A DNA stretch of 64,000 bases. Origin: Nitrospirota bacterium. Its GTDB lineage: Bacteria; Nitrospirota; Thermodesulfovibrionia; Thermodesulfovibrionales; Magnetobacteriaceae. The notes under the pieces are model-generated. The model was not told the origin of the DNA, made no database searches, and worked only from the letters and a program-made list of their open reading frames with translations. This document shows positions 1 to 64,000 of the stretch, in pieces. Where the stretch lies: assembly GCA_015233895.1 (NCBI GenBank), contig JADFXG010000001.1:1-64000 (forward strand). The letters are read 5' to 3'. Positions within the stretch are counted from its first letter, which is position 1. Each line of letters opens with the position of its first letter. A program made the translations under genes and the position numbers.

Positions 1-6
1 ACTCAT
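1..6 (-). CDS. Possible start of a gene running off the left edge
   Basis: Reading leftward on the minus strand, a good ribosome binding site (AAAGGAGG, complement of about 16-23) stands 9 bases before an ATG at position 6. Only two codons lie inside the window, so nothing can be said about the product. A second ATG at position 14 stops after three codons and is not the start. The call rests only on the RBS and its spacing. Confidence 0.3.
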
Positions 7-258
7 TGTGTCATGCCTCCTTTTTGTTATAACTGATAATATAATTCAGTTAGGCAGTTTCTGAAAATATACTTTCCAAAAAATGCTCTCTAATTAGACT
101 TCATGACACAGTTTTTTGAACACTCTCTGGGATTCAGATTTTAGAGGTGTTTACACACTCTTTCCCAAAAATCCCTTTAAGTCATCCCTTCTCTACACCA
201 TCCTTATAAATATCTTTGTCGGCTGAATCAATCGTTTGGGTGATTTTAATCATTGCAA

Positions 259-278
259 TGTGTGTGTGTGTGTGTGTG
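259..278. repeat. (TG)10 dinucleotide repeat
   Basis: Ten uninterrupted TG units lie about 55 bases upstream of the -10 box of the first exported paralog. Long dinucleotide tracts are uncommon in bacterial DNA and can vary by slipped-strand pairing. Here it is in non-coding DNA, so any effect would be on transcription, not on frame. Its role is an inference. Confidence 0.9.
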
Positions 279-309
279 TTAAACTAAATCGCTTTTTACA
301 AAAAGAATA

Positions 310-338
310 TGTTCATACCCTCGTTCAGAGGGTATAAT
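310..338 (+). promoter_or_regulatory. Promoter with overlapping palindrome (candidate operator)
   Basis: A perfect -10 box TATAAT is at 333-338, with a weak -35 (TGTTCA, 310-315) 17 bases upstream. A perfect 8-bp inverted repeat, ATACCCTC at 315-322 and GAGGGTAT at 328-335 with a 5-base spacer, fills the spacer and covers the start of the -10 box. A protein bound there would block RNA polymerase, so it is a candidate repressor operator for the exported paralog pair. The predicted leader is only about 15 bases before the RBS. Confidence 0.6.
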
Positions 339-361
339 GATACGCTTTAACAGGAGTGAAT

Positions 362-1051
362 ATGAATAAGGGAAGGTTATTTGTGCTTATGTCAGCTCTT
401 GCTTTGACATTATTTCTCTTAATGTCGGGGCATTCCGTAAAAGCTTATGACAATGTTACTTACACCCTGCCGTTTCTGGGAGTTAGTACAAACAACGTAG
501 TTTATTGTTTTGCATCCAATGCTTCTACAGACAATGTGTCAGTGGGTGTATCCGTAATGGGCACCTCTGGATCCACTAAACCTGCTCAAGACGTAGCAAT
601 GCTCGGCGGTGTTATTATATATGCCAAACAAACCCAAATGATTACATTTACGGGCTCTACAGCAACTCTGGGTTCAGCCGTGGCTGACCTTTCTCAAAAT
701 GTAGGTACGAATTCCTCTGACATGTATGGTATCCACCTGACATTCTTCGGTTCATACACAGGAGTTACTACAACAGCAAGGTATTCGCAAATTACTCCAA
801 TCATAAATAATGAAGACGGCAATCAATTATTCAACGTTGCTAATGCTTTTCTATGCTCACCTTTACCATATATTGTATTCGGGCCGCAAACAACGACAAC
901 CATGTCAAAAAACGGGAAACCAACCGTTGCCGCAAGTTGTTTATCTGTCGGCTTGGCTTGTTATCAAGGTACCACATCACCTAAACGTAACCTTGTAGGT
1001 TATACGTGTATGGATACTATCAATACTTTTATAAAACCTCTCAGTTATTAG
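362..1051 (+). CDS. Exported protein of unknown function, paralog 1
   Basis: This is a protein of about 229 residues that I do not recognise. A positively charged start and a hydrophobic stretch at residues 5-25 form a signal peptide, so it is probably exported. The mature part is rich in Thr, Ser, Val and Asn and has an alternating pattern typical of beta structure, with a few Cys that could form disulfides. The next gene encodes a clear paralog: both share TNNVVYC..., STDN... and a C-terminal RNLVGY-CMDTIN block. I chose ATG 362, which has AGGAG five bases upstream, over an in-frame GTG at 356 that overlaps the RBS. It may be a surface or fibre protein; that is inference. Confidence 0.75.
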   Translation: MNKGRLFVLMSALALTLFLLMSGHSVKAYDNVTYTLPFLGVSTNNVVYCFASNASTDNVSVGVSVMGTSGSTKPAQDVAMLGGVIIYAKQTQMITFTGSTATLGSAVADLSQNVGTNSSDMYGIHLTFFGSYTGVTTTARYSQITPIINNEDGNQLFNVANAFLCSPLPYIVFGPQTTTTMSKNGKPTVAASCLSVGLACYQGTTSPKRNLVGYTCMDTINTFIKPLSY

Positions 1052-1070
1052 AGAAAAGGAGAATATAACT

Positions 1071-1766
1071 ATGATTAAGAGAAAATTTATATACATTACA
1101 GCGTTGGTTCTTATTGTTGCAGCAGTTACGGTTAACGAGGGGCACAGATATGTCTCCGCTTCCGATAACGTTACATACTTTATGCCTTTTTTGCATACTC
1201 ATACAAATAATGTGGTTTACTGTGTTGCTACCAACATGTCAACCGACAATGCTACTGTAAGTGTAACCGTTCTTACAAATCCAACCGGTTATACACTTAA
1301 CTGGACACCGGTAGCGCTTTCTACTGTTGTATATTCAAAGCAGTCGGTTATGCTTACCATGTCCGGAACGTCAGTAACAGGTGGTTCAGGATCCGCAGAT
1401 ATTTCGCCATACGTATCTTCTGGTTCCAACGCATATTCTGCAATGATAACTTTCGCAGGCGCCAATACCAAAGCCTCAACATCAGGTGTATGGTACACCG
1501 ACTATGTTACAGCAGGTTTCAGAGAATATAATGATAATGCCCGTAAAAATTTTGGGAATTTAGCTCCTATTTATACATTTGCTAAAAGCGCTCAATTAAG
1601 AAATGGAACTTACATAGATGTTGACAGTGGCTACACGACAGTACCACTTACCTGTCAGACACTCACTATGGCATGTTTTCAAGGCACCACAACTCCAAGG
1701 AGAAACCTTGTAGGTTATATGTGTATGGATACAATAAACTCGGCATATCCACCGAATTCGTACTAA
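1071..1766 (+). CDS. Exported protein of unknown function, paralog 2
   Basis: This 231-residue protein is paralogous to the gene just upstream, with 19 bases between them and its own AAAGGAG ribosome binding site, so the two are probably one transcript. It has an N-terminal signal peptide (residues about 5-30), then a Ser/Thr/Val-rich, probably all-beta body. The same conserved blocks occur (NNVVYC near residue 43, STDN, and RNLVGY-CMDTIN near the C-terminus). The centres of the two proteins differ much more than their ends, as expected for diversifying surface proteins. No known domain is recognised. Confidence 0.75.
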   Translation: MIKRKFIYITALVLIVAAVTVNEGHRYVSASDNVTYFMPFLHTHTNNVVYCVATNMSTDNATVSVTVLTNPTGYTLNWTPVALSTVVYSKQSVMLTMSGTSVTGGSGSADISPYVSSGSNAYSAMITFAGANTKASTSGVWYTDYVTAGFREYNDNARKNFGNLAPIYTFAKSAQLRNGTYIDVDSGYTTVPLTCQTLTMACFQGTTTPRRNLVGYMCMDTINSAYPPNSY

Positions 1767-1776
1767 AAAAGCTCAA

Positions 1777-1822
1777 CTGTGGACAGATGCTTTTTCTTTA
1801 GGGCAAAGTACTCTGTCCGCAG
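1777..1822. repeat. Imperfect inverted repeat after the exported paralogs
   Basis: An 11-base arm (1777-1787, CTGTGGACAGA) pairs with 1812-1822 (TCTGTCCGCAG) with one G-T wobble and a 24-base loop. It lies between the end of paralog 2 and the end of the convergent toxin gene. No T-run follows, so it is not a standard terminator; it could be a bidirectional transcript end or a protein site. Confidence 0.4.
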
Positions 1823-1845
1823 AATATGGGAAATGTTTACCTGTA

Positions 1846-2127
1846 TTAATAGACTTCCTCGTGAGATCCTATTTCTATTAGCAAGATATCTTTTTCGTTC
1901 TTATTACTCTCCACAAAATCAAATATTATACGTAGGTCGTAACCCACACAACATGCCCATGAACCTGTTAACTTCCCTTTGAGTTTATGAGTTGACAAGT
2001 TTGGTTTGAATGGGTCATTTATAAGTAAGTCTAAAACTCTTTCAATATCTTTGATTGAATCAGGATTTCTCTTGAGGTGACGTTTCAGGGCCTTTATAAA
2101 TGTTTTACCCCAAATAAGCTCTCTCAT
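1846..2127 (-). CDS. RelE/YafQ-type toxin (mRNA interferase family)
   Basis: This 93-residue basic protein has the ParE/RelE/YafQ pattern: an N-terminal helix pair with many Lys and Arg, LKGKLTGSWACCVGYDLRIIFDF in the middle and a hydrophobic strand ending IEIGSHEEVY. The GSHxxVY ending is typical of the YafQ/mRNA-degrading branch. Members cleave mRNA on the ribosome until bound by their antitoxin. It is the second gene of a pair, and its ATG overlaps the stop of the antitoxin by four bases, which implies translational coupling. The fold assignment is confident; the substrate is inferred. Confidence 0.85.
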   Translation of the reverse strand: MRELIWGKTFIKALKRHLKRNPDSIKDIERVLDLLINDPFKPNLSTHKLKGKLTGSWACCVGYDLRIIFDFVESNKNEKDILLIEIGSHEEVY

Positions 2128-2369
2128 TTATAAAGGTCTTTCATTAAGTCATCAACAGAACCTTTTTTTACTTCTCCATTTAAATAATCTTCTTTTGCTT
2201 CTTTGATACTTTCTGCTAATTGGTCACGCCTATGCTCTAACAGCCTGCTGCGAATGATAACAATAAGTTCTTCTTGCTGAGATTCAGACAATGATTCGAC
2301 AATTTCCAAAGCATCCTGAAATGCTAAATTATGTTGTTTTTGCAAAGAAAACTCCTTAAAGCATTTCAA
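2124..2369 (-). CDS. Antitoxin partner of the RelE-like toxin
   Basis: This 81-residue acidic protein is rich in Glu, Asp and Leu and predicted to be almost all helix. It sits immediately upstream of the toxin with a 4-base overlap. The central region (about residues 18-50, with a ...LSESQQEELI... helix) and the charged tail (VDDLMKDLYK) resemble the short helical antitoxins often paired with RelE/ParE toxins; the tail would wrap the toxin. No clear DNA-binding motif is visible, so autoregulation cannot be claimed. Assignment rests mainly on the pairing. Confidence 0.75.
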   Translation of the reverse strand: MKCFKEFSLQKQHNLAFQDALEIVESLSESQQEELIVIIRSRLLEHRRDQLAESIKEAKEDYLNGEVKKGSVDDLMKDLYK

Positions 2370-2516
2370 TTATTATATCATAAATTGCCTTTGCAATTAA
2401 CTCAGTTAATAAAAAACCTTTTACAGGAGTTAAACGTGTGAGCAGTATATTATTTTTCCGCTGAAATATGTTTCCCCTTGCTTTAATACCTCTTTTTATC
2501 GATAATGATTCAATGC

Positions 2517-2522
2517 TATAAT
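2517..2522 (+). promoter_or_regulatory. -10 box of the hicAB promoter
   Basis: A perfect TATAAT is found 11 bases before the hicA ATG at 2534; only weak -35 candidates (T-rich, 2494-2500) precede it. The expected transcript start is only about five bases from the ATG and no Shine-Dalgarno is present, so the hicA message is probably leaderless or nearly so. Confidence 0.5.
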
Positions 2523-2533
2523 AAAGTAGAAAC

Positions 2534-2734
2534 ATGAAGTTTAGCGAATTAGTAAGATTACTTGAGGCCGATGGATTTAGGATTGTAAAAGAAAAAGGTT
2601 CTATAAGGTATTATAGTAAATCAAGTTGGCCTAAATTGCTTAGAATAGACTATCATGGTTCAAAAGAAGTCCCTAAAGGGACGTGCAATGCTATATTAAA
2701 ATCAGCAGGTTTAAAGACCGGAGGGATATCATGA
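2534..2734 (+). CDS. hicA: HicA-family toxin, variant lacking the usual histidine
   Basis: This 66-residue protein has the HicA double-stranded-RNA-binding-like fold pattern: SELVRLLEADGFRIVKEKGS, then DYHGSKEVPKGT and a C-terminal helix ILKSAGLK. HicA toxins are ribonucleases acting on mRNA and tmRNA. The residue after KGS, normally the catalytic His, is Ile24 (GSIRYY). A His remains in the DYHG motif. It may belong to a natural variant branch or be weak or inactive. Its stop overlaps the hicB start (ATGA, 2731-2734). Confidence 0.85.
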   Translation: MKFSELVRLLEADGFRIVKEKGSIRYYSKSSWPKLLRIDYHGSKEVPKGTCNAILKSAGLKTGGIS

Positions 2735-2991
2735 TAGAATTAGAGTATTCCTTAATAATTGAGGCAACAAAAGAGCCGGACTATTTTGGATTTTACTCCC
2801 ATGAGTTAGAAGGATTTACAGGGATTGGGCATTCAGTTGAAGATTGTTTGTATAAAGCAAAATATGCAATGAAAGAACATATTGATTTGCTGCGAGAAAC
2901 TGGCTTACCAATACCACCCAAAAACCTAAATCCGAAAATTATTATCCAGAATGAGCTGGCACAAGATTACCCGGTAATGTCTGTTGTTTAA
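2731..2991 (+). CDS. hicB: HicB-family antitoxin
   Basis: This is an 86-residue protein with the HicB partial RNase H-like fold: an N-terminal strand (MIELEYSLIIE), YFGFYSHELEGFTGIGHSVEDC and a helix, ending in IPPKNLNP. It neutralises HicA by direct binding. I start it at ATG 2731, overlapping the hicA stop and preceded by GGAGGG, and not at the upstream in-frame ATG 2683, which would lie inside hicA. No clear C-terminal ribbon-helix-helix DNA-binding domain follows, so this is a short antitoxin. Confidence 0.85.
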   Translation: MIELEYSLIIEATKEPDYFGFYSHELEGFTGIGHSVEDCLYKAKYAMKEHIDLLRETGLPIPPKNLNPKIIIQNELAQDYPVMSVV

Positions 2992-3059
2992 AGCAGATAA
3001 TAGATTTTCATAAGAGAACTCAATTAAAAAAGCATTTTAAGTTATTACATTACTACGTT

Positions 3060-6000
3060 TTAACCCAGCTCATCTTTTATTAACCTTTCAAGGTCGTCAT
3101 CGTTTAAGTCATCTATGTAATCAAGGTTGTCTGACTTTTTACCTGATATGCCTGTCGTTTCATTACTCTTTGCAGATTCATCATTTGCAAAAAACTCATT
3201 TTTCAAATTATCAGATATAGCCCTTATCGTGGGGTAACTAAAGAGAAACCCCACAGGGAGCGCAATGTTAAGCTCTTTTGAAATGAGATTACGAAACTCC
3301 ACAGTCATTAGAGAATCAAAACCCTGATCCATTAGTGGCTCTTCTATCAAAATATTAGCGTCTCTATCATAGCCAAGTATCCGGTTAACTGCGCCCTTTA
3401 TATAGGAAACAATAAGTTCTCCCCTGCTTTCGGCGGATGCGGCTCTAAGATTTTTAAGGATGTCCGATTCTGGCACATCTCCAGTATTTAAAATCTCTGG
3501 TGAAGCACCATCGGATATTTCCCGGTAGAAATATTCTAAAAATCCTGAGTTTATCCCTTGAGGAAGCCGTGTTAAGTACGTATGCCAATTTATATCTATG
3601 ACACACGTGTTTGTGTGCTTGTCATAGAGAAGTTTTTCTAAAATTGATAGTCCGTCTTTTACTTCTATTTTGTTAAAGCCAATTGCCTCAGTGTTTTCAG
3701 GTCTTTTTGCAGCCATCCCAGTGTTTGCCCAAAGGCCCCAATTAATTACAATAGTCCTGATGCCACAACCTGAGAAATAATGTGCCGCTGAGTTAAGGAA
3801 AGCATTAGCGGAGGCGTAGTTAGACTGCCCGGCGCTTCCTAATACAGATGCAGCCGAGGAAAAAAGGACAAAGAAATCAATTTCTCTGTTTTCTATAATA
3901 TTATAAAGATTCCATGTGCCGGTTACTTTTGGCTCCATAACTTTTCTAAATCTCTCCGCATCCTGATTTACTATCACACTGTCATCTAAAACACCTGCGG
4001 CATGAAACACTCCCCGAACCTGCGGCATCTCTGTATCTATAGCTCTAAAGAGCCGCTCAACATCCTCTGTGACAGCAACATCGGCTGACATCACCCTCAC
4101 AATGACCCCTTGTGCTTCAAGCCGCGATATTTTTTCCCGCGCCTCCACACTTGCCTCATGCCTGCCCGTCAGCACGATATACCGCGCCCCTTTTTCAACA
4201 AGCCACTGTGATAACTCAAGACCCAGTGCGCCCAGTCCGCCTGTTATTACGTAGGTTGCGTCATTACGGATAAGCGAGGCTGAAACACTATCTATCTTAA
4301 GCACTACCTTGCCAACGTGTTTGGCTGCCGCCATGTATCTATAGGCTGATGAGGCGTCAGTTATCGGAAACACCTTATGAACCAGTGGCTTTAACGCACC
4401 TGAGTTTAAATGCGATGTGACTGTTTTTAACGTTTCTTTTATAATGAGAGGCGTTTGCTTCGATACCTCGCCCATATCAAAGCTATGATATGAGACATCA
4501 GGCCGGTAACGTTTTACCTCATCAATCGTCCATATGCCGATTTTACCAATTTCAATGAAACGCCCCCCTTTGGAAAGCACACTCAGACTTTTGGGAATGT
4601 ATTCGCCGTTAAGGCTGTTTAATACCATGTTTACGCCGCGCCCTTGAGTTAGAGCCATCAACTCATCCGAAAAATCAAGGCTCCGTGAATCCATTATTTG
4701 ACTAACACCCTGAGCCCTTAAAAAATCCCACTTGCCGCGGCTTGCAGTTGCATAAATATCCGCTCCAGCCATCTTTGCAATGTTTACTGCAGCAAGCCCC
4801 ACACCCCCTGCCGCTGCATGAATCAGTATCTTCTCGCCAGCCTTAAGCCCGCCACACACTATGAGACCATACCATGCGGTCAGATAGGTTAGCGGCACTG
4901 TGGCAGCCTCGGTGTAACTCAGGTTTTCAGGCATCAGTGACACGAAATCACTGTTTACTGTCGTATAGGTTGAAAATGTCCCGTTAACCGGAGCCGCTAT
5001 AACCGAATCACCGGGCTTTTTGTCTTTTACACCTGTGCCAATACGGCTGACAACCCCTGAGCACTCAAAGCCAAATACCACATCCTGTGGAGCCTTATTA
5101 CCGCTGTATTCCCTGAGCATTCCAAGAGCGTTCAGCACATCACGGAAATTAAGCCCTGCTGCCTTTACCTCTATCTCCACCTCGTTTTCAGAGGGATTTT
5201 CCCGAGTTGCCGGTTTCAACTCCAGTGCATCCAAACTACCGTACTCAGTGAGTCTTAACGCTGTTTTTTCGGCATTCTGTAGTGCCTCAGCACTGAATTC
5301 TTTCGCATTGCGTCTCTTAAGACGGCAGACATACCTGCCATCATTTCTCATTGCCACCTGCTGTTCTTTGTCTTCATTAAACAACTCATTATAAATAAAC
5401 AAACTTTCGTTCTGTTCGATTGTTGCGGGTAAATCAATCAGTTGTGCGGCAAGCTCCGGATGCTCAAGAAACAGAACCCGGCCAAATCCCCACACCGGCG
5501 ATTGGTATGGGATTACATTTATCCCCTCATCATTCCCAACAGGCCATACCCCGCGGGTTATTATCATAAGTTTTACGTTTTCATGTTTCACAAGCGTCTG
5601 CACTGTATGAAGTAGCCCAATAACTCCGAGATGGTTAACGCCGAACTCAGAGCCAGAAACTCCGGCGCTCCATAAATAAACAACACCATTAAGTCTGCTT
5701 ATGGAGGCAAACAATTTTTCAAAATCACCCGCAGACTGAGGGTTTATCTCATAGCCTTTATTATCGGGAAGTTCACTGTATGCGTTCCCAGGTCTAACAT
5801 AAACACTTTCTAAACCGTTTTCCTTAAAATAAGATGAAAGCTGCCCTCCAACACCGTCTTTGTTAGTAAATATCGCCCATAAACCACTGTGTATTGATAA
5901 TTCTGCAACCTGATTTGCATCTTTCCTTTCCCAGTTAATATCATAAAGAAAATCATTGTGCCTGGTCTTAGAGAGAAGTTTAGTGCGGTCTGCCTTTTTA

Positions 6001-9000
6001 GCCGTAAGTCCTTCTATAAACATTAAAGGTGTTCCATCCTCTGTATATACAGTAAAGTTGAGTTTTATTTCATTGTCAGTTTTTAATGTTATTTTGGCAT
6101 GGCTCCACAGTTTCGTAACACTTTGGAGGGTTGCATGTAATGCGCCAAAGCCCACAGGAAGGAATGTTTCTTTCATATCTATTAATGCAGAGGCTGTCTG
6201 CAGTACGGCATCTATCGCTATAGGATGTATATTGTATTTGGATGAATCCATTGCCGCAGTATCAGAAAGAATTATCAAGCCAAGAGCTTCCTCATCTTTA
6301 CTCCACAACTTTTGAATTGCCCGAAAATCAGTTCCATACTCCAGTCCTTGTGATGAAAACTGCTTGTATATATTTGCTACATCGTGTTCTTTAATGCAAC
6401 GTTTTTTCACGGACTCCAGCGATTCAGTTATATCAAAACTACTATTGTAAACTGTCCCGTTTACGTGTAAAACCCACTGAAGGTTGCCATCAGTGTTTTC
6501 TAAAGCACTGAATATTTTAAAGGCAAACTCTCCGTTTTTTTCAGGCATAATAAGAGTTTGAATTTTTATCTTGTCGTCAGTTTCCGAAATTATTAAGGGC
6601 TGTAAAATATTAAAGTCTTTTATGGCTATTGTCTCAGTTTTCAGTAAAAATTTAGCAGCAGTAAGAGCCATCTCGATAAATACTGCGGCAGGTACAACTG
6701 CATAGCCGTAAATGCGGTGTTGTTTTATAAAATCAGGGGATTCATAAGAAAACTCGTTTTCAAAAACTACCTCCCCTGTTGCTAAAGGACGCCTTACGCC
6801 TAAAAGCGAATGTGAAGCATCCGGCATAAATGCTCTTGGTTTAATATCAATCCAATATCGTTTGCGTACAAATGGATAGTTTGGCAGCACTGCAACTTTT
6901 TTATAGCCATATGGAGCGTTAAACTCTCTCCAGTTAATGTCCATGCCGCAGACGTAGAGTCCGCCAAGGGTTTTTAGTATCTGTCTCCAGTCATTTTGAT
7001 CTGTCCTCTTAACGCCGGTGGTCGCTGACAACAGAGATGGGAGCCATGCATTTGCTTTGTCATCAACACACCTTTTGCCCATGCCAAGAAGCACTGCTCC
7101 CGGGCCCAGTTCCACAAACACCCTGTAACCGTCTCTATACAGTGTCTCAATACCTGCTAAAAACCTCACTGTCCCTCTAAGGTGCTTTACCCAGTAGCTG
7201 GTTGACTCCCCGCCGCAGTAATAATCTCCGCTAACGTTTGATACAACCGGTATTTTGCCTCTGTGATAGACAACTTTATTAGCAGTAAGAGCAAAGCTTT
7301 CCAACACAGGCTCCATCAGCCGCGAATGGAATCCGTGTGATACTAAAAGTTCTTTGCTCTTTATCCCACGCTCTGAGAGACGTTTGCACGTTTCCATTAC
7401 AGTATCCCGCACCCCTGAAATCACAACGCTGTCATGCCCGTTAACCGCTGCTATGGAAACATCATCAGAAAATAATTCTTCTTGCACCAATGTTTCACTT
7501 GCAAACACTGCTGCCATTGTGCCCTCTCCTAAAGCCTCCCACATCAAGCGTCCGCGCTCAGATACAAGCATTAGAGCATCCTCAAGCGAAAACACTCCGG
7601 AAATACATGCAGCAGTGTATTCACCTATACTGTGGCCTAAAAGAGCTCCCGGCTCAATTCCCCAGGATTGCCATAACTTGTACAAACTATACTCAAGAGA
7701 AAATAACACAGGCTGAGCATATCGGGTTTCATTGAGAACCTTAGCCGATATGCCGCCATACATCAATTCCAAAAGAGGCACATCCATGTGTTTTTGCAGT
7801 ATCTTGCCGCATTCTGTGAGGGTATCTCTGAAGACAGGACTGCTTTCGTAAAGGCTGCGTCCCATGTTTTGTGAAAGTCCGCCCTGTCCGGTAAAAAGAA
7901 ATGCAATCTTAGGATGCCGCTCTGGTAACAGTATTTCTTGTGCCTCAGACAACCCTTTAAAAATCTCCTCAGAGGTTTGTCCTATAGCAAATCTGCGCTT
8001 ATTAAAATGATTCCGTCCAATGTTTGATGTGTAACAGATGTCAGAAACTAAAATGTCGGGTTGTGAAGCTAACAACTCTTTATATCGGTCAGAGAGCTCA
8101 GAAAGGGATTCATCAGTCTTAGCTGAAAGTGTCAGTATGTGAACAGGACGATTAAGCTCGGACTCAACTCTCTTATGTATAGGCGCCTCCTCTAACACAA
8201 CATGGGCATTTGTTCCGCTAAAACCAAAAGAACTTACTCCGGCAATCTTTTTACCGTTCCATGAGCGTCCTGAGGCTACCTCAATAGGTATTGCCGCCCA
8301 GTCAATGTGCGGATTTGGAGTTTTAAAGTGCAGATGCGGGGGAATTGTCCCGTGCTGCATTGAAAGCACCACTTTTATCAGTCCTGCCACACCTGCAGCA
8401 GCCTCCAGATGTCCGAGGTTTGTCTTTACCGTGCCTATTATAAGTGGGGAGGCCTTACTCTTTACTGTACTAAATACTGCGCCAAGAGCTCTGACCTCTA
8501 TAGGATCACCTAAAGCAGTGCCTGTGCCATGTGCTTCTATATAGCTGATCTCTCCCGGCTCCACTCTGCCATCAGCAAGAGCACTGCGTATCACACGCTC
8601 CTGGGCAGGCCCGCTAGGCACAGTGAGTCCCCCGCTTGGCCCGTCCTGATTAACAGCGCTGCCTCTTATTATAGCAAGCACATTATCCCCGTCAGAAAGC
8701 GCATCGGAAAAACGCTTGAGCACTATAACACCACAACCCTCTCCACGCACATAACCATCCGCTGCCGCATCAAAAGTTTTACAACGGCCATCGGAGGAGA
8801 GCATCCGCGCTCTAGAAAAAATAATATTAGGCGCAGGTATGAGAATAAGGTTTACGCCTGCAGCAATGCTCATATTGCATTCCCTGCGTCTGAGGCTTTG
8901 TACGGCAAGATGCATGGCAACCAGGGATGATGAACAGGCAGTATCAATGGACATACAGGGCCCTGTCAGACCAAAAGTATAGGACAGACGGCCTGCTGCT

Positions 9001-9542
9001 GCACAAAGACCGGCGCCTACGCCGCTATAGGCATTTATCAAACGGGCATCCAAATCGGTAAACTGAAGCGCCCCATACTCAAATCCGCTTATACCAACAA
9101 AAACACCAGTGTTACTGCCATATAGAGCATCCGCAGCAATTGAGGCATTTTCAATAGCCTCCCATGTAACCTCTAAAAGAACACGGTGCTGGGGGTCAAT
9201 GTTGACCGTCTCCTTTGGGGAAATGCCAAAAAGGTGTGCATCAAATGTATCAACGGAATCCAAAAAACCGCCGTAGCGGCAATACATCTTGCCCGGAGCA
9301 TCTGGGTCGGAGGAATAATAATCATCAATATTCCATCGGTTAGCTGGGACAGTAGTTATGGCGTCAGTTCCACTTTCAAGCATTTTCCAGTAGGTATCGG
9401 GGTTGATAACACCGCCAGGCAGCCGGCACCCTACACCTATAATAGCTATCGGCTCACGCTGCTGGTACTCTATATTTTCTAAACGGCCTCTCATATCTTT
9501 AAGTTCCATGAGAGCCTTTTTCATTAATGACTGGTTATCCAT
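3060..9542 (-). CDS. Type I polyketide synthase, one fully reducing module (KS-AT-DH-ER-KR-ACP)
   Basis: This 2160-residue multidomain enzyme elongates acyl chains and reduces each beta-keto group fully, giving saturated fatty-acid-like products. Visible in order: a short N-terminal docking-like helix (1-28); KS about 30-455 with Cys203 in DTACSSS, His338 in EAHGTGT and His378 in NLGH; AT about 555-870 with Ser638 in GHSIGEY and an HGFHS motif most like malonyl-type enzymes; DH with His942 (HxxxGxxxxP) and Asp1111; ER with the nucleotide motif AAAGGVGLAA near 1575; KR with GGLGALG near 1767 and Tyr1909; ACP with Ser2077 in DSLMT. There is no methyltransferase or thioesterase. The layout matches mycocerosic-acid-type and glycolipid PKSs. 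It lies 58 bases downstream of galU on the same strand. Product and release mechanism are unknown. Confidence 0.95.
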   Translation of the reverse strand: MDNQSLMKKALMELKDMRGRLENIEYQQREPIAIIGVGCRLPGGVINPDTYWKMLESGTDAITTVPANRWNIDDYYSSDPDAPGKMYCRYGGFLDSVDTFDAHLFGISPKETVNIDPQHRVLLEVTWEAIENASIAADALYGSNTGVFVGISGFEYGALQFTDLDARLINAYSGVGAGLCAAAGRLSYTFGLTGPCMSIDTACSSSLVAMHLAVQSLRRRECNMSIAAGVNLILIPAPNIIFSRARMLSSDGRCKTFDAAADGYVRGEGCGVIVLKRFSDALSDGDNVLAIIRGSAVNQDGPSGGLTVPSGPAQERVIRSALADGRVEPGEISYIEAHGTGTALGDPIEVRALGAVFSTVKSKASPLIIGTVKTNLGHLEAAAGVAGLIKVVLSMQHGTIPPHLHFKTPNPHIDWAAIPIEVASGRSWNGKKIAGVSSFGFSGTNAHVVLEEAPIHKRVESELNRPVHILTLSAKTDESLSELSDRYKELLASQPDILVSDICYTSNIGRNHFNKRRFAIGQTSEEIFKGLSEAQEILLPERHPKIAFLFTGQGGLSQNMGRSLYESSPVFRDTLTECGKILQKHMDVPLLELMYGGISAKVLNETRYAQPVLFSLEYSLYKLWQSWGIEPGALLGHSIGEYTAACISGVFSLEDALMLVSERGRLMWEALGEGTMAAVFASETLVQEELFSDDVSIAAVNGHDSVVISGVRDTVMETCKRLSERGIKSKELLVSHGFHSRLMEPVLESFALTANKVVYHRGKIPVVSNVSGDYYCGGESTSYWVKHLRGTVRFLAGIETLYRDGYRVFVELGPGAVLLGMGKRCVDDKANAWLPSLLSATTGVKRTDQNDWRQILKTLGGLYVCGMDINWREFNAPYGYKKVAVLPNYPFVRKRYWIDIKPRAFMPDASHSLLGVRRPLATGEVVFENEFSYESPDFIKQHRIYGYAVVPAAVFIEMALTAAKFLLKTETIAIKDFNILQPLIISETDDKIKIQTLIMPEKNGEFAFKIFSALENTDGNLQWVLHVNGTVYNSSFDITESLESVKKRCIKEHDVANIYKQFSSQGLEYGTDFRAIQKLWSKDEEALGLIILSDTAAMDSSKYNIHPIAIDAVLQTASALIDMKETFLPVGFGALHATLQSVTKLWSHAKITLKTDNEIKLNFTVYTEDGTPLMFIEGLTAKKADRTKLLSKTRHNDFLYDINWERKDANQVAELSIHSGLWAIFTNKDGVGGQLSSYFKENGLESVYVRPGNAYSELPDNKGYEINPQSAGDFEKLFASISRLNGVVYLWSAGVSGSEFGVNHLGVIGLLHTVQTLVKHENVKLMIITRGVWPVGNDEGINVIPYQSPVWGFGRVLFLEHPELAAQLIDLPATIEQNESLFIYNELFNEDKEQQVAMRNDGRYVCRLKRRNAKEFSAEALQNAEKTALRLTEYGSLDALELKPATRENPSENEVEIEVKAAGLNFRDVLNALGMLREYSGNKAPQDVVFGFECSGVVSRIGTGVKDKKPGDSVIAAPVNGTFSTYTTVNSDFVSLMPENLSYTEAATVPLTYLTAWYGLIVCGGLKAGEKILIHAAAGGVGLAAVNIAKMAGADIYATASRGKWDFLRAQGVSQIMDSRSLDFSDELMALTQGRGVNMVLNSLNGEYIPKSLSVLSKGGRFIEIGKIGIWTIDEVKRYRPDVSYHSFDMGEVSKQTPLIIKETLKTVTSHLNSGALKPLVHKVFPITDASSAYRYMAAAKHVGKVVLKIDSVSASLIRNDATYVITGGLGALGLELSQWLVEKGARYIVLTGRHEASVEAREKISRLEAQGVIVRVMSADVAVTEDVERLFRAIDTEMPQVRGVFHAAGVLDDSVIVNQDAERFRKVMEPKVTGTWNLYNIIENREIDFFVLFSSAASVLGSAGQSNYASANAFLNSAAHYFSGCGIRTIVINWGLWANTGMAAKRPENTEAIGFNKIEVKDGLSILEKLLYDKHTNTCVIDINWHTYLTRLPQGINSGFLEYFYREISDGASPEILNTGDVPESDILKNLRAASAESRGELIVSYIKGAVNRILGYDRDANILIEEPLMDQGFDSLMTVEFRNLISKELNIALPVGFLFSYPTIRAISDNLKNEFFANDESAKSNETTGISGKKSDNLDYIDDLNDDDLERLIKDELG

Positions 9543-9600
9543 AAGTTATCCGTTGTTGCATTGGGAGTTACTGAGCACAGCTATTACAGACAGATAAAAA

Positions 9601-10464
9601 TTAGAAACCTGAAGCTAATTCTTTTATGTAACTTTTTAGTTTGTCAGCAAATTCAGGGCGCTTTAGAGAAAGACTTATTGTAGCTTTTAGAAAACCGAAT
9701 TTATCTCCGGCATCGTACCGCTGTCCTTTAAAAAGATAGCCATAAATGGTGCGCTTTTTAAGTAAGAGGTTGAGAGCATCTGTTAACTGATACTCACCTC
9801 CGCGTCCTGGAGGGATAATGTCAAGTTCGGCAAAAATATCCGGCGTCAATATATAGCGCCCAATAACGGCAAGCCTCGACGGCGCCTCATCCACTTTTGG
9901 CTTTTCTACAAGGCCATTGATCTTGTATAACTGTCCGGAAACAAGTTCCCCTGATATAACACCATACATAGAGACCTCATCAATCGGCACCTCCTGCAGG
10001 GCTATCACCGGCGATTTATACTGGTTATATATAGCTATCATATCGGCAAGAAGCGTATCCTCAGGGTCTATAATATCATCACCTAAAAGCACGGCAAAAG
10101 GCTCATCTTTAACAAAAGCCCTGGCACAGTTTATTGCATCTCCTAAACCAAGAGGCTTGCTCTGTCTTATAAAAGCAAAATTCAGTTCCGTATGAAGATT
10201 CAACTCCGGTATGTTTGCATCCTTGCCTTTTATCCTGAGATTTTCCTCAAGTTCGCAGTTATAGTCAAAGTGGTCTTCAATAGCCCGCTTATTTCTACCG
10301 GTAATAATTATAAACTCATCTATATTACACCTGACACATTCCTCAACAGAATATTGTATCAGCGGCTTATCTACTATAGGGAGCATCTCTTTGGGCGAGG
10401 CTTTCGTAACAGGCAAAAACCTTGTGCCTAAGCCCGCTGCCGGAAGTATTGCCTTTTTCAACAT
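9601..10464 (-). CDS. galU: UTP-glucose-1-phosphate uridylyltransferase
   Basis: This 287-residue enzyme makes UDP-glucose from UTP and glucose 1-phosphate, a cytoplasmic sugar donor for envelope glycans and glycolipids. Signature features are the N-terminal nucleotide-binding motif AAGLGTRFLPVTKASPKEML, then PIVDKPLIQY, LGDDII near residue 130, VEKP and GRGGEYQLTDA. The length is normal for GalU. I chose ATG 10464 (MLKKAILPAAG); an open frame runs on upstream to 10686 but that extension has no GalU similarity and overlaps the promoter of the next gene. A GTG directly before the ATG is also possible. It is probably co-transcribed with the PKS gene. Confidence 0.93.
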   Translation of the reverse strand: MLKKAILPAAGLGTRFLPVTKASPKEMLPIVDKPLIQYSVEECVRCNIDEFIIITGRNKRAIEDHFDYNCELEENLRIKGKDANIPELNLHTELNFAFIRQSKPLGLGDAINCARAFVKDEPFAVLLGDDIIDPEDTLLADMIAIYNQYKSPVIALQEVPIDEVSMYGVISGELVSGQLYKINGLVEKPKVDEAPSRLAVIGRYILTPDIFAELDIIPPGRGGEYQLTDALNLLLKKRTIYGYLFKGQRYDAGDKFGFLKATISLSLKRPEFADKLKSYIKELASGF

Positions 10465-10585
10465 CACGTATTTAAACACAAGAGCAAATATCTTGTCAAC
10501 ATAACTAATTTGTTTTTTGTCAGAAAAAACCTGAACTACTGTACAATTGCTAAAAATAAATTTACAACATTTTAATATATTATGA

Positions 10586-10591
10586 TATAAT
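10586..10591 (+). promoter_or_regulatory. -10 box upstream of the coiled-coil gene
   Basis: A perfect TATAAT lies 44 bases before the GTG start at 10636. TTTACA (10561-10566) is a possible -35, though its 19-base spacing is long. An RBS (GGAGG, about 10623-10627) follows. It would drive the coiled-coil gene and perhaps cheRDB. Confidence 0.4.
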
Positions 10592-10635
10592 GAGAGGTAA
10601 ACCTTACTGAAGTAAAGAAGGTTGGAGGTTGGATT

Positions 10636-11067
10636 GTGGTTACAGTTGAGCTGGAAAGCCCTGAGGTAAAAACGTATATCCGTCAAGTGGTGCTTGAGAC
10701 GTTAAAGGAGGCGCTTGCCGCATCATCCGGGGCAGATGCAACTCAGCCGCATAGTGAGTTAGCTACTCTGTTACTGTTGCATGTAAGAGATATGGAAGCA
10801 TTTAAAATTCGTATAGAAAGCGAATTGGCAGCCATAAAACAAAAACTTGGCAGTATTGAAGAACGGTTGGATAAAATAGAAACTACAATGGCTACAAAAG
10901 ACGACTTGAAAAATGCTGTCGCTAACATGGTAACAAAAGACGATATCGCTAACATGGCTACAAAAGACGATTTAATAGATGCTATTGCTAAGATAGGAAA
11001 GTCTATAAAAAAGAGGCTTTCTGAAAAAGAAACGCCTACTGAAAAAGAGATGCTTTCCGATAAGTAG
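10636..11067 (+). CDS. Small coiled-coil protein with repeated M-x-TKDD motif
   Basis: This 143-residue protein is predicted to be mostly helical, with a long coiled coil from about residue 50 to 130. It contains three copies of a short M-A/V-TKDD-L/I motif between about residues 85 and 117, visible as near-identical DNA units as well. The start is GTG with GGAGG eight bases upstream. There is no signal peptide or membrane segment. Proteins with this motif are found in many bacteria and have no agreed function. It stands 103 bases before cheR, so a link with the chemotaxis adaptation genes is possible but unproven. Confidence 0.7.
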   Translation: MVTVELESPEVKTYIRQVVLETLKEALAASSGADATQPHSELATLLLLHVRDMEAFKIRIESELAAIKQKLGSIEERLDKIETTMATKDDLKNAVANMVTKDDIANMATKDDLIDAIAKIGKSIKKRLSEKETPTEKEMLSDK

Positions 11068-11170
11068 TTTTTGGGGGGGTTGGGCAGTAAAAATACGAAG
11101 CCGTCATGTTTGTTTACGAGTGGCTATTATGAGTTATATGTTATCTTTATTTGTGAGGAGATTATAATAG

Positions 11171-12052
11171 ATGCCTGTGGCTGAAAGAGCAGAAGATAAT
11201 CAGTTTCAAAGAGCTACACTGACGGATAAGGAATTTCGGCGGCTGGGTGATTTCGTTCACTCAGAGGTCGGAATAAAGATGCCTGATATTAAAAAAACCA
11301 TGCTTGAGGCCCGTCTCCAGAAAAGACTAAAAGCACTTGGCTTTAACACCTTCAATCAGTACATAGAGTATGTGTTTAGCCCTAAGGGGCGTGATGCCGA
11401 AATTATAAATTTTATCGATGTTGTAACAACAAATAAAACTGACTTTTTCAGAGAGCCCAACCATTTCGAGTACCTGACCTCTACTGCTTTACCAACCCTT
11501 ATCAGAACTCACGGGGCAGGCGTAAGGCGTAAACTCATGGTCTGGAGTGCCGGGTGTTCAACCGGAGAGGAGCCCTACACGCTTACTATGGTACTTGATA
11601 ATTATGGACTTAAACAATACAACGGAGCTTTCGGTTATGTAATAATAGCAACGGATATTTCCTCAAGAGTGCTTGAAAAAGCGCAAAGCGGCGTGTATGA
11701 AGAGGAAAAAGTGGCTCCTATCCCAATTGAGATGAAAAAGCGGTATCTGTTAAGGAGCAAAGACAGGAGTAAGAAAATTGTAAAAATAGTGCCTGAACTA
11801 AGGTCTATGATAAAGTTTCGCCGTCTTAATTTTATGGAGGGTGATTTTGGATTCAGAGAAGAGATGGATATAATTTTTTGCAGAAATGTAGTTATATATT
11901 TTGATAAACAAACGCAGGAGAAACTTCTGAACAAATTCAGCCGCTATTTGGTTCCTGGTGGTTATCTGTTTATGGGGCACTCGGAAACAATAGCCGGATT
12001 AAACGTACCGTTTGTGCAGGTGGCGCCTACTGTGTATAGGGTTGCCTCTTGA
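11171..12052 (+). CDS. cheR: Chemotaxis receptor glutamate methyltransferase CheR
   Basis: This 293-residue SAM-dependent enzyme methylates glutamates of chemoreceptors to adapt signalling. An N-terminal helical receptor-binding domain (about 15-75) is followed by the methyltransferase domain with TNKTDFFREPNHF, the SAM motif WSAGCSTGEEPYTL near residue 125, ATDIS, and DIIFCRNVVIYFD near 235. Length is normal. Its stop overlaps the TTG start of cheD, so translation is coupled. No receptor, CheA or CheW gene is in the window, so its partners lie elsewhere. Confidence 0.95.
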   Translation: MPVAERAEDNQFQRATLTDKEFRRLGDFVHSEVGIKMPDIKKTMLEARLQKRLKALGFNTFNQYIEYVFSPKGRDAEIINFIDVVTTNKTDFFREPNHFEYLTSTALPTLIRTHGAGVRRKLMVWSAGCSTGEEPYTLTMVLDNYGLKQYNGAFGYVIIATDISSRVLEKAQSGVYEEEKVAPIPIEMKKRYLLRSKDRSKKIVKIVPELRSMIKFRRLNFMEGDFGFREEMDIIFCRNVVIYFDKQTQEKLLNKFSRYLVPGGYLFMGHSETIAGLNVPFVQVAPTVYRVAS

Positions 12053-12597
12053 AAATATCCGAGATACGGCTTCCGATAGTGTTTTTAAAACCGGGCGAGC
12101 TCCATATGGGGACTGAACACGTAGCAGTGCATACGGTACTGGGATCGTGTGTTTCCGTAACCATGTATAATCCACAATCAGGGCTCTCAGCAATGTGTCA
12201 TGGTTTGCTGCCTCACTGCGGCTCTGAGTGTGGAAACTGCCCGGAAAAAATGAAATACGTGGAATGTTCCATAGTACACATGATTGATTGGTTTAAAAAA
12301 TTCGGAGTTGATAAGTCACAGATTGAAACTAAGGTATTTGGCGGCGGTGATGTGCTTGATTATTCTAAGGGCAGCTGTGTCAACATTCTCCCTCCGGCAA
12401 GGAAAAGACAGAGTGTGGGAAGCCAAAACATAGAGGCTGCTCTAAAGGTGCTTAATGAGGCAGGCTTTAAGATAAGTGCAAAAGATATTGGGGGGAGTTT
12501 AGGCAGAAAGATGTTTTTTTTCACAGATAACGGTGAGGTGTTACTAAGAAAAATTAAAAAGAGATGTACTTCAAGCCAAACGCAGATGGCTTATTAA
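12049..12597 (+). CDS. cheD: Chemoreceptor glutamine deamidase CheD
   Basis: This 182-residue enzyme deamidates glutamines of chemoreceptors and can act with CheC-type phosphatases. The family's catalytic Cys and His are visible as Cys34 (LGSC) and His51 (MCHG). The FLKPGEL stretch, which belongs to the family N-terminus, supports the TTG start at 12049, overlapping the cheR stop by four bases. A cysteine-rich insert (CGSECGNC, about residues 57-64) between His51 and the rest could bind a metal; I do not remember it as general in CheD. Confidence 0.9.
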
Positions 12598-12613
12598 ATA
12601 TAATGGAGTTTAT

Positions 12614-13693
12614 ATGGCCTTAGGTTTCGCAAAGAAAATAAAAGTGTTAATTGTGGATGACTCTGCAGTGGTAAGGCAGACACTTTTGACAATACTATCC
12701 TCAGATCCAATGATTGAGGTTATAGGCACTGCATCGGATCCGTATGCTGCGGTAAATAAGATACATGAGGCTCCGCCGGATGTAATCACTCTTGACGTAG
12801 AAATGCCGCGGATGGATGGGATAACGTTCCTCAAAAAAATAATGACTCAGTATCCGATACCGGTTGTGATGTGTTCATCACTTACGGACAAAGGGTCTGA
12901 GACAGCGCTAAAGGCTCTTGAGTTCGGAGCTGTGGATATAATTAGTAAGCCTCGTGTGGGCACTAAACAGTTTTTGGAGGACTCTCGTGTGCAGATATGT
13001 GATACAGTAAAGGCAGCAGCATCGTCCCGGTTGAGAAAAATATCGGCTGTAGAGCAAAAAGTGGCGCCAAAGCTTACAGCGGATGCTGTGATTTCAAGAG
13101 CGCCCTCTCAGGCTATGATACAAACTACGGAAAAAGTGGTTATAGTGGGAGCCTCAACGGGTGGCACAGAGGCATTAAAAGTGTTTTTAGAGGATTTCCC
13201 AATGGATTGCCCTGGTATAGTCATAGTGCAACATATGCCGGAGCATTTTACGGCAGCCTTTGCAAAACGTTTGGACAGTATATGCACAATAAACGTAAAA
13301 GAGGCTGCAGATAACGACTCAGTAATACGTGGCCGGGCACTGATTGCTCCCGGCAACAAGCACACAATGATAAAGCGAAGCGGTGCACGGTACTATGTTG
13401 AAGTAAAGGACGGCCCGCTTGTCAGCAGACACAGACCGTCGGTAGATGTGCTGTTTCGGTCAGCCTCGCGTTATGCCGGTAAAAACGCAGTGGGGGTTAT
13501 TATGACCGGTATGGGCGATGACGGAGCACGCGGAATGATGGAGATGAAAGAATCCGGAGCATTTAATATTGCTCAGGATGAGGCCTCCTGTGTTGTGTTT
13601 GGAATGCCTAACGAGGCAATTAAGCATGGCGGCGTAGATAAAATACTACCCCTTGACAAGATCGCAAAAGAGGTTATAAGAATCTGCGGTTAA
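12614..13693 (+). CDS. cheB: Chemotaxis response regulator protein-glutamate methylesterase CheB
   Basis: This 359-residue protein removes methyl groups from receptors when phosphorylated. An N-terminal receiver domain has the acidic pair DD at 15-16 and phospho-acceptor Asp61 ([11 protein letters not shown]). After a linker, the methylesterase domain shows Ser181 (GASTGG), His207 (QHMPEHF) and Asp303 (GMGDDGA), each 17 residues later than in the Salmonella enzyme, so the triad is intact. It starts 16 bases after cheD. The three genes form one adaptation operon. Confidence 0.95.
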
Positions 13694-13751
13694 AGTGCCT
13701 TGTCACGTAAGTTCAGCAATGAATAGAACCACCATTTGATCTTATGGTGTT

Positions 13752-15215
13752 TTGGCGCCAAGCGTTAACGTGATTAAAAACAACAGACAGATAATACATA
13801 ACATTGCTATTTATTCAATAGCCGTCATTGCTTGTGTCTTTTCAAGCATTTTTTTGTTTAATTATTCAAAAATACGTTTTTATGAGCAAAGATTATTTAC
13901 ACTTCCTTTAACAACTGCTCAACTATATCGTGTGCTTCCTACACCAATAGCTCAAACACAAACATCTGATACAACAGCAACACCGACAACAATATCACCA
14001 ACACCAACAGCAACACCATCTATAACTACAAATCAACCCGTAGATACAATTCAAAAAAATAACGTTAATATCAATGGCGATGGAAATGTATCAGTTACAT
14101 CCACTGATAGCATAAAAATTCTAGCAAATAAGTACAATATCCCAATACAAACTGCCAGATATCTTGTTAAAGCCCTTTCTAATCAACTGCAAAACAAATA
14201 TCTAAATATTGCTGAAGTGGAAGCACAATTACAAGAGTTGTCAAAGAAATATAAAGAACTTGAAAAGCAATTAGCAAAACCTCCTGAAATAGATACCTTA
14301 GCGACACAAGCAAAAGCAAAATTGGACAGCGGTGATTTACCTGAAGCCGAGCGGCTGTTAAAGCTATCTATGGAACATAATTTAAAAGAAGCGGAAAATA
14401 AAAGTAAAGAATTGGCAGAAGCAAGAGTTAAAGCAGCGGCATCAGACACCTTTTCGCTTGCCAAGTTAAAGAGTTTGGAAATCAAGTATCAAGAAGCCCT
14501 CGATTATTATGAAAAGGCCGTAGAATTAGACCCTCAAAATACTTTATATTTAAATGAAGCTGGATTTATGTATGACACTTTAGGTCAGTATCAAAATGCG
14601 ATTGAGTATTATGAGCAGGCGTTAAAAATTGACAAAAAGAATTTTGGCGATAACCACCCTAACATTGCAAGAGATCTTAACAATCTGGGAATGGCTTATG
14701 TTTCTCTAGGGCAGTATCAGAAGGCGATTTACTACTTTGAGCAGGCTTTGGCAATATATAAAAATGAACTTGGCGATAACTACCCTAATGTTGCAATAAG
14801 TCTTAACAATCTGGGAGAGGCTTATGTTTCTCTAGGGCAGTATCAGAAGTCTCTTTACTACCTTGAACAGGCTTTAACCATTGACAAAAAGAATTTTGGC
14901 GATAACCACCCTAACATTGCAAGAGATCTTAACAATCTGGGAATGGCTTGGGGGGCTATGGGCGAATATAAGAAAGCTATTGAATACTTTGGACTGTCTT
15001 TGGCCATTGACAGAAAGAATTTAGGTGATAACCACCCAAATGTTGCAAGAGATCTTAACAATCTGGGAGACGCTTATTTTGCACTTGGCAATTATGAGAA
15101 AGTTATACCATTGCTTAAACAAGCTTTAAGTATATATGAGACACAATTAGGAAGTAACCATCCCTCCACAAAACGTACAGAGGATTTATTAAGGAGAGCT
15201 GAGAAAAAGCTATAG
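13752..15215 (+). CDS. Membrane-anchored TPR protein of the kinesin light chain type
   Basis: About 487 residues. A transmembrane helix (about residues 15-37) is followed by a Thr/Pro-rich linker (about 55-95), an NGDGNV motif, a coiled coil (about 130-230) and at least five TPR units of 42 residues with the NLG-AY-LGQY-KA pattern (about 235-480). Two stretches starting at 14629 and 14881 are nearly identical at DNA level, exactly two TPR units apart, pointing to recent unit duplication. The start is uncertain: TTG 13752 or GTG 13770, neither with a clear RBS. TPR proteins of this kind are common beside the conflict operon that faces it, so it may be part of that locus. Convergent, 111 bases away. 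Confidence 0.75.
   Translation: MAPSVNVIKNNRQIIHNIAIYSIAVIACVFSSIFLFNYSKIRFYEQRLFTLPLTTAQLYRVLPTPIAQTQTSDTTATPTTISPTPTATPSITTNQPVDTIQKNNVNINGDGNVSVTSTDSIKILANKYNIPIQTARYLVKALSNQLQNKYLNIAEVEAQLQELSKKYKELEKQLAKPPEIDTLATQAKAKLDSGDLPEAERLLKLSMEHNLKEAENKSKELAEARVKAAASDTFSLAKLKSLEIKYQEALDYYEKAVELDPQNTLYLNEAGFMYDTLGQYQNAIEYYEQALKIDKKNFGDNHPNIARDLNNLGMAYVSLGQYQKAIYYFEQALAIYKNELGDNYPNVAISLNNLGEAYVSLGQYQKSLYYLEQALTIDKKNFGDNHPNIARDLNNLGMAWGAMGEYKKAIEYFGLSLAIDRKNLGDNHPNVARDLNNLGDAYFALGNYEKVIPLLKQALSIYETQLGSNHPSTKRTEDLLRRAEKKL
14629..14950 (+). repeat. Near-identical tandem TPR coding repeats
   Basis: A block of about 70 bases starting at 14629 recurs almost unchanged at 14881, a spacing of 252 bases or two 42-codon units; related units stand between and after. 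This reflects duplication inside the TPR gene. It keeps the reading frame, so copy number changes would lengthen or shorten the TPR array. Confidence 0.8.
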
Positions 15216-15326
15216 AAAAGGAAACGGAAGGCATAATGTTCGATTAACATGAAAAATTACAAATTAATCTAAAAGTCTCAACACTACGTATTGCTGAAGT
15301 AATTAGGGATTTTATCTTCGCTTACA

Positions 15327-17945
15327 TTACACCTTCTTTTTAAGTAATGACAATGCTAATGTAAATCCGGTAAAAGTCTCGTATATAATTGAGAAAATAA
15401 ATGAAGCCGTAAAAAAAGATAAAATCTCTCTATAAGGCTCACCGAGGCTGAATAATAATACTTCAAACAAATATTTTGCAACAAAGTAAAATATTGCTGA
15501 AGCTGCAGAAACCGTTATTGTGCTTGACAATACCCAAAACCTTGAGAAATAAATATTTTTTTTCAGGATTAACCACTGACAAGCGCACAAGATGCTCCAC
15601 AAAACGAAACCTATAATAAAAAAGCTGAAAGGAATTACATCGTAATCAACTAACAACTTGTCAACAAATAATCCCATGCTTAAAAGCAAATTTACACTTA
15701 GTACAGTAGTAAGTATCCAATACCTGGATAGTTGTATATGCCCGAACAAAAATTTCCATTGTTTACAACCAACAAATAAACTGCCTGTAACAGTTATGGA
15801 GAAAATAACTGAAAATAAAAAATAATCATTTTTTAATACACTACCGCTATTTAGTATTATCGTGTAAGCCAAAAACACAAAAGGTAATATAAGAGTATTT
15901 GTCAGTGTCCAGCTAAATACGAATGTTTTCACTTCTTTAGAATTATTATTTGACAATATCCTCTCTAATGCTTTGGTAAGCCGTATTGCCAGATTAGTTT
16001 TCAATCTTCCTGTCATAAAAGTTTTAAATATGTAGTCATGAAGAGGAGAATCCTTCGACGCTTCTCTTTTAATTAAGTGATATAAATATTTTGACAAATA
16101 TGAGAGACTATTAACATTTTGTTTTGCTATCTCAAAAGTCGAAACATCCACATCATCTGCACTGACTGCTGTTAAAAGCAAAGCAGTAATTGCATTCCTG
16201 ATTTTTTTTTCTTGTTGCCGGTCAAGTTCAGAAATAAATATTTTCCGTAACCAGTCAGGCATATAGCTGTATCGAAACCATGGCAGTTTGACAATATCCA
16301 TAAGACGATTATCTGTCTCTATTAATTTTCGTTCTCCGCTGTCTGTTATATTGTTGCCAAGATAGACGGTTAAGTCCCAGTTTATCTCAGGGTAAACAGC
16401 ACATGCGCACAGCCAGAGATAACCATCTTTACCAAGATAAATCCGTAGTGAACCCAAAACCTCATCTACCAGAGACTGTTCTGGAGATATGCGTTCTAAC
16501 CACCGCTGCGGGAAATATTTCAGTTCCTCAGGATAAAGTTTTTTCTCGCCGGTTACAGGCAAGGTGTAGTTAAATTTGAGAATCTTTTTGATGAAAGAAT
16601 TTAACCCATCGAGTGAGGCATGGTAAACCTCCATATGTTCAGACAGTTCATGTTCCCTGTAGCCCCAAAGTTCACGTGGGTTTGGAGTGAAGACCGCTTT
16701 TTCTTTTTTCCAGTTTAACAGTGTTTCAACCCACGGTTCAAGGTCTCCTGACAATGGATTAAAAAAATCTATAATGTCTGAAAACACTATTAGCCGTGAC
16801 TGGTTGTGTTGAGTGGCAAGCTCGGAAATTTTAGCGGGTGGTTTTTTACCATCGTAAGAAAAACATAAACGCGGGTCACGGTCAAAATGATATACTGTCA
16901 CAAATACGTGATTTCGCTCAAGTTGCTCAATAAATTCCTCGATAAATTTTGCCTGATGGTCGCCGTAATGCACACGATCTATTAATACCAGATATTCCGG
17001 CAAAACCTGTCTTGTGTCGTAAAACGGAGTGAAGTAACCGCCATTTCGCACTGTCTCATCCACTGTTTTATCGATTTTAAGTTCGATGGATGATATTTCC
17101 GTTCGCCGTCTGAGCTTAGCGGCTATACCAAAAAAACGCAGTACATCAGGGAATAAATCATTTAATGAAGTTTTTATTGAGAAACGGTCAGTATCATGTT
17201 TTTTTTCCGTTGCAAAACGCTTAAGAAATATGTGCGCACGATAGTACATAAATAAATACCACGATAAAGCCAGGCAAAAAGCCAGGATGAGAGGTGCGGA
17301 TGTCATATACATAGAAATTGATAGCTTTAGTTGCGTAGTCTTTTCAGGTTGTTTTTCAAAAGGTATTCCTGTTACATTCACTTGCACTGTCTGTGCATTT
17401 GTCTGTGTATACTCTGTTTTAGTATTACTGCCGTTGACTATGACACTTTTTGTAGTAGTTTTGTCAGCTATACTCAAGTCTGGGTTATAGGTTACATAGT
17501 AGTAATAACCCAATAAAAATGCAGAGATAACCAAAAGTATTGAAAGAATTAAACGTATTAAGTCTGTATATTTTTTCCACTTAGGATATTTCTTTAATTC
17601 ATTTTCTAAGTATTGCGTTTTTTCACTTCTCGTATCTATTATTTTCTCTGCAAGTCCTTTTCTTTCTGTGAGTCCCTTTAGTTTAATCCAATCATTAAAA
17701 CGAATGAGGAAAATGTCCTGTTCGGATGGTTTGGAGCAGAGGATGGGGCCAATAAGATTTCCAAGTTTATGTACTGAGCCAATTCCTTTCCCAATTGCAG
17801 CCAGTGACAGCATCAAGTCCTGAACTGCAAGGTACTGCGATATTCCAATATTAAACCCTTCTTTTCTTAGCTCATCTATAAAACTGACAAGCTCTTCAAA
17901 ATTAAACCTATCTAATACTATTTCTCCTGTTGTTGTATTAACCAT
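15327..17945 (-). CDS. vWA-like multipass membrane protein, last gene of the conflict operon
   Basis: 872 residues. The N-terminus (about 12-90) resembles the helical head of CoxE-type vWA partners of MoxR ATPases. Two transmembrane helices (about 129-152 and 214-236) flank an extracytoplasmic loop. A vWA-like Rossmann domain follows (about 315-420: YLVLID..., RLIVFSD), but the metal site DxSxS reads D-R-V-H-Y, so it is degenerate. After a helical region, the last 200 residues hold about six or seven transmembrane helices. ATG 17945 overlaps the MoxR gene by 28 bases and has GGAAAG upstream. In such systems the vWA protein passes the signal from the ATPase; the membrane tail may be the effector. 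Function inferred, not known. Confidence 0.7.
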   Translation of the reverse strand: MVNTTTGEIVLDRFNFEELVSFIDELRKEGFNIGISQYLAVQDLMLSLAAIGKGIGSVHKLGNLIGPILCSKPSEQDIFLIRFNDWIKLKGLTERKGLAEKIIDTRSEKTQYLENELKKYPKWKKYTDLIRLILSILLVISAFLLGYYYYVTYNPDLSIADKTTTKSVIVNGSNTKTEYTQTNAQTVQVNVTGIPFEKQPEKTTQLKLSISMYMTSAPLILAFCLALSWYLFMYYRAHIFLKRFATEKKHDTDRFSIKTSLNDLFPDVLRFFGIAAKLRRRTEISSIELKIDKTVDETVRNGGYFTPFYDTRQVLPEYLVLIDRVHYGDHQAKFIEEFIEQLERNHVFVTVYHFDRDPRLCFSYDGKKPPAKISELATQHNQSRLIVFSDIIDFFNPLSGDLEPWVETLLNWKKEKAVFTPNPRELWGYREHELSEHMEVYHASLDGLNSFIKKILKFNYTLPVTGEKKLYPEELKYFPQRWLERISPEQSLVDEVLGSLRIYLGKDGYLWLCACAVYPEINWDLTVYLGNNITDSGERKLIETDNRLMDIVKLPWFRYSYMPDWLRKIFISELDRQQEKKIRNAITALLLTAVSADDVDVSTFEIAKQNVNSLSYLSKYLYHLIKREASKDSPLHDYIFKTFMTGRLKTNLAIRLTKALERILSNNNSKEVKTFVFSWTLTNTLILPFVFLAYTIILNSGSVLKNDYFLFSVIFSITVTGSLFVGCKQWKFLFGHIQLSRYWILTTVLSVNLLLSMGLFVDKLLVDYDVIPFSFFIIGFVLWSILCACQWLILKKNIYFSRFWVLSSTITVSAASAIFYFVAKYLFEVLLFSLGEPYREILSFFTASFIFSIIYETFTGFTLALSLLKKKV

Positions 17946-18934
17946 GACTCTTTCCGCTCGAAACCTGCTTTTATAACCTCCTCCGCCCTTTTCTGATCAT
18001 TTTCTGTTTTAACAACAATACCGATAGTTTTCAATACTATCTCTTTTGTTATGGATGTGTTTTTCCCGTTTCCTATAATTTCTCTGAGTGCCACTATCCA
18101 ACCCAAGAGCTCTGCTGTGGATGGCTTTTTGTGAATGTTGCGATCTTCACGTAATTTATTAAAAACACTCAATGCAATTCTAAAGAATTCGTCTTTTGTG
18201 TTAACTCGATGTCCCAAACGAAGCGAGATTATATCAGATAATACATCAGATTTTGGAAAAGGAATGTTGTAATAAACACAGCGGCGTAAAAAAGCGTTGG
18301 GCAGATCCTTTTCAGTATTGCTTGTAATTATTACTATTGGATGGTGTTTATGGTCTGCCTCAATTTTACAATTTTCTAATTCAGGAATTTTAAAATACAT
18401 ATGTTCTAACTCATTTAATATATCATTAGGAAAATCCCTGGAAGCTTTATCCACCTCATCTATCAAAACAACAGATCTGCTCGCTTTGTCTTGGGAGTAA
18501 TCTGGAATGTATTTCTGAACATAGTCTTTTTCTCTGGTTCGGAGAATAGCCTCTCCAAGCGCATTGAACGAGATGTATTTGACGCTTTCAACGTTTTTAT
18601 CGTTAGAGCGGGAGTCATGAAATCTTCTTAAAGTATCGTAAGAGTAGAATAAGTCTTTGGCTACACTTGTAGATTTAGTTTCAAACTTCAGAGGTTCATC
18701 AAAGCCCAGCTCCGCTGCAAGACTATAGGCAAACATGGTCTTACCGGTACCCGGCTCACCTGTAATTAGAAGCGGCTGCCCAAGCAGTAAAGCAGCATTG
18801 CAAGCGTCTTTAAGTTTCTCATCGGGTAAATAATTTTCCGGATCCGGAAATTCTGTAAGCTTCAGCGGTTTTGGCAGCCCTCCATAAGGTTCACTTCTTT
18901 TTTGCCCGTTGCCATTGTAATAAGGAAAACTCAT
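17918..18934 (-). CDS. MoxR-family AAA+ ATPase
   Basis: 338 residues. It shows Walker A GEPGTGKT (Lys65), Walker B VVLIDE (155-160), sensor 1 TSN (Asn206) and LRRC with arginine-finger candidates Arg217 and Arg218, followed by a helical lid. MoxR ATPases form rings that remodel a partner, typically a vWA protein, which here is the overlapping downstream gene. The start has GGAGG seven bases upstream. It lies 29 bases after the caspase-like gene. Within predicted conflict systems this ATPase is the NTP-dependent switch between sensor and effector; that role is inferred from context. Confidence 0.9.
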   Translation of the reverse strand: MSFPYYNGNGQKRSEPYGGLPKPLKLTEFPDPENYLPDEKLKDACNAALLLGQPLLITGEPGTGKTMFAYSLAAELGFDEPLKFETKSTSVAKDLFYSYDTLRRFHDSRSNDKNVESVKYISFNALGEAILRTREKDYVQKYIPDYSQDKASRSVVLIDEVDKASRDFPNDILNELEHMYFKIPELENCKIEADHKHHPIVIITSNTEKDLPNAFLRRCVYYNIPFPKSDVLSDIISLRLGHRVNTKDEFFRIALSVFNKLREDRNIHKKPSTAELLGWIVALREIIGNGKNTSITKEIVLKTIGIVVKTENDQKRAEEVIKAGFERKESWLIQQQEK

Positions 18935-18963
18935 AATTTAAACCTCCGGTAAAATAGAAATTT

Positions 18964-20601
18964 TTAGAGTATTTTCTCTCTCAATAACTTAGCAAGATGC
19001 TCCATGGGAATTTTGTCAGATTTATGTTTAGCTTCCCATTCGTCATAGATTCTTCTAATTATCAGTCTCGAATTCTCTACATCATAATCATTCCTCACAT
19101 ATTCACTGCGTGCCCAATCTTCTGCTTCACCCTTCGTGACATCAGTAAGTGGTGGTAATAAACTAAAAGTACAGCCTCCAAGACACAAGAAATCAGGGTC
19201 TGCAAGAGTACATTCTTTTGTAAACTCTGAACACAGCTTTGTTAATTTAGTCTCTATTATATTTTCTATGTTATCAGTTTTATTTTTTTTGAAAATACCA
19301 CTAAAAAAACTTGTCTTTTGTCTCTTGTACTTAAATAATAAACATGATAAAAATAACGTTTTGAGATTCTCTTTTGGCCATTTTCCCCAAAATTCTACAT
19401 AATACTTCAAAATCTTGAGATAGTCATCTTTTTTATCACTCGGTGAACCATCAATATCAAAAACTGTATAAGTGATACCCATATCATAACAGTTCAGTAT
19501 TTCATTTATCTCTTCAGGTGATTTCAAACTTTGTTTAACTATTACTTTGCTCAAACCATTTAGCAACACTTTATAAAAACTATCATAGTCTTTAAACGGT
19601 TCTTGTAAAGGAACTGGCCAAACATAAATTTTGACTTTACCCTTGGGCAAATCAATACTCATTTTAAGTCTCTCCTCCAGACGCTCTACAAACTTATCGT
19701 GGGACTGTTGTTCATCACCATGGGTGACACATAAGAGAGGATGTTTGGAATCTGATTTTTGAATATTTCTTATTGCTCTTTCTATTTTACCTTCTTGTTT
19801 ATCGCGATCAGGCATGTATGGAAGTAGTGTCTGTGCAACACTTTTTTTTAAATCAGTGTTATTTGGTTTAGGATATGTGTTGTTTAGTTTAGCCCGTGTA
19901 ATGACTAAATTTGATTTTGAACCTAAGAAAATAGGCTCCTGCATTTTACCATCCATCTTTTTCTCTATAATATGTTGAAGGTAAGATAAGGTTATCTCTT
20001 CTTTTTGTTGCTTAACAGGGTCAAGTCCCTCTATTAATGCTTCGCTCAACAGCCCATGTATACCTGATTTATCTACAAATGCTTTTTTATTTGACGCTGC
20101 TATAATGAAGATATTATTCCCTGTTAGTTGATGCTTATGAAGTTCCAAGGCTATTAAACCACTATAACAACAATCGAGAAAGACTATTTTGTTATGAACA
20201 GGGCTATCATTTAAGATATCTATTAGTGTTGAAAATGGCACAGCTTTATTAGCACCATTCGTTTCTGTTACCACAAGATACCCTACATCATAGACAGAAG
20301 TGCCATGGCCTGAAAAAAATAATAAGGCTGTTTCAGTAGACTTTGCACTCTCACCACAGAATAAGTCTTTCATTTCACTTATGAGATCATTAGCTTTAAC
20401 TTCACCGTCTTTTTTAACTTTAGCTTGAAAATGACTTTCTGAATCAGCCTTAGCTGCGGGTAAAGGTGTTACAGTGTTAAAGCCACTACCACAAAGTAAT
20501 TCATATATTACTTGTGCATCATTAGCAGCTGAACCCAATTCTCTAAACTCTGCACTATTCTTATAGTTGCTTATACCAACAACAAGGGCTTTACGGCTCA
20601 T
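18964..20601 (-). CDS. Caspase-like protease fused to an iSTAND-like domain
   Basis: 545 residues. The N-terminal 230 residues form a caspase-family p20-like domain: ALVVGISNY at the start, His99 in FFSGHG and Cys145 in FLDCCYSG, an intact dyad. The C-terminal part (about 265-545) has LLPYMPDRDKQE, then HPLLCVTHGDEQQSHDKFVERL and KIYVWPVP, the pattern I associate with the inactivated STAND (iSTAND) domain of Aravind-group conflict systems. It has no Walker A. Members are predicted to cleave cell proteins when triggered, killing the host cell. The gene follows the Trypco1-like gene by 21 bases. Caspase assignment is firm; iSTAND assignment is from memory of its motifs. Confidence 0.8.
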   Translation of the reverse strand: MSRKALVVGISNYKNSAEFRELGSAANDAQVIYELLCGSGFNTVTPLPAAKADSESHFQAKVKKDGEVKANDLISEMKDLFCGESAKSTETALLFFSGHGTSVYDVGYLVVTETNGANKAVPFSTLIDILNDSPVHNKIVFLDCCYSGLIALELHKHQLTGNNIFIIAASNKKAFVDKSGIHGLLSEALIEGLDPVKQQKEEITLSYLQHIIEKKMDGKMQEPIFLGSKSNLVITRAKLNNTYPKPNNTDLKKSVAQTLLPYMPDRDKQEGKIERAIRNIQKSDSKHPLLCVTHGDEQQSHDKFVERLEERLKMSIDLPKGKVKIYVWPVPLQEPFKDYDSFYKVLLNGLSKVIVKQSLKSPEEINEILNCYDMGITYTVFDIDGSPSDKKDDYLKILKYYVEFWGKWPKENLKTLFLSCLLFKYKRQKTSFFSGIFKKNKTDNIENIIETKLTKLCSEFTKECTLADPDFLCLGGCTFSLLPPLTDVTKGEAEDWARSEYVRNDYDVENSRLIIRRIYDEWEAKHKSDKIPMEHLAKLLREKIL

Positions 20602-20622
20602 AGATATTACCTTAACTAATCG

Positions 20623-20997
20623 TTATGTTTTGTCGTTTTTAGGAAAATCACATTCAACGGTTATTTTAATAGTACCTTCGGCTGAACCGCTAGTAACGAG
20701 TGGAATACCCGCTTCACCGGCAAGTTTCAGTCCAAACTCTAACTTAACCTTACTTACATTTGCAAATGCCACTTCTTTAAAAGCATTGATAGTATAGTTT
20801 GTGAAGTTCTGTATTGTTTCTTGAATATCTTTAAAGGTATCAATAGCCATTTTTAATTTAGGTTTAGAACTTTTTGATTCGAGTTCGTCACCATTGGCTT
20901 TAGTAAAATCAAATAATGACAAATCATAATCCTCATCACTTGACTCAATTAAAACAGTCTTACCGCCTCCCATATCTACTCGTACTATTTTTGGCAT
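20623..20997 (-). CDS. Trypco1-like (CU044_2847 family) small protein
   Basis: 124 residues, first gene of the operon, with GGGAGG upstream. It begins MPKIVRVDMGGGKTVLIES, then an acidic stretch, a helix (about 55-85, DTFKDIQETIQNFTNYTINAF), and a strand pair (KVKLEFGLKLAGEAGIP...GTIKITVEC). This order is that of the trypsin-co-occurring domain 1 family, which accompanies proteases and EAD/iSTAND proteins in predicted conflict systems. Family function is not established; a role as a substrate, adaptor or inhibitor of the neighbouring protease is inference. Confidence 0.75.
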   Translation of the reverse strand: MPKIVRVDMGGGKTVLIESSDEDYDLSLFDFTKANGDELESKSSKPKLKMAIDTFKDIQETIQNFTNYTINAFKEVAFANVSKVKLEFGLKLAGEAGIPLVTSGSAEGTIKITVECDFPKNDKT

Positions 20998-21329
20998 TAC
21001 AAACCTCCCGTGCTTTAAATCTATCTTATGGAAATATAATACAAAGCAATCTTATAAATGCAGATAAACTGTTTTATAATTGTAAACCAGCCCTGTATAA
21101 AAACACTTCCCTATGCAAAATAATTTACAACAATCCTCGCAGGTGTGATTGTAGTTTAAAGATTTCTTTTTTGTCAAGCAAAATAAGCATTTAAACACCC
21201 CTAAGTGTTTCAGTAAACGTGTTGACTTTTTTGTTAGGAAATGGTAATTTACGGAACTGAGGGCAGACCTAAAAAGAATGCTCTTTCAGGCTGGTTTGGA
21301 GTGGAAATTGTTTATTGAGGAGAGATAAT
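20998..21329. other. Divergent intergenic region between conflict operon and phosphorelay
   Basis: About 330 bases without a gene. It must hold the promoters for the minus-strand Trypco1 operon and for the plus-strand CMK2-REC operon. TATAAT occurs on the plus strand at 21035-21040 and 21085-21090, but both lie 240 or more bases from the plus-strand start, and I see no clear -10 for the minus operon. No sigma-54 type GG/GC element was found. Confidence 0.5.
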
Positions 21330-22565
21330 ATGTCTGTGGTGGCTTTATTTAGCGGCACATTTTGCGGCGAGGATGTTATTTCAAATGATTTGGTTAAAGA
21401 GTTGGGCCTCGTTTACGTAACTGAAAACGAAATACTGCAGAGAACCTCAGAGAGCTTTAACGTGCCGGTGAAAAAGCTTATCAGGGATTTATACCATGCT
21501 CCTGCAGTACTTAACGAATTCACACATGAAAAGCAACGCCATCTTGCTTATGTACAAAGTGTATTGGCTGAAACCTTCAAACAGGATAATATCCTTTATT
21601 CTGGGTTTTCAGCTCTTCTTATTCCTCAGGACATAACCCACGTCTTAAGGGTTTGCCTTATAGCAGACATAAACTACAGAATAGCAAAGATGCAGAATAT
21701 GGAGTCGAAGGAAAAATTTTCAGAAAAAGACGCTGTCAAAACCATTACAAAACATGATAATGAGATTAACACATGGACTCAGTATCTTTTCAAAAAGATA
21801 CCGTGGGATGCCTCTCTTTACGACATGCTCATACCGGTAGATAAGATCTCACCCGATGAAATATTGAAGCTGGTTTCAGAAAATCTTGGTAAAATAACAT
21901 TGCACCTTACCAACAAATCGAAAAAGGCGGCAGATAACTTTGTTTTAGCTTCAAGGGTTAACCTTGCTCTTGCTCAAAAAGGGCACGACGTTAGGGTTGC
22001 ATGTACAGATGGCAAAGTAATTATAACCATAGAGAAAAACGTGGTAAGGCTTGAGAAACTGAAAAAAGAGCTTAAAGAAATTGCAGTTACAATTAGCGGT
22101 GTAAGTGACATTGATTTCACCTTTGGACCGAACTTTAAAAGCGGCGGCTATTACAGTAGGTTTGATTTTGATACGCTCTCTAAAGTGCTCGTAGTTGACG
22201 ACGAAAAGGATTTCGCTCTGACCCTTTCCAAGCGGCTCTCTCTGCATGAAATAGGTTCCTCTGCGGTATTTAGCGGAGAGGATGCTATGAGTTCCTTAGA
22301 CACCGAGGTGCCAGACGTACTTGTGCTTGATCTCAAAATGCCAGGAATGGACGGTATGGAAGTGCTGAAGATGGTAATAGGTAAACACCCTCACGTTAAA
22401 GTCATCATACTTACCGGACAGGGTACACCTCAGGATAAAGCCGATGCGATGAAATATGGCGCCTTTGCATATCTTGAAAAACCGGTTGAGATCGAACTTC
22501 TCGTAGAGACCATGCAGGATGCCTACAGGGAAATCTACCGTGAAAAAGATACTCATCTGTACTGA
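21330..22565 (+). CDS. Cytidylate kinase-like domain fused to a response regulator receiver
   Basis: 411 residues. The N-terminal half (about 1-200) resembles the cytidylate kinase-like (CMK2) family found in regulators of anaerobic bacteria; a clean P-loop is not visible (LFSGTFCGED), so catalysis is doubtful. A middle region (about 200-285) links to a receiver domain with VVDDEK and phospho-acceptor Asp334 (VLDLKMPGMDG). I chose ATG 21330, with GAGGAGA upstream, over the ORF's upstream start. It opens a five-gene phosphorelay cluster; the receiver could accept phosphate from the next gene's kinase. The role of the N-terminal domain is unknown. Confidence 0.8.
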   Translation: MSVVALFSGTFCGEDVISNDLVKELGLVYVTENEILQRTSESFNVPVKKLIRDLYHAPAVLNEFTHEKQRHLAYVQSVLAETFKQDNILYSGFSALLIPQDITHVLRVCLIADINYRIAKMQNMESKEKFSEKDAVKTITKHDNEINTWTQYLFKKIPWDASLYDMLIPVDKISPDEILKLVSENLGKITLHLTNKSKKAADNFVLASRVNLALAQKGHDVRVACTDGKVIITIEKNVVRLEKLKKELKEIAVTISGVSDIDFTFGPNFKSGGYYSRFDFDTLSKVLVVDDEKDFALTLSKRLSLHEIGSSAVFSGEDAMSSLDTEVPDVLVLDLKMPGMDGMEVLKMVIGKHPHVKVIILTGQGTPQDKADAMKYGAFAYLEKPVEIELLVETMQDAYREIYREKDTHLY

Positions 22566-22580
22566 GAAAGACTGCCCACT

Positions 22581-24356
22581 GTGTTAAAAAGTCCTGGAGG
22601 TTATTTTAAGAATCTCCCTGTGTTTAAGCATTTTTCCCATTCCGGTGAATCTGGTGAGGCCAGATACAAACGGATGAAAATCTCGATTACACTTCTTATG
22701 ACGGTTATTTCCACCTTTTTCCTTCTTATCGTCATTGTGGTTGGCCGTATGTGGCTTAAAAACGTTTTAAAGGAGGAAACTAAAAACCAGCTTTCCTGGC
22801 AGCTTGAAAGCACTAAGCTTTCCATGGAATATTTTTTGGATGTGAAACTTTCAGCTCTTTATTTTATAGCGTCTGAATATTCCTTTGAACAGCTCCTTCA
22901 GGAGGATAAATTTAATGAATGCTTTATGAACTTCAAAAAGAACTTTGGCGACGTTATCGTTGACCTTGGTGTTATTGACTCGCTTGGTATAATGAGGTCA
23001 TACGCCGGGCCGTACAAACTTAAAGGGTATGATTACTCAGAACAGGAATGGTTTTATAAAATAAACGTCAGAGACTTCTACATAAGCGATGTATTCAAAG
23101 GGTACAGAAAAATACCGCATTTTGCCTTTGCGGTAAAAAAAACCCTGCCTGGTAAAAATGGCTTTTGGGTGCTCAGGGCTACAATAGATATGGAGAAACT
23201 CGTTCAACTTTTATCCTACGTCAACCTTACGGAAAACGACGATGTTTTTATAATTAACACCAAAGGTATCTTGCAAACACCATCCAGATTTTACGGAAAA
23301 GAACTGATGCGTTATACAGGTAAAATCCCTTTAAACCAGCATGGGGTGATTCTTCAGGCCGATGAGGAGACACCGGGCTCCAATGGAATTTTAGGATATA
23401 CCTACATTAAAAACTCCCCATGGATACTCATTGCCCATGTAAAGTCCAGGGAGGATACAACGATTTCAAAATCTTTTCTGAGCGAACTGCTTATAGTATA
23501 TGTCCTGTGTCTTATGATTATTGTTGCCGTGACGCTTCGTATGGCTCACGTTATGGTCAACTGGATTAAGGATTCAGACCAAAAAAGAGATATAGCATTT
23601 TTAGAGATAGAGCAATCCAGCAAACTCGCCTCCATAGGCAGGCTTTCAGCAGGCGTTGCTCACGAAATCAACAACCCGATGTCAATTATAAGCCAAAACG
23701 CCGGACTGATGAAAGATATGCTCGAAATGTCCTTAGAATCGGGGGAGAAAGAACAGTCCCGGTCTTTCACCGACAACACACGTATGAAGGATAAATTTAT
23801 CACCCTCACAAATGGTATAATGGATGCAGTAAACCGGTGCCGCACTATAACCCATCGCCTGCTGGGATTTGCCCGCCACCTTGACGTAACCAACGAACCT
23901 ACTGACCTAAACGATACCGTACATGAGGTAGTTAGTTTCCTCGAAAAGGAAATCCTTTTCAGGGACATTCATCTTGCTAAAAATTTCGACGAAAACCTGC
24001 CCCACATATTAACAGACAAAGGGCAGCTTCAGCAGGTATTGCTTAACATAATCAATAACGCTGTGGATGCCGTCTCACACGGCGGCATAATAGAATTATC
24101 AACCGGTTTTAAGGACAAGGAAACTGTATATGTTTCCATTAAAGACAACGGCCCGGGCATACCTGCAGGACAAATACAACATATATTCGAGCCTTTCTTT
24201 ACAACTAAGGAGCGTGGTAAGGGCACAGGGCTTGGACTTTTCATATCTTATGGTATAATGGAAAAAATAGGTGGTAAGATTCACGTAGAAAGCGAGGAAG
24301 GAAAGTGGACGGAATTTTCAATAGATTTGCCGGTAAAATCGGCTAATTATCTATAA
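22581..24356 (+). CDS. Membrane sensor histidine kinase with extracytoplasmic Cache-like sensor
   Basis: 591 residues. A transmembrane helix (about 34-56) and a second (about 305-328) enclose a sensor of 250 residues with the Cache pattern (DLGVIDSLGIMRSYAGPY..., YTYIKNSPWILIAHV), typical for small ligands. His361 lies in the HisKA box (VAHEINNP). The catalytic domain has N-box NIINNAVDAV, DNGPGIP and GKGTGLGL, so it should be active. The start is GTG 22581, 15 bases after the CMK2-REC gene. It is probably the input kinase for the regulators on either side. Confidence 0.9.
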   Translation: MLKSPGGYFKNLPVFKHFSHSGESGEARYKRMKISITLLMTVISTFFLLIVIVVGRMWLKNVLKEETKNQLSWQLESTKLSMEYFLDVKLSALYFIASEYSFEQLLQEDKFNECFMNFKKNFGDVIVDLGVIDSLGIMRSYAGPYKLKGYDYSEQEWFYKINVRDFYISDVFKGYRKIPHFAFAVKKTLPGKNGFWVLRATIDMEKLVQLLSYVNLTENDDVFIINTKGILQTPSRFYGKELMRYTGKIPLNQHGVILQADEETPGSNGILGYTYIKNSPWILIAHVKSREDTTISKSFLSELLIVYVLCLMIIVAVTLRMAHVMVNWIKDSDQKRDIAFLEIEQSSKLASIGRLSAGVAHEINNPMSIISQNAGLMKDMLEMSLESGEKEQSRSFTDNTRMKDKFITLTNGIMDAVNRCRTITHRLLGFARHLDVTNEPTDLNDTVHEVVSFLEKEILFRDIHLAKNFDENLPHILTDKGQLQQVLLNIINNAVDAVSHGGIIELSTGFKDKETVYVSIKDNGPGIPAGQIQHIFEPFFTTKERGKGTGLGLFISYGIMEKIGGKIHVESEEGKWTEFSIDLPVKSANYL

Positions 24357-24395
24357 ATATACCGCAATAGCACCAACTTCTCAAAGGAATGTGAA

Positions 24396-25052
24396 ATGGA
24401 AAATAAAGACTTAGAACATGAACTAACGAATGAACGCCTGCACTTCATTGCCAAAATACTATCCCTCTATACTCATGAGATAAAAAACCACATGGCTATC
24501 ATAAATGAGTCGGTAGGGCTTATGGGTGACATAATTGAGTTTTCTGGGGAAAGCTCTGAAATAGATTCTGTTCAGATTCTTGAACTGGGACAAAAAACAA
24601 AGTCTCAAATAAAAGCTTCATCTCAGTTTACAAGTTTTCTAAATCATTTCGGCCACAGAATGGATACTGAGCACACTCTGTTTGGAGTAAACGATGCACT
24701 TGAAGAGCTTGTTACTTTACTGCATAAGGCTGCGGTACAAAACAGGGTCATTCTTGAAACAGAATTTGAACCAACCCTTAAACCAGTGTTTACGAACCCA
24801 TCGTTGTTTCAATTTTTGATATTTCTTTTTCTTTACAAAACCATAACAGCAATTAAACCAAACAGCGTAATAAAAATCAAAACCAAATATTCCGTCAACG
24901 ATGTGTCTGTCACTATTTTGCCTTTGGATGTAGCTTGTATAGATAATGTTCTGATTGATTTTATTCTCTCACAAACAGGTTATAAAATCCAGTGGCTGGA
25001 ACAGTCAGTGGAAATACTGATTCCCAGGCATATTAGTACAAAGGAGGCATGA
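24396..25052 (+). CDS. Histidine kinase-like protein with degenerate ATPase domain
   Basis: 218 residues, soluble. His27 stands in a HisKA-type box (THEIKNHMAI) followed by the expected second helix. The region where the ATPase domain should be (about 105-215) keeps the hydrophobic pattern but the N-box reads LYKTITAI with no Asn pair, and no DxG or GxG box follows. It probably cannot bind ATP. Such proteins act as phosphotransfer or phosphatase partners, or as scaffolds. It sits between an active kinase and two regulators, with AAAGGA before the ATG. The role as a phosphotransferase is inferred. Confidence 0.75.
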   Translation: MENKDLEHELTNERLHFIAKILSLYTHEIKNHMAIINESVGLMGDIIEFSGESSEIDSVQILELGQKTKSQIKASSQFTSFLNHFGHRMDTEHTLFGVNDALEELVTLLHKAAVQNRVILETEFEPTLKPVFTNPSLFQFLIFLFLYKTITAIKPNSVIKIKTKYSVNDVSVTILPLDVACIDNVLIDFILSQTGYKIQWLEQSVEILIPRHISTKEA

Positions 25053-25055
25053 AAT

Positions 25056-25424
25056 ATGGGTGCCTTAAAGGTGTTTTTAATAGACGATGAAAAAGCCTTT
25101 GTGGAAATCCTTGCCCAGCGGCTTGCCATGAGAAGATACGTGGTTGAGATTGCTTATTGCGGAGCTGAGGCCATTGAGCGGCTGAAAAGCTATACACCTC
25201 AGGTAATAGTTCTTGACATGAAAATGCCCGGGATGGACGGTTTAGAAGTATTTAAGTGGATTAAGCAAAACCTCTCCTCAGTACCTGTAATCATACTAAC
25301 CGGCTACAGCTCGGAAAAAGAAGAGAAAGAAGCCAGAAAACTTGGAGTTTTTGAGATTCTGAGAAAGCCGCCCGAAATAGATGTCCTGATTAAGACCTTA
25401 AAAAGCGCCTGCAAAACGGCATAA
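25056..25424 (+). CDS. Single-domain response regulator
   Basis: 122 residues, a lone receiver domain: acidic pair in IDDEK (residues 9-10), phospho-acceptor Asp54 (VLDMKMPGMDG), Thr in LTG and Lys in RKPPE. No output domain. It has AAGGAGG upstream and starts three bases after the degenerate kinase gene; its stop shares one base with the next start. A lone receiver between kinase-like proteins and an NtrC-type regulator suggests an intermediate in a multi-step relay. Confidence 0.93.
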   Translation: MGALKVFLIDDEKAFVEILAQRLAMRRYVVEIAYCGAEAIERLKSYTPQVIVLDMKMPGMDGLEVFKWIKQNLSSVPVIILTGYSSEKEEKEARKLGVFEILRKPPEIDVLIKTLKSACKTA

Positions 25425-26806
25425 TGATAAGAACCCTCGTAATAGACGATGAAAAAGACATATGCCGGTTTTTAGAATTGGTTTTAACAAAAGAGGGCTA
25501 TGACGTTACAACCGCCATAACCGGCAATTCTGCTGCCGAACTTATTTCTCAACAGGATTTCAAGCTTATAGTAACGGATTTAAAGCTTCCGGATATGAGC
25601 GGTATTGAAATTGTCAGATTTGTAAAAGAAAAGCTCCCCAATGCGCAAATTATTGTCATAACAGGATATGGGACGATAGAGACTGCCGTGGAGGCTATAA
25701 AAGGCGGCGCTTACGACTTTTTAACAAAACCCCTGTCTCTGGATAAGATCAGGATTACCTGCAAACACGCTATTGAGACAATTAAACTGACTGAGGAGAT
25801 AAACATGCTGCGCAGGGAGCTCCACGGCTCTTTTGAAAACATAGTTGGTAAAAGCAGCAGCATCGAGCAGATTTTCAAAATAATCAAACAAACCGAGGAA
25901 AGTGACAGTAACGTCTTTATAACCGGAGAGAGCGGCACCGGCAAAGAGCTTGTTGCAAGGGCAATACACTATAATTCAAAGAGGTGCAACAACCGTTTCG
26001 TCGCTGTAAACTGCGGCGCCATATCGCAAAGTTTGATAGAATCAGAACTCTTTGGACACGTAAAAGGTGCTTTTACAGGAGCTATAAGGGATAAGAACGG
26101 CTTTTTTGAAGCGGCCTCCATGGGCACCCTCTTTCTTGATGAGATAGGCGAAACTATGCCTGATTTCCAGGTAAAGCTTTTAAGGACACTTCAGGACGGC
26201 GAGTTTTACAAAGTCGGCAGCAATAGCCCGGTAAAGTCAAACGTAAGGGTAATAGCCGCGACAAACCGCGACATTAAAAAGGCTGTCTCTGAGGGCTCAT
26301 TCCGGGAAGACCTGTACTACAGGCTTAACGTTATTGCTATCCACATACCTCCCCTCAGGGAAAGACGGGACGATATACCTCTTCTTGCTATGCACTTTCT
26401 AAAAAAAGCATCCTCAAAATACGAAAATAAATCCGTAATCGAAATAACTACAGATGCAATGAACGCTTTATTAGGTTATGACTTTCCGGGCAATATACGA
26501 GAGCTCGAAAACTTCATAGAATACGCCGTAGCTGTTGCTATAGGCGATAAAATTACCATAAATGACCTGCCCCCGATTATTCGCAAAACACATATAAGCC
26601 AAAATCATACTGAGGGGTTAAAACCATTGAAAAGCGCAATGGAGGAGTACGAACGAAGCCTTCTCGTTAACGCTCTTGCAGCAGCCTGTGGCAATATTTC
26701 TAAGGCTGCAAGACTTTTGAACATACACAGACAACGGTTACAACTAAAGATTAAAGAACACTCGATAGACATTAACCGGTTGAAAGACAATACCAGCAGT
26801 AGATAA
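25424..26806 (+). CDS. NtrC-family sigma-54-dependent response regulator
   Basis: 460 residues. Receiver domain with Asp52 (VTDLKLPDMSG), AAA+ domain with Walker A GESGTGKE near 167, GAFTGA (the sigma-54 contact loop) near 219 and FLDEIGE Walker B, then a Fis-type helix-turn-helix (NISKAARLLNIHRQRLQLKI, about 425-450). It activates transcription from sigma-54 promoters when phosphorylated. It is the output of the five-gene phosphorelay. Adenine deaminase follows after 15 bases, so the two may be co-transcribed. Target promoters are not evident in the window. Confidence 0.95.
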   Translation: MIRTLVIDDEKDICRFLELVLTKEGYDVTTAITGNSAAELISQQDFKLIVTDLKLPDMSGIEIVRFVKEKLPNAQIIVITGYGTIETAVEAIKGGAYDFLTKPLSLDKIRITCKHAIETIKLTEEINMLRRELHGSFENIVGKSSSIEQIFKIIKQTEESDSNVFITGESGTGKELVARAIHYNSKRCNNRFVAVNCGAISQSLIESELFGHVKGAFTGAIRDKNGFFEAASMGTLFLDEIGETMPDFQVKLLRTLQDGEFYKVGSNSPVKSNVRVIAATNRDIKKAVSEGSFREDLYYRLNVIAIHIPPLRERRDDIPLLAMHFLKKASSKYENKSVIEITTDAMNALLGYDFPGNIRELENFIEYAVAVAIGDKITINDLPPIIRKTHISQNHTEGLKPLKSAMEEYERSLLVNALAAACGNISKAARLLNIHRQRLQLKIKEHSIDINRLKDNTSSR

Positions 26807-26821
26807 AGGAGGCATACTGTT

Positions 26822-28453
26822 TTGCAAATCTCCGGCAAAATTGTGGATATTTTTAGTGAAACGGTGTATCCTGCAACCATAACAGTCAACAACGCTCGGA
26901 TTGTTTCAATAAAACGGGAACATGTGCCCTTCAACAGATACATTGTCCCGGGCTTAATAGATTCACACATTCATATAGAGAGCTCAATGTTGATTCCTTC
27001 TGAGTTTGCCCGTCTTGCCGTCGTTTGTGGCACGGTCGCCACAGTCTCCGACCCCCATGAGATAGCAAATGTGTGCGGAGTTGAGGGGGTGAGATTTATG
27101 ATAGAAAACGGAGACAGTGTGCCGTTTAAATTTTACTTTGGAGCACCTTCATGCGTTCCTGCTACCCCGTTTGAAACCGCTGGCAGTTCTTTGGGGATTA
27201 ATGAAATCAGAGAATTGTTGATGTCGGATAATATTAAATATCTCAGTGAGATGATGAATTTCCCGGGCGTAATTAATGATTCTCCCGATGTCATAGCTAT
27301 CCTGAATCTGGCTAAGTCGTATGGAAAACCAATAGATGGCCATGCACCAGGATTAAGAGGTGAGAGTTGCAAGAAATACATTGATGCCGGCATAAGCACA
27401 GACCACGAGTGTGTCACAATTGAGGAGGCGTTGGAAAAGCTCTCTTATGGCATGAAAATCCATATCCGGGAGGGCTCTGCTGCCAGAAATTTTGATGAGC
27501 TTGTCCCGCTTATTCGTACCCATCCGGATACAGTTATGTTGTGTAGTGACGATAAACACCCAGACGACCTGGTTAAAAGCCACATTAATGATATGGTTAA
27601 AAGGGCGATAAAACACGGCATCGATATAATGAGGATACTGAGAGCTACCTCTTTAAATCCTGTTAAGCACTATGGCCTTGATGTCGGACTTTTAAGAGAG
27701 GGTGATTATGCTGATTTTATCGTTGTAGATAACCTCACGGAGTTTAATGTCCTTGAGACTTATATAAACGGAAACCTTGTAGCTAAAGACGGTAAAACAC
27801 TGATAAAAAGTGTACAAGCGAAGCCGTTAAATAATTTCAGCACACAAGTAAAATCAAAAAAGGATTTCGCTATAGAAGCTAAATCCGGAACGATTAAAGC
27901 TATTGTAGTTGAGGACGGGCAAATTACCACTAAGATGGAGTTGGTTACACCTAAAATAGAAGGGTTATATGCAATTTCCGACACAAGCAGAGATTTACTT
28001 AAAATAGCAGTGGTTAACAGATATGAAAATGCAGCGCCAGCGGTTGGATTTATAAAGAATTTTGGACTAAAAACCGGCGCTATCGCCTCATCTATAGCTC
28101 ATGACTCCCATAACATAATTGCCATAGGGGTGCGTGATTCAGACATCTGCCGGGCTGTAAATTTAGTCTTAGAAAGCCGTGGCGGGATAGCTGCAGTGTG
28201 TGGCGGCAAAGAGGACATTATGCCGCTTCCTTTTGGAGGCATCATGACCAATGCTAACGGCTATGAGACAGCCAAAAGGTATAGCTATATCAGCAGCATA
28301 GTAAAGGAGAAAATGGGCAGTCCTTTGCGGTCGCCCTTTATGCTCCTTTCTTTTATGGCCCTGATTGTTATCCCATCCTTGAAAATCAGCGATAAAGGGC
28401 TTTTTGATGTTGACAACTTTACCTTTACAGAGCTGTGCGTGTTGCCTCAATAG
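26822..28453 (+). CDS. ade: Adenine deaminase
   Basis: 543 residues. Amidohydrolase that turns adenine into hypoxanthine and ammonia in purine salvage. Metal-site motif GLIDSHIHIESSM near 43-55, SDPHEIANVCG near 79, and DDKHPDDL near 243; the C-terminal half has the family-specific GGIAAVCGGKE and PFGGIMT. The length is normal. The start is TTG 26822, preceded by AAAGGAGG; no ATG gives the full N-terminus. It lies 15 bases behind the NtrC-type regulator, an unusual neighbour. Confidence 0.93.
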   Translation: MQISGKIVDIFSETVYPATITVNNARIVSIKREHVPFNRYIVPGLIDSHIHIESSMLIPSEFARLAVVCGTVATVSDPHEIANVCGVEGVRFMIENGDSVPFKFYFGAPSCVPATPFETAGSSLGINEIRELLMSDNIKYLSEMMNFPGVINDSPDVIAILNLAKSYGKPIDGHAPGLRGESCKKYIDAGISTDHECVTIEEALEKLSYGMKIHIREGSAARNFDELVPLIRTHPDTVMLCSDDKHPDDLVKSHINDMVKRAIKHGIDIMRILRATSLNPVKHYGLDVGLLREGDYADFIVVDNLTEFNVLETYINGNLVAKDGKTLIKSVQAKPLNNFSTQVKSKKDFAIEAKSGTIKAIVVEDGQITTKMELVTPKIEGLYAISDTSRDLLKIAVVNRYENAAPAVGFIKNFGLKTGAIASSIAHDSHNIIAIGVRDSDICRAVNLVLESRGGIAAVCGGKEDIMPLPFGGIMTNANGYETAKRYSYISSIVKEKMGSPLRSPFMLLSFMALIVIPSLKISDKGLFDVDNFTFTELCVLPQ

Positions 28454-28498
28454 AAAATCTATACGAAAGTATAATAGTTGCCTCATAGTATAATCTAT
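28441..28498. repeat. Imperfect 22-base direct repeat at the end of ade
   Basis: GTTGCCTCAATAG... at 28441-28462 recurs in altered form at 28477-28498, 36 bases away. Between them lies a small hairpin with a GAAA tetraloop (TATAC/GTATA, 28460-28473). It borders the transposase remnant and may be a trace of insertion or a weak transcript end. Confidence 0.45.
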
Positions 28499-28538
28499 CT
28501 GTAAGCATTATTATTAGAACCTGAGTTTTTGGTATTAG

Positions 28539-28860
28539 TCAAGCTTTTGCTTTTGTCAGATTTTTGTTTTTAATGACTTCCTCCTTCAAGAGAGTGAGTT
28601 CCTGAAGCTTTTCCTGTAACCGTGTAATGTTTCTTTTGAGCTCTGCCGGGTTTAGTACGGTATATTGAGAAGTCTGTCCTTATTCTCTTGTGGCACTTGC
28701 GGTGACATTAAGACTCTTTGATAAGGAGTTATAGGCTTATCGTATTTTTTAGTTATTTTAGAGCCTGTCCTTATTTTTTCAGTCAATTTCATTACCGTTC
28801 GTAAGGTCTTTGAAGGGGCCTGAAGCTGCTCCTTAATTACTATAACTAACTCTCTCGCCC
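28539..28860 (-). pseudogene. C-terminal remnant of an integrase-core transposase, frameshifted
   Basis: The stretch between ade and purM is not empty. On the minus strand one frame reads ...KKYDKPITPYQRVL...VPQENKDRLL, and after a shift near 28660 a second frame continues LNPAELKRNITRLQEKLQEL to a stop at 28539. This is the usual C-terminal end of integrase-core (rve) transposases (KYDTP-TPYQRVL ... LNPVALKR). Only about 95 codons remain, broken by the frameshift, and the upstream part is cut off at the end of purM. It is a dead insertion sequence scar. Confidence 0.65.
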
Positions 28861-29867
28861 TCTACAACCTCACCTATAATAAAAGCCTTATGTCCCAAAG
28901 CGTTTAATTTTTTCAGAGCAGCTGCCGAGTCCTCTTTACATGTTACAACCACATAGCCTATCCCCTGGTTAAAGGTGCTGTACATTTCGTCTTCAGGAAC
29001 ATTGCCGATATCTTTTATAAGGTCAAACACGGCAGGACGCTGCCATGTGGATTTATCAATACGGGCGCCGTATCCATCAGGCAAAACCCGCGGAATGTTT
29101 CCGGTTATGCCGCCTCCGGTTATATGCGCCATACCTTTTATTTTCACAGTTGTCTTAAGCTCAAGGATGCTCTTTACATATATTGCCGTAGGAGTCAATA
29201 GCTCCTCACCAATGGTTTTTCCAAGCTCTTTTACATATGAATCAACTTTTAAGCCCGCAATTTCAAAAAACACTTTTCTGACAAGTGAATACCCGTTACT
29301 GTGGATGCCACTTGAGGGTAGCCCAATAATGGAGTCGCTCGGCATGATAACAGAACCATCTGTTATTTCATCGGAGTTAACAACACCAACGCAAAACCCC
29401 GCCATGTCATATTCACCGCTTTCATAGAACCCCGGCATCTCTGCCGTCTCTCCGCCAATTAACGAACATCCCGCCTGCAAACAACCCTCGGCTATCCCCT
29501 TTATAACCTGCTCAAGCACCTCCGGCTGCAAGTTTGACACCGATAGATAATCAAGGAAAAAAAGTGGCTCAGCTGAGGTTGTTAGCACATCGTTAACACA
29601 CATCGCAACAAGATCTATGCCCACAGTGTCATGAATGCCTGTCATAAAGGCAAGTTTTAACTTAGTGCCAACACCATCAGTGCCGCTTACCAGCACCGGA
29701 GAGTGATATTTTTTTAGGTCAAGTTTAAACAGTGCACTAAAGGGCCCAATCCCTGTAAGCACCTCTTTCCGCAGAGTTTTTGCCGCATGAGGGGTGATAC
29801 GTTTTACGAAGGCATCCCCAGCCTCTATATCAACCCCAGCGTTTTTATAAGTTTGTGGTTTTTTCAT
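28833..29867 (-). CDS. purM: Phosphoribosylformylglycinamidine cyclo-ligase
   Basis: 344 residues. Makes AIR from FGAM with ATP in purine synthesis. Motifs: YKNAGVDIEAGDAFV at the start, VSGTDGVGTKL near 64, IGGETAEMPGFY near 140 and HITGGGITGNIPR near 245. I start it at ATG 29867 (MKKPQTY); the open frame upstream to 29969 lies inside rnc and has no PurM similarity. It overlaps the end of rnc by 23 bases, closing the fabG-acpP-fabF-rnc-purM operon. Its last codons abut the transposase remnant. Confidence 0.95.
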   Translation of the reverse strand: MKKPQTYKNAGVDIEAGDAFVKRITPHAAKTLRKEVLTGIGPFSALFKLDLKKYHSPVLVSGTDGVGTKLKLAFMTGIHDTVGIDLVAMCVNDVLTTSAEPLFFLDYLSVSNLQPEVLEQVIKGIAEGCLQAGCSLIGGETAEMPGFYESGEYDMAGFCVGVVNSDEITDGSVIMPSDSIIGLPSSGIHSNGYSLVRKVFFEIAGLKVDSYVKELGKTIGEELLTPTAIYVKSILELKTTVKIKGMAHITGGGITGNIPRVLPDGYGARIDKSTWQRPAVFDLIKDIGNVPEDEMYSTFNQGIGYVVVTCKEDSAAALKKLNALGHKAFIIGEVVEGERVSYSN

Positions 29868-30564
29868 TTCTTTTTTGAAGCAGCACAACAACATCCTTAA
29901 TTGCCTCAAGGGCTGTGCGGGCAGCTTCTGATTGTGCCGATTTCTTGTTTTTGCCCTCGCCCGTACCAAAACACCTGCCGTTTAGCCTTACCTCATAGGT
30001 AAAGGACTTATCGTGGTCAGTGCCGCATTCATCTGCAAGCACGTACTCCGGGAGCTCTGAGTAAAGTTTTTGGCCAAGCTCCTGAAGTTCTGTCTTATAG
30101 TCAAAACACCGCTGTTTAACCACAAGCTCTTCTATTTCCTTTTTATAAAGGTTAAGGACTACCTCTTTAGCTTTGTTATAGTCAGAGTCAAGAAATACGG
30201 CTCCTATTATGGCCTCCATGGAGTTTGCCAGTAATGACGCCTTTTCACGTCCCCCTGTCATCTCCTCACCTTTTCCAAGTCTCAGGTAACTACCGAGGTT
30301 AAGCCCTGTGGCTATCCGGTGAAGCATCTTTTTTGATACGAGATATGATTTCATCTTAGACATCTCAGATTCAGTGAAAATGGCGGCTTCATTAAACAAC
30401 GCCTCTGTTATGGTAAGCCCCAGGACAGAGTCGCCGAGAAACTCTATCCGTTCATTATACTTGCGGCTCTTGTCCGAACACTCATGATAGTATGACCTGT
30501 GAGTTATGGCCTCTTCAAGGAGTTTTTTGTTTACAAAATGATAGATTAGCGCCTCTTCAAGCAT
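29845..30564 (-). CDS. rnc: Ribonuclease III
   Basis: 239 residues. Double-strand-specific endonuclease for rRNA and mRNA processing. The signature NERIEFLGDSVLGL is near residue 38, with the second acidic site EAIIGAVFLDSDY near 115, and a C-terminal double-stranded RNA-binding domain (about 155-230, with KSAQSEAARTALEAI). Length normal. It starts 10 bases after fabF, a common arrangement. Confidence 0.96.
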   Translation of the reverse strand: MLEEALIYHFVNKKLLEEAITHRSYYHECSDKSRKYNERIEFLGDSVLGLTITEALFNEAAIFTESEMSKMKSYLVSKKMLHRIATGLNLGSYLRLGKGEEMTGGREKASLLANSMEAIIGAVFLDSDYNKAKEVVLNLYKKEIEELVVKQRCFDYKTELQELGQKLYSELPEYVLADECGTDHDKSFTYEVRLNGRCFGTGEGKNKKSAQSEAARTALEAIKDVVVLLQKRNEKTTNL

Positions 30565-30574
30565 TTGTAACCGG

Positions 30575-31828
30575 TTATGTCCTACCCTGAGAAAACTTTT
30601 TAAATACTAAGCAAGCGTTAGTGCCGCCAAAACCAAATGAGTTTGACATGGCATATTCAATTTTAGCGTCCCGTGTGGTGTGTGGCACATAATCAAGGTC
30701 GCACTCAGGGTCTGGCTCATCAAGATTTATAGTAGGAAGTACAATTCCTCTATGTAAACTGAGAGAACAAAACACGGCCTCAACTCCGCCTGACGCCCCT
30801 AACAGATGTCCGGTCATAGATTTTGTAGAACTTACCATCAGTTTATAGGCATGGTCTTTAAAAACATATTTTATCGCCATAGATTCAAGCTCATCGTTAA
30901 ACTTAGTGGATGTTCCATGAGCATTTATATAGTCAATTTTTTCATACGGTACGCCGGCATCTTTAACGGCAGCCGCCATACACCTGCGCGCTCCCTCGCC
31001 CTCAGGCGCAGGGGAGGTTATGTGGTAGGCATCGCCTGTCATAGCGTAACCAACTATCTCGGCGTATATTTTAGCATCTCTTTTAATTGCATGCTCCAGA
31101 TTTTCGAGAACGAGTATCCCTGCCCCTTCACCCATGACAAATCCGTCGCGATTTAGTTCAAATGGACGGCTGGCCTTTTGCGGTTCATCGTTTCTCCGTG
31201 AGAGCGCTTTCATCACTGTAAAGCCTGATATTGAAAGGGGAGTTATTACTGACTCTGCTCCGCCAGCTATCATAACATCAGCATCCCCGCGCTGAATTAT
31301 TTTAAAAGCATCCCCAATAGCGTGATTACCGGAGGCACATGCTGTTGCCACAGCAGAGTTAGGACCCTTTGCTCCTGTAAGCATAGAAACATTTCCGGCA
31401 GCCAGGTTAATTATCAACATAGGGATAAAAAATGGAGACACTTTTTTATAACCGCCATCGAGATAGCCCTTGTAATAGTGCTCAATAGCTGGTAAACCGC
31501 CAATGCCTGAACCTATATAGACACCTGCTCTGTCGGCGTTTTCCTCAGTTATTTTAAGCCCTGAATCTTTAACCGCCATATCAGAAGCGCCGATGGCAAA
31601 GTGGATAAATCTGTCCATCTTTTTGATTTCCTTTGGATGGATGTAGGCTTCAGGATTAAAGTCATCTACTTCACCTGCAATTTGTACAGGAATAGCCGGG
31701 TCATCAAAACGTGTGATCCGCCCAATACCGGATTTACCGGCAACAAGCGCCTCCCAGGATTTCTCCACCCCTGTACCAAGTGGGGATATCAGCCCAAGCC
31801 CTGTTACTACAACTCTTGCCTTTGCCAT
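30575..31828 (-). CDS. fabF: 3-oxoacyl-ACP synthase II
   Basis: 417 residues. Condensing enzyme of type II fatty acid elongation. Active Cys in VATACASGNHAIG near 168, and the two His in NAHGTST near 305 and STKSMTGHLLGASGG near 340. N-terminal VVTGLGLISPLG is typical. Length normal. It lies in the order fabG-acpP-fabF, 51 bases after acpP, so it is the housekeeping enzyme and not part of a separate pathway. Confidence 0.96.
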   Translation of the reverse strand: MAKARVVVTGLGLISPLGTGVEKSWEALVAGKSGIGRITRFDDPAIPVQIAGEVDDFNPEAYIHPKEIKKMDRFIHFAIGASDMAVKDSGLKITEENADRAGVYIGSGIGGLPAIEHYYKGYLDGGYKKVSPFFIPMLIINLAAGNVSMLTGAKGPNSAVATACASGNHAIGDAFKIIQRGDADVMIAGGAESVITPLSISGFTVMKALSRRNDEPQKASRPFELNRDGFVMGEGAGILVLENLEHAIKRDAKIYAEIVGYAMTGDAYHITSPAPEGEGARRCMAAAVKDAGVPYEKIDYINAHGTSTKFNDELESMAIKYVFKDHAYKLMVSSTKSMTGHLLGASGGVEAVFCSLSLHRGIVLPTINLDEPDPECDLDYVPHTTRDAKIEYAMSNSFGFGGTNACLVFKKFSQGRT

Positions 31829-31879
31829 ATGCCTCCTTTTACGTAAATTCCGGCGGCTGCAAATTTAACCGAACTTTAC

Positions 31880-32122
31880 CTATTGACCAAGCTTTTTCTT
31901 TATGTAGTTGACGGCATCCTCGACTTTGGTGATCTTCTCTGCATCTTCATCCGGTATTTGAACTGAAAAAGCCTCCTCAAAGGCCATTACAAGCTCCACG
32001 GTATCCAGTGAGTCTGCCCCGAGGTCTTCTACAAACGAAGCCTCCGGTTTTATTTGAGCCATGTCCACGCCCAGCTGCTTGGATATTATCTCTTTTACTT
32101 TTTCCTCTACATTTACTGACAT
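31880..32122 (-). CDS. acpP: Acyl carrier protein
   Basis: 80 residues, acidic, four-helix carrier. The phosphopantetheine site is Ser38 in the canonical [12 protein letters not shown]. It carries acyl chains in type II fatty acid synthesis. Located between fabG and fabF in the usual order, with GGAGG upstream of its ATG. Confidence 0.97.
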
Positions 32123-32187
32123 TAAATTAACCTCCGTTTGTTTATGTATTAATTTCAGTTCGTTATACTCACCTGTGTGCGTGGAAT

Positions 32188-32922
32188 CTACATATACATT
32201 CCACCATTTACGTGTATGACATTCCCGGTAATATACATAGCCGACTCTGAGGCAAGAAATGCTACTGCATTAGCAACATCAGAGACCTCGCCAAAGCGTC
32301 CCATAGGGATAGCGTTAAACATATCCTCTTTCACTTTATCCGGCAGCGCTTCAGTCATTGCGGTTTTAATAAACCCGGGCGCCACAGCATTAACGGTTAT
32401 ATTTCTTTTAGCATACTCTTTAGCGGTAGTCTTCGTAAGCCCTATGATACCGGCCTTCGAGGCGCTGTAGTTAGCCTGTCCGGCATTTCCGATAAAGGCA
32501 ACTATTGAGGCAATGTTAACAATTCTGCCATATCTCTGCTTAGACATGGTTTTAAGAGCCTCTTTAGAGCACAAAAACACGCTCTTTAGGTTTACATTTA
32601 TAACGGCATCCCAGTCCTCGTCCTTCATTCTCATTATAAGAGAGTCTTTGGTGATACCGGCATTGTTGATAAGTATATCAAGTTGGCCAAACTCAGCTAT
32701 AATGGTAGAAAATGCCTCAGTGACCTCTTTAGAATTAGACACATCAAATTTAACGGCCATTGTTTTTACGCCAAGGGAGGCAATTTCAGCGGCAGTCTTT
32801 TGTGCCTCTTCAAGATTAACGTCAGAAATCACCACATTGGCCCCTCTTTGAGCCAACACCTCGGCTATAGCCTTTCCTATCCCTCTGGCTGAACCAGTTA
32901 TCAACGCTACACGATCCTTCAT
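32188..32922 (-). CDS. fabG: 3-oxoacyl-ACP reductase
   Basis: 244 residues. NADPH-dependent short-chain dehydrogenase that reduces 3-oxoacyl-ACP. Cofactor motif [13 protein letters not shown] at residues 9-21, NNAG near 87, catalytic Ser near 138, and YSASKAG near 151. First gene of the operon; GGAGG precedes its ATG. Length normal. Confidence 0.96.
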
Positions 32923-33013
32923 TTGGCTCTTAAACCTCCTGTGCCTGTTTACTTATGTCTAACATTAATTTTAGCAAAAAAATAAAAAAATATTCCACTA
33001 AAAAACCATGACT

Positions 33014-33019
33014 ATTATA
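33014..33019 (-). promoter_or_regulatory. -10 box of the fabG operon
   Basis: ATTATA on the plus strand, which is TATAAT in the direction of fabG, about 90 bases before the fabG start. TGTACA (33038-33043) is a possible -35 with an 18-base spacer. Confidence 0.4.
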
Positions 33020-33166
33020 ACCTATTTTATGGGTTTGTGTACAGGCGTACATAGCAGTTAAAATTAGATTATTTTTTGCACTGTTTCGGCGTTGGCAGAA
33101 TTAGTAACTTTCCTAAATTTATTTACGCAGGAGCTTTAATGGAAAGTGCATCCACCCTGAAAATAC

Positions 33167-33214
33167 AGCAGAACCGAATATTTTTGTGTAGCAGAACCGG
33201 ATTTATTGTATAAT
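33167..33214 (+). promoter_or_regulatory. Promoter of the ygiB-like operon with 10-base direct repeats
   Basis: TATAAT at 33209-33214 lies 34 bases before the ATG at 33248. AGCAGAACCG occurs at 33167-33176 and again at 33190-33199, 23 bases apart (about two helical turns), directly upstream of the -10. The -35 hexamer is weak, so these repeats could be an activator site. This is inferred from spacing alone. Confidence 0.45.
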
Positions 33215-33247
33215 GTAATGTTTACGTATTTATGGAGCTTAATAGTT

Positions 33248-33631
33248 ATGAAAAGGTCTAAGCTTATTTCATTGGTGCTGATTACCACAGCGACACTCGT
33301 CTCTTGCGGCGATGAGACAGGCTGGAAAGACACAAATAGAGAAATATACAAGACTAAAGAGGATTGCGCCAGGGACTGGGACAGCGCAGATAATTGTGAA
33401 CAACGGCTTGCCGGCGGAGGTTACTACGGACCAAGCTATTTTTTCTATCATGGTAACTCGTGGTACATCCCTCATGGCACAGATAAACCAAGTCCGATGA
33501 GTAAGTCTATGGTTTTTTCCCAGTCAAGTCTCGGCGTACGTTCCACTCACTCAACCTCCACGTTTTCCTCCTCCCACATCGTGCGCGGTGGATTTGGCTC
33601 ATCATCGTCGCATCACTCATCTGTATCATGA
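33248..33631 (+). CDS. YgiB-like (DUF1190) lipoprotein
   Basis: 127 residues. A lipoprotein signal peptide ends in a lipobox (LVSC, Cys about residue 20). The mature part has YKTKEDCARDW...C and a Gly/Tyr-rich stretch, then a Ser/His-rich tail, the pattern of the DUF1190/YgiB-YjfM family. Members are always seen beside a glutathionylspermidine-synthase-like gene, as here (4-base overlap). I chose ATG 33248, since the ORF's upstream start adds residues before the signal peptide. Function unknown; likely envelope-located. Confidence 0.8.
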   Translation: MKRSKLISLVLITTATLVSCGDETGWKDTNREIYKTKEDCARDWDSADNCEQRLAGGGYYGPSYFFYHGNSWYIPHGTDKPSPMSKSMVFSQSSLGVRSTHSTSTFSSSHIVRGGFGSSSSHHSSVS

Positions 33632-34764
33632 AACGGCAAATAGTACGGCAACGAGATAACTGGCAAACACATATGGACGAAATCGGCTTTACATTTCACT
33701 CAGCCGACGGCACGTACTGGAACGAGGGAGTCTGTTATGAGTTTACCACTGAAGAGATAGATGAGATTGAACGCGTCACTCTGCTTCTGCACGAAATGTG
33801 CATAGAGGCAGTCAGAGTTGTAGCAGACAAGAACCTGTTTAGGAGACTCCATATCCCTGAGGCATACGAAGATTATATAAAGACAGTTTTAAAACATCAA
33901 CAGATTTCCATTTACGGGCGATTTGATTTTTCTTTTGACAAGGACGGAAATCCCTGTCTGCTTGAATACAACGCCGATACACCAACGTCTCTTTTTGAAT
34001 CAAGCGTTGTACAGTGGATGTGGCTGGAGGAGCTGTTTCCAGAGTATGATCAGTTTAATTCAATTCACGAAAAGCTTCTTGACGCTTTTAAGGCTGTGTC
34101 AAGAGCAATGGCGGTCAATGCTCCGATGTTTTTTAGCTGTGTGAAAGACTACGAGGAGGACCTTGTGACGGTGCAGTATCTGCAGGATGTGGCAATTCAG
34201 ACGGGCATTGATGGCAGACACATATTCATAGAGGATATCGGATATTCCTCTGACAATGGAATGTTTTATGATCAAAGTGGCGAGGTCATAGAGCACATGT
34301 TTAAGCTCTATCCGTGGGAATGGCTGCTTGCCGATGAGTTTGGGCCGAATGTGTTAAAGGGTACTATAAGATTATATGAGCCACCCTGGAAAATGGTTCT
34401 TTCCAACAAGGCGATGCTTGCCCTGCTTTGGGAAATGTACCCAAACCATCCTAATCTAATCCCCACATATCACGGTGCGCGGAGCTTAAGGGGTAACTAC
34501 GTAAAGAAACCGATTTTTTCCCGGGAAGGAGCCAATGTGTCAGTGTTCAGAGGGGGCAGCATGACTGAAACCACGGATGGCACCTATGGCTCGGAGGGAT
34601 TTGTATATCAGGAAATCAGGGCACTCCCTGAGTTTTCCGGAAACCATGCGGTTGTCGGCTCATGGGTCATAAACGGACAGCCCGCAGGTCTTGGAATCAG
34701 AGAGGACGACTCTGCTATCACTAAAAATACAAGCAGATTTGTTCCTCACTACTTCATACCATGA
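33628..34764 (+). CDS. YgiC/YjfC-like ATP-grasp protein (glutathionylspermidine synthase family)
   Basis: 378 residues. ATP-grasp ligase fold of the glutathionylspermidine synthase C-terminal family: YGRFDFSFDKDGNPCLLEYNADTPT near residue 92, EDIGYSSDNG, YEPPWKMVLSNKAMLALLWEMYPNHPNL and the end motif SWVINGQPAGLGIREDDS. It should ligate an amine to a carboxylate with ATP, but the stand-alone members lack the amidase half and their real substrate is unknown. Start overlaps the ygiB-like gene by four bases; a DUF350 membrane gene follows. Confidence 0.88.
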   Translation: MKRQIVRQRDNWQTHMDEIGFTFHSADGTYWNEGVCYEFTTEEIDEIERVTLLLHEMCIEAVRVVADKNLFRRLHIPEAYEDYIKTVLKHQQISIYGRFDFSFDKDGNPCLLEYNADTPTSLFESSVVQWMWLEELFPEYDQFNSIHEKLLDAFKAVSRAMAVNAPMFFSCVKDYEEDLVTVQYLQDVAIQTGIDGRHIFIEDIGYSSDNGMFYDQSGEVIEHMFKLYPWEWLLADEFGPNVLKGTIRLYEPPWKMVLSNKAMLALLWEMYPNHPNLIPTYHGARSLRGNYVKKPIFSREGANVSVFRGGSMTETTDGTYGSEGFVYQEIRALPEFSGNHAVVGSWVINGQPAGLGIREDDSAITKNTSRFVPHYFIP

Positions 34765-34792
34765 CAATTTAAGCAAAAAGGAGAAAACAACA

Positions 34793-35185
34793 ATGTTAAT
34801 TAACGGACTTAAAGCCTTTATGAGTTATTTTATCTCTTCAGTGGTTTTTTTGTTTCTCTTCAGTATCATCTATAAGCGCATAACACCTTACAACGAGTTT
34901 AAGCTGATACATGAGGGAAACACTGCCGCAGCATTGAGTTTTAGCGGAGCTTTGATAGGTTTTGTGCTGCCAATGGCAAGCGCCATAACGCATAGCGCAG
35001 ACCTGCTTGATATGTTTATCTGGGCAGGTGTGGCGCTTGTTGTTCAGGTAATTTCCTTTTTAGCAGTAAGACTTGTATTTCCAACACTCGTTAATGATAT
35101 TTCATCAAATCAGGTTTCAACAGGAATGTTTCTCGGTGTAATTTCCATGTTAACAGGGATATTAAACGCAGCGTGTATAAGTTAA
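34793..35185 (+). CDS. DUF350 membrane protein (YjfL-like)
   Basis: 130 residues with four predicted transmembrane helices (about 8-28, 48-70, 78-98, 108-128). The pattern LIHEGNTAAALSFSGALIGFVLPMASAI is typical of DUF350. I start it at ATG 34793, preceded by AAAAGGAG; the longer open frame from 34691 overlaps the previous gene. With the lipoprotein and ATP-grasp genes it completes the YjfL-YjfM-YjfC-type trio. Only eight bases separate its stop from the convergent MEMO-like gene. Confidence 0.85.
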   Translation: MLINGLKAFMSYFISSVVFLFLFSIIYKRITPYNEFKLIHEGNTAAALSFSGALIGFVLPMASAITHSADLLDMFIWAGVALVVQVISFLAVRLVFPTLVNDISSNQVSTGMFLGVISMLTGILNAACIS

Positions 35186-35193
35186 AATTACGG

Positions 35194-35997
35194 CTATCTG
35201 ATTACGACACCGGCATAGCCTACAACTCTTTCATAGTCTCCGCTTACGTCTCCCGATGTGGCATACTTAACGACCTCAGCGCTCTTAGCTCCCAGCTTAA
35301 GTGCGGCATACATCATCACGGTTGCCGGTATCACTCCGCACATGGTTATATCCTCTTTCTTTACAACATCATAGAGTCCTGCCGGGTCAAGCGCTAAGAT
35401 TTTCTCCATTGCCAGCTTATCCTTTTGTCTGGTTACGGCATCCGGTAAGTAGTGGCTCATATCAGAGCTTGCAACTATTGTCACGGATTTTCCTGAATTC
35501 TGTATAACTTTGGCAAGTGCCTCGCCTGCCTCCTTACACTGGCCAGCAGAAGCGTACATAAAACAAACCGGAACGATTTTTACCGTTTTTGAAAAATGCG
35601 CGATAAACGGTAACTGCACCTCAAGTGAGTGCTCATACCGGTGTGCTTGTATATCCTCAGTAAAAAGAGGCGTGCTATCTAAAACTGCCGCAGCTATATC
35701 AGTATCAATTTCAAAGGAATTTGTTGGAATTTCCCACCTGCCCTCTTTCATAACTGCTGCCTTCTGGCCTAATCCGGTGTGATTTGGTCCAAGCAAAATA
35801 AAAGTGTCAGGAAATTCTATCCTTGAGTAAACAAGCCCGGCTACTGCTCCTGAGTACATAAGGCCGGCATGAGGACTTATTATGCCTATGGCTCTGATTT
35901 TTTTGCTAACCTCTGCTGTGTAACCACTGACTTCGGCCTCTAAAGCCGCTGCACCCCCCTTATAAAACTGGCCAGCTACAACAGGCGATCTTTTCAT
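35194..35997 (-). CDS. MEMO1-family protein (AmmeMemoRadiSam system protein B)
   Basis: 267 residues. It starts MKRSPVVAGQFYKGG, then IGIISPHAGLMYSGAVAGLVYS, LGPNHTGLG, HRYEHSLEVQLPF and SSDMSHYLP, the conserved His/Asp/Glu blocks of the MEMO family, which relates to extradiol dioxygenases. In prokaryotes it co-occurs with AMMECR1 and a radical SAM protein; neither is next to it here. ATG 35997 has GGAGG upstream, better than the upstream ATG at 36015. The function is not settled. Confidence 0.9.
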   Translation of the reverse strand: MKRSPVVAGQFYKGGAAALEAEVSGYTAEVSKKIRAIGIISPHAGLMYSGAVAGLVYSRIEFPDTFILLGPNHTGLGQKAAVMKEGRWEIPTNSFEIDTDIAAAVLDSTPLFTEDIQAHRYEHSLEVQLPFIAHFSKTVKIVPVCFMYASAGQCKEAGEALAKVIQNSGKSVTIVASSDMSHYLPDAVTRQKDKLAMEKILALDPAGLYDVVKKEDITMCGVIPATVMMYAALKLGAKSAEVVKYATSGDVSGDYERVVGYAGVVIR

Positions 35998-36026
35998 AGC
36001 ACACACCTCCATCATTAATTAGTGTA

Positions 36027-37397
36027 TTAGAATGTCTCATCAGTTTCCTCGTAAAAGCCCTCAGTGTTATTGGCAAATTTGGTGTATGCCGCAAGAAAGG
36101 ACAAATTCACATGGACACCGGCTGGACCATTACGCTGCTTAGCTATATGTAGTTCAACCTTCCCCTTAACCGCCTCGTCGTTACGGTTATACACCTCTTC
36201 ACGGTATAGAAAAAGTATAACATCCGCATCCTGTTCAATAGCTCCAGATTCGCGTAAGTCTGCAAGTGTGGGAATGGGAGGACGGCGCTGCTCAACAAGC
36301 CTGTTAAGCTGGCTAAGCGCTATGACTGGTAAGTCCAACTCTTTGGCAAGCCCTTTTAAGGAGCGTGAGATTTCTGAAATCTCCTGTTCTCTTCTGTCCA
36401 CCCCGGAGCGCCCCCTCATAAGCTGAAGATAGTCAACCACAACAAGCCCCAGCCCACGCTCCTTTTTTAATCTCCTTGCCTTTGAGCGCATCTCAAGCGC
36501 TCCAATGTCTGATGAATCATCTATGAATATCGGCGCATCAGCTAATCTGCCTGCTGCCGCAGTGAGTTTTGGCCAATCACTTTTCTCCATACGGGCTTTT
36601 CTTATCCGGTTAGCGTCCACCATCGCCTCGGCACAGAGCATCCTCACAGCTAACTGCTTTTTAGACATCTCAAGACTAAAAATAGCCACCGGCTCCTTTA
36701 CGTTGATTCCCACGTGCTGCGCTATGTTTAAGCAAAAGGCGGTTTTACCCATCGAGGGACGCCCTCCAATTATTATTAAATCTCCAGGCTGAAATCCGGT
36801 TGTTAAATCGTCAAGGTCCTTAAACCCAGAGGGCAGACCGGTTATAGTCTCTTTTCGGTCATGGAGCTTCTCTATCATTGACATGCTGTCTTTTAACACT
36901 TCGTTAAAAGAGGAAAAGGACGGCTTGATTCTAAACTCAGCTATCTCAAATACGGATTTTTCTGCAAAATCCACTAATTCATCCACCTCACCGTCGTGAG
37001 TGTAAACTCTTGAGATTATATCTGTTGACGCTCTTATAAGGTTTCTCATAAGGGCTTTTTCTCTCAGAATTTTAGCGTGATAAACAATGTTAGCAGCAGT
37101 TGGTACAGAGTTTAGCAGCAACGATAAATATGATTCCCCGCCTGCCAGTTCCATTTCTTTTTTATTTCTAAGATAATTTGATACTGTTACGTAGTCAACA
37201 GGTTCAGTTTTATCAAGCAGGGTGATAATTGCAGAGAAAATGCGGCGATGCTCATCTTTATAGAAATCCGCTGATGTTATTAAATCCAGGACTTTATATA
37301 TAGCCTCGTTGTCAAGCATGATAGCGCCAAGAACGAACATTTCAGCCTCAACGTTTTGTGGTTGTACTTTATCTGGCGCTTTATCTTCTGTTTTCAT
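36027..37397 (-). CDS. dnaB: Replicative DNA helicase
   Basis: 456 residues. Ring helicase of the replisome. N-terminal domain with PQNVEAEMFVLGAIMLD; RecA-like C-terminal domain with Walker A GGRPSMGKTAFCLN near 205, VVVDYLQLM near 308 and LSQLNRLVEQRRP near 345; DLRESGAIEQDADVI follows. Length normal. ATG 37397 has AGGAG seven bases upstream; the ORF's first ATG overlaps that RBS. rplI lies 81 bases upstream in the same direction. Confidence 0.97.
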   Translation of the reverse strand: MKTEDKAPDKVQPQNVEAEMFVLGAIMLDNEAIYKVLDLITSADFYKDEHRRIFSAIITLLDKTEPVDYVTVSNYLRNKKEMELAGGESYLSLLLNSVPTAANIVYHAKILREKALMRNLIRASTDIISRVYTHDGEVDELVDFAEKSVFEIAEFRIKPSFSSFNEVLKDSMSMIEKLHDRKETITGLPSGFKDLDDLTTGFQPGDLIIIGGRPSMGKTAFCLNIAQHVGINVKEPVAIFSLEMSKKQLAVRMLCAEAMVDANRIRKARMEKSDWPKLTAAAGRLADAPIFIDDSSDIGALEMRSKARRLKKERGLGLVVVDYLQLMRGRSGVDRREQEISEISRSLKGLAKELDLPVIALSQLNRLVEQRRPPIPTLADLRESGAIEQDADVILFLYREEVYNRNDEAVKGKVELHIAKQRNGPAGVHVNLSFLAAYTKFANNTEGFYEETDETF

Positions 37398-37478
37398 TAT
37401 GTCTCCTGCCAACAAAAAAACCTCCTAATATCCACTATTAAGAGGCTGTATATGTGTAAAAATATATTCTCAGGCGCT

Positions 37479-37922
37479 TTATTCCGGCACTACATCCACT
37501 TTCAAATCAGCCTGCACCTCGGGGTGTATTCTGACTTTTACTATGTGTTCACCTGTCCGTTTTATGGGAGCATCAAGGAGGATTTTTCTCTTGTCAATGC
37601 TAAAGCCCATTGCCTCAAGTGCATCTGCAATGTCCTTATTGGTAACTGAACCGAAGAGCTTCCCCTCCTCACCAGCTTTTGCTGAAATGTTAACCGCGGT
37701 TGCCACAATCTTTTTGGCAAAATCCTCGGCGCTTACTTTCAACTTTTTAACTTTCTCCGCAATTATACGCGTCTCATGCTGCAAAAGTTTCATGTTCTTG
37801 GGGTTTGCTTCAACTGCAAATTTCTTAGGGATTAGATAGTTTCTTGCATACCCGCGGGCTACATTTACAATCATCCCCATATCACCTACATTACTTATGT
37901 CCTCTCTCAATATTACCTTCAT
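37479..37922 (-). CDS. rplI: Large ribosomal subunit protein bL9
   Basis: 147 residues. N-terminal rRNA-binding domain with the signature MKVILREDI...GARGYARNYLIPKKFA-type pattern (here NVARGYARNYLIPK), a connecting helix, and the C-terminal domain with KLFGSVTNKDIADAL. Length normal. In many bacteria it is part of rpsF-ssb-rpsR-rplI-dnaB; here the first three are missing upstream. Confidence 0.97.
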   Translation of the reverse strand: MKVILREDISNVGDMGMIVNVARGYARNYLIPKKFAVEANPKNMKLLQHETRIIAEKVKKLKVSAEDFAKKIVATAVNISAKAGEEGKLFGSVTNKDIADALEAMGFSIDKRKILLDAPIKRTGEHIVKVRIHPEVQADLKVDVVPE

Positions 37923-38551
37923 TATCTATTCGCTCCTTTCTTTATTCAGTCGCTTATCAGTTACAGACTCTGATAATTCTAACATAATGCACTGTACTTT
38001 TTTCAATATTTTTTTATAAGTCGAGATTACAAAATTATAATCGTTTAGGACATGGTAAAGTTGGAAGACACAATTTCTATTTGACAACAGAGGCTGATTT
38101 TGTTTGACATCCATTCCCTCAGGGTCTTTAACTGTCTTTGGGCTTATCGTTGGCGCAAGTCTTGCACTAAAGGGAATTTCATCCGTTATGCAGGTTTTAA
38201 CTGCTTTTGCATCAATAGTATAACGATTTTAAAAAATGCATTTATGAACAAACAAATACTGCTTCTCCTATTATTTTGTCAATGAATTGAAATTCTTTAA
38301 TTGTTTCTTCATCAAACATGCTCATATTTGCCCTCATTATATCATGTTGCAGTCAATGATATAATTATGCTATATTTTTGACTAACATCCAAAATCATGA
38401 ATAAGGGGTAAAGAAAAAATATTTATCCGCAGATTACGCAGATTTTCGCAGATTGATATTTCTTTCATCTGTGTTCATCTGCGTCATCTGCGGATTATTC
38501 CTTATCTTTTTATCTTTCGGGATGCAACTCTCAATGCTCTGATGCACCCCC
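37923..38551. other. Long non-coding region upstream of rplI
   Basis: About 630 bases without a convincing gene. A minus-strand frame from about 38235 to 37926 is open and reads like protein in its first half (...EIPFSARLAPTISPKTVKDPEG...), with an ATG only at 38114; I do not recognise it and it may be a remnant. A 31-codon minus frame (starting near 38333, MRANMSMFDEET...) is also seen. The CGCAGAT hairpin repeat at 38425-38495 lies in the right half. Confidence 0.5.
38425..38495. repeat. REP-like hairpin made of CGCAGAT units
   Basis: The left arm (38425-38454) contains three CGCAGAT(T) units (first in ATCCGCAGAT), and the right arm (38466-38495) contains their complement (ATCTGTG, ATCTGCG, ATCTGCGGAT). 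The arms pair over about 30 bases with a few mismatches and a 10-base loop. Similar CGCAGAT palindromes are scattered through many environmental bacterial genomes, so this is probably a mobile palindromic repeat; it lies 57 bases downstream of the SurA_N gene stop. Confidence 0.7.
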
Positions 38552-39223
38552 CTACCCGATTAAATCTTCTTTGACCTTAAAATGTATCGTTTTCTTAAGT
38601 CCGTCAATGTAGGACTTTACGAGTTTTGCTTTTCTTTCTCTGTCCATGTTGGCATAGAGTTTTTCAAGGATTTTCTGCTTGTCCTGATTTTTTAAATCCT
38701 CGGAGGGCTCCTCAAGTTTTCCGGCAGTGAGTTCAATAAGCGCTCTTACTTTGGACACTATTAAATCTTCACGTCTTTTTGCCTCAAAAACAGCAGGCGT
38801 CATGCGGTTTAGCTCTATGTATCTCATATATATATCCTGTCTGAAGGCGCCATCCCTATTAAAGGTCGGATCATGTAGTATCGTCTCACTCACCTCTCTG
38901 TCCGACACATTAATTCCAAGCTGCTTTGCCGCCTCAAGCATAAGCTCATGCTCCACGATTGCATCAAGCGCAACTTTTTTGAGATTCAGCGTCTTTTCCA
39001 TCTCGGAGTTAAATTTATCCTTAAGGATGCTTGAGTAGTAGTTCTTTATATTGTCATAAACTCTCCAGTACTCCTCTGAATAAATCTTCTTGTCGCCGAT
39101 TTCAATCAGCGCAACCGATGAGGACTTATCTATAGGCCCCACATAGAAAAATATAAACGATATAATAATCAAAAAGAAAAACACATAGAAAAACTTAGCA
39201 TGTTTGTGCATAAACTTTATCAT
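38552..39223 (-). CDS. SurA N-terminal-domain protein, membrane-anchored, without PPIase domain
   Basis: 223 residues. An N-terminal transmembrane helix (about 9-28, FFYVFFFLIIISFIFFYVG) anchors a periplasmic chaperone domain of the SurA_N/PpiD type: IGDKKIYSEEYWRVYDNI, then ALDAIVEHELMLEAAKQLGINVSDREV and MRYIELNRMTPAVFE. No parvulin (rotamase) domain follows; family members with it are far longer. It could assist outer membrane protein folding. GGAGG precedes ATG 39223. Last gene of the ftsH-led cluster. Confidence 0.85.
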   Translation of the reverse strand: MIKFMHKHAKFFYVFFFLIIISFIFFYVGPIDKSSSVALIEIGDKKIYSEEYWRVYDNIKNYYSSILKDKFNSEMEKTLNLKKVALDAIVEHELMLEAAKQLGINVSDREVSETILHDPTFNRDGAFRQDIYMRYIELNRMTPAVFEAKRREDLIVSKVRALIELTAGKLEEPSEDLKNQDKQKILEKLYANMDRERKAKLVKSYIDGLKKTIHFKVKEDLIG

Positions 39224-39242
39224 CTAAAAAAACCTCCTAATA

Positions 39243-39659
39243 TTAATATACCTGATTGAAATAATCCGCAAGAATCCTCTTATGGTCAAACACTATGGGA
39301 TTTGGCAAGTTGGACGGCGTAAACACACCGTACTCTGCGGCATCGTCTCCGGCCTGAGCCTCTCCCTGAGCCTCCGCCACATACACAGTCGTTATCGTGT
39401 GCATCCGCTTGTCTCTTTCCGGGTCGGAGTAGGTATGAAACTGCCGCAGAAGTTTAACATCAAGGCTAGTCTCCTCTTTAGCCTCTCTGCAGGCCGCCGT
39501 TTCAAGCGATTCCCCATAATCCACAAACCCGCCGGGGATAGCCCACCCGTGAGGTTCATTCTTTCTTTTAATCAGCACCACCCCTTCCCGATACCTTATG
39601 ATTATGTCAACCGTAGGCAGCGGGGATTTCGACTTATTGCTCTTGCTGAGGCTCGTCAT
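39243..39659 (-). CDS. NUDIX hydrolase
   Basis: 138 residues. The Nudix box is complete: [22 protein letters not shown] (about residues 43-64), matching Gx5Ex7REUXEE. It hydrolyses a nucleoside diphosphate derivative; the substrate cannot be told, though the [11 protein letters not shown] context is typical of ADP-ribose pyrophosphatase-like forms. Its start overlaps the end of hfq by 26 bases; a later start would cut the first strand, so the overlap is probably real. Confidence 0.92.
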
Positions 39660-39879
39660 ATTTAACGCTTACGTCATCCTCAGGCACTATGGACGAGATG
39701 GAATGTTTGTAAATCAACTGCTGCCTGGCATCTTTCAAAATTATAACAAAGTTGTCAAATGCTCTCACTGTTCCCTTTAGCCTCACGCCGTTTGTCAAAT
39801 ATACAACAACCGGCATCTTGTCTTTCCTCAGTTGATTTAGGAAAGCATCCTGCAGGCTTGTCGTTTTTACGCCACCCAT
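39634..39879 (-). CDS. hfq: RNA chaperone Hfq
   Basis: 81 residues. Sm-like hexameric chaperone pairing small RNAs with mRNA. Sm1 motif [24 protein letters not shown] and Sm2 [10 protein letters not shown] are clear; [13 protein letters not shown] is the usual N-terminal helix. It follows miaA after 79 bases, a common order. Its presence implies sRNA regulation, though no sRNA was identified here. Confidence 0.97.
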
Positions 39880-39958
39880 CTTATGTCTCCTTTATGTGGT
39901 TTTAAAAAATAACAGGCTGTCCTATATACAATAAAGAATTTCGCCTAAGTAATTCAAG

Positions 39959-40870
39959 CTAATTAGTACTTGTCAACGAAATAATTTTATCATAAATTTT
40001 TTTGGGATCAAAAATACCTGTTATATCAATCCAGTTGATGTCCTTCTCAGCCCGGAACCATGTCATTTGGCGCTTTGCATAGCGCCGTGTGGCCTGCTTT
40101 ATGTTTAATACGGCCTCATCACGCCCCACCTCTCCTCTGAAATATGAAAATGCCTCCCTGTACCCAATTGCCCGTGATGTGGTCTTAGAGAGCGGCATAT
40201 CAAAAAGTACCCTCGCCTCTTCAAAAAGCCCATCGTGCACCATCACATCCACCCTGTCCTCTATCATCCGGTAGAGCTCTGTGCGCTCCCGTGTCAAACA
40301 GATTTTTACAAAGCCGCAGTTTACTGAAGGGGTTGTATTTTTTTGAGCCTCCGACATCGGCACACCCAGTTTAAATATCACCTCAAGTGCCCGTATTATT
40401 CGTCTCTTGTCGCCTTGTTTTATTTTTAAAGCGGTAACGGGATCAATATAACACAGGAGATTATACAGAAACCCCTCACAATTGGCCTCATCAGAGTCTA
40501 ACTGCTGCCGCAACTGCCAGTCAGCCTCTGGGCCCTCAAAAAGTCCCTCAGACAGCGCCCTGATATAAAACCCTGTGCCTCCGGCTATCACCGGATGTTT
40601 CCCGCCTTTACAAAGCTCTTCTATTATCGGCACTGCCTCAGCCACAAACCTGCCGGCACTGAACTCCTCAGTCGGTAATGCCACATCTATCATATGATGG
40701 GGCACTGCACGGAGCTTATCCAAAGAGGGTTTGGCTGTCCCAATATCCATGTACTTATAGACCTGCATAGAGTCGGCACTTATGATTTCGCTCTTAAGTG
40801 CCTCAGCAAGTAAAAGCGAAGATTCGGTCTTGCCTACACAGGTTGGGCCCATCAAAACGTATGCTTTCAA
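39959..40870 (-). CDS. miaA: tRNA dimethylallyltransferase
   Basis: 303 residues. Adds a dimethylallyl group to A37 of tRNAs reading U-starting codons. P-loop LMGPTCVGKTESS at 6-18, ISADSMQVYKYMDIGTAKP, GGTGFYIRAL near 97, and C-terminal RRYAKRQMTWFR. Length normal. It starts one base after folP ends. Confidence 0.96.
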   Translation of the reverse strand: MKAYVLMGPTCVGKTESSLLLAEALKSEIISADSMQVYKYMDIGTAKPSLDKLRAVPHHMIDVALPTEEFSAGRFVAEAVPIIEELCKGGKHPVIAGGTGFYIRALSEGLFEGPEADWQLRQQLDSDEANCEGFLYNLLCYIDPVTALKIKQGDKRRIIRALEVIFKLGVPMSEAQKNTTPSVNCGFVKICLTRERTELYRMIEDRVDVMVHDGLFEEARVLFDMPLSKTTSRAIGYREAFSYFRGEVGRDEAVLNIKQATRRYAKRQMTWFRAEKDINWIDITGIFDPKKIYDKIISLTSTN

Positions 40871-40871
40871 A

Positions 40872-41717
40872 TCAGTGGTTCTCCCCCCGCACTATAGCAT
40901 CAGAAACACGCACCACATCGGCTATCTCCTTAACATCGTGCACCCGTACAATTGATGCACCGTTAAAAATTGAAATAGCTACAGTTGCGGCAGTTCCCAT
41001 AAGTCTTTTGTCAACTGCGCGTCCGCCAAGAATCATGCTGATAAAGGATTTACGGGATGTGCCAACCATAACCGGTTTTCCAGGCTGTTTAAATCTGTCA
41101 AGTCCTCTTAGAATCTGAAGATTATGGTCAAGGGTTTTACCAAATCCTATACCAGGGTCTATCACAATGCTGATATCAGAGATTCCGGCAGACTTAGCCA
41201 TATTAATTCCCTCATTGAGATACTCTCCGATCTGAACAAATATGTCGTCATAGTGCGGGTTATTCTGCATGTTTTTTGGCGTGCCCAATATGTGCATGAT
41301 ACAGACTGCTCCCTGCGCTTCTGCAATGGTTTTAGCCATATCATTGTCAAATCTGAGGCCGCTTATGTCGTTAACCATAGAGGCCCCTGCGTTTAACGCC
41401 TCATGTGCCACCGCTGCCTTATAAGTATCAACTGAAATCGGTACGCTTATGTGTTCAGTGATTGCCTCTATAACAGGAATTACCCGCTTTAACTCCTCAT
41501 GTACTGTGATTTGTTCTGCACCAGGACGGGTTGACTCCCCTCCAACATCTATAATATCGGCGCCGTCTTCAACCATTTTAAGAGCGCCCTCTATTGCGCG
41601 ATTTTTTTCAAAAAAAACACCGCTATCGGAAAATGAATCAGGGGTTACATTGAGTACCCCCATTATGAGGGTTTTGTGCGATAAATCCAGTGTGTGGTTT
41701 TTAAGAACTAGTTTCAA
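40872..41717 (-). CDS. folP: Dihydropteroate synthase
   Basis: 281 residues. Condenses p-aminobenzoate with the pterin diphosphate in folate synthesis. Motifs: [15 protein letters not shown] near 19, [11 protein letters not shown] near 57, DPGIGFGKT near 185 and GTSRKSFI near 215. Its first 17 bases overlap the end of ftsH. Length normal. Confidence 0.96.
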
Positions 41718-43524
41718 GGCCGGGATTTCTTTTAAGCTTGACCTCTTCTATAAGTTGTTCTATTTCTGTGTTTTCGATGGTTTCTTTCTCAAGCAACAGC
41801 TTGGCCATAGCCTCAAGAGTGTCATAATTTGCCCTTAAAACCTCCTTACTCTCCTGATAAGCGTTAAACACAAGCGACTGCACCTCCTCGTCTATCAACT
41901 CGGCAGTTCGTTCGCTGTAGTCTCTGTGCTTGGCAATTTCACGTCCAAGAAAAATCTGTTCCTCTTTCTTACCAAAGGTCAGGGGCCCCAGTTTATCCGA
42001 CATGCCCCATTCGGTCACCATTTTTCTGGACAGATCGGTAGCCCTTTCAAGATCATTGCCAGCCCCCGTGGTCATGTGATTAAGGGCCAGCTCCTCGGCA
42101 GCACGACCGCCCAAAAGCACTTTTAGCGTGTTTGTCAAAAACTCCTTAGAGTACGTATACCTGTCATCTATGGGAAGCTGCTGGGTAACGCCAAGAGCGC
42201 GCCCTCGCGGTATTATGCTGACCTTATGAACTGGGTCGGTTCCGGGCGTAAGTTTAGCTACAAGCGCATGTCCTGACTCATGATAGGCGGTGTTTCGCTT
42301 TTCCTCGTCATTAATTATCATGCTCTTTCGCTCCACTCCCATAAGCACCTTATCCTTAGCGTGGTCAAAGTCAACCATATCCACAGTCTCCTTTGACGCT
42401 CTTGCCGCAACAAGTGCCGCTTCATTGACAAGATTTGCCAGGTCTGCTCCGGTGAACCCAGGTGTGCCTCTTGCTATCACAGCTAATTCCACATCCGGTG
42501 ACATGGGTATAGTCTTTGTGTGCACTTTTAGAATCTCCTCACGTCCCCGTACATCGGGATGAGAGACTATCACCTGTCTGTCAAATCTGCCCGGTCTCAG
42601 GAGTGCCGGGTCAAGAACATCCGGTCTGTTTGTTGCCGCTATAACAATCCGTCCCTCTTTTCCTTCAAAGCCGTCCATTTCCACAAGCAACTGGTTAAGG
42701 GTCTGCTCTCTTTCGTCATGACCGCCGCCTAACCCTGCCCCACGGTGCCGCCCTACGGCGTCTATTTCATCTATAAAGATAAGACACGGCGCATTCTTTT
42801 TTGCCTGCTCAAACAAATCCCTAACTCTTGAAGCTCCAACGCCAACAAACATCTCTACAAAATCCGATCCTGAGATGGAATAAAAAGGGACATCGGCCTC
42901 ACCTGCTATGGCTCTTGCAAGGAGAGTCTTTCCGGTTCCGGGGGGCCCCACAAGAAGCACTCCACGCGGAATTCTGCCTCCGAGTTTTGTAAACTTTTGA
43001 GGGTCTCTTAAAAACTCTATTATTTCCAGTACCTCGTTTTTAGCCTCCTCCACACCGGCAACATCTTTAAAGGTCACCTTGTTGGATTTGTCAGAGACAA
43101 GGCGTGCCCTCGACTTACCAAACGACATGGCCTTATTGCCCCCTACCTGCATCTGTCTCATAAAAAACACCCAGATAAGCGCAAGGAAAATTATCGGTCC
43201 CCACGAAAAAAAGAAATTCACATACCATGGGCTTTGCGTTGGGGGTTTTACCGTGATTTTAACGTTTTTGGCTCTTAACTCTTTTACCAGATCAGGGTAC
43301 TCCATAGTGTATGTACGGAAACTCTTGCCGTCTTTGAGTTTGCCGTTGATTTCATTTTCCCTTATAGAAACCTCATCTACCGCCGCACTGTCAAGCTTTT
43401 CGAGAAAATCCGAAAGAATCATCTCCTCCTGCTGAGGCTTCTGAAAACTCAGCATGTTGAAAAGCACTATCATAAGCGAACCGATTAACAGCCATACAAA
43501 TATATTTTTATACGTATTATTCAA
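41701..43524 (-). CDS. ftsH: ATP-dependent zinc metalloprotease FtsH
   Basis: 607 residues. Membrane quality-control protease. Two transmembrane helices (about 8-26 and 103-123) surround a small periplasmic domain; AAA+ domain with GPPGTGKT near 197, Walker B FIDEID near 253 and the [14 protein letters not shown]; zinc site HESGH near 415. First gene of the ftsH-folP-miaA-hfq cluster; upstream is a 237-base divergent region shared with the DUF1015 gene. Confidence 0.97.
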
Positions 43525-43761
43525 TCTTTATACCCTCCACCATTGAGTTTATCACAACTTGTCAATAAAATTCATCTACATTTTTAAAAATATTTTATTT
43601 AACCCATGTTTATTTATACGATGGCATCTTTTAACTTAAAAGTACCGATGCTGTTTTAGTCAGGAACATAAAATTTTCATAAATAAACTTAACATATATT
43701 TGAATTAATAAAAGCAAAAATGTTAAGCTATCGAGATTTGATTTTAGTTTTAGGAAGGTAA

Positions 43762-45003
43762 ATGACTGGAACAGCTCCATTTATAGGACTTATGTATGAC
43801 CCGCAGCGGGTGTCACTTGCGGATGTTACTGCACCGCCATATGACATCATAACGCCAGAGATGCAGGCAGGTCTGTACAACAAGAGCCCTTATAACATAG
43901 TCAGAGTTGACTGGGCAGAGGAACAGCCCGGAGATAACGATAAAAACAATAAATACATTCGTGCCGCTAAAGCCCTCAAAGACTGGATTGATGACGGCAC
44001 TATGAAGTTCAGAGACAAGCCGGCTTATTTCTTGTATGAGGTTTCTTACGAATTTGGGGGTTTGCTAAATACGATGCGCGGGATTTTTGCAGCCGTTAAA
44101 CTGGTTAAACCTGGGGCTGGCGTTTACCCGCATGAAATGACCCACTCTAAACCCAAACAGGACAGGCTTAACCTGATGCACTCCTCAGGAGCTAACACAA
44201 GTCCAATATTTTCACTTTATAACAGCAGTAACAATGCTCTTATAGGCGTCCTTAATGCTTATAACGCAACAGCCCCATATTTTGAGTACACAGATTCTGA
44301 CAAGAAAATGTCCCACAGGTGCTGGATTATAGAGAATGAGGCGGATGTTGCAAAAATAACCAATGCACTTGAGGGTGAAAGCTTTTATATTGCAGACGGG
44401 CATCACAGATATGAAACAGCCCTTGAGTACCAAAGGCTTATGAGAGAGGAAAGCGGTGCTCACACAGAGAAGTTACAAAGCTTTGACTACGTACTGATGC
44501 TTATAACAAATATAAGAGATGGCGGTATCACTATTTTGCCTACACACAGGATGGTTAACGGAATAACGGCTGGGAATCTGGAGCATCTTAAACAGTATTT
44601 TGACGTAGAACACATTGGCCAGAGTGCCGACATAACAGCTCATATAAGAGGCAAAGCACTTTCTTTTGGGCTTTACCTTGGTGGTGGCGGCGGATTCTAT
44701 ACCCTTACATATAAGGGTGTCAGACCGGATGGCGTCAGTGGTATAGACGTTATGGTGCTGCATGACACAGTGTTTGGAAAGGTCTATAATAATGCCGGTG
44801 GGTTTGCATATGAAATGAGTGTTGAAAAGACGGTGGAAAGCGTAAGAGACGGGAGGTTTGAAGCCGCCATATTTTTGAACCCCACGAGGGTTGAGGATGT
44901 GGAACTTTCGGCGAAACAAGGAGTGCGGATGCCCCCAAAATCCACCTATTTTTACCCGAAAATTCCCACTGGAATAGTTATCAATTATCTGGGCGGACAT
45001 TAA
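43762..45003 (+). CDS. DUF1015 family protein
   Basis: 413 residues. Recognised by APPYDIITPEM near residue 20, NIVRVDWAEE, VYPHEMTHSKPKQDRLNLM near 122, and FYIADGHHRYETALEYQ near 212, with C-terminal MPPKSTYFYPK. The HxxRYxTA-type core and the phosphate-site look suggest an enzyme, but the family's function is not established. AGGAAGG lies upstream. It is 76 bases before gap, a possible operon. Confidence 0.9.
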   Translation: MTGTAPFIGLMYDPQRVSLADVTAPPYDIITPEMQAGLYNKSPYNIVRVDWAEEQPGDNDKNNKYIRAAKALKDWIDDGTMKFRDKPAYFLYEVSYEFGGLLNTMRGIFAAVKLVKPGAGVYPHEMTHSKPKQDRLNLMHSSGANTSPIFSLYNSSNNALIGVLNAYNATAPYFEYTDSDKKMSHRCWIIENEADVAKITNALEGESFYIADGHHRYETALEYQRLMREESGAHTEKLQSFDYVLMLITNIRDGGITILPTHRMVNGITAGNLEHLKQYFDVEHIGQSADITAHIRGKALSFGLYLGGGGGFYTLTYKGVRPDGVSGIDVMVLHDTVFGKVYNNAGGFAYEMSVEKTVESVRDGRFEAAIFLNPTRVEDVELSAKQGVRMPPKSTYFYPKIPTGIVINYLGGH

Positions 45004-45079
45004 AAGAGTCCGGCCCCGGATATAGAAAGTGAGGAGACTTCGTCTCCTGATAATTTATTACATATCTGGAGGTTTACTT

Positions 45080-46084
45080 ATGGCAGTTAAAGTAGGCGTA
45101 AACGGTTTTGGTAGAATTGGCAGAAATTTCTACAGGGCGTGTATGGGTAACCCTGACATAGAAATAGTGGCTGTAAACGATATAACTGACACAAAGACGC
45201 TTGCCCATTTGCTAAAATATGACTCAGTTGTGGGAAATCTCACGGCAGACGTATCAGTGCAGGGTGATTCTATCGTGGTAAACGGCAAAGCCACTAAGAT
45301 TACCGCTGAAAGGGATCCGGGCAATATTCCATGGAAGAGCTTTGGTGTGGAAATTGTTGTGGAGTCAACCGGCTTATTCACAAAAAGAGAAGGCGCCTCA
45401 AAACATCTGGCAGCAGGAGCCGGCTGGGTTATTATCTCTGCCCCTGCCTCCGATGAGGACATCACTATATGTATGGGCGTTAACAACGAGCTTTTGGATC
45501 CGGCAAAGCACAAGATTATCTCTAACGCATCCTGCACCACAAACTGCCTTTCTCCTATAGCTAAGGCAATCCACAATGAATTTGGAATCGTCAAGGGTCT
45601 TATGACCACAGTCCACTCCTACACAAACGATCAGAGACTGTTAGACCTTCCACACAAAGACCTCAGAAGGGCAAGAGCAGCGGCTCTTTCCATAATTCCC
45701 TCAAGCACCGGCGCAGCTAAGGCAATCGGCCTTGTTCTGCCTGACTTAAAGGGTAAACTGGACGGCTTTTCACTGCGAGTGCCGACCCCTAACGTGTCAG
45801 TTGTGGACTTAGTGGCGGAGCTAAAAAAAGAGGCTACAATAGAATCCATAAATGCAACCGTTAAAGCAGCGGCAGAGGGCCCAATGAAGGGAGTGCTTCA
45901 GTACTGTGACGAGCCTTTGGTATCGGCAGACTTCAAGGGTAATCCACATTCCTCTATCTTTGACCCTGCTCTTACAAAGGTAATCGGTGGCAATATGGTG
46001 AAGGTTATCTCATGGTATGACAACGAGTGGGGTTATAGCAACCGTGTAAAAGACCTGCTTATGTACCTCGTATCAAAGAGGTAA
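45080..46084 (+). CDS. gap: Glyceraldehyde-3-phosphate dehydrogenase
   Basis: 334 residues. NAD-dependent glycolytic/gluconeogenic enzyme. [10 protein letters not shown] at residues 7-16, catalytic Cys near 152 in [10 protein letters not shown], and [12 protein letters not shown] near the end. ATG 45080 has TGGAGG upstream; the ORF's earlier start at 45029 adds residues outside the fold. It is directly followed by pgk. Confidence 0.97.
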
Positions 46085-46089
46085 GCGCG

Positions 46090-47286
46090 ATGGCACTTGA
46101 AACACTGGTAATAAGCGACTTAGAACTGAAGGGTAAAAGAACCTTTATAAGAGTGGATTTTAACGTTCCATTTGACGATGCCGGAGCCATTACGGACGAC
46201 ACAAGAATTCGGAGCGCTGTTCCAACGATAAAAAAGGCAATTGAAATGGGAGCCAGGGTTATCCTGGCCTCACACCTTGGCAGACCCAAGGGTAAACCCA
46301 ACCCTAAGTACAGCCTCAAACCGGTGGCTGTCCGCCTGCAGGAAATCCTCGGAAAACCTGTGGCATTTGCACCGGACTGTATTGGCCCTGAGGTTGAGAA
46401 AATGGTGTCAGCCCTTAAGGATGGCGATGTGCTGCTCCTTGAAAACGTGAGGTTTTACGCTGAAGAGGAAAAAAACGACGCTGAGTTTGCAAAATCATTG
46501 GCAAAGCTTGCCGATGTCTATGTAAATGACGCCTTTGGCACAGCCCACAGAGCCCATGCCACCACAGAGGGTATCACAAAACACGTTTCTAAGGCGGCAG
46601 CCGGATTCCTTATGAAAAAGGAGCTTGACTACCTTATAAATGCAGTAGAGAATCCGACAAGGCCATTTACGGCCATAGTGGGAGGCGCAAAAGTATCAGG
46701 GAAGATAGGGGTACTGGAGCATCTTAGCAATAAAGTCAATAAGATTATAGTTGGCGGCGGTATGGCTAACACTTTCTTTAAAGCACAGGGCTTTGAAATC
46801 GGAGATTCACTGTGCGAAGACGAAATGCTTGACACGGCAAAGAGCATTATGGCTAAGATGAAAGCCAACAATGTGGAATTACTGCTGCCTGTTGACTGCG
46901 TAATAGCACAAAACACCGAACCTGGGACACAGACCAAAGTGGTCTCCGTAAAAGATGTACCGGCAGGATGGCGAATTCTTGACATCGGCCCTGAGTCTTC
47001 AAAGATTTATGCCGATGCCGTTAAGGCATCCAAAACCATAGTCTGGAACGGCCCTATGGGTTTGTTTGAAATTGAGGCGTTTTCTGCCGGAACTTTTGCA
47101 CTGGCAAAAGCTGTAGCAGCCTCAGGCGGTACCAGTATAATCGGCGGCGGTGACTCCGTGTTGGCTGTCAATCGGGCAGGGGTAGCTGATAAGGTATCGT
47201 TTATATCAACCGGTGGCGGCGCCTCTTTGGAACTTCTTGAGGGTAAGGTGCTTCCTGGTGTTGCTGCTTTAACAAAAAAAAAATAG
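46090..47286 (+). CDS. pgk: Phosphoglycerate kinase
   Basis: 398 residues. Glycolytic/gluconeogenic kinase. [10 protein letters not shown] near 19, [12 protein letters not shown] near 60, [12 protein letters not shown] near 153, [13 protein letters not shown] near 195 and GGGDSV near 352. Five bases after gap, so one operon, ended by the terminator at 47298-47343. Confidence 0.97.
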
Positions 47287-47297
47287 TTTAAACAGAT

Positions 47298-47343
47298 TGT
47301 GGAACTAAGGGTATCATCTTACCCTTATTCCACATCGTTTTTT
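47298..47343 (+). terminator. Rho-independent terminator after pgk
   Basis: A 15-bp stem (47298-47313 with 47320-47334) has a single bulged C at 47305 and a 6-base loop, followed by six T at 47338-47343. It should stop transcription of DUF1015-gap-pgk. Confidence 0.9.
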
Positions 47344-47384
47344 ACTTATTTCAGAGTTTGATATTATACAAGGAGGAACAGAGT

Positions 47385-47417
47385 ATGTTTTCTTTGACTG
47401 AAAGCTATGCCTTATAA
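47385..47417 (+). CDS. Ten-codon leader ORF overlapping the glycosyltransferase start
   Basis: A strong AAGGAGG (about 47370-47376) stands eight bases before ATG 47385, which opens a frame of only ten codons (MFSLTESYAL) and stops at 47415-47417, inside the glycosyltransferase gene that starts at 47407 without an RBS of its own. It could be a leader that couples translation, or the original start put out of frame by a one-base indel. Confidence 0.45.
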   Translation: MFSLTESYAL

Positions 47418-50400
47418 CCTGATGAAGGCAAAAGCGAAGGGGCTGCTAAAAAAAGTCAAAAAGCTGCCTTCAGTCAAAAAAGCCCTCGATGTGCTCCTTT
47501 ATAAGAAGGTAATTGTCTACTGTGATGAGGCGCTGTTTGAATCTGACACAATAAAGATAACGGGCTGGGCTCTATCCAAAGACGCAGTTGACAGAGTAGA
47601 AGTTTCAATTGACGGCAAACTAACCGGTGTTGCAGCTTTAGGGGTAACACGAATAGACCTGGCTTTGGCCTATCCTGAGATAGAAGATAGTAAAGAAGGA
47701 GGGTTTTCATTTTTTAAGCACCTGGATGAGCCCTTGCAGCCAGGACGGCATGTTGCCTCAATCACAGCTATTTCAAAAGCTGGTGACTTTTCAACCATTA
47801 AAACGCGATTCAAGCTGACTGAAAAGATTGAATCACAGACATCAGAAACTGATTTCACTGTACACGCTAATTGCGAAAAAACCATAGTTAACCTGGATTA
47901 TATAAGTGTCTCAGGATGGGCGTTCTCCTCCTGCGATATTAAAAGTATTCAGATATATATTGATGACACACTTGTTGGAAACGCAAAATATAAATTAACA
48001 AGGGGAGATGTTTCCCGAAAGTTTCCAGGCTATAAAAACAGTTTGTTATCAGGATTTTGCTACAGAGACACTACAGAGACCAATCTGTCACAGGGAACTC
48101 ACACTCTGGAAATAAGAGCCGTCACAGAGCATGGCGTCATAACTTGCTGCAGTAAGACTGTAACTATCACCGAACGCTATGAGTCCGTAGTGAAAAACTC
48201 CCCGCCGGAAATAATGTTACATTATGATAATCTGATTTTGGGCACTGGCGTTATTTATATTTATGGGTGGGCGTTGTCTGAAAACGGAATAGCGGCCCTT
48301 GAGGTTTACATTGACAAGGTGTATGCAGGTGAGGCTGACTTTGTTACAACTCGTGCGGATGTAAGGTCAACATACCAGTGTATGGAAAACATAGAAAAAG
48401 GCTGCTTTTGTTTTATGAAGGAATTTGAGAAGCCGATTCCTGCCGGTAAACATGTTGTCACACTCAGGGCTGTAAGCAGTTGTGAGTTTATAAAGGAAAT
48501 TAATATAGAGCAGCAGGCAGCTAAACAATATTACCACCTGATACCGGCAATTGCACATGGAGTGTATGAAGAGTTTGAATCCAACCTCTGCATCGATAAG
48601 GTGTATATAAATGGCTGGGCTTTTTCTGATGACGGCATTAAAAACGTGGATCTTTATATTGATGGTGAATTTACAGACAAACTCATATTTGGTTTAGAAA
48701 GACCGGATGTTGAGTCTCTTTTACCTTGTAAGATTAATGCACTAAAGTCCGGGATGTGTATTTTAAAAGACCTTACTAATAAGCTTTCCAAAGGCAGCCA
48801 CTGCTTAACGCTGAGAATTTTGACAAATTCCGGATATATAAAAGAAACTTCACAGTTTAAGGATGTCTCTTTAACTTACGGACAGTACATTTCATCTTCA
48901 GCAAATACGCCGGAAATAAATATTCATTTTGACTCTGAATTATGCACGGATAAGGTGTATGTAAATGGCTGGGCATTTTCTAATGACGGCATTAAAGATG
49001 TTGAACTTTACATAAATGGTGAATTTATAGACAAACTCACTTTAGGACTGGAAAGAATGGATGTTGCAATGCACTTTCCCTGCAAAACCAACACATTGGA
49101 ATCAGGCATGTATCTTTTAAGGGAACCAAAGGAAAGTATGCCTAAGGGTACGTACACAGCAACACTAAAGGTGCTGACAAACGGCGGGTTTGTCAAGGAA
49201 TTCTCGCAAATAACAGAAGTCTCGCAGACTTTTGAACAATACCTCAGAGAAAATTTGTTTGAAAGATTATTGTTCATTGACTCTGCCAGTATTACAAGCA
49301 GACATCTCCACGTAGTAGGATGGGCTGTGTTTCCCAATGGAATTTCAGATGTTGAGATATTGGTAGATGATATTGTTTACGGACGTGTAGTTCCAGTGCT
49401 TTCAAGACCAGATGTTGCAAGGAGCTTTCAGGGGTATGAGGATGTGATGAATTGTGGATTTTCATTTAATATAGGACTCCTTACCCCTCTGGATGACGTT
49501 AATCATACGGTTACAGTAAGGGCTAAATCAAAGGACGGGTTAATAAATGAAAAGCGGTGTGCAACCCGGAGTGATTCATACTTTGAGTATCTCTCCAAGC
49601 TGGAGATTCCTACTGTTAAAATGGCGCAGAATGAAATGAAGAGATTTTCCTATAACCCAAAGTTTTCAGTAATAACTCCCGTTTACAACGTAGAACCGCA
49701 GTGGCTAAACAAGTGCATAGAGTCTGTTTTAAATCAACTTTATGAAAACTGGGAGTTGTGTCTCTATGACGATGCTTCAACGGCAGCTGAGACTCTGGAG
49801 TGCTTAAGAGGCTGGGAGGGAAAAGACAAGCGGATAAAAATCTCTTACGGTAAGAAAAATCTGCATATAGCCGGAGCATCAAATGAAGCACTAAGGCTTG
49901 CAACCGGTGATTTTATCGCTCCTTTGGATAACGATGATGAGCTCGCACCCCATGCCCTTTTAGAATTTGCAAAACTGCTTAACGATAACCCTGAACTTGA
50001 TTTTATATACAGCGATGAGGATAAGCTTGATGAGGAGGGGAGACGTGATGTGCCTTTTTTTAAGCCTGACTGGTCTTTGTTTTTATTTCTCAGCATGATG
50101 TTTACAGGACACCTGAGTGCTTACAGAAAATCTGTTGTGGATAAGATCGGAGGCTACAGGGAGGGTTTTGACGGCTCTCAGGACTACGACATGACCTTAA
50201 GGTTTATAGAGCAGACCTCGCCAAAACGTATAGCGCACATTCCTGAGATTCTATACCACTGGAGAATGATACATGGTTCAGTTGCCAGTGCTTCTGAAAG
50301 TAAACACTATGCCTACGAAAATGCTAAAACTGCACTGACGCAATATCTACAAAGAAACTCCATCGATGCAGATGTGGAATTTACTGACATTTTAGGATGT

Positions 50401-51258
50401 TACCGCCTGAGACATCACTTGAGAATAAAACCAAAGATTTCAATCATAATTCCAACAAAGGACAAGGTTGAATATATAAGCGTGTGTGTCAGTTCAATTT
50501 TAGAGAAAACCACTTATGATAACTATGAAATTATCGTTGTTGACACTGGGAGCGTGGATGAGAGCACTTTTAATTTTTACGGCAGTGTTAAAGACAATCC
50601 AAAACTTAAGATAGTTCAATTTGAGAGACCGGAATTTAATTATTCGGATGCTAACAATTTTGGCGTAAATAACTCAACAGGCGAGGTACTTCTGTTTTTG
50701 AACAACGACACGGAGGTAATAAACGGCAACTGGTTAGAGCATATGGTTGGTTATGCCATGATGGATAAGATAGGAGTGGTTGGCTCTAAGCTTTTGTATC
50801 CGGATGACACAATTCAGCACATGGGGGTTGTCGTTGGAATTTCCGGAGGCGCCGCGCACATTTGTAAACATTACAATGATAAGATACTTATGGGATCCCC
50901 ATTTCATCATGCAAAAGACTTAGTAAGAGATGTAACGGCCGTAACCGGTGCTTGTCTTATGGTTAGAAGAGCGGTCTATGATGAGGTTAACGGTTTTGAT
51001 CCTGACTTTAAGATTGCCTTTAATGATATTGATTTTTGTCTGAAGATTTGGAAAGCGGGATATACGAACATTTACACACCCCACGCAAGGCTCTACCATC
51101 ATGAATCCATATCGGTTGGAACACTTGATGAGACACACCGAAATAAGTCCTTATTTGTTTATGAAGTGGATTTACTTCAAAGCAGATGGAACGTAAGGTC
51201 TTTCAAAGACCCTTACCACAATCCTCATCTTAAACACGATTTCTCTATAACACTCTGA
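47407..51258 (+). CDS. Large glycosyltransferase: six Ig-like repeats plus two GT2 domains
   Basis: 1283 residues. The N-terminal 740 residues hold six repeats of about 117 residues, each with a GWA motif (Trp at 54, 171, 288, 404, 522, 639), then a D/E-V-x-I-D-x-G pattern and RxDV, looking like beta-sandwich modules. Two GT-A family 2 domains follow: the first from about 750 (FSVITPVYN, PLDNDDE, YSDEDK), the second from about 1008 (ISIIIPTKD, FLNNDTE, NDIDFCLKIWKAGY). Cytoplasmic, no membrane helix. It probably builds an envelope or flagellar glycan; the repeats may bind the acceptor. See the leader ORF for the start. Confidence 0.88.
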   Translation: MPYNLMKAKAKGLLKKVKKLPSVKKALDVLLYKKVIVYCDEALFESDTIKITGWALSKDAVDRVEVSIDGKLTGVAALGVTRIDLALAYPEIEDSKEGGFSFFKHLDEPLQPGRHVASITAISKAGDFSTIKTRFKLTEKIESQTSETDFTVHANCEKTIVNLDYISVSGWAFSSCDIKSIQIYIDDTLVGNAKYKLTRGDVSRKFPGYKNSLLSGFCYRDTTETNLSQGTHTLEIRAVTEHGVITCCSKTVTITERYESVVKNSPPEIMLHYDNLILGTGVIYIYGWALSENGIAALEVYIDKVYAGEADFVTTRADVRSTYQCMENIEKGCFCFMKEFEKPIPAGKHVVTLRAVSSCEFIKEINIEQQAAKQYYHLIPAIAHGVYEEFESNLCIDKVYINGWAFSDDGIKNVDLYIDGEFTDKLIFGLERPDVESLLPCKINALKSGMCILKDLTNKLSKGSHCLTLRILTNSGYIKETSQFKDVSLTYGQYISSSANTPEINIHFDSELCTDKVYVNGWAFSNDGIKDVELYINGEFIDKLTLGLERMDVAMHFPCKTNTLESGMYLLREPKESMPKGTYTATLKVLTNGGFVKEFSQITEVSQTFEQYLRENLFERLLFIDSASITSRHLHVVGWAVFPNGISDVEILVDDIVYGRVVPVLSRPDVARSFQGYEDVMNCGFSFNIGLLTPLDDVNHTVTVRAKSKDGLINEKRCATRSDSYFEYLSKLEIPTVKMAQNEMKRFSYNPKFSVITPVYNVEPQWLNKCIESVLNQLYENWELCLYDDASTAAETLECLRGWEGKDKRIKISYGKKNLHIAGASNEALRLATGDFIAPLDNDDELAPHALLEFAKLLNDNPELDFIYSDEDKLDEEGRRDVPFFKPDWSLFLFLSMMFTGHLSAYRKSVVDKIGGYREGFDGSQDYDMTLRFIEQTSPKRIAHIPEILYHWRMIHGSVASASESKHYAYENAKTALTQYLQRNSIDADVEFTDILGCYRLRHHLRIKPKISIIIPTKDKVEYISVCVSSILEKTTYDNYEIIVVDTGSVDESTFNFYGSVKDNPKLKIVQFERPEFNYSDANNFGVNNSTGEVLLFLNNDTEVINGNWLEHMVGYAMMDKIGVVGSKLLYPDDTIQHMGVVVGISGGAAHICKHYNDKILMGSPFHHAKDLVRDVTAVTGACLMVRRAVYDEVNGFDPDFKIAFNDIDFCLKIWKAGYTNIYTPHARLYHHESISVGTLDETHRNKSLFVYEVDLLQSRWNVRSFKDPYHNPHLKHDFSITL

Positions 51259-51328
51259 GTTAGAGAATTTTTGAACATTACGGATATTGGCTATCTCTGA
51301 TAAGTTTCTTTTTTTTGAATATATTACG

Positions 51329-51367
51329 TATAATTTATATATAGCTGTGTGTTATCAGGCAGATAAC
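51329..51367 (+). promoter_or_regulatory. -10 box and perfect palindrome before the orphan HicB gene
   Basis: TATAAT at 51329-51334 is followed by a perfect 6-bp inverted repeat GTTATC (51351-51356) / GATAAC (51362-51367) with a 5-base spacer, just before the GGAGGG RBS. The palindrome would lie at the start of the transcript, as an operator or small hairpin. No good -35 is seen. Confidence 0.45.
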
Positions 51368-51380
51368 GGAGGGTGTAAAA

Positions 51381-51566
51381 ATGGAGTTTCCAGTAATTAT
51401 AAATAAAACTGAGTACGGTTATGATGCCCATTGTCCTGTTCTGCGGGGTTGCCATAGCCAGGGTGATACCCTTGAAGATGCTCAGGAAAACATTAAAGAT
51501 GCTATAAGAACTTATCTTGAAATGGATGCCAGAATTACAGACGATGACTTTAAGGCAGCACTGTAA
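51381..51566 (+). CDS. Orphan HicB-like protein
   Basis: 61 residues with the HicB-type fold pattern (FPVIINKTEYGYDAHCPVLRGCHSQGDTLEDAQENIKDAI). No HicA gene is next to it on either side, so it is either an orphan antitoxin or a free-standing regulator. GGAGGG stands upstream. Unrelated in detail to the HicB at 2731. Confidence 0.8.
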   Translation: MEFPVIINKTEYGYDAHCPVLRGCHSQGDTLEDAQENIKDAIRTYLEMDARITDDDFKAAL

Positions 51567-51627
51567 ATAACATTTTTAATCCTCCATATTGTTTGCCAAA
51601 TAAACATATAAAAGTAAGGTCATGTAA

Positions 51628-53265
51628 TTGGAAATGACCATTGAATTTGAAGAGGTTTTTTCCTGTAAAACTAAAAAGTTACTTGAAAAAGAGGTGCTGC
51701 CCTCATACCTGATGTCTTGCAGATGGTTTGCCGGTAAAGCAAAAAAGGTTCAGGATGTGGAAATTATAGAAGATGTTTTTCTTGATGGACCCCCTGCCCA
51801 TATCTTATTAATTAGGGTAACCTACACAGACGGACTGCCGGAAATTTACCTTCTGCCGGTTTCTTATGCTACCGCCCCTGCGTCCAAAGCTCTGTTGGAT
51901 GATTACCCATTTGCAGTGATTGCAAATGTTACAACTGAGCACAGTGAGGGTATACTTTACGATGCCACCTATGATGATGCCTTCAGGCGTGCCATTCTGT
52001 CATTTATCATAAAAAGGAAATCAGCCAAGGGCTTAAACGGACACTTGAGCGCTTTTTATGAAAGAAGGATGAAACATCATGGCGACAGTTACTACGACAT
52101 TGAGTCCTCACAGGTGCTTAAAGCAGACCAGAGCAACAGTTCACTGTTGTATGAAAAGAAGCTTATCATGAAACTTTTCAGAAAACTTGAGGAGGGTATA
52201 AACCCAGATATCGAACTGTTACGCTTTATAGCGGAAAAGAACGATAAAAGCCCTATAGCTGAAAATATACCCATTTTTATGGGCTCGCTGGAGTATAAAC
52301 ATAATCAGTCGTCAGAGCCGATTTTTATTGCAAATCTCCAGAGTTATGTCCAAAACGAGGGAGACGCCTGGAACTATACTGTTGGCAATATAACAAGGTT
52401 TTATGAAGACATTCTGTCTTCAAAACCCAATGCTGGTGAAATCAAGGTGCTGCACAAAAGTTTGCTCGATGGCAACTATGAAAACATTCCTAAAATTTTA
52501 GTTGACCTTATAGGTATCAGGTTTTTAGCGATGGTTTCAAAGCTTGGCAAAACCACGGGAGATTTACACCTTACCTTAGCCTTACACAACGATAACCCGG
52601 ACTTTACACCTGAGCCTTTCAGCACCCTCTATCAGCGCTCACTGTATCAATCCATGCACAGCATGGCTAAGAGGAATTTAGAACTTCTCAGAAAAAACTT
52701 AAAAACCCTGCCTGACCCTGTTAAAGAAGAATCCGAAAATATTTTGAATCATGAAAAGGAAGTGCTTCAGCTTTTTAAATTAATGGTAGAGATGAAAATC
52801 ACAGCATCAAAAATACGGATACATGGCGACTACCACCTGGGGCAGGTGCTGTGGAGGGGGAATGAACTTGTAATCATAGACTTTGAGGGTGAACCTCTGC
52901 GCTCTCTTTCTGACAGAAGATTAAAAAGATCTCCTTTAAGAGACCTGGCAGGCATGATCCGCTCCCTACACTATGCCACCTACAGCACTTTGTTAAAAAC
53001 CGCAATTTTTACGCAGAAAGACATACTGGAATTAACCCCGTGGGCAGACCTGTGGTACTTTTATATGAGCGGGATATTTCTTAGCTCATACTTAAACAGG
53101 GTAAAAACCATGGAGTTTATACCCTCAGGGCGAGTGGAATTTGAAAATCTCCTCAGAGTATTGATGCTTGAAAAGGCAGTTTATGAATTGGGCTATGAAC
53201 TCAATAATCGTCCCGAATGGCTGATTATACCGCTTAAGGGGGTGGCTCATATACTGTGGCTTTAA
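51628..53265 (+). CDS. Maltokinase-like protein
   Basis: 545 residues. The N-terminal cap has LPSYLMSCRWFAGKAKK (about 25-41), then a kinase-like fold: KLIMKLFRKLEEGINPDIELLRFI near 180, the catalytic loop RIHGDYHLGQVLW near 400 and VIIDFEGEP near 418. Maltokinase makes maltose 1-phosphate for GlgE glucan synthesis; no glgE or treS is in the window, but treZ is 1.4 kb downstream. Start: TTG 51628 or ATG 51634; AAGG precedes. Its end overlaps the convergent gene by 32 bases. Confidence 0.85.
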   Translation: MEMTIEFEEVFSCKTKKLLEKEVLPSYLMSCRWFAGKAKKVQDVEIIEDVFLDGPPAHILLIRVTYTDGLPEIYLLPVSYATAPASKALLDDYPFAVIANVTTEHSEGILYDATYDDAFRRAILSFIIKRKSAKGLNGHLSAFYERRMKHHGDSYYDIESSQVLKADQSNSSLLYEKKLIMKLFRKLEEGINPDIELLRFIAEKNDKSPIAENIPIFMGSLEYKHNQSSEPIFIANLQSYVQNEGDAWNYTVGNITRFYEDILSSKPNAGEIKVLHKSLLDGNYENIPKILVDLIGIRFLAMVSKLGKTTGDLHLTLALHNDNPDFTPEPFSTLYQRSLYQSMHSMAKRNLELLRKNLKTLPDPVKEESENILNHEKEVLQLFKLMVEMKITASKIRIHGDYHLGQVLWRGNELVIIDFEGEPLRSLSDRRLKRSPLRDLAGMIRSLHYATYSTLLKTAIFTQKDILELTPWADLWYFYMSGIFLSSYLNRVKTMEFIPSGRVEFENLLRVLMLEKAVYELGYELNNRPEWLIIPLKGVAHILWL

Positions 53266-54520
53266 AGGTAGTCCCAGGGCTAAATAAACTTCTTGTTGAA
53301 AAGGGAATTGTTAATGAAAAGGCATAACTGTAATAAAAAAGCAAAAACCATGCTGCTAACTCCTTGGCATAAAATAACAATGTGAAATTAACAAGCATTC
53401 TAATAGCCCAATAGTCATTGTATATATAAACAGTAATACACATTAATGCTATAATTGAAAGGCTCCTCATGGCTTTTTGCTTTTTACACCACTTAAGAAT
53501 TTGAGGCACTGTGAATAATAGAAAACATAATCTGTAAACCCAGTTATTGCCTATGAGAAAAGTCCCTATATAAATCCCTGCCCCAACCCGCAGTCCATCA
53601 ATATGTACAGTATCCTCATCATTGATCTGTTGCCTTAGACCCATTGATACTCCTAATGATACCATGAGCAACGCCATCAGAAAAAACAAAACATGGAACT
53701 GCTCTAAACTAAACGGGACATATCTTGTAACTCCCCAGCCTTTTAGAAAAGGATACATACTATCAATAAAAATCTGTGCACCATACGAATATTCAAGTCC
53801 GCGTCCGGTAAGATTGTAGATAGCAGTAAACTCGCCTCTAATTAGAAAAATATAAAGCAGATAGGCTAATAATGTGAATATAAGTATTTTAATGTTATTT
53901 TTAAAGTTTTTATTTAAATACATAGAAAGTGCGCATATAGGATATAATTTTATAAAAGAAACAAATAATATTATTAAAGCTGATATTGCCGACTTGTTCC
54001 TTCTTAGAAAATAGAGTGATATATATAATGCAATAAATATCGGCATATCAATATTCACTCGTTCAATCAGCAACATCAGAGCTGGTGAGTAAAGCAATAT
54101 GATGTAAACAATGAGCCCGAATACGTCAATTTCACCGATAAACCTGAAAAGTACGAAAAAATACAAAATGATAAGAACTATGGCTATTATTTTAGTGTGG
54201 CTGTCCATTATACCGGTATAAACTAAAAGACGCGCAAACCTCGTGTAGTTAAAGTACCCGCCGCAGAGGTCATTTACCTCTTTACTCTGGATATCCATGC
54301 CTTTTCTAAGACATTCCATGCTACAGGCTATAACGTGTAAATCATTAGCCGGTATTGACGAGTAAACTCCGAAAACCTTGCAGGTTATTGAATAATCATT
54401 TAACTGAATGAATACATAACGAAACACCACAAAGTACAAAACTAAGAAACACAAAAGTATCAGTCGATTATTCAAGCTGTTCTCTTTATCATAAAGATAA
54501 TTTATAATTCCCATCTCCAT
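53234..54520 (-). CDS. Multipass membrane glycosyltransferase, GT87/DUF2029-like
   Basis: 428 residues with about ten predicted transmembrane helices. The first loop has DLHVIACSMECLRKGMDI and DLCGGYFNYTRFARLL, the usual location of the catalytic acid in polyprenol-dependent GT-C enzymes; ERVNIDMPIFIALYISLYFL and FIKLYPICAL resemble the GT87 mannosyltransferase family. It would use a lipid-linked sugar at the membrane. Its 3' end overlaps the end of the maltokinase-like gene (53234-53265), so the last residues are of doubtful importance. Confidence 0.7.
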   Translation of the reverse strand: MEMGIINYLYDKENSLNNRLILLCFLVLYFVVFRYVFIQLNDYSITCKVFGVYSSIPANDLHVIACSMECLRKGMDIQSKEVNDLCGGYFNYTRFARLLVYTGIMDSHTKIIAIVLIILYFFVLFRFIGEIDVFGLIVYIILLYSPALMLLIERVNIDMPIFIALYISLYFLRRNKSAISALIILFVSFIKLYPICALSMYLNKNFKNNIKILIFTLLAYLLYIFLIRGEFTAIYNLTGRGLEYSYGAQIFIDSMYPFLKGWGVTRYVPFSLEQFHVLFFLMALLMVSLGVSMGLRQQINDEDTVHIDGLRVGAGIYIGTFLIGNNWVYRLCFLLFTVPQILKWCKKQKAMRSLSIIALMCITVYIYNDYWAIRMLVNFTLLFYAKELAAWFLLFYYSYAFSLTIPFSTRSLFSPGTTFKATVYEPPP

Positions 54521-54694
54521 TCATAGAAAAACTATAATCCATGACAAACTTATCTGTCAAATTTTTAGTCCTTTGCTTTAATGCCACTTTGAAACAACCT
54601 TGACTTTCCTCTCCATTCAGGCGTTATAATGTGACTGCAAGGATAATGGAATGCCAATGTCTAAGCCTAAGGCCTGTGTAGATTATGTAGAAAT

Positions 54695-56554
54695 ATGAAA
54701 GAACCTATTTTTAATAACGGAGCTCATTACTCCAAAGACAGCAACTGTCATTTTTCTCTATGGGCGCCGGATTTCCAATCTGTGGAACTAAAAATTTGCA
54801 TGCCGCTGGAAAGTTATTTTCTTATGAAAAAAGACAACAGTGGGTTTTGGAGTGTAACGCTTGATGACATTTCACCTGACACCACCTATAAGTTTCGTCT
54901 AAACAGTGACCGTGAAATTCCCGACCCTGCCTCACATTATCAACCTCGTGGCGTACACGAGCCGTCTCAGGTGGTGTGCCATGAGGATTTTATATGGGAG
55001 GACAGCTCCTTTTCTGGTATTGATTTATCAGAAATGATAATGTACGAACTCCACGTCGGGACTTTCACCACTGCCGGAACATTTGAGGCTGTCACAGAAC
55101 AGCTTGACGACTTATTGAGTCTCGGCATTAACGCTATTGAGCTTATGCCTGTTGCCCAATTTCCCGGCAGCCGCAACTGGGGTTACGACGGAGTTTATCC
55201 CTACGGGGTACAAAACTCCTATGGCGGCCCCGCTGGCTTAAAAAAACTGGTTAATGAATGCCATAAAAAAGGCATCGCCGTAATACTTGATGTTGTGTAC
55301 AATCACCTTGGCCCGGAGGGAAATTATCTGTGGGGACTTGGGTCTTATTTCACCAACACATACCGTACTCCATGGGGAAACGCCATTAACTTTGACGGCC
55401 CCATGAGCGATAACGTTAAGCTTTTTTTTATTGAAAACGCGATTTACTGGTTTGACCGCTACCATATTGATGCACTGAGGCTTGATGCAGTTCATGCAAT
55501 TTTTGATTATGGGGCAAAAACGTTTTTAGAGCAGCTTGCAGAAGCAGTTGATGCATACTCACGGCAGCACAGAAAAAAACACTACCTTATAGCCGAAAGT
55601 GACCTTAATGATTCAAACATTATAAAACCTGCCGCACTTGGCGGCTTTGGGATAGACGCTCAATGGTCTGATGATTACCACCACTGCCTTCACACCCTTC
55701 TAACGGCAGAAACATCAGGGTACTATCTTGATTTTGGAACAGTTGGCCACCTTGCCAGGACCCTGAGAGAGGGTTATGCTTACACGGGTGAATACTCTAA
55801 TTACAGAAAAAGAAGCCACGGTAACAGCGCAAGGGGTTGTCACAGAGAGCAGTTTGTTGTGTTTTCTCAAAACCACGATCAGGTTGGAAACCGGCTGATG
55901 GGTGAAAGACTTAGCGCTCTTGTCTCTTTTGAGGCTCTGAAATTAGCGGCGGCAACGGTGATTCTCTCTCCTTACGTCCCTATGCTCTTTATGGGAGAGG
56001 AGTATGGTGAGGATGCGCCATTTCAGTTTTTTGTAAATTTCTCCGGCAATGCTCTGATAGAAAATATCAGAAAGGGGAGAAAAAGAGAGTACAGAGAGTT
56101 TCATAAAAAAGGCACTCCGCCTGACCCTCAGGACCTTGGCACCTTTTTACGCTCTAAACTCATCTGGGAAAAACGGCAGGAGGGGAATCACAAAATCCTG
56201 CTTGAATTTTATAAGGCGCTCATAAAGATAAGAAAAGAAATCCCTGTTTTTTCTTGTATTAACTCAGTAAATGTATATGTGGATGGCCGTGAAAAACAAA
56301 AAGTAGTGATTATAAGAAGACATCTTAGTAATGATGACGCAAACAGTGTGTTGTGCATTTTTAATTTTAATAAGGATAACGTACAAATGTCTTTAAACGG
56401 ACTTGAGGCGTGGGAGAGGTTTTTCTGTTCGGCTGCTGCTGAATGGGCAGGAGCAGGGTCAGAATCATCTGAGATTTTAATCTGTGACGAACCCTTTACA
56501 ATTGCAGGGTTAAGTGTGTCGCTTTATAACAAAAAAAGTGTTGCTTTACTTTAG
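54695..56554 (+). CDS. treZ: Malto-oligosyltrehalose trehalohydrolase
   Basis: 619 residues. GH13 enzyme releasing trehalose from malto-oligosyltrehalose. N-terminal carbohydrate-binding domain (FSLWAPDFQSVELKI), then YELHVGTF, NWGYDGVYPYG, ILDVVYNHLGPEGNYL near 200, catalytic Asp in ALRLDAVHAIFD near 265, and the TreZ-typical SQNHDQVGNR near 390. Its partner treY is not in the window. It is followed directly by the ClC gene (start right after the stop). Confidence 0.93.
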   Translation: MKEPIFNNGAHYSKDSNCHFSLWAPDFQSVELKICMPLESYFLMKKDNSGFWSVTLDDISPDTTYKFRLNSDREIPDPASHYQPRGVHEPSQVVCHEDFIWEDSSFSGIDLSEMIMYELHVGTFTTAGTFEAVTEQLDDLLSLGINAIELMPVAQFPGSRNWGYDGVYPYGVQNSYGGPAGLKKLVNECHKKGIAVILDVVYNHLGPEGNYLWGLGSYFTNTYRTPWGNAINFDGPMSDNVKLFFIENAIYWFDRYHIDALRLDAVHAIFDYGAKTFLEQLAEAVDAYSRQHRKKHYLIAESDLNDSNIIKPAALGGFGIDAQWSDDYHHCLHTLLTAETSGYYLDFGTVGHLARTLREGYAYTGEYSNYRKRSHGNSARGCHREQFVVFSQNHDQVGNRLMGERLSALVSFEALKLAAATVILSPYVPMLFMGEEYGEDAPFQFFVNFSGNALIENIRKGRKREYREFHKKGTPPDPQDLGTFLRSKLIWEKRQEGNHKILLEFYKALIKIRKEIPVFSCINSVNVYVDGREKQKVVIIRRHLSNDDANSVLCIFNFNKDNVQMSLNGLEAWERFFCSAAAEWAGAGSESSEILICDEPFTIAGLSVSLYNKKSVALL

Positions 56555-58357
56555 ATGAAAAAAACCACATTCACTCTTTTAAGGAATTTTTGGTACATAA
56601 ACCATAAGGTAAGAAGGTTTCTGAGCAGAGGAGTTTTAAGGTTTTTAATGGATAAGCATACCTCAACAATTTTAATATCCATGTTTATAGGGATATTAAG
56701 TGCCACAGCCGTAATCTTATTTCGCAGTATATTAGATACAATGAAAGAGTATTTGCTGATGGATGGAGGACAGCTTCTTGGGGTGGGAGAGAACTTAAGC
56801 AGCAGACTTCTGCTTCCACTGATTCCAGCCATAGGCGGGGCGTTGTTGATTCCTCTGGAAAAAAAGTTCCCCGGGAGGGTCGGAGGCTATACATTCCCGA
56901 ACTTTCTTGCGCAGGTGAATGTCAAAGGCGGCATAATCGGTATAAAAACCATATTACTACGCATAGTGGCTCCCTCTATAACGATTGGTTCCGGAGGTTC
57001 TGCCGGAGTGGAGGGACCTGCGGCGGTAATAGGCGGCGGCATTGGTTCAATAGTTGGCAGATGGCTGGGAGTTTCGGAAAAAAGGGTGACTCTTTTTATC
57101 GCCTCAGGGGCGGCAGGCGCAATAGCAGCCATATTTAATGCTCCCATAGCAGGCGTTATGTTTGCCATAGAAATAATCCTGCTCGGTAACTATGAAATGA
57201 TTTCCTTTGGAGCAATAGTAATATCTGCCGGAATGGCAACTGCTGTTTCTCAGTCTCATTTTGGCGAGTCTAACATCTTTATAGTTCCACAGCACGTATT
57301 TATAGGCATTTCAGAAACTCCGGTCTTTCTTGTCTTTGGTATCTTTATCGGAGTGCTTGCCGTGTTTTTTATAAAAGTGTTTTATAGCATCCAGGATTAT
57401 TTCAAAGACATCCCTGTAAACCCATATTTAAAGCCGGTACTTGGAGGGATACTTGTTGGAGCGATTGGGATCTTCTTTCCTCAGATAATGAGTGATGGCT
57501 ATGAACACATTACAAACGTATTAAGCGGACGATATACTGTTTTGCTTTGCCTGGCTCTTGTGTTCTTAAAGATGTTTGCAACAAGTGTGACTCTTGGCTC
57601 AGGCTCTGCCGGTGGTATCTTTGCCCCTTCACTTTTTATAGGTGCTATGGCCGGCAGAACATTTGGAGCCGTGGCACATCGTTTTTTGCCTAACTTTACA
57701 TCGTTGCCTGAGGCGTATGCAACACTTGGTGTGGGGGCATTTTTGGCAGCCGTAACACACGCTCCCCTTACCGGCATGTTTCTTATGCTTGAGATGACAG
57801 GCGACTATAAAGTAATAATCCTAGTTATGCTAACCAGCATTACCGGTGTATTTGTTGCAAAGACTCTTCTGAAAAGTTCCATTGATACCTTCTCGCTTTC
57901 CCGGCAAGGCATTGACCTTGCTTCAGGCAAAGAGGTAAGTGTTCTTGAATCACTTAAAGTTAAAGATATAATGCTAAAGGAGTTTGTTACGATAAAGGAA
58001 AGCGAGCCTTTAAAGATAGTACTTGATCTTATCGTTGCGGGCAAGGGACTTTGCTATCCTGTGGTTAGTAAGGAAGGGAATCTTAAGGGAATCATATCGG
58101 TTGACGATATAAGAGTAGTGTTTTCGGAAAGTTATATTCAAAAAGTGGTAACGGTTGGAGAGCTTGCCACGGAGGACATCCCGATTGTAACAGGGTACGA
58201 TAATTTACGGAAAGCGTTTGAGTGTTTTTCCAGTGCAGACTTTGAGGAACTCCCTGTGGTAAATCCGCTAAATAGAAACGAGATTATTGGAATACTGAAG
58301 AGAAGTATTGTAATATCAGCCTATAACAGAGAAATACTAAGGCGTCATGCTAACTAA
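56555..58357 (+). CDS. ClC-family chloride channel/antiporter with CBS domains
   Basis: 600 residues. About 10-12 membrane helices (40-440) with the selectivity motif GSGGSAGVEGP near 147, whose gating Glu is kept, a GSGSAGGIFAPS motif near 348 and further conserved helices. Two CBS domains (about 465-600) could sense nucleotides. It starts immediately after the treZ stop. The Glu suggests H+/Cl- exchange in place of a pure channel. Confidence 0.93.
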   Translation: MKKTTFTLLRNFWYINHKVRRFLSRGVLRFLMDKHTSTILISMFIGILSATAVILFRSILDTMKEYLLMDGGQLLGVGENLSSRLLLPLIPAIGGALLIPLEKKFPGRVGGYTFPNFLAQVNVKGGIIGIKTILLRIVAPSITIGSGGSAGVEGPAAVIGGGIGSIVGRWLGVSEKRVTLFIASGAAGAIAAIFNAPIAGVMFAIEIILLGNYEMISFGAIVISAGMATAVSQSHFGESNIFIVPQHVFIGISETPVFLVFGIFIGVLAVFFIKVFYSIQDYFKDIPVNPYLKPVLGGILVGAIGIFFPQIMSDGYEHITNVLSGRYTVLLCLALVFLKMFATSVTLGSGSAGGIFAPSLFIGAMAGRTFGAVAHRFLPNFTSLPEAYATLGVGAFLAAVTHAPLTGMFLMLEMTGDYKVIILVMLTSITGVFVAKTLLKSSIDTFSLSRQGIDLASGKEVSVLESLKVKDIMLKEFVTIKESEPLKIVLDLIVAGKGLCYPVVSKEGNLKGIISVDDIRVVFSESYIQKVVTVGELATEDIPIVTGYDNLRKAFECFSSADFEELPVVNPLNRNEIIGILKRSIVISAYNREILRRHAN

Positions 58358-58371
58358 AGAGATGGCACAGG

Positions 58372-59964
58372 ATGAATAATTTAAAAACAAAATTACGTAT
58401 GTCCATAAAGAAAAAGATTATTCTTAGTTTTACGGTAAGTTTTTCTTTCATGATTATACTTGTCATATTATCCTACGTAGCTTTCTTTAAGATTATGGAG
58501 GACATCCGATCACTTGAGACAACAGACAGAATACGCAGCAGAACACTTGAAATGCGAAGATATGAAAAGAACTTCTTAAATGGCGATGATGATGCCGCTA
58601 AAAAGCTTCAAGCCTTTGCTGAGGAAATTACAACCATCATCCAAACCGGAAATTTTAACACAAGGACTGAGTCAAATATAAATGACCTTAGCGGAAATTT
58701 AGATAAATACTCAGTCACATTTAGTACTATACTTAGTAAATCAATAGAATTTCAAATGAAAAACGCTAAGATAATCCGCAAGGACTCCCCGCATTTTTTC
58801 TTAATGCCACTAATTAACGCCACATTCCGTGAGCATCCCCTTGAAAACATAGAGGTGCTTAAGCAAACATTTCCCAATAAAACCTCCGGCGAGATGATAG
58901 CACTCCTCGGGGATATATCTCATGACATAGGAGTGTTAAGAAGACTCGGAGAGGAGCTAATCTCAGCCTCTAAGGACCTCGACAGAACGGCAAGGGACAG
59001 GATGGAGCGCCTTATTAAACTCACACAGGTAAGTGGCCTTATATTTTTACCTATATCTTTTGCCCTTGGGTTGGCACTGCTTCTAAAAATTACCCAGAAA
59101 GTAGTAAACCGGCTTAAGGAACTTGAGATAACAATGGAAAAAGCTGCGCACGGCTATTTTCCATCAGTCCATATAGCAGGGAGCGGAGATGAAGTTGAAC
59201 GGCTTAAAACCACATTTAATAAAATGTCTGATGATTTAAGGCATCGTCAGGAGCAAATTAACAGCAAGGATGAGCAGTTACATCAAAGTAAACAGCTTGC
59301 CGCCCTTGGCACTCTTGCCTCAGGAGTGGCTCATGAGTTAAATAACCCGTTAAATAATATTCACCTTGCTGCCCAAACTCTGACAAGGGCGCTCTCTAAG
59401 GGTACGTATCCGGAGATAATTTCAGATTCTGTAAACGACATCCACTCTCAAACCATGCGTATGAAAAAAATTGTAAGTGATCTTTTGGAGTTTGTCAGAA
59501 GTAAAAAACCGCAGTATGAACAGTTTGAGCTCTATAGTCTCATCTCAGACACCTATAGAAGACTTAATGCCTCGGCAGATTTAAGCGGCATAACGTTTTC
59601 CGTAGAAGGAGAGGGATTTATATGCGCAGGGCATCAGCAATTGGAGCAGGTGTTTATCAATTTGTTTATAAACGCAATTGATGCAATGGGCGGGCACGGC
59701 ACTCTGAAAGTATATATTGACGCTACCGATAAAGAGGTTAGCGTAAAAATATCAGACACGGGGGCAGGAATAGCTGAGGAGGACATAGAACGGATATTTG
59801 AACCGTTTTACACAAAAAAGGGCAAAGGCACCGGTCTTGGGCTTTTTATAACATACAACATAATAAAAAACTACAAAGGTGACCTCACTGTAGAGAGCAC
59901 ACCCGGCACTGGAACCACTTTTACTATAACCTTGCCGGTAAGGGACACATCGGAGGAGTCGTGA
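58372..59964 (+). CDS. Sensor histidine kinase with HAMP domain
   Basis: 530 residues. Two transmembrane helices (about 17-36 and 220-240) enclose a helical sensor (40-215) with the ERMRRYEKNF-type start of helical bundle sensors (here LEMRRYEKNFL). A HAMP domain follows, then the HisKA His321 (GVAHELNNP) and an ATPase domain with NLFINAIDAM, DTGAGI and GKGTGLGL. It overlaps the NtrC-type partner by four bases. Confidence 0.93.
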   Translation: MNNLKTKLRMSIKKKIILSFTVSFSFMIILVILSYVAFFKIMEDIRSLETTDRIRSRTLEMRRYEKNFLNGDDDAAKKLQAFAEEITTIIQTGNFNTRTESNINDLSGNLDKYSVTFSTILSKSIEFQMKNAKIIRKDSPHFFLMPLINATFREHPLENIEVLKQTFPNKTSGEMIALLGDISHDIGVLRRLGEELISASKDLDRTARDRMERLIKLTQVSGLIFLPISFALGLALLLKITQKVVNRLKELEITMEKAAHGYFPSVHIAGSGDEVERLKTTFNKMSDDLRHRQEQINSKDEQLHQSKQLAALGTLASGVAHELNNPLNNIHLAAQTLTRALSKGTYPEIISDSVNDIHSQTMRMKKIVSDLLEFVRSKKPQYEQFELYSLISDTYRRLNASADLSGITFSVEGEGFICAGHQQLEQVFINLFINAIDAMGGHGTLKVYIDATDKEVSVKISDTGAGIAEEDIERIFEPFYTKKGKGTGLGLFITYNIIKNYKGDLTVESTPGTGTTFTITLPVRDTSEES

Positions 59965-61298
59965 ACATACTGATAGCAGAGGACGAGGACGTATCAAGAA
60001 AGCACCTTATCTATGCTTTAGAGGATGAGGGATACAGCACACGCGGCGTTACTAATGGTCTTTTGGCTTTAGAGGAGATAGAGAAACGGCAGTACCATGT
60101 GCTCATAACAGATATAAAAATGCCGGGAATGGATGGCCTTGAGCTATTTGCAATCATACGGGAAAAGTACCCTGAAATCAGTGTAATCATTATAACCGGC
60201 TATGGAAACGTACAGGCAGCGGTTGAGGCTATAAAGGGAGGTGCTGAGGACTATATTACAAAACCTTTTGACATAGATGATCTTCTTGTAAAGCTGTCAA
60301 AAATCAAAGAAAGACACTCCCTCAAAAGTGAGATAGAAGCGCTAAAGGCATCAGCCGGAGTAAGCGGCAAAATCCCCTTCATTTATAAAAGTGCCGGGAT
60401 GCGTCTTGTCATGGATATGATTGATAAACTTAAGGATTCCGACTGCAATGTGACAATTACAGGACCAACCGGTTCAGGAAAAGGACAGGCGGCAAAACTC
60501 ATACACCACTTAAGCGTAAGGGCTGAAAAACCGTTTATAGGAATCAACTGTGCCGTACTGACTGAGGAACTTTTGGCAAGCGAACTGTTTGGCCACGAAA
60601 AGGGAGCATTTACAGGGGCGGTTGCTACAAAAAAGGGACTGATAGAGCTAAGCCATGCTGGCACCTTGTTTCTTGATGAGATTGCAGAGATGCCGACAAA
60701 TCTGCAAGCCCGGCTTTTAAAAGCCATCGAGGACGGGGAGTTTTACCGCGTAGGGGGAACAAAGTTAATCAAGGTGGATGTGCGCTTTATTGCCGCAACA
60801 AACCATAACATCAAAACCCTGATAACACTGGGTAAGTTTCGGGAGGACCTCTACTACCGGCTTAACGTCATGGAGGTCAATATTCCTCCTCTTAAGGAAC
60901 GAAAAGATGACATTAAACCGCTTGCAACGTTCTTTCTTAAAAAATATGCCGCAAAGTACAAAAAACACATAACCTCAATAACGGCTGAGGCGACAAACAC
61001 CCTGATGGGATATGATTTCCCTGGAAATGTGCGTGAGCTTGAAAACATAATCGAACGGGGTGTAATCATAGAGGCCACAAATGCCATAACGCAGGGAAGC
61101 CTCCCACAGGGCCTTTCCTTTTTTCAGATTGAAACTCTAACTCCTGGCAAAATCCTCACTATTGAGCAGCTTACTAAAGACTACACACAAAGAGTGATTG
61201 AAATGTTTGACGGCAACAAATCCCTTGCAGCAGACGCCCTTGGCATTTCCCGTACCAGCCTGTGGAGACTGCTTAAAGAGGAGTCAACGGATGAGTAG
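59961..61298 (+). CDS. NtrC-family sigma-54-dependent response regulator
   Basis: 445 residues. Receiver with Asp51 (ITDIKMPGMDG), AAA+ domain with Walker A GPTGSGKG (Lys kept, though differing from the usual GESGTGKE), GAFTGA near 218 and FLDEIAE Walker B, and a Fis-type helix-turn-helix (SLAADALGISRTSLWRLL) at the end. Start GTG 59961 overlaps the kinase stop. Together they form a two-component pair behind the ClC channel. Confidence 0.94.
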   Translation: MNILIAEDEDVSRKHLIYALEDEGYSTRGVTNGLLALEEIEKRQYHVLITDIKMPGMDGLELFAIIREKYPEISVIIITGYGNVQAAVEAIKGGAEDYITKPFDIDDLLVKLSKIKERHSLKSEIEALKASAGVSGKIPFIYKSAGMRLVMDMIDKLKDSDCNVTITGPTGSGKGQAAKLIHHLSVRAEKPFIGINCAVLTEELLASELFGHEKGAFTGAVATKKGLIELSHAGTLFLDEIAEMPTNLQARLLKAIEDGEFYRVGGTKLIKVDVRFIAATNHNIKTLITLGKFREDLYYRLNVMEVNIPPLKERKDDIKPLATFFLKKYAAKYKKHITSITAEATNTLMGYDFPGNVRELENIIERGVIIEATNAITQGSLPQGLSFFQIETLTPGKILTIEQLTKDYTQRVIEMFDGNKSLAADALGISRTSLWRLLKEESTDE

Positions 61299-61466
61299 AG
61301 GGGTAGTAACGATGTATGATTGTAACCACAATGTATAGGAAACTACTTGCAGGTTCTAACCTTTATGATTTTTCGTGATAGACTGGCTTAACTCCCTTCT
61401 TTAAAGTGTTACGACATCATCTCCTGAAAAAGCGAAGTTTACATTTGTAAATACTTTTTGTTACCC

Positions 61467-62378
61467 TCAGTCGCTATTTTCACTATAGTGTGAGAGTTCA
61501 TACCGAACCCGGCCCGTACCTACTTGTTTAGTATGAACCTTTATCTGCGCTTGTTTACCAACAATTTGGTTTATTTGATTTGCATCCTCAATATCAGCAC
61601 CAACCTTTCCCAAAATCACTTCCTCAGTTCCTATAACCTTGAATTCGAAGTTACGATGGTTTGGCAAAACACCGAGAAAGTAACCATTAAAAATTTTATC
61701 ATCTTCATGAATATTATCTTTACTGAGGCGGCCTTCACTACGACGTACCTGGCCAACATCGGCAAATCTAAACACATCGCCTTTGAAGTCAAGCGCACAT
61801 ACTGCCTCATGGTCTGCTATTGTTTTAAAGAATGATCTCAGAGTTTCCACAGCACGTGGGTCTGCTTCAGAAATGGCTTCTGTCAGATCGTCATCAGTCC
61901 CTAATGATGCTTTCATAATCCTCTTGGTCTGCTCTATAGCAGATTCTATCAAAGACTCTTTAGGGAAAAGCATGGCATCTTTTGGAGCTTCTTCAAGCTC
62001 AAAACCAAAAGAACCCAAAGCTGTACCAGTTATTAACAATTGAAACTCTTCCCGATTTGGAATTGCACCGCGTGTGCCAAGCGAACTAGCCTGACTTGCG
62101 CCGATAGCAGCAACTGCATCAGCAAAAGCATTAATGGCCTTTGCACCAAATTCCGCAAATATACCATGACTTCCGACTGTAGGCTTTCCACGAAATGTTA
62201 AACTAGCACGGATGGGCTCCCGCGTAGGAGCTGACACTGAAGCAATCAAATCCTCAACTTCCTTCTTGCGCGTCTCTAAGCCTATACGATCAATGACGTT
62301 AACCTCGGGAATCTGCTTGAGCAAGCTTTCCAAAGTAGTTTTTTCAGCCTGCAAATGATAGTATTCATTTATATTCAT
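61467..62378 (-). CDS. Protein of unknown function paired with a DUF6932-like protein
   Basis: 303 residues, no membrane helix or signal. A coiled-coil N-terminus (about 5-48) is followed by TFRGKPTVGSHGIFAEFGAKA near 63, a block LLITGTALGSFGFELEEAP near 113, and a C-terminal, probably beta domain (about 215-300) with FKVIGTEEVILGKV. I recall similar sequences beside DUF6932 genes, but no function. GGAGG lies before ATG 62378, and the ATG overlaps the upstream stop (ATGA), so it is made together with that protein. Confidence 0.65.
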   Translation of the reverse strand: MNINEYYHLQAEKTTLESLLKQIPEVNVIDRIGLETRKKEVEDLIASVSAPTREPIRASLTFRGKPTVGSHGIFAEFGAKAINAFADAVAAIGASQASSLGTRGAIPNREEFQLLITGTALGSFGFELEEAPKDAMLFPKESLIESAIEQTKRIMKASLGTDDDLTEAISEADPRAVETLRSFFKTIADHEAVCALDFKGDVFRFADVGQVRRSEGRLSKDNIHEDDKIFNGYFLGVLPNHRNFEFKVIGTEEVILGKVGADIEDANQINQIVGKQAQIKVHTKQVGTGRVRYELSHYSENSD

Positions 62379-62956
62379 TGTTGGCCTCCTTGGTCTTTCA
62401 TTTCATCAAGGTTAGCCTTTGCAGTTGAATCATCTATCTGTGAAAGATCAACCTGCAGATATCCTTTCCACTGGTTGTTTCGCCTGTGAGACCACATGCT
62501 GTACCAATAAGTGAAATGTTGGACAAGCAATTCAAGTTTATTGCTATCCAAATGTACGAAATAAGCGTCAACATGATGATCGGCTTTTGTATGAACAGGA
62601 TTGAAAAGACGAGGATGAGCTGACAAAATATCTTGTTGTGTTTTTCCTGAAGGCAAATGGAAGAATGTTACTACATCTATATCAATAGGAGAACGACCTT
62701 CAATAATTTCAATATTCTCAAGAAAACTTCCATCAATCCACTGAAATCCTTCAATAAGCCCGGCACTATATAAATTGGCACGGAATGTAAGTAAGCCTGA
62801 CAAAATACCCTTGCGTTGAGTGGTTGTACCGAAACGTAACACAATATCAGTAATTGAAACAAGATATGGTGAGCGATCTACAGAAGTAGGATTATTTACA
62901 TTAATTGGCGGCAAAACACCTTGATGATTCCAGTCTGGTATCGTGTTAGTTATCAT
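62375..62956 (-). CDS. DUF6932-like protein with nucleotidyltransferase-like motifs
   Basis: 193 residues. It starts with IPDWNHQGVLPP, then a helix, FQWIDGSFLENIE with Gly-Ser at 76-77, and DIDVVTFF with Asp92 and Asp94. The G-S ... D-x-D spacing matches the nucleotidyltransferase fold. Its C-terminal half (HVDAYFVHLD) supplies another acidic strand. First gene of a coupled pair, with GGAGA upstream. In other MNT-type families such pairs act as toxin-antitoxin or defence modules; here that is inference. Confidence 0.7.
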   Translation of the reverse strand: MITNTIPDWNHQGVLPPINVNNPTSVDRSPYLVSITDIVLRFGTTTQRKGILSGLLTFRANLYSAGLIEGFQWIDGSFLENIEIIEGRSPIDIDVVTFFHLPSGKTQQDILSAHPRLFNPVHTKADHHVDAYFVHLDSNKLELLVQHFTYWYSMWSHRRNNQWKGYLQVDLSQIDDSTAKANLDEMKDQGGQQ

Positions 62957-63360
62957 AATTCTGTCTCCACTTGTCTTATTCTATATCTAACTAAATTTTA
63001 TCTTAGTTTTTCTAAAGAGTATTTCAAGGTTCTGTTGCATTTATTCTTGTAATTATATTATAGCAAGATTATACGTGTAAATCCACATTTTCCTCAATGC
63101 CCAAGGAACTACGCTTTGTATATGTACTGTCTGCTACCCAATTCATTCCCAACTACTGCTTTATAGATATAGCTTTTGTGTACTGTTATATCACTTCGTT
63201 AAAAAAAATCCAACACCCCTATATCACTTTCTTCCTGTTACTGCAATTGTCCTCAAAGTCTGCCTGTCAAAATTCTCGTAAAGATCAACCATTATGCCTA
63301 TGTTAAGGTTATTTATTTTTCAGAAGCCAGCTTGCCATACTATGTCGTAGCACGTGCAAC
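62957..63360. other. Intergenic region before the GT9 gene
   Basis: About 400 bases without a gene I can support. A 22-codon minus-strand frame near 63226-63294 (MVDLYENFDRQTLR...) is the only protein-like stretch; I do not recognise it and it may be a remnant. The promoter of the DUF6932 pair should lie near 62990-63060, but no clear -10 stood out. Confidence 0.45.
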
Positions 63361-64000
63361 TTATAGTTTCCCCTTTATCACAGACCAGACCTCATCTGTG
63401 GTAATATCATCGAGGCATTTACTCTTTTTTGAACCGTCACAGCCATCCTGTCCGCAGGGGATACAGTCCCAGTCTCGTTGAATAGCGGTGTGAATGCCGG
63501 AGTGCTGAACAGAGTTTCTTTTGGTGTAGGGAGTATCTGCTGAGCTGTTATTGTCCCACGGGCCCCAGTTGAAGACTCCGGAGGGACCAAACAAGGCGAC
63601 AACCGGCGTATTAACTGCCGCAGCTATGTGCATAGGGGCCGAGTCAACACCAAAAAACAAGGCGCACCTCTGTGATATAGCTGCAAGACTTTTGAGTGTC
63701 GTTTTTCCAACCAAAGAAATTACACCGGCCTTTTGTTTAACCAACGACAATATACTGTTTGCCCTCTCTGTCTCTTTAGTGTCCGGCGATGATGTAACCA
63801 CAACTCTGACACCATAGCCGAGCAAATTTTCTATTATCTCAGCCATGCACTCATCAGGCCAGCACTTAAAAAACCATCTCGATGTCGGATGTACATGAAC
63901 CACTCTGTCAGCATCACTAACGCCGTTAATTTTAAACAACTTTCTGATGTCATCCAGTTCTTTGTCAGGAATTTGAATCCGCACGGAGTAATCCATGGCT
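63361..64000 (-). CDS. Glycosyltransferase family 9 (heptosyltransferase-like), cut by the window
   Basis: The C-terminal part of about 211 residues is visible. It has VHVHPTSRWFFKCWP, VVVTSSPDTKE, FFGVDSAPMHIAAAVNTPVVALFGPSG and ...WGPW, the donor-binding half of GT9 enzymes such as the LPS heptosyltransferases. Full members have about 350 residues, so the N-terminal half is likely beyond 64000; the ATG at 63996 is probably internal. It acts in LPS core assembly, supporting a Gram-negative host. A Cys-rich C-terminus (CIPCGQDGCDG) fits the RfaQ-like branch. Confidence 0.85.
   Translation of the reverse strand, partial: AMDYSVRIQIPDKELDDIRKLFKINGVSDADRVVHVHPTSRWFFKCWPDECMAEIIENLLGYGVRVVVTSSPDTKETERANSILSLVKQKAGVISLVGKTTLKSLAAISQRCALFFGVDSAPMHIAAAVNTPVVALFGPSGVFNWGPWDNNSSADTPYTKRNSVQHSGIHTAIQRDWDCIPCGQDGCDGSKKSKCLDDITTDEVWSVIKGKL

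Follow-up and report, generated by a model that had tools for sequence, protein, structure and literature searches.

A DUF6932 nucleotidyltransferase gene and its overlapping partner from a Nitrospirota genome: a divergent member of the unproven defence candidate PDC-M63AB

Two overlapping genes on the minus strand of the window, the whole stretch of 64,000 nucleotides of Nitrospirota DNA that was analysed, raise the question of whether they form a toxin-antitoxin or defence module and which of the two would then be the toxin. Both open reading frames, termed A and B, are confirmed, together with the predicted ATGA overlap. The locus is laid out as follows.

62375-62956, minus strand: gene A, DUF6932 minimal nucleotidyltransferase, intact ORF of 193 aa
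61467-62378, minus strand: gene B, PDC-M63B-like partner, intact ORF of 303 aa
62375-62378, minus strand: ATGA overlap, formed by TGA of A (62377-62375) and ATG of B (62378-62376)
62957-63360, minus strand: non-coding stretch upstream of A, 404 bp, 34% GC
63081-63052, minus strand: promoter-like box TTTACA-18-TATAAT upstream of A, from a pattern search

The overlap likely couples the translation of B to that of A. Promoter and terminator patterns around the pair are no commoner than in shuffled sequences. An RNA component was also considered and rejected, with zero Rfam matches at 61200-63400. The pair stands alone between unrelated genes, as had been claimed. The NtrC-type regulator gene beside B lies on the plus strand, ends at 61298 and is convergent; the heptosyltransferase-like gene upstream of A lies on the minus strand and ends at 63361. 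This copy lies outside any prophage and outside any restriction-modification (RM) locus. Elsewhere in the window, a minus-strand ORF of 2160 aa at 3060-9542 is the longest by far. B is carried by two of the four genomes of the host genus, and isolate nDJH6bin1 of the same genus (Nitrospirota) carries, on a truncated contig, a B that is 97% identical. In the complete genome G016, also of the host genus, the downstream flank is kept (83% identical to the regulator end) and A-B is missing; no clean empty site can be drawn in G016, where synteny stops at the regulator gene. The pair is strain-variable in the host genus.

Gene A matches PF22014 (DUF6932) over the whole model (1-142) with an E value of 4.2e-31 and 108.7 bits (cut-off 27), as the original prediction of a DUF6932-like protein held, and phrog_9194 with an E value of 1.5e-33. 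The G-S and D-x-D motifs read from the single sequence are invariant in 108 diverse homologues, as are R48, R59 and Q72. The motifs of A are located as follows.

62723-62731, minus strand: residues 76-78, G-S-F, nucleotidyltransferase motif I; G76, S77 and F78 invariant in 108 sequences
62675-62683, minus strand: residues 92-94, D-I-D, two catalytic carboxylates; D92 and D94 invariant in 108 sequences
62567-62569, minus strand: residue D130, third carboxylate on the next strand; 99% conserved, starts model strand 129-135
62462-62488, minus strand: residues 157-165, H-x-R...W-K-G, C-terminal part; H157 99%, W163 98%, K164 98%, G165 99%

Gene A thus carries the GS/DxD/D active-site signature of the nucleotidyltransferase superfamily. 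When its AF2 model (pLDDT 94.6) is used in a VIA search, the best eight rows are all nucleotidyltransferases, with modest Z scores of 5.3-4.4 (AadA 5.3 over 112 residues, Sulfolobus (SSO) MNT 4.9, AAD(9) 4.5), and the lower rows contain MNT antitoxins, poly(A) polymerase, CdnE (3.7) and HI0073 (3.7). Foldseek with this model gives zero matches at E < 0.001, and a sequence search of solved structures with A or B gives no credible match. The distant DUF6932 members L177 and L184 have sub-cut-off matches to Pfam Polbeta and NTP_transf_2. The nucleotidyltransferase fold class of A, on which the proposal of a two-gene system depended, is established, and A is likely to be catalytically competent. 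In a Nitrospirota relative (L186:1537-2254), the weakest above-cut-off DUF6932 match is an MNT-like gene that overlaps a HEPN-like gene, which suggests that DUF6932 grades into MNT. Within the limited literature covered, no paper names DUF6932.

Gene B matches no Pfam family, and it matches phrog_18731 with an E value of 1.5e-69. Its AF2 model (pLDDT 94.4) starts with a helical hairpin, continues through a mixed core and ends in an OB-like barrel. The parts of B are located as follows.

62238-62378, minus strand: residues 1-47, N-terminal helical hairpin; model helices 3-22 and 28-47
62001-62015, minus strand: residues 122-126, G-S-F-G-F, where B is most conserved; G122, S123 and G125 invariant in 115 sequences
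61470-61712, minus strand: residues 223-303, OB-like beta barrel; VIA Z 8.8 with SilF and about 7 with SSB, PriB and RPA subunits

The conserved residues of B are chiefly glycines, prolines and aromatics, with a few Arg and Glu. Among 115 sequences no histidine is conserved (at most 47% per column), and the conserved columns hold no catalytic-looking residue set. From this composition we infer that B probably binds rather than catalyses. HEPN identity of B is ruled out, because the 115 sequences have no conserved RX4-6H. Of the proposed MNT-type architecture, the toxin-antitoxin or defence reading is therefore kept and the HEPN part is not. Comparison of B with viral models by Foldseek matches the whole chain to a phage protein of the DUF6575 family (E 6e-12, 288 columns, TM 0.38), and a search for DUF6575 (PF20215) by sequence in the window's genome gives no match up to E 10. 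Scanning viral contigs with a single B sequence finds nothing, and alignments are required.

A and B belong together. B is present in 66 of the 66 viral loci found with A, A is present in all 25 viral loci found with B, and A is detectable in 71 of the 80 genome loci retrieved with B. Four of the nine genome loci without a detectable A are near contig edges, and the rest have A remnants or nothing. The order is A then B in all loci, and the 4-base overlap is the modal spacing (68/161 loci, repeats included). The pairing is far above chance, and the expected co-occurrence is borne out.

The pair is not new as a two-gene system, contrary to the original prediction. A matches the PADLOC model PDC-M63A with an E value of 1.9e-11. 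B matches PDC-M63B weakly by hmmscan (E 0.021), and PDC-M63B gives no hmmscan match on the E. coli copy of the window's branch, but profile-profile alignment of B with M63B of the classical branch by hhalign gives a probability of 97.1% and an E value of 5e-11 over 260 columns. Because of the PDC-M63A match and this alignment, the window pair is placed, on sequence grounds, in PDC-M63 as a divergent branch of the PADLOC candidate PDC-M63AB. The Nitrospirota loci L177 and L178 belong to the classical branch (E 1e-54 to 1e-94). In the classical M63B protein at L178:1954-2883, residues 157-219 match SUKH_5 close to the threshold (E 5.6e-5). The window pair is a divergent member of a listed, unproven defence candidate, which has been deleted once, from E. 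coli NILS69, where it is prophage-borne, with no visible effect on 10 phages, all virulent (PMC12409345). The deleted copy is a relative, probably from the other branch. As the published negative test used virulent phages only, a challenge with temperate phages could reopen the matter.

Natural losses of the two genes are lopsided. Among 133 non-redundant loci away from contig edges, both genes are whole in 118, A is broken and B whole in 14, and the reverse is seen in one (L119), in counts that under-represent losses of B, since B was the seed of the genome scan. The bias of damage toward A has a p value of about 1e-5 by gene length. Because of the B-seeded scan, frameshift-type damage was also counted separately, and among the B-seeded loci only it affects A five times and B never (p 0.007). 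In the A-seeded viral set, A and B are lost once each. In about five separate deletions, the catalytic core of A is gone, and the C-terminus of A and the whole of B are kept (L021; the Akkermansia-like L051/L057/L064; L054; L059; L066). The Pseudomonas relatives L066 (7729-7996) and L068 (7454-8005) are a natural knock-out pair, in which a 274-bp deletion removes the A core of L066 and leaves B intact. B is tolerated without a working A, and the reverse is rare. Such an asymmetry would be expected if A were a harmful enzyme kept in check by B, and it argues against B acting as a free toxin. The sole locus with a whole A and a frameshifted B (L119:8554-9440) reflects either a sequencing error or a viable A alone.

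The surroundings of the pair are rich in defence genes, as had been anticipated. In all, 361 PADLOC models are matched by the nearest neighbours of A-B (132 genes) versus 31 by far neighbours (84 genes), and a type I methylase is found in 9/132 versus 1/84 (p 0.05). On a Bradyrhizobium plasmid (L003:7468-12304), A-B adjoins a multiubiquitin / ThiF adenylyltransferase / DUF6527 cluster. Two niches recur. One is the lysogeny region of prophages. In the E. coli prophages L174 and L175 a cI-like repressor gene is followed by A and then B, and the classical branch directly follows cI in the lambdoid phages mEpX1, PhiR30_1 and Erwinia phage 59; in lambda this place is filled by rexA-rexB. Of 58 non-redundant viral A-B loci, 36 have the end of a same-strand CI-like repressor gene no more than 1 kb upstream, versus 5.8% of random positions. 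Two A-B alleles occur at low frequency among 5,426 E. coli genomes (8 and 18 genomes). The other niche is the type I RM locus. Type I RM genes flank A-B on both sides, with the same orientation, in 10 of 79 genome loci, eight further genome loci have type I restriction genes on one side, and Pfam confirms HsdM, HsdS and/or HsdR at four of these loci (L016, L032, L039, L041). The hosts range from archaea to proteobacteria (Methanomicrobiales to Binatota, Comamonadaceae and Methylomicrobium), and explaining the RM-linked label on the B tree takes four changes or more. Within the window's own B clade, 5 of 11 rows are RM-linked (L009, L011, L015, L016, L018). HsdM is not found in the window's genome, so restriction is not required for A-B, and a dependence on RM is rejected.

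DUF6932 genes are also found first in overlapping pairs with other partners, which are XRE proteins (L176, L219, L223, L227) or XRE-ImmA/IrrE proteins (L180, L220, L221, L225). PD-lambda-2 is a validated toxin-antitoxin-like Abi system of HigB-like A, XRE-ImmA/IrrE B and beta-like C, in which toxicity comes from the second gene and rescue from the first (PMC9519451, Vassallo et al. 2022). The partners in L180 and L221 match PD-lambda-2_B with E values of 2.5e-78 and 7e-78, and a PD-lambda-2_C homologue lies directly downstream in G241, L220 and L225, and about 10 kb off, past an IS30, on the L221 plasmid. PD-lambda-2_A is found in none of four plasmid records (L220, L221, L222, L225). Because DUF6932 stands beside PD-lambda-2_B and _C homologues, it holds the place of the HigB-like gene, and these operons are apparently an unlisted PD-lambda-2 variant. 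The DUF6932 and PD-lambda-2_B operons are at L180:182-1971, L220:2618-5362, L225:2588-4266 and L221:2501-4221, and the hosts of such PD-lambda-2-like operons are Nitrospirota, Sinorhizobium, Marinibacterium and Acinetobacter. PD-lambda-2_B finds no match in the window's genome. A hairpin common to window-type B and the XRE partners was sought by direct profile comparison, which failed, the reversed controls scoring higher. At L185:76-1388, a DUF6932 gene overlaps that of a 327-aa partner with the XRE-partner hairpin (E 6e-7) and weak core similarity to PDC-M63B (2.4e-5) and PDC-M32A (E 0.001), which is possibly a bridge between the partner types. Joint ancestry of these types is a lead, not a result.

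We favour, with moderate confidence, the reading of A-B as a mobile toxin-antitoxin/abortive-infection module of the PDC-M63AB kind, in which A would be a toxic transferase and B its restraint and sensor. A would be a small nucleotidyltransferase effector. B, translated by coupling to A, would bind A and hold it inactive until infection, when a phage product or disturbed nucleic acid would be sensed through the OB-like barrel and core of B. Once released, A would attach nucleotides to a target in the host, the likeliest being tRNA 3' ends or a protein, and growth and phage production would stop. The toxicity of A, its restraint by B, the anti-phage activity, the trigger and the target are all putative parts of this scheme. 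The A-first gene order would suit an antitoxin-first arrangement, against A as the toxin, and the deletion from NILS69 without effect counts against a defence role, although it concerns a relative. The modest VIA Z scores of A, and the place of the window copy outside prophages and RM loci in a genome lacking HsdM, also weigh against this reading.

The polarity may be the opposite. MNT silences HEPN by attaching nucleotides, and A could likewise be an enzymatic antitoxin that silences a toxic B. A resembles MNT folds (2rff, 1no5, 8xeh and 8xeo in the VIA search) and is encoded first, the invariant Ser in the GSFGF loop of B could be a modification site, and the toxic second gene of PD-lambda-2 (PMC9519451) keeps this reverse polarity alive for A-B. 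However, B has neither the conserved HEPN motif nor another catalytic set, it is whole in the 14 A-broken loci, one of which is closely matched to an intact relative, and A without B is never found. Opposite polarity, the main rival, is rather unlikely.

The niches suggest other roles. A and B may act jointly against competing phages, like RexAB, as a lysogeny or superinfection-exclusion module with no division into toxin and antitoxin. The rexAB place after cI in lambdoid phages and the 36 viral loci downstream of a repressor gene argue for such a role, but A-B has no sequence similarity to RexA or RexB, and many copies are outside prophages, in RM loci, on plasmids and, in the window, beside an NtrC gene; we regard it as improbable. 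A restriction back-up guard, silent while the linked type I enzyme works and released by a phage anti-restriction protein, is slightly harder still to credit. PrrC is such a guard, released once an anti-restriction protein disables its linked type I enzyme. The ten loci with hsd genes on both sides and on the same strand, spread from archaea to proteobacteria with several origins, and the five RM-linked rows of the window's B clade are consistent with a guard. Yet HsdM is missing from the window's genome, most copies have no link to RM genes, unrelated cargo also collects in RM loci, and the window copy lacks the PrrC/RloC-like placement inside an hsd locus. A housekeeping or metabolic pair unrelated to defence would agree with the single published test, which saw no defence activity (PMC12409345), and with the ordinary neighbours in the window, but is very improbable in view of the patchy, strain-variable distribution (2/4 genus genomes), the wide horizontal spread and the enrichment in prophages and RM loci.

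The module with A as toxin and B as restraint may be one case of a broader scheme. Tentatively, and with more doubt than for A-B itself, DUF6932 could be a general, swappable nucleotidyltransferase effector wired to DUF6575-like OB partners in PDC-M63, to XRE partners, or to XRE-peptidase partners in PD-lambda-2-like operons, forming a superfamily of phage-triggered transferase toxins that fills the lambdoid exclusion slot and type I restriction operons. With this analysis, an unexplained candidate that extends from archaea to lambdoid coliphages is identified as nucleotidyltransferase-based and gains a polarity that can be tested. It also joins PDC-M63, the PD-lambda-2-like operons and the rexAB position, for which no prior linkage was found. 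Within an incomplete coverage of the literature, we found no earlier report that A is a nucleotidyltransferase, that the pair recurs after cI and among hsd genes, that losses fall mostly on A, or that DUF6932 is linked to PD-lambda-2.

Among known systems, CBASS gives no PADLOC match, and the fold match of A to CdnE is weak (Z 3.7). In AbiE and MenAT the nucleotidyltransferase is the toxin, and A-B may work likewise; the AbiEii toxin and AbiEi antitoxin domains have no Pfam match in A-B up to E 10. Lambda RexAB occupies the same position, downstream of cI on the same strand, as prophage A-B, though not as the window copy, and homology of A-B to RexA or RexB is ruled out (BLASTP E 0.85, hhalign probabilities < 1%). 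DUF6575, which forms part of one of the defence systems of Vassallo et al. (PMC9519451), resembles B at the fold level only, and the domain packing differs (TM 0.38). PD-lambda-2 differs from the window pair, in which B is not an XRE-ImmA/IrrE protein and there is no C gene. HEPN-MNT modules are, like A-B, two-gene operons with a minimal nucleotidyltransferase, but B is not HEPN, and A, at 193 aa, is larger and has a C-terminal motif of its own. The window pair differs from PDC-M63AB in its divergent B and in its longer A with an insert between GS and DxD, whereas the gene order, the 4-base overlap and the post-cI niche are common to PDC-M63AB and the window family.
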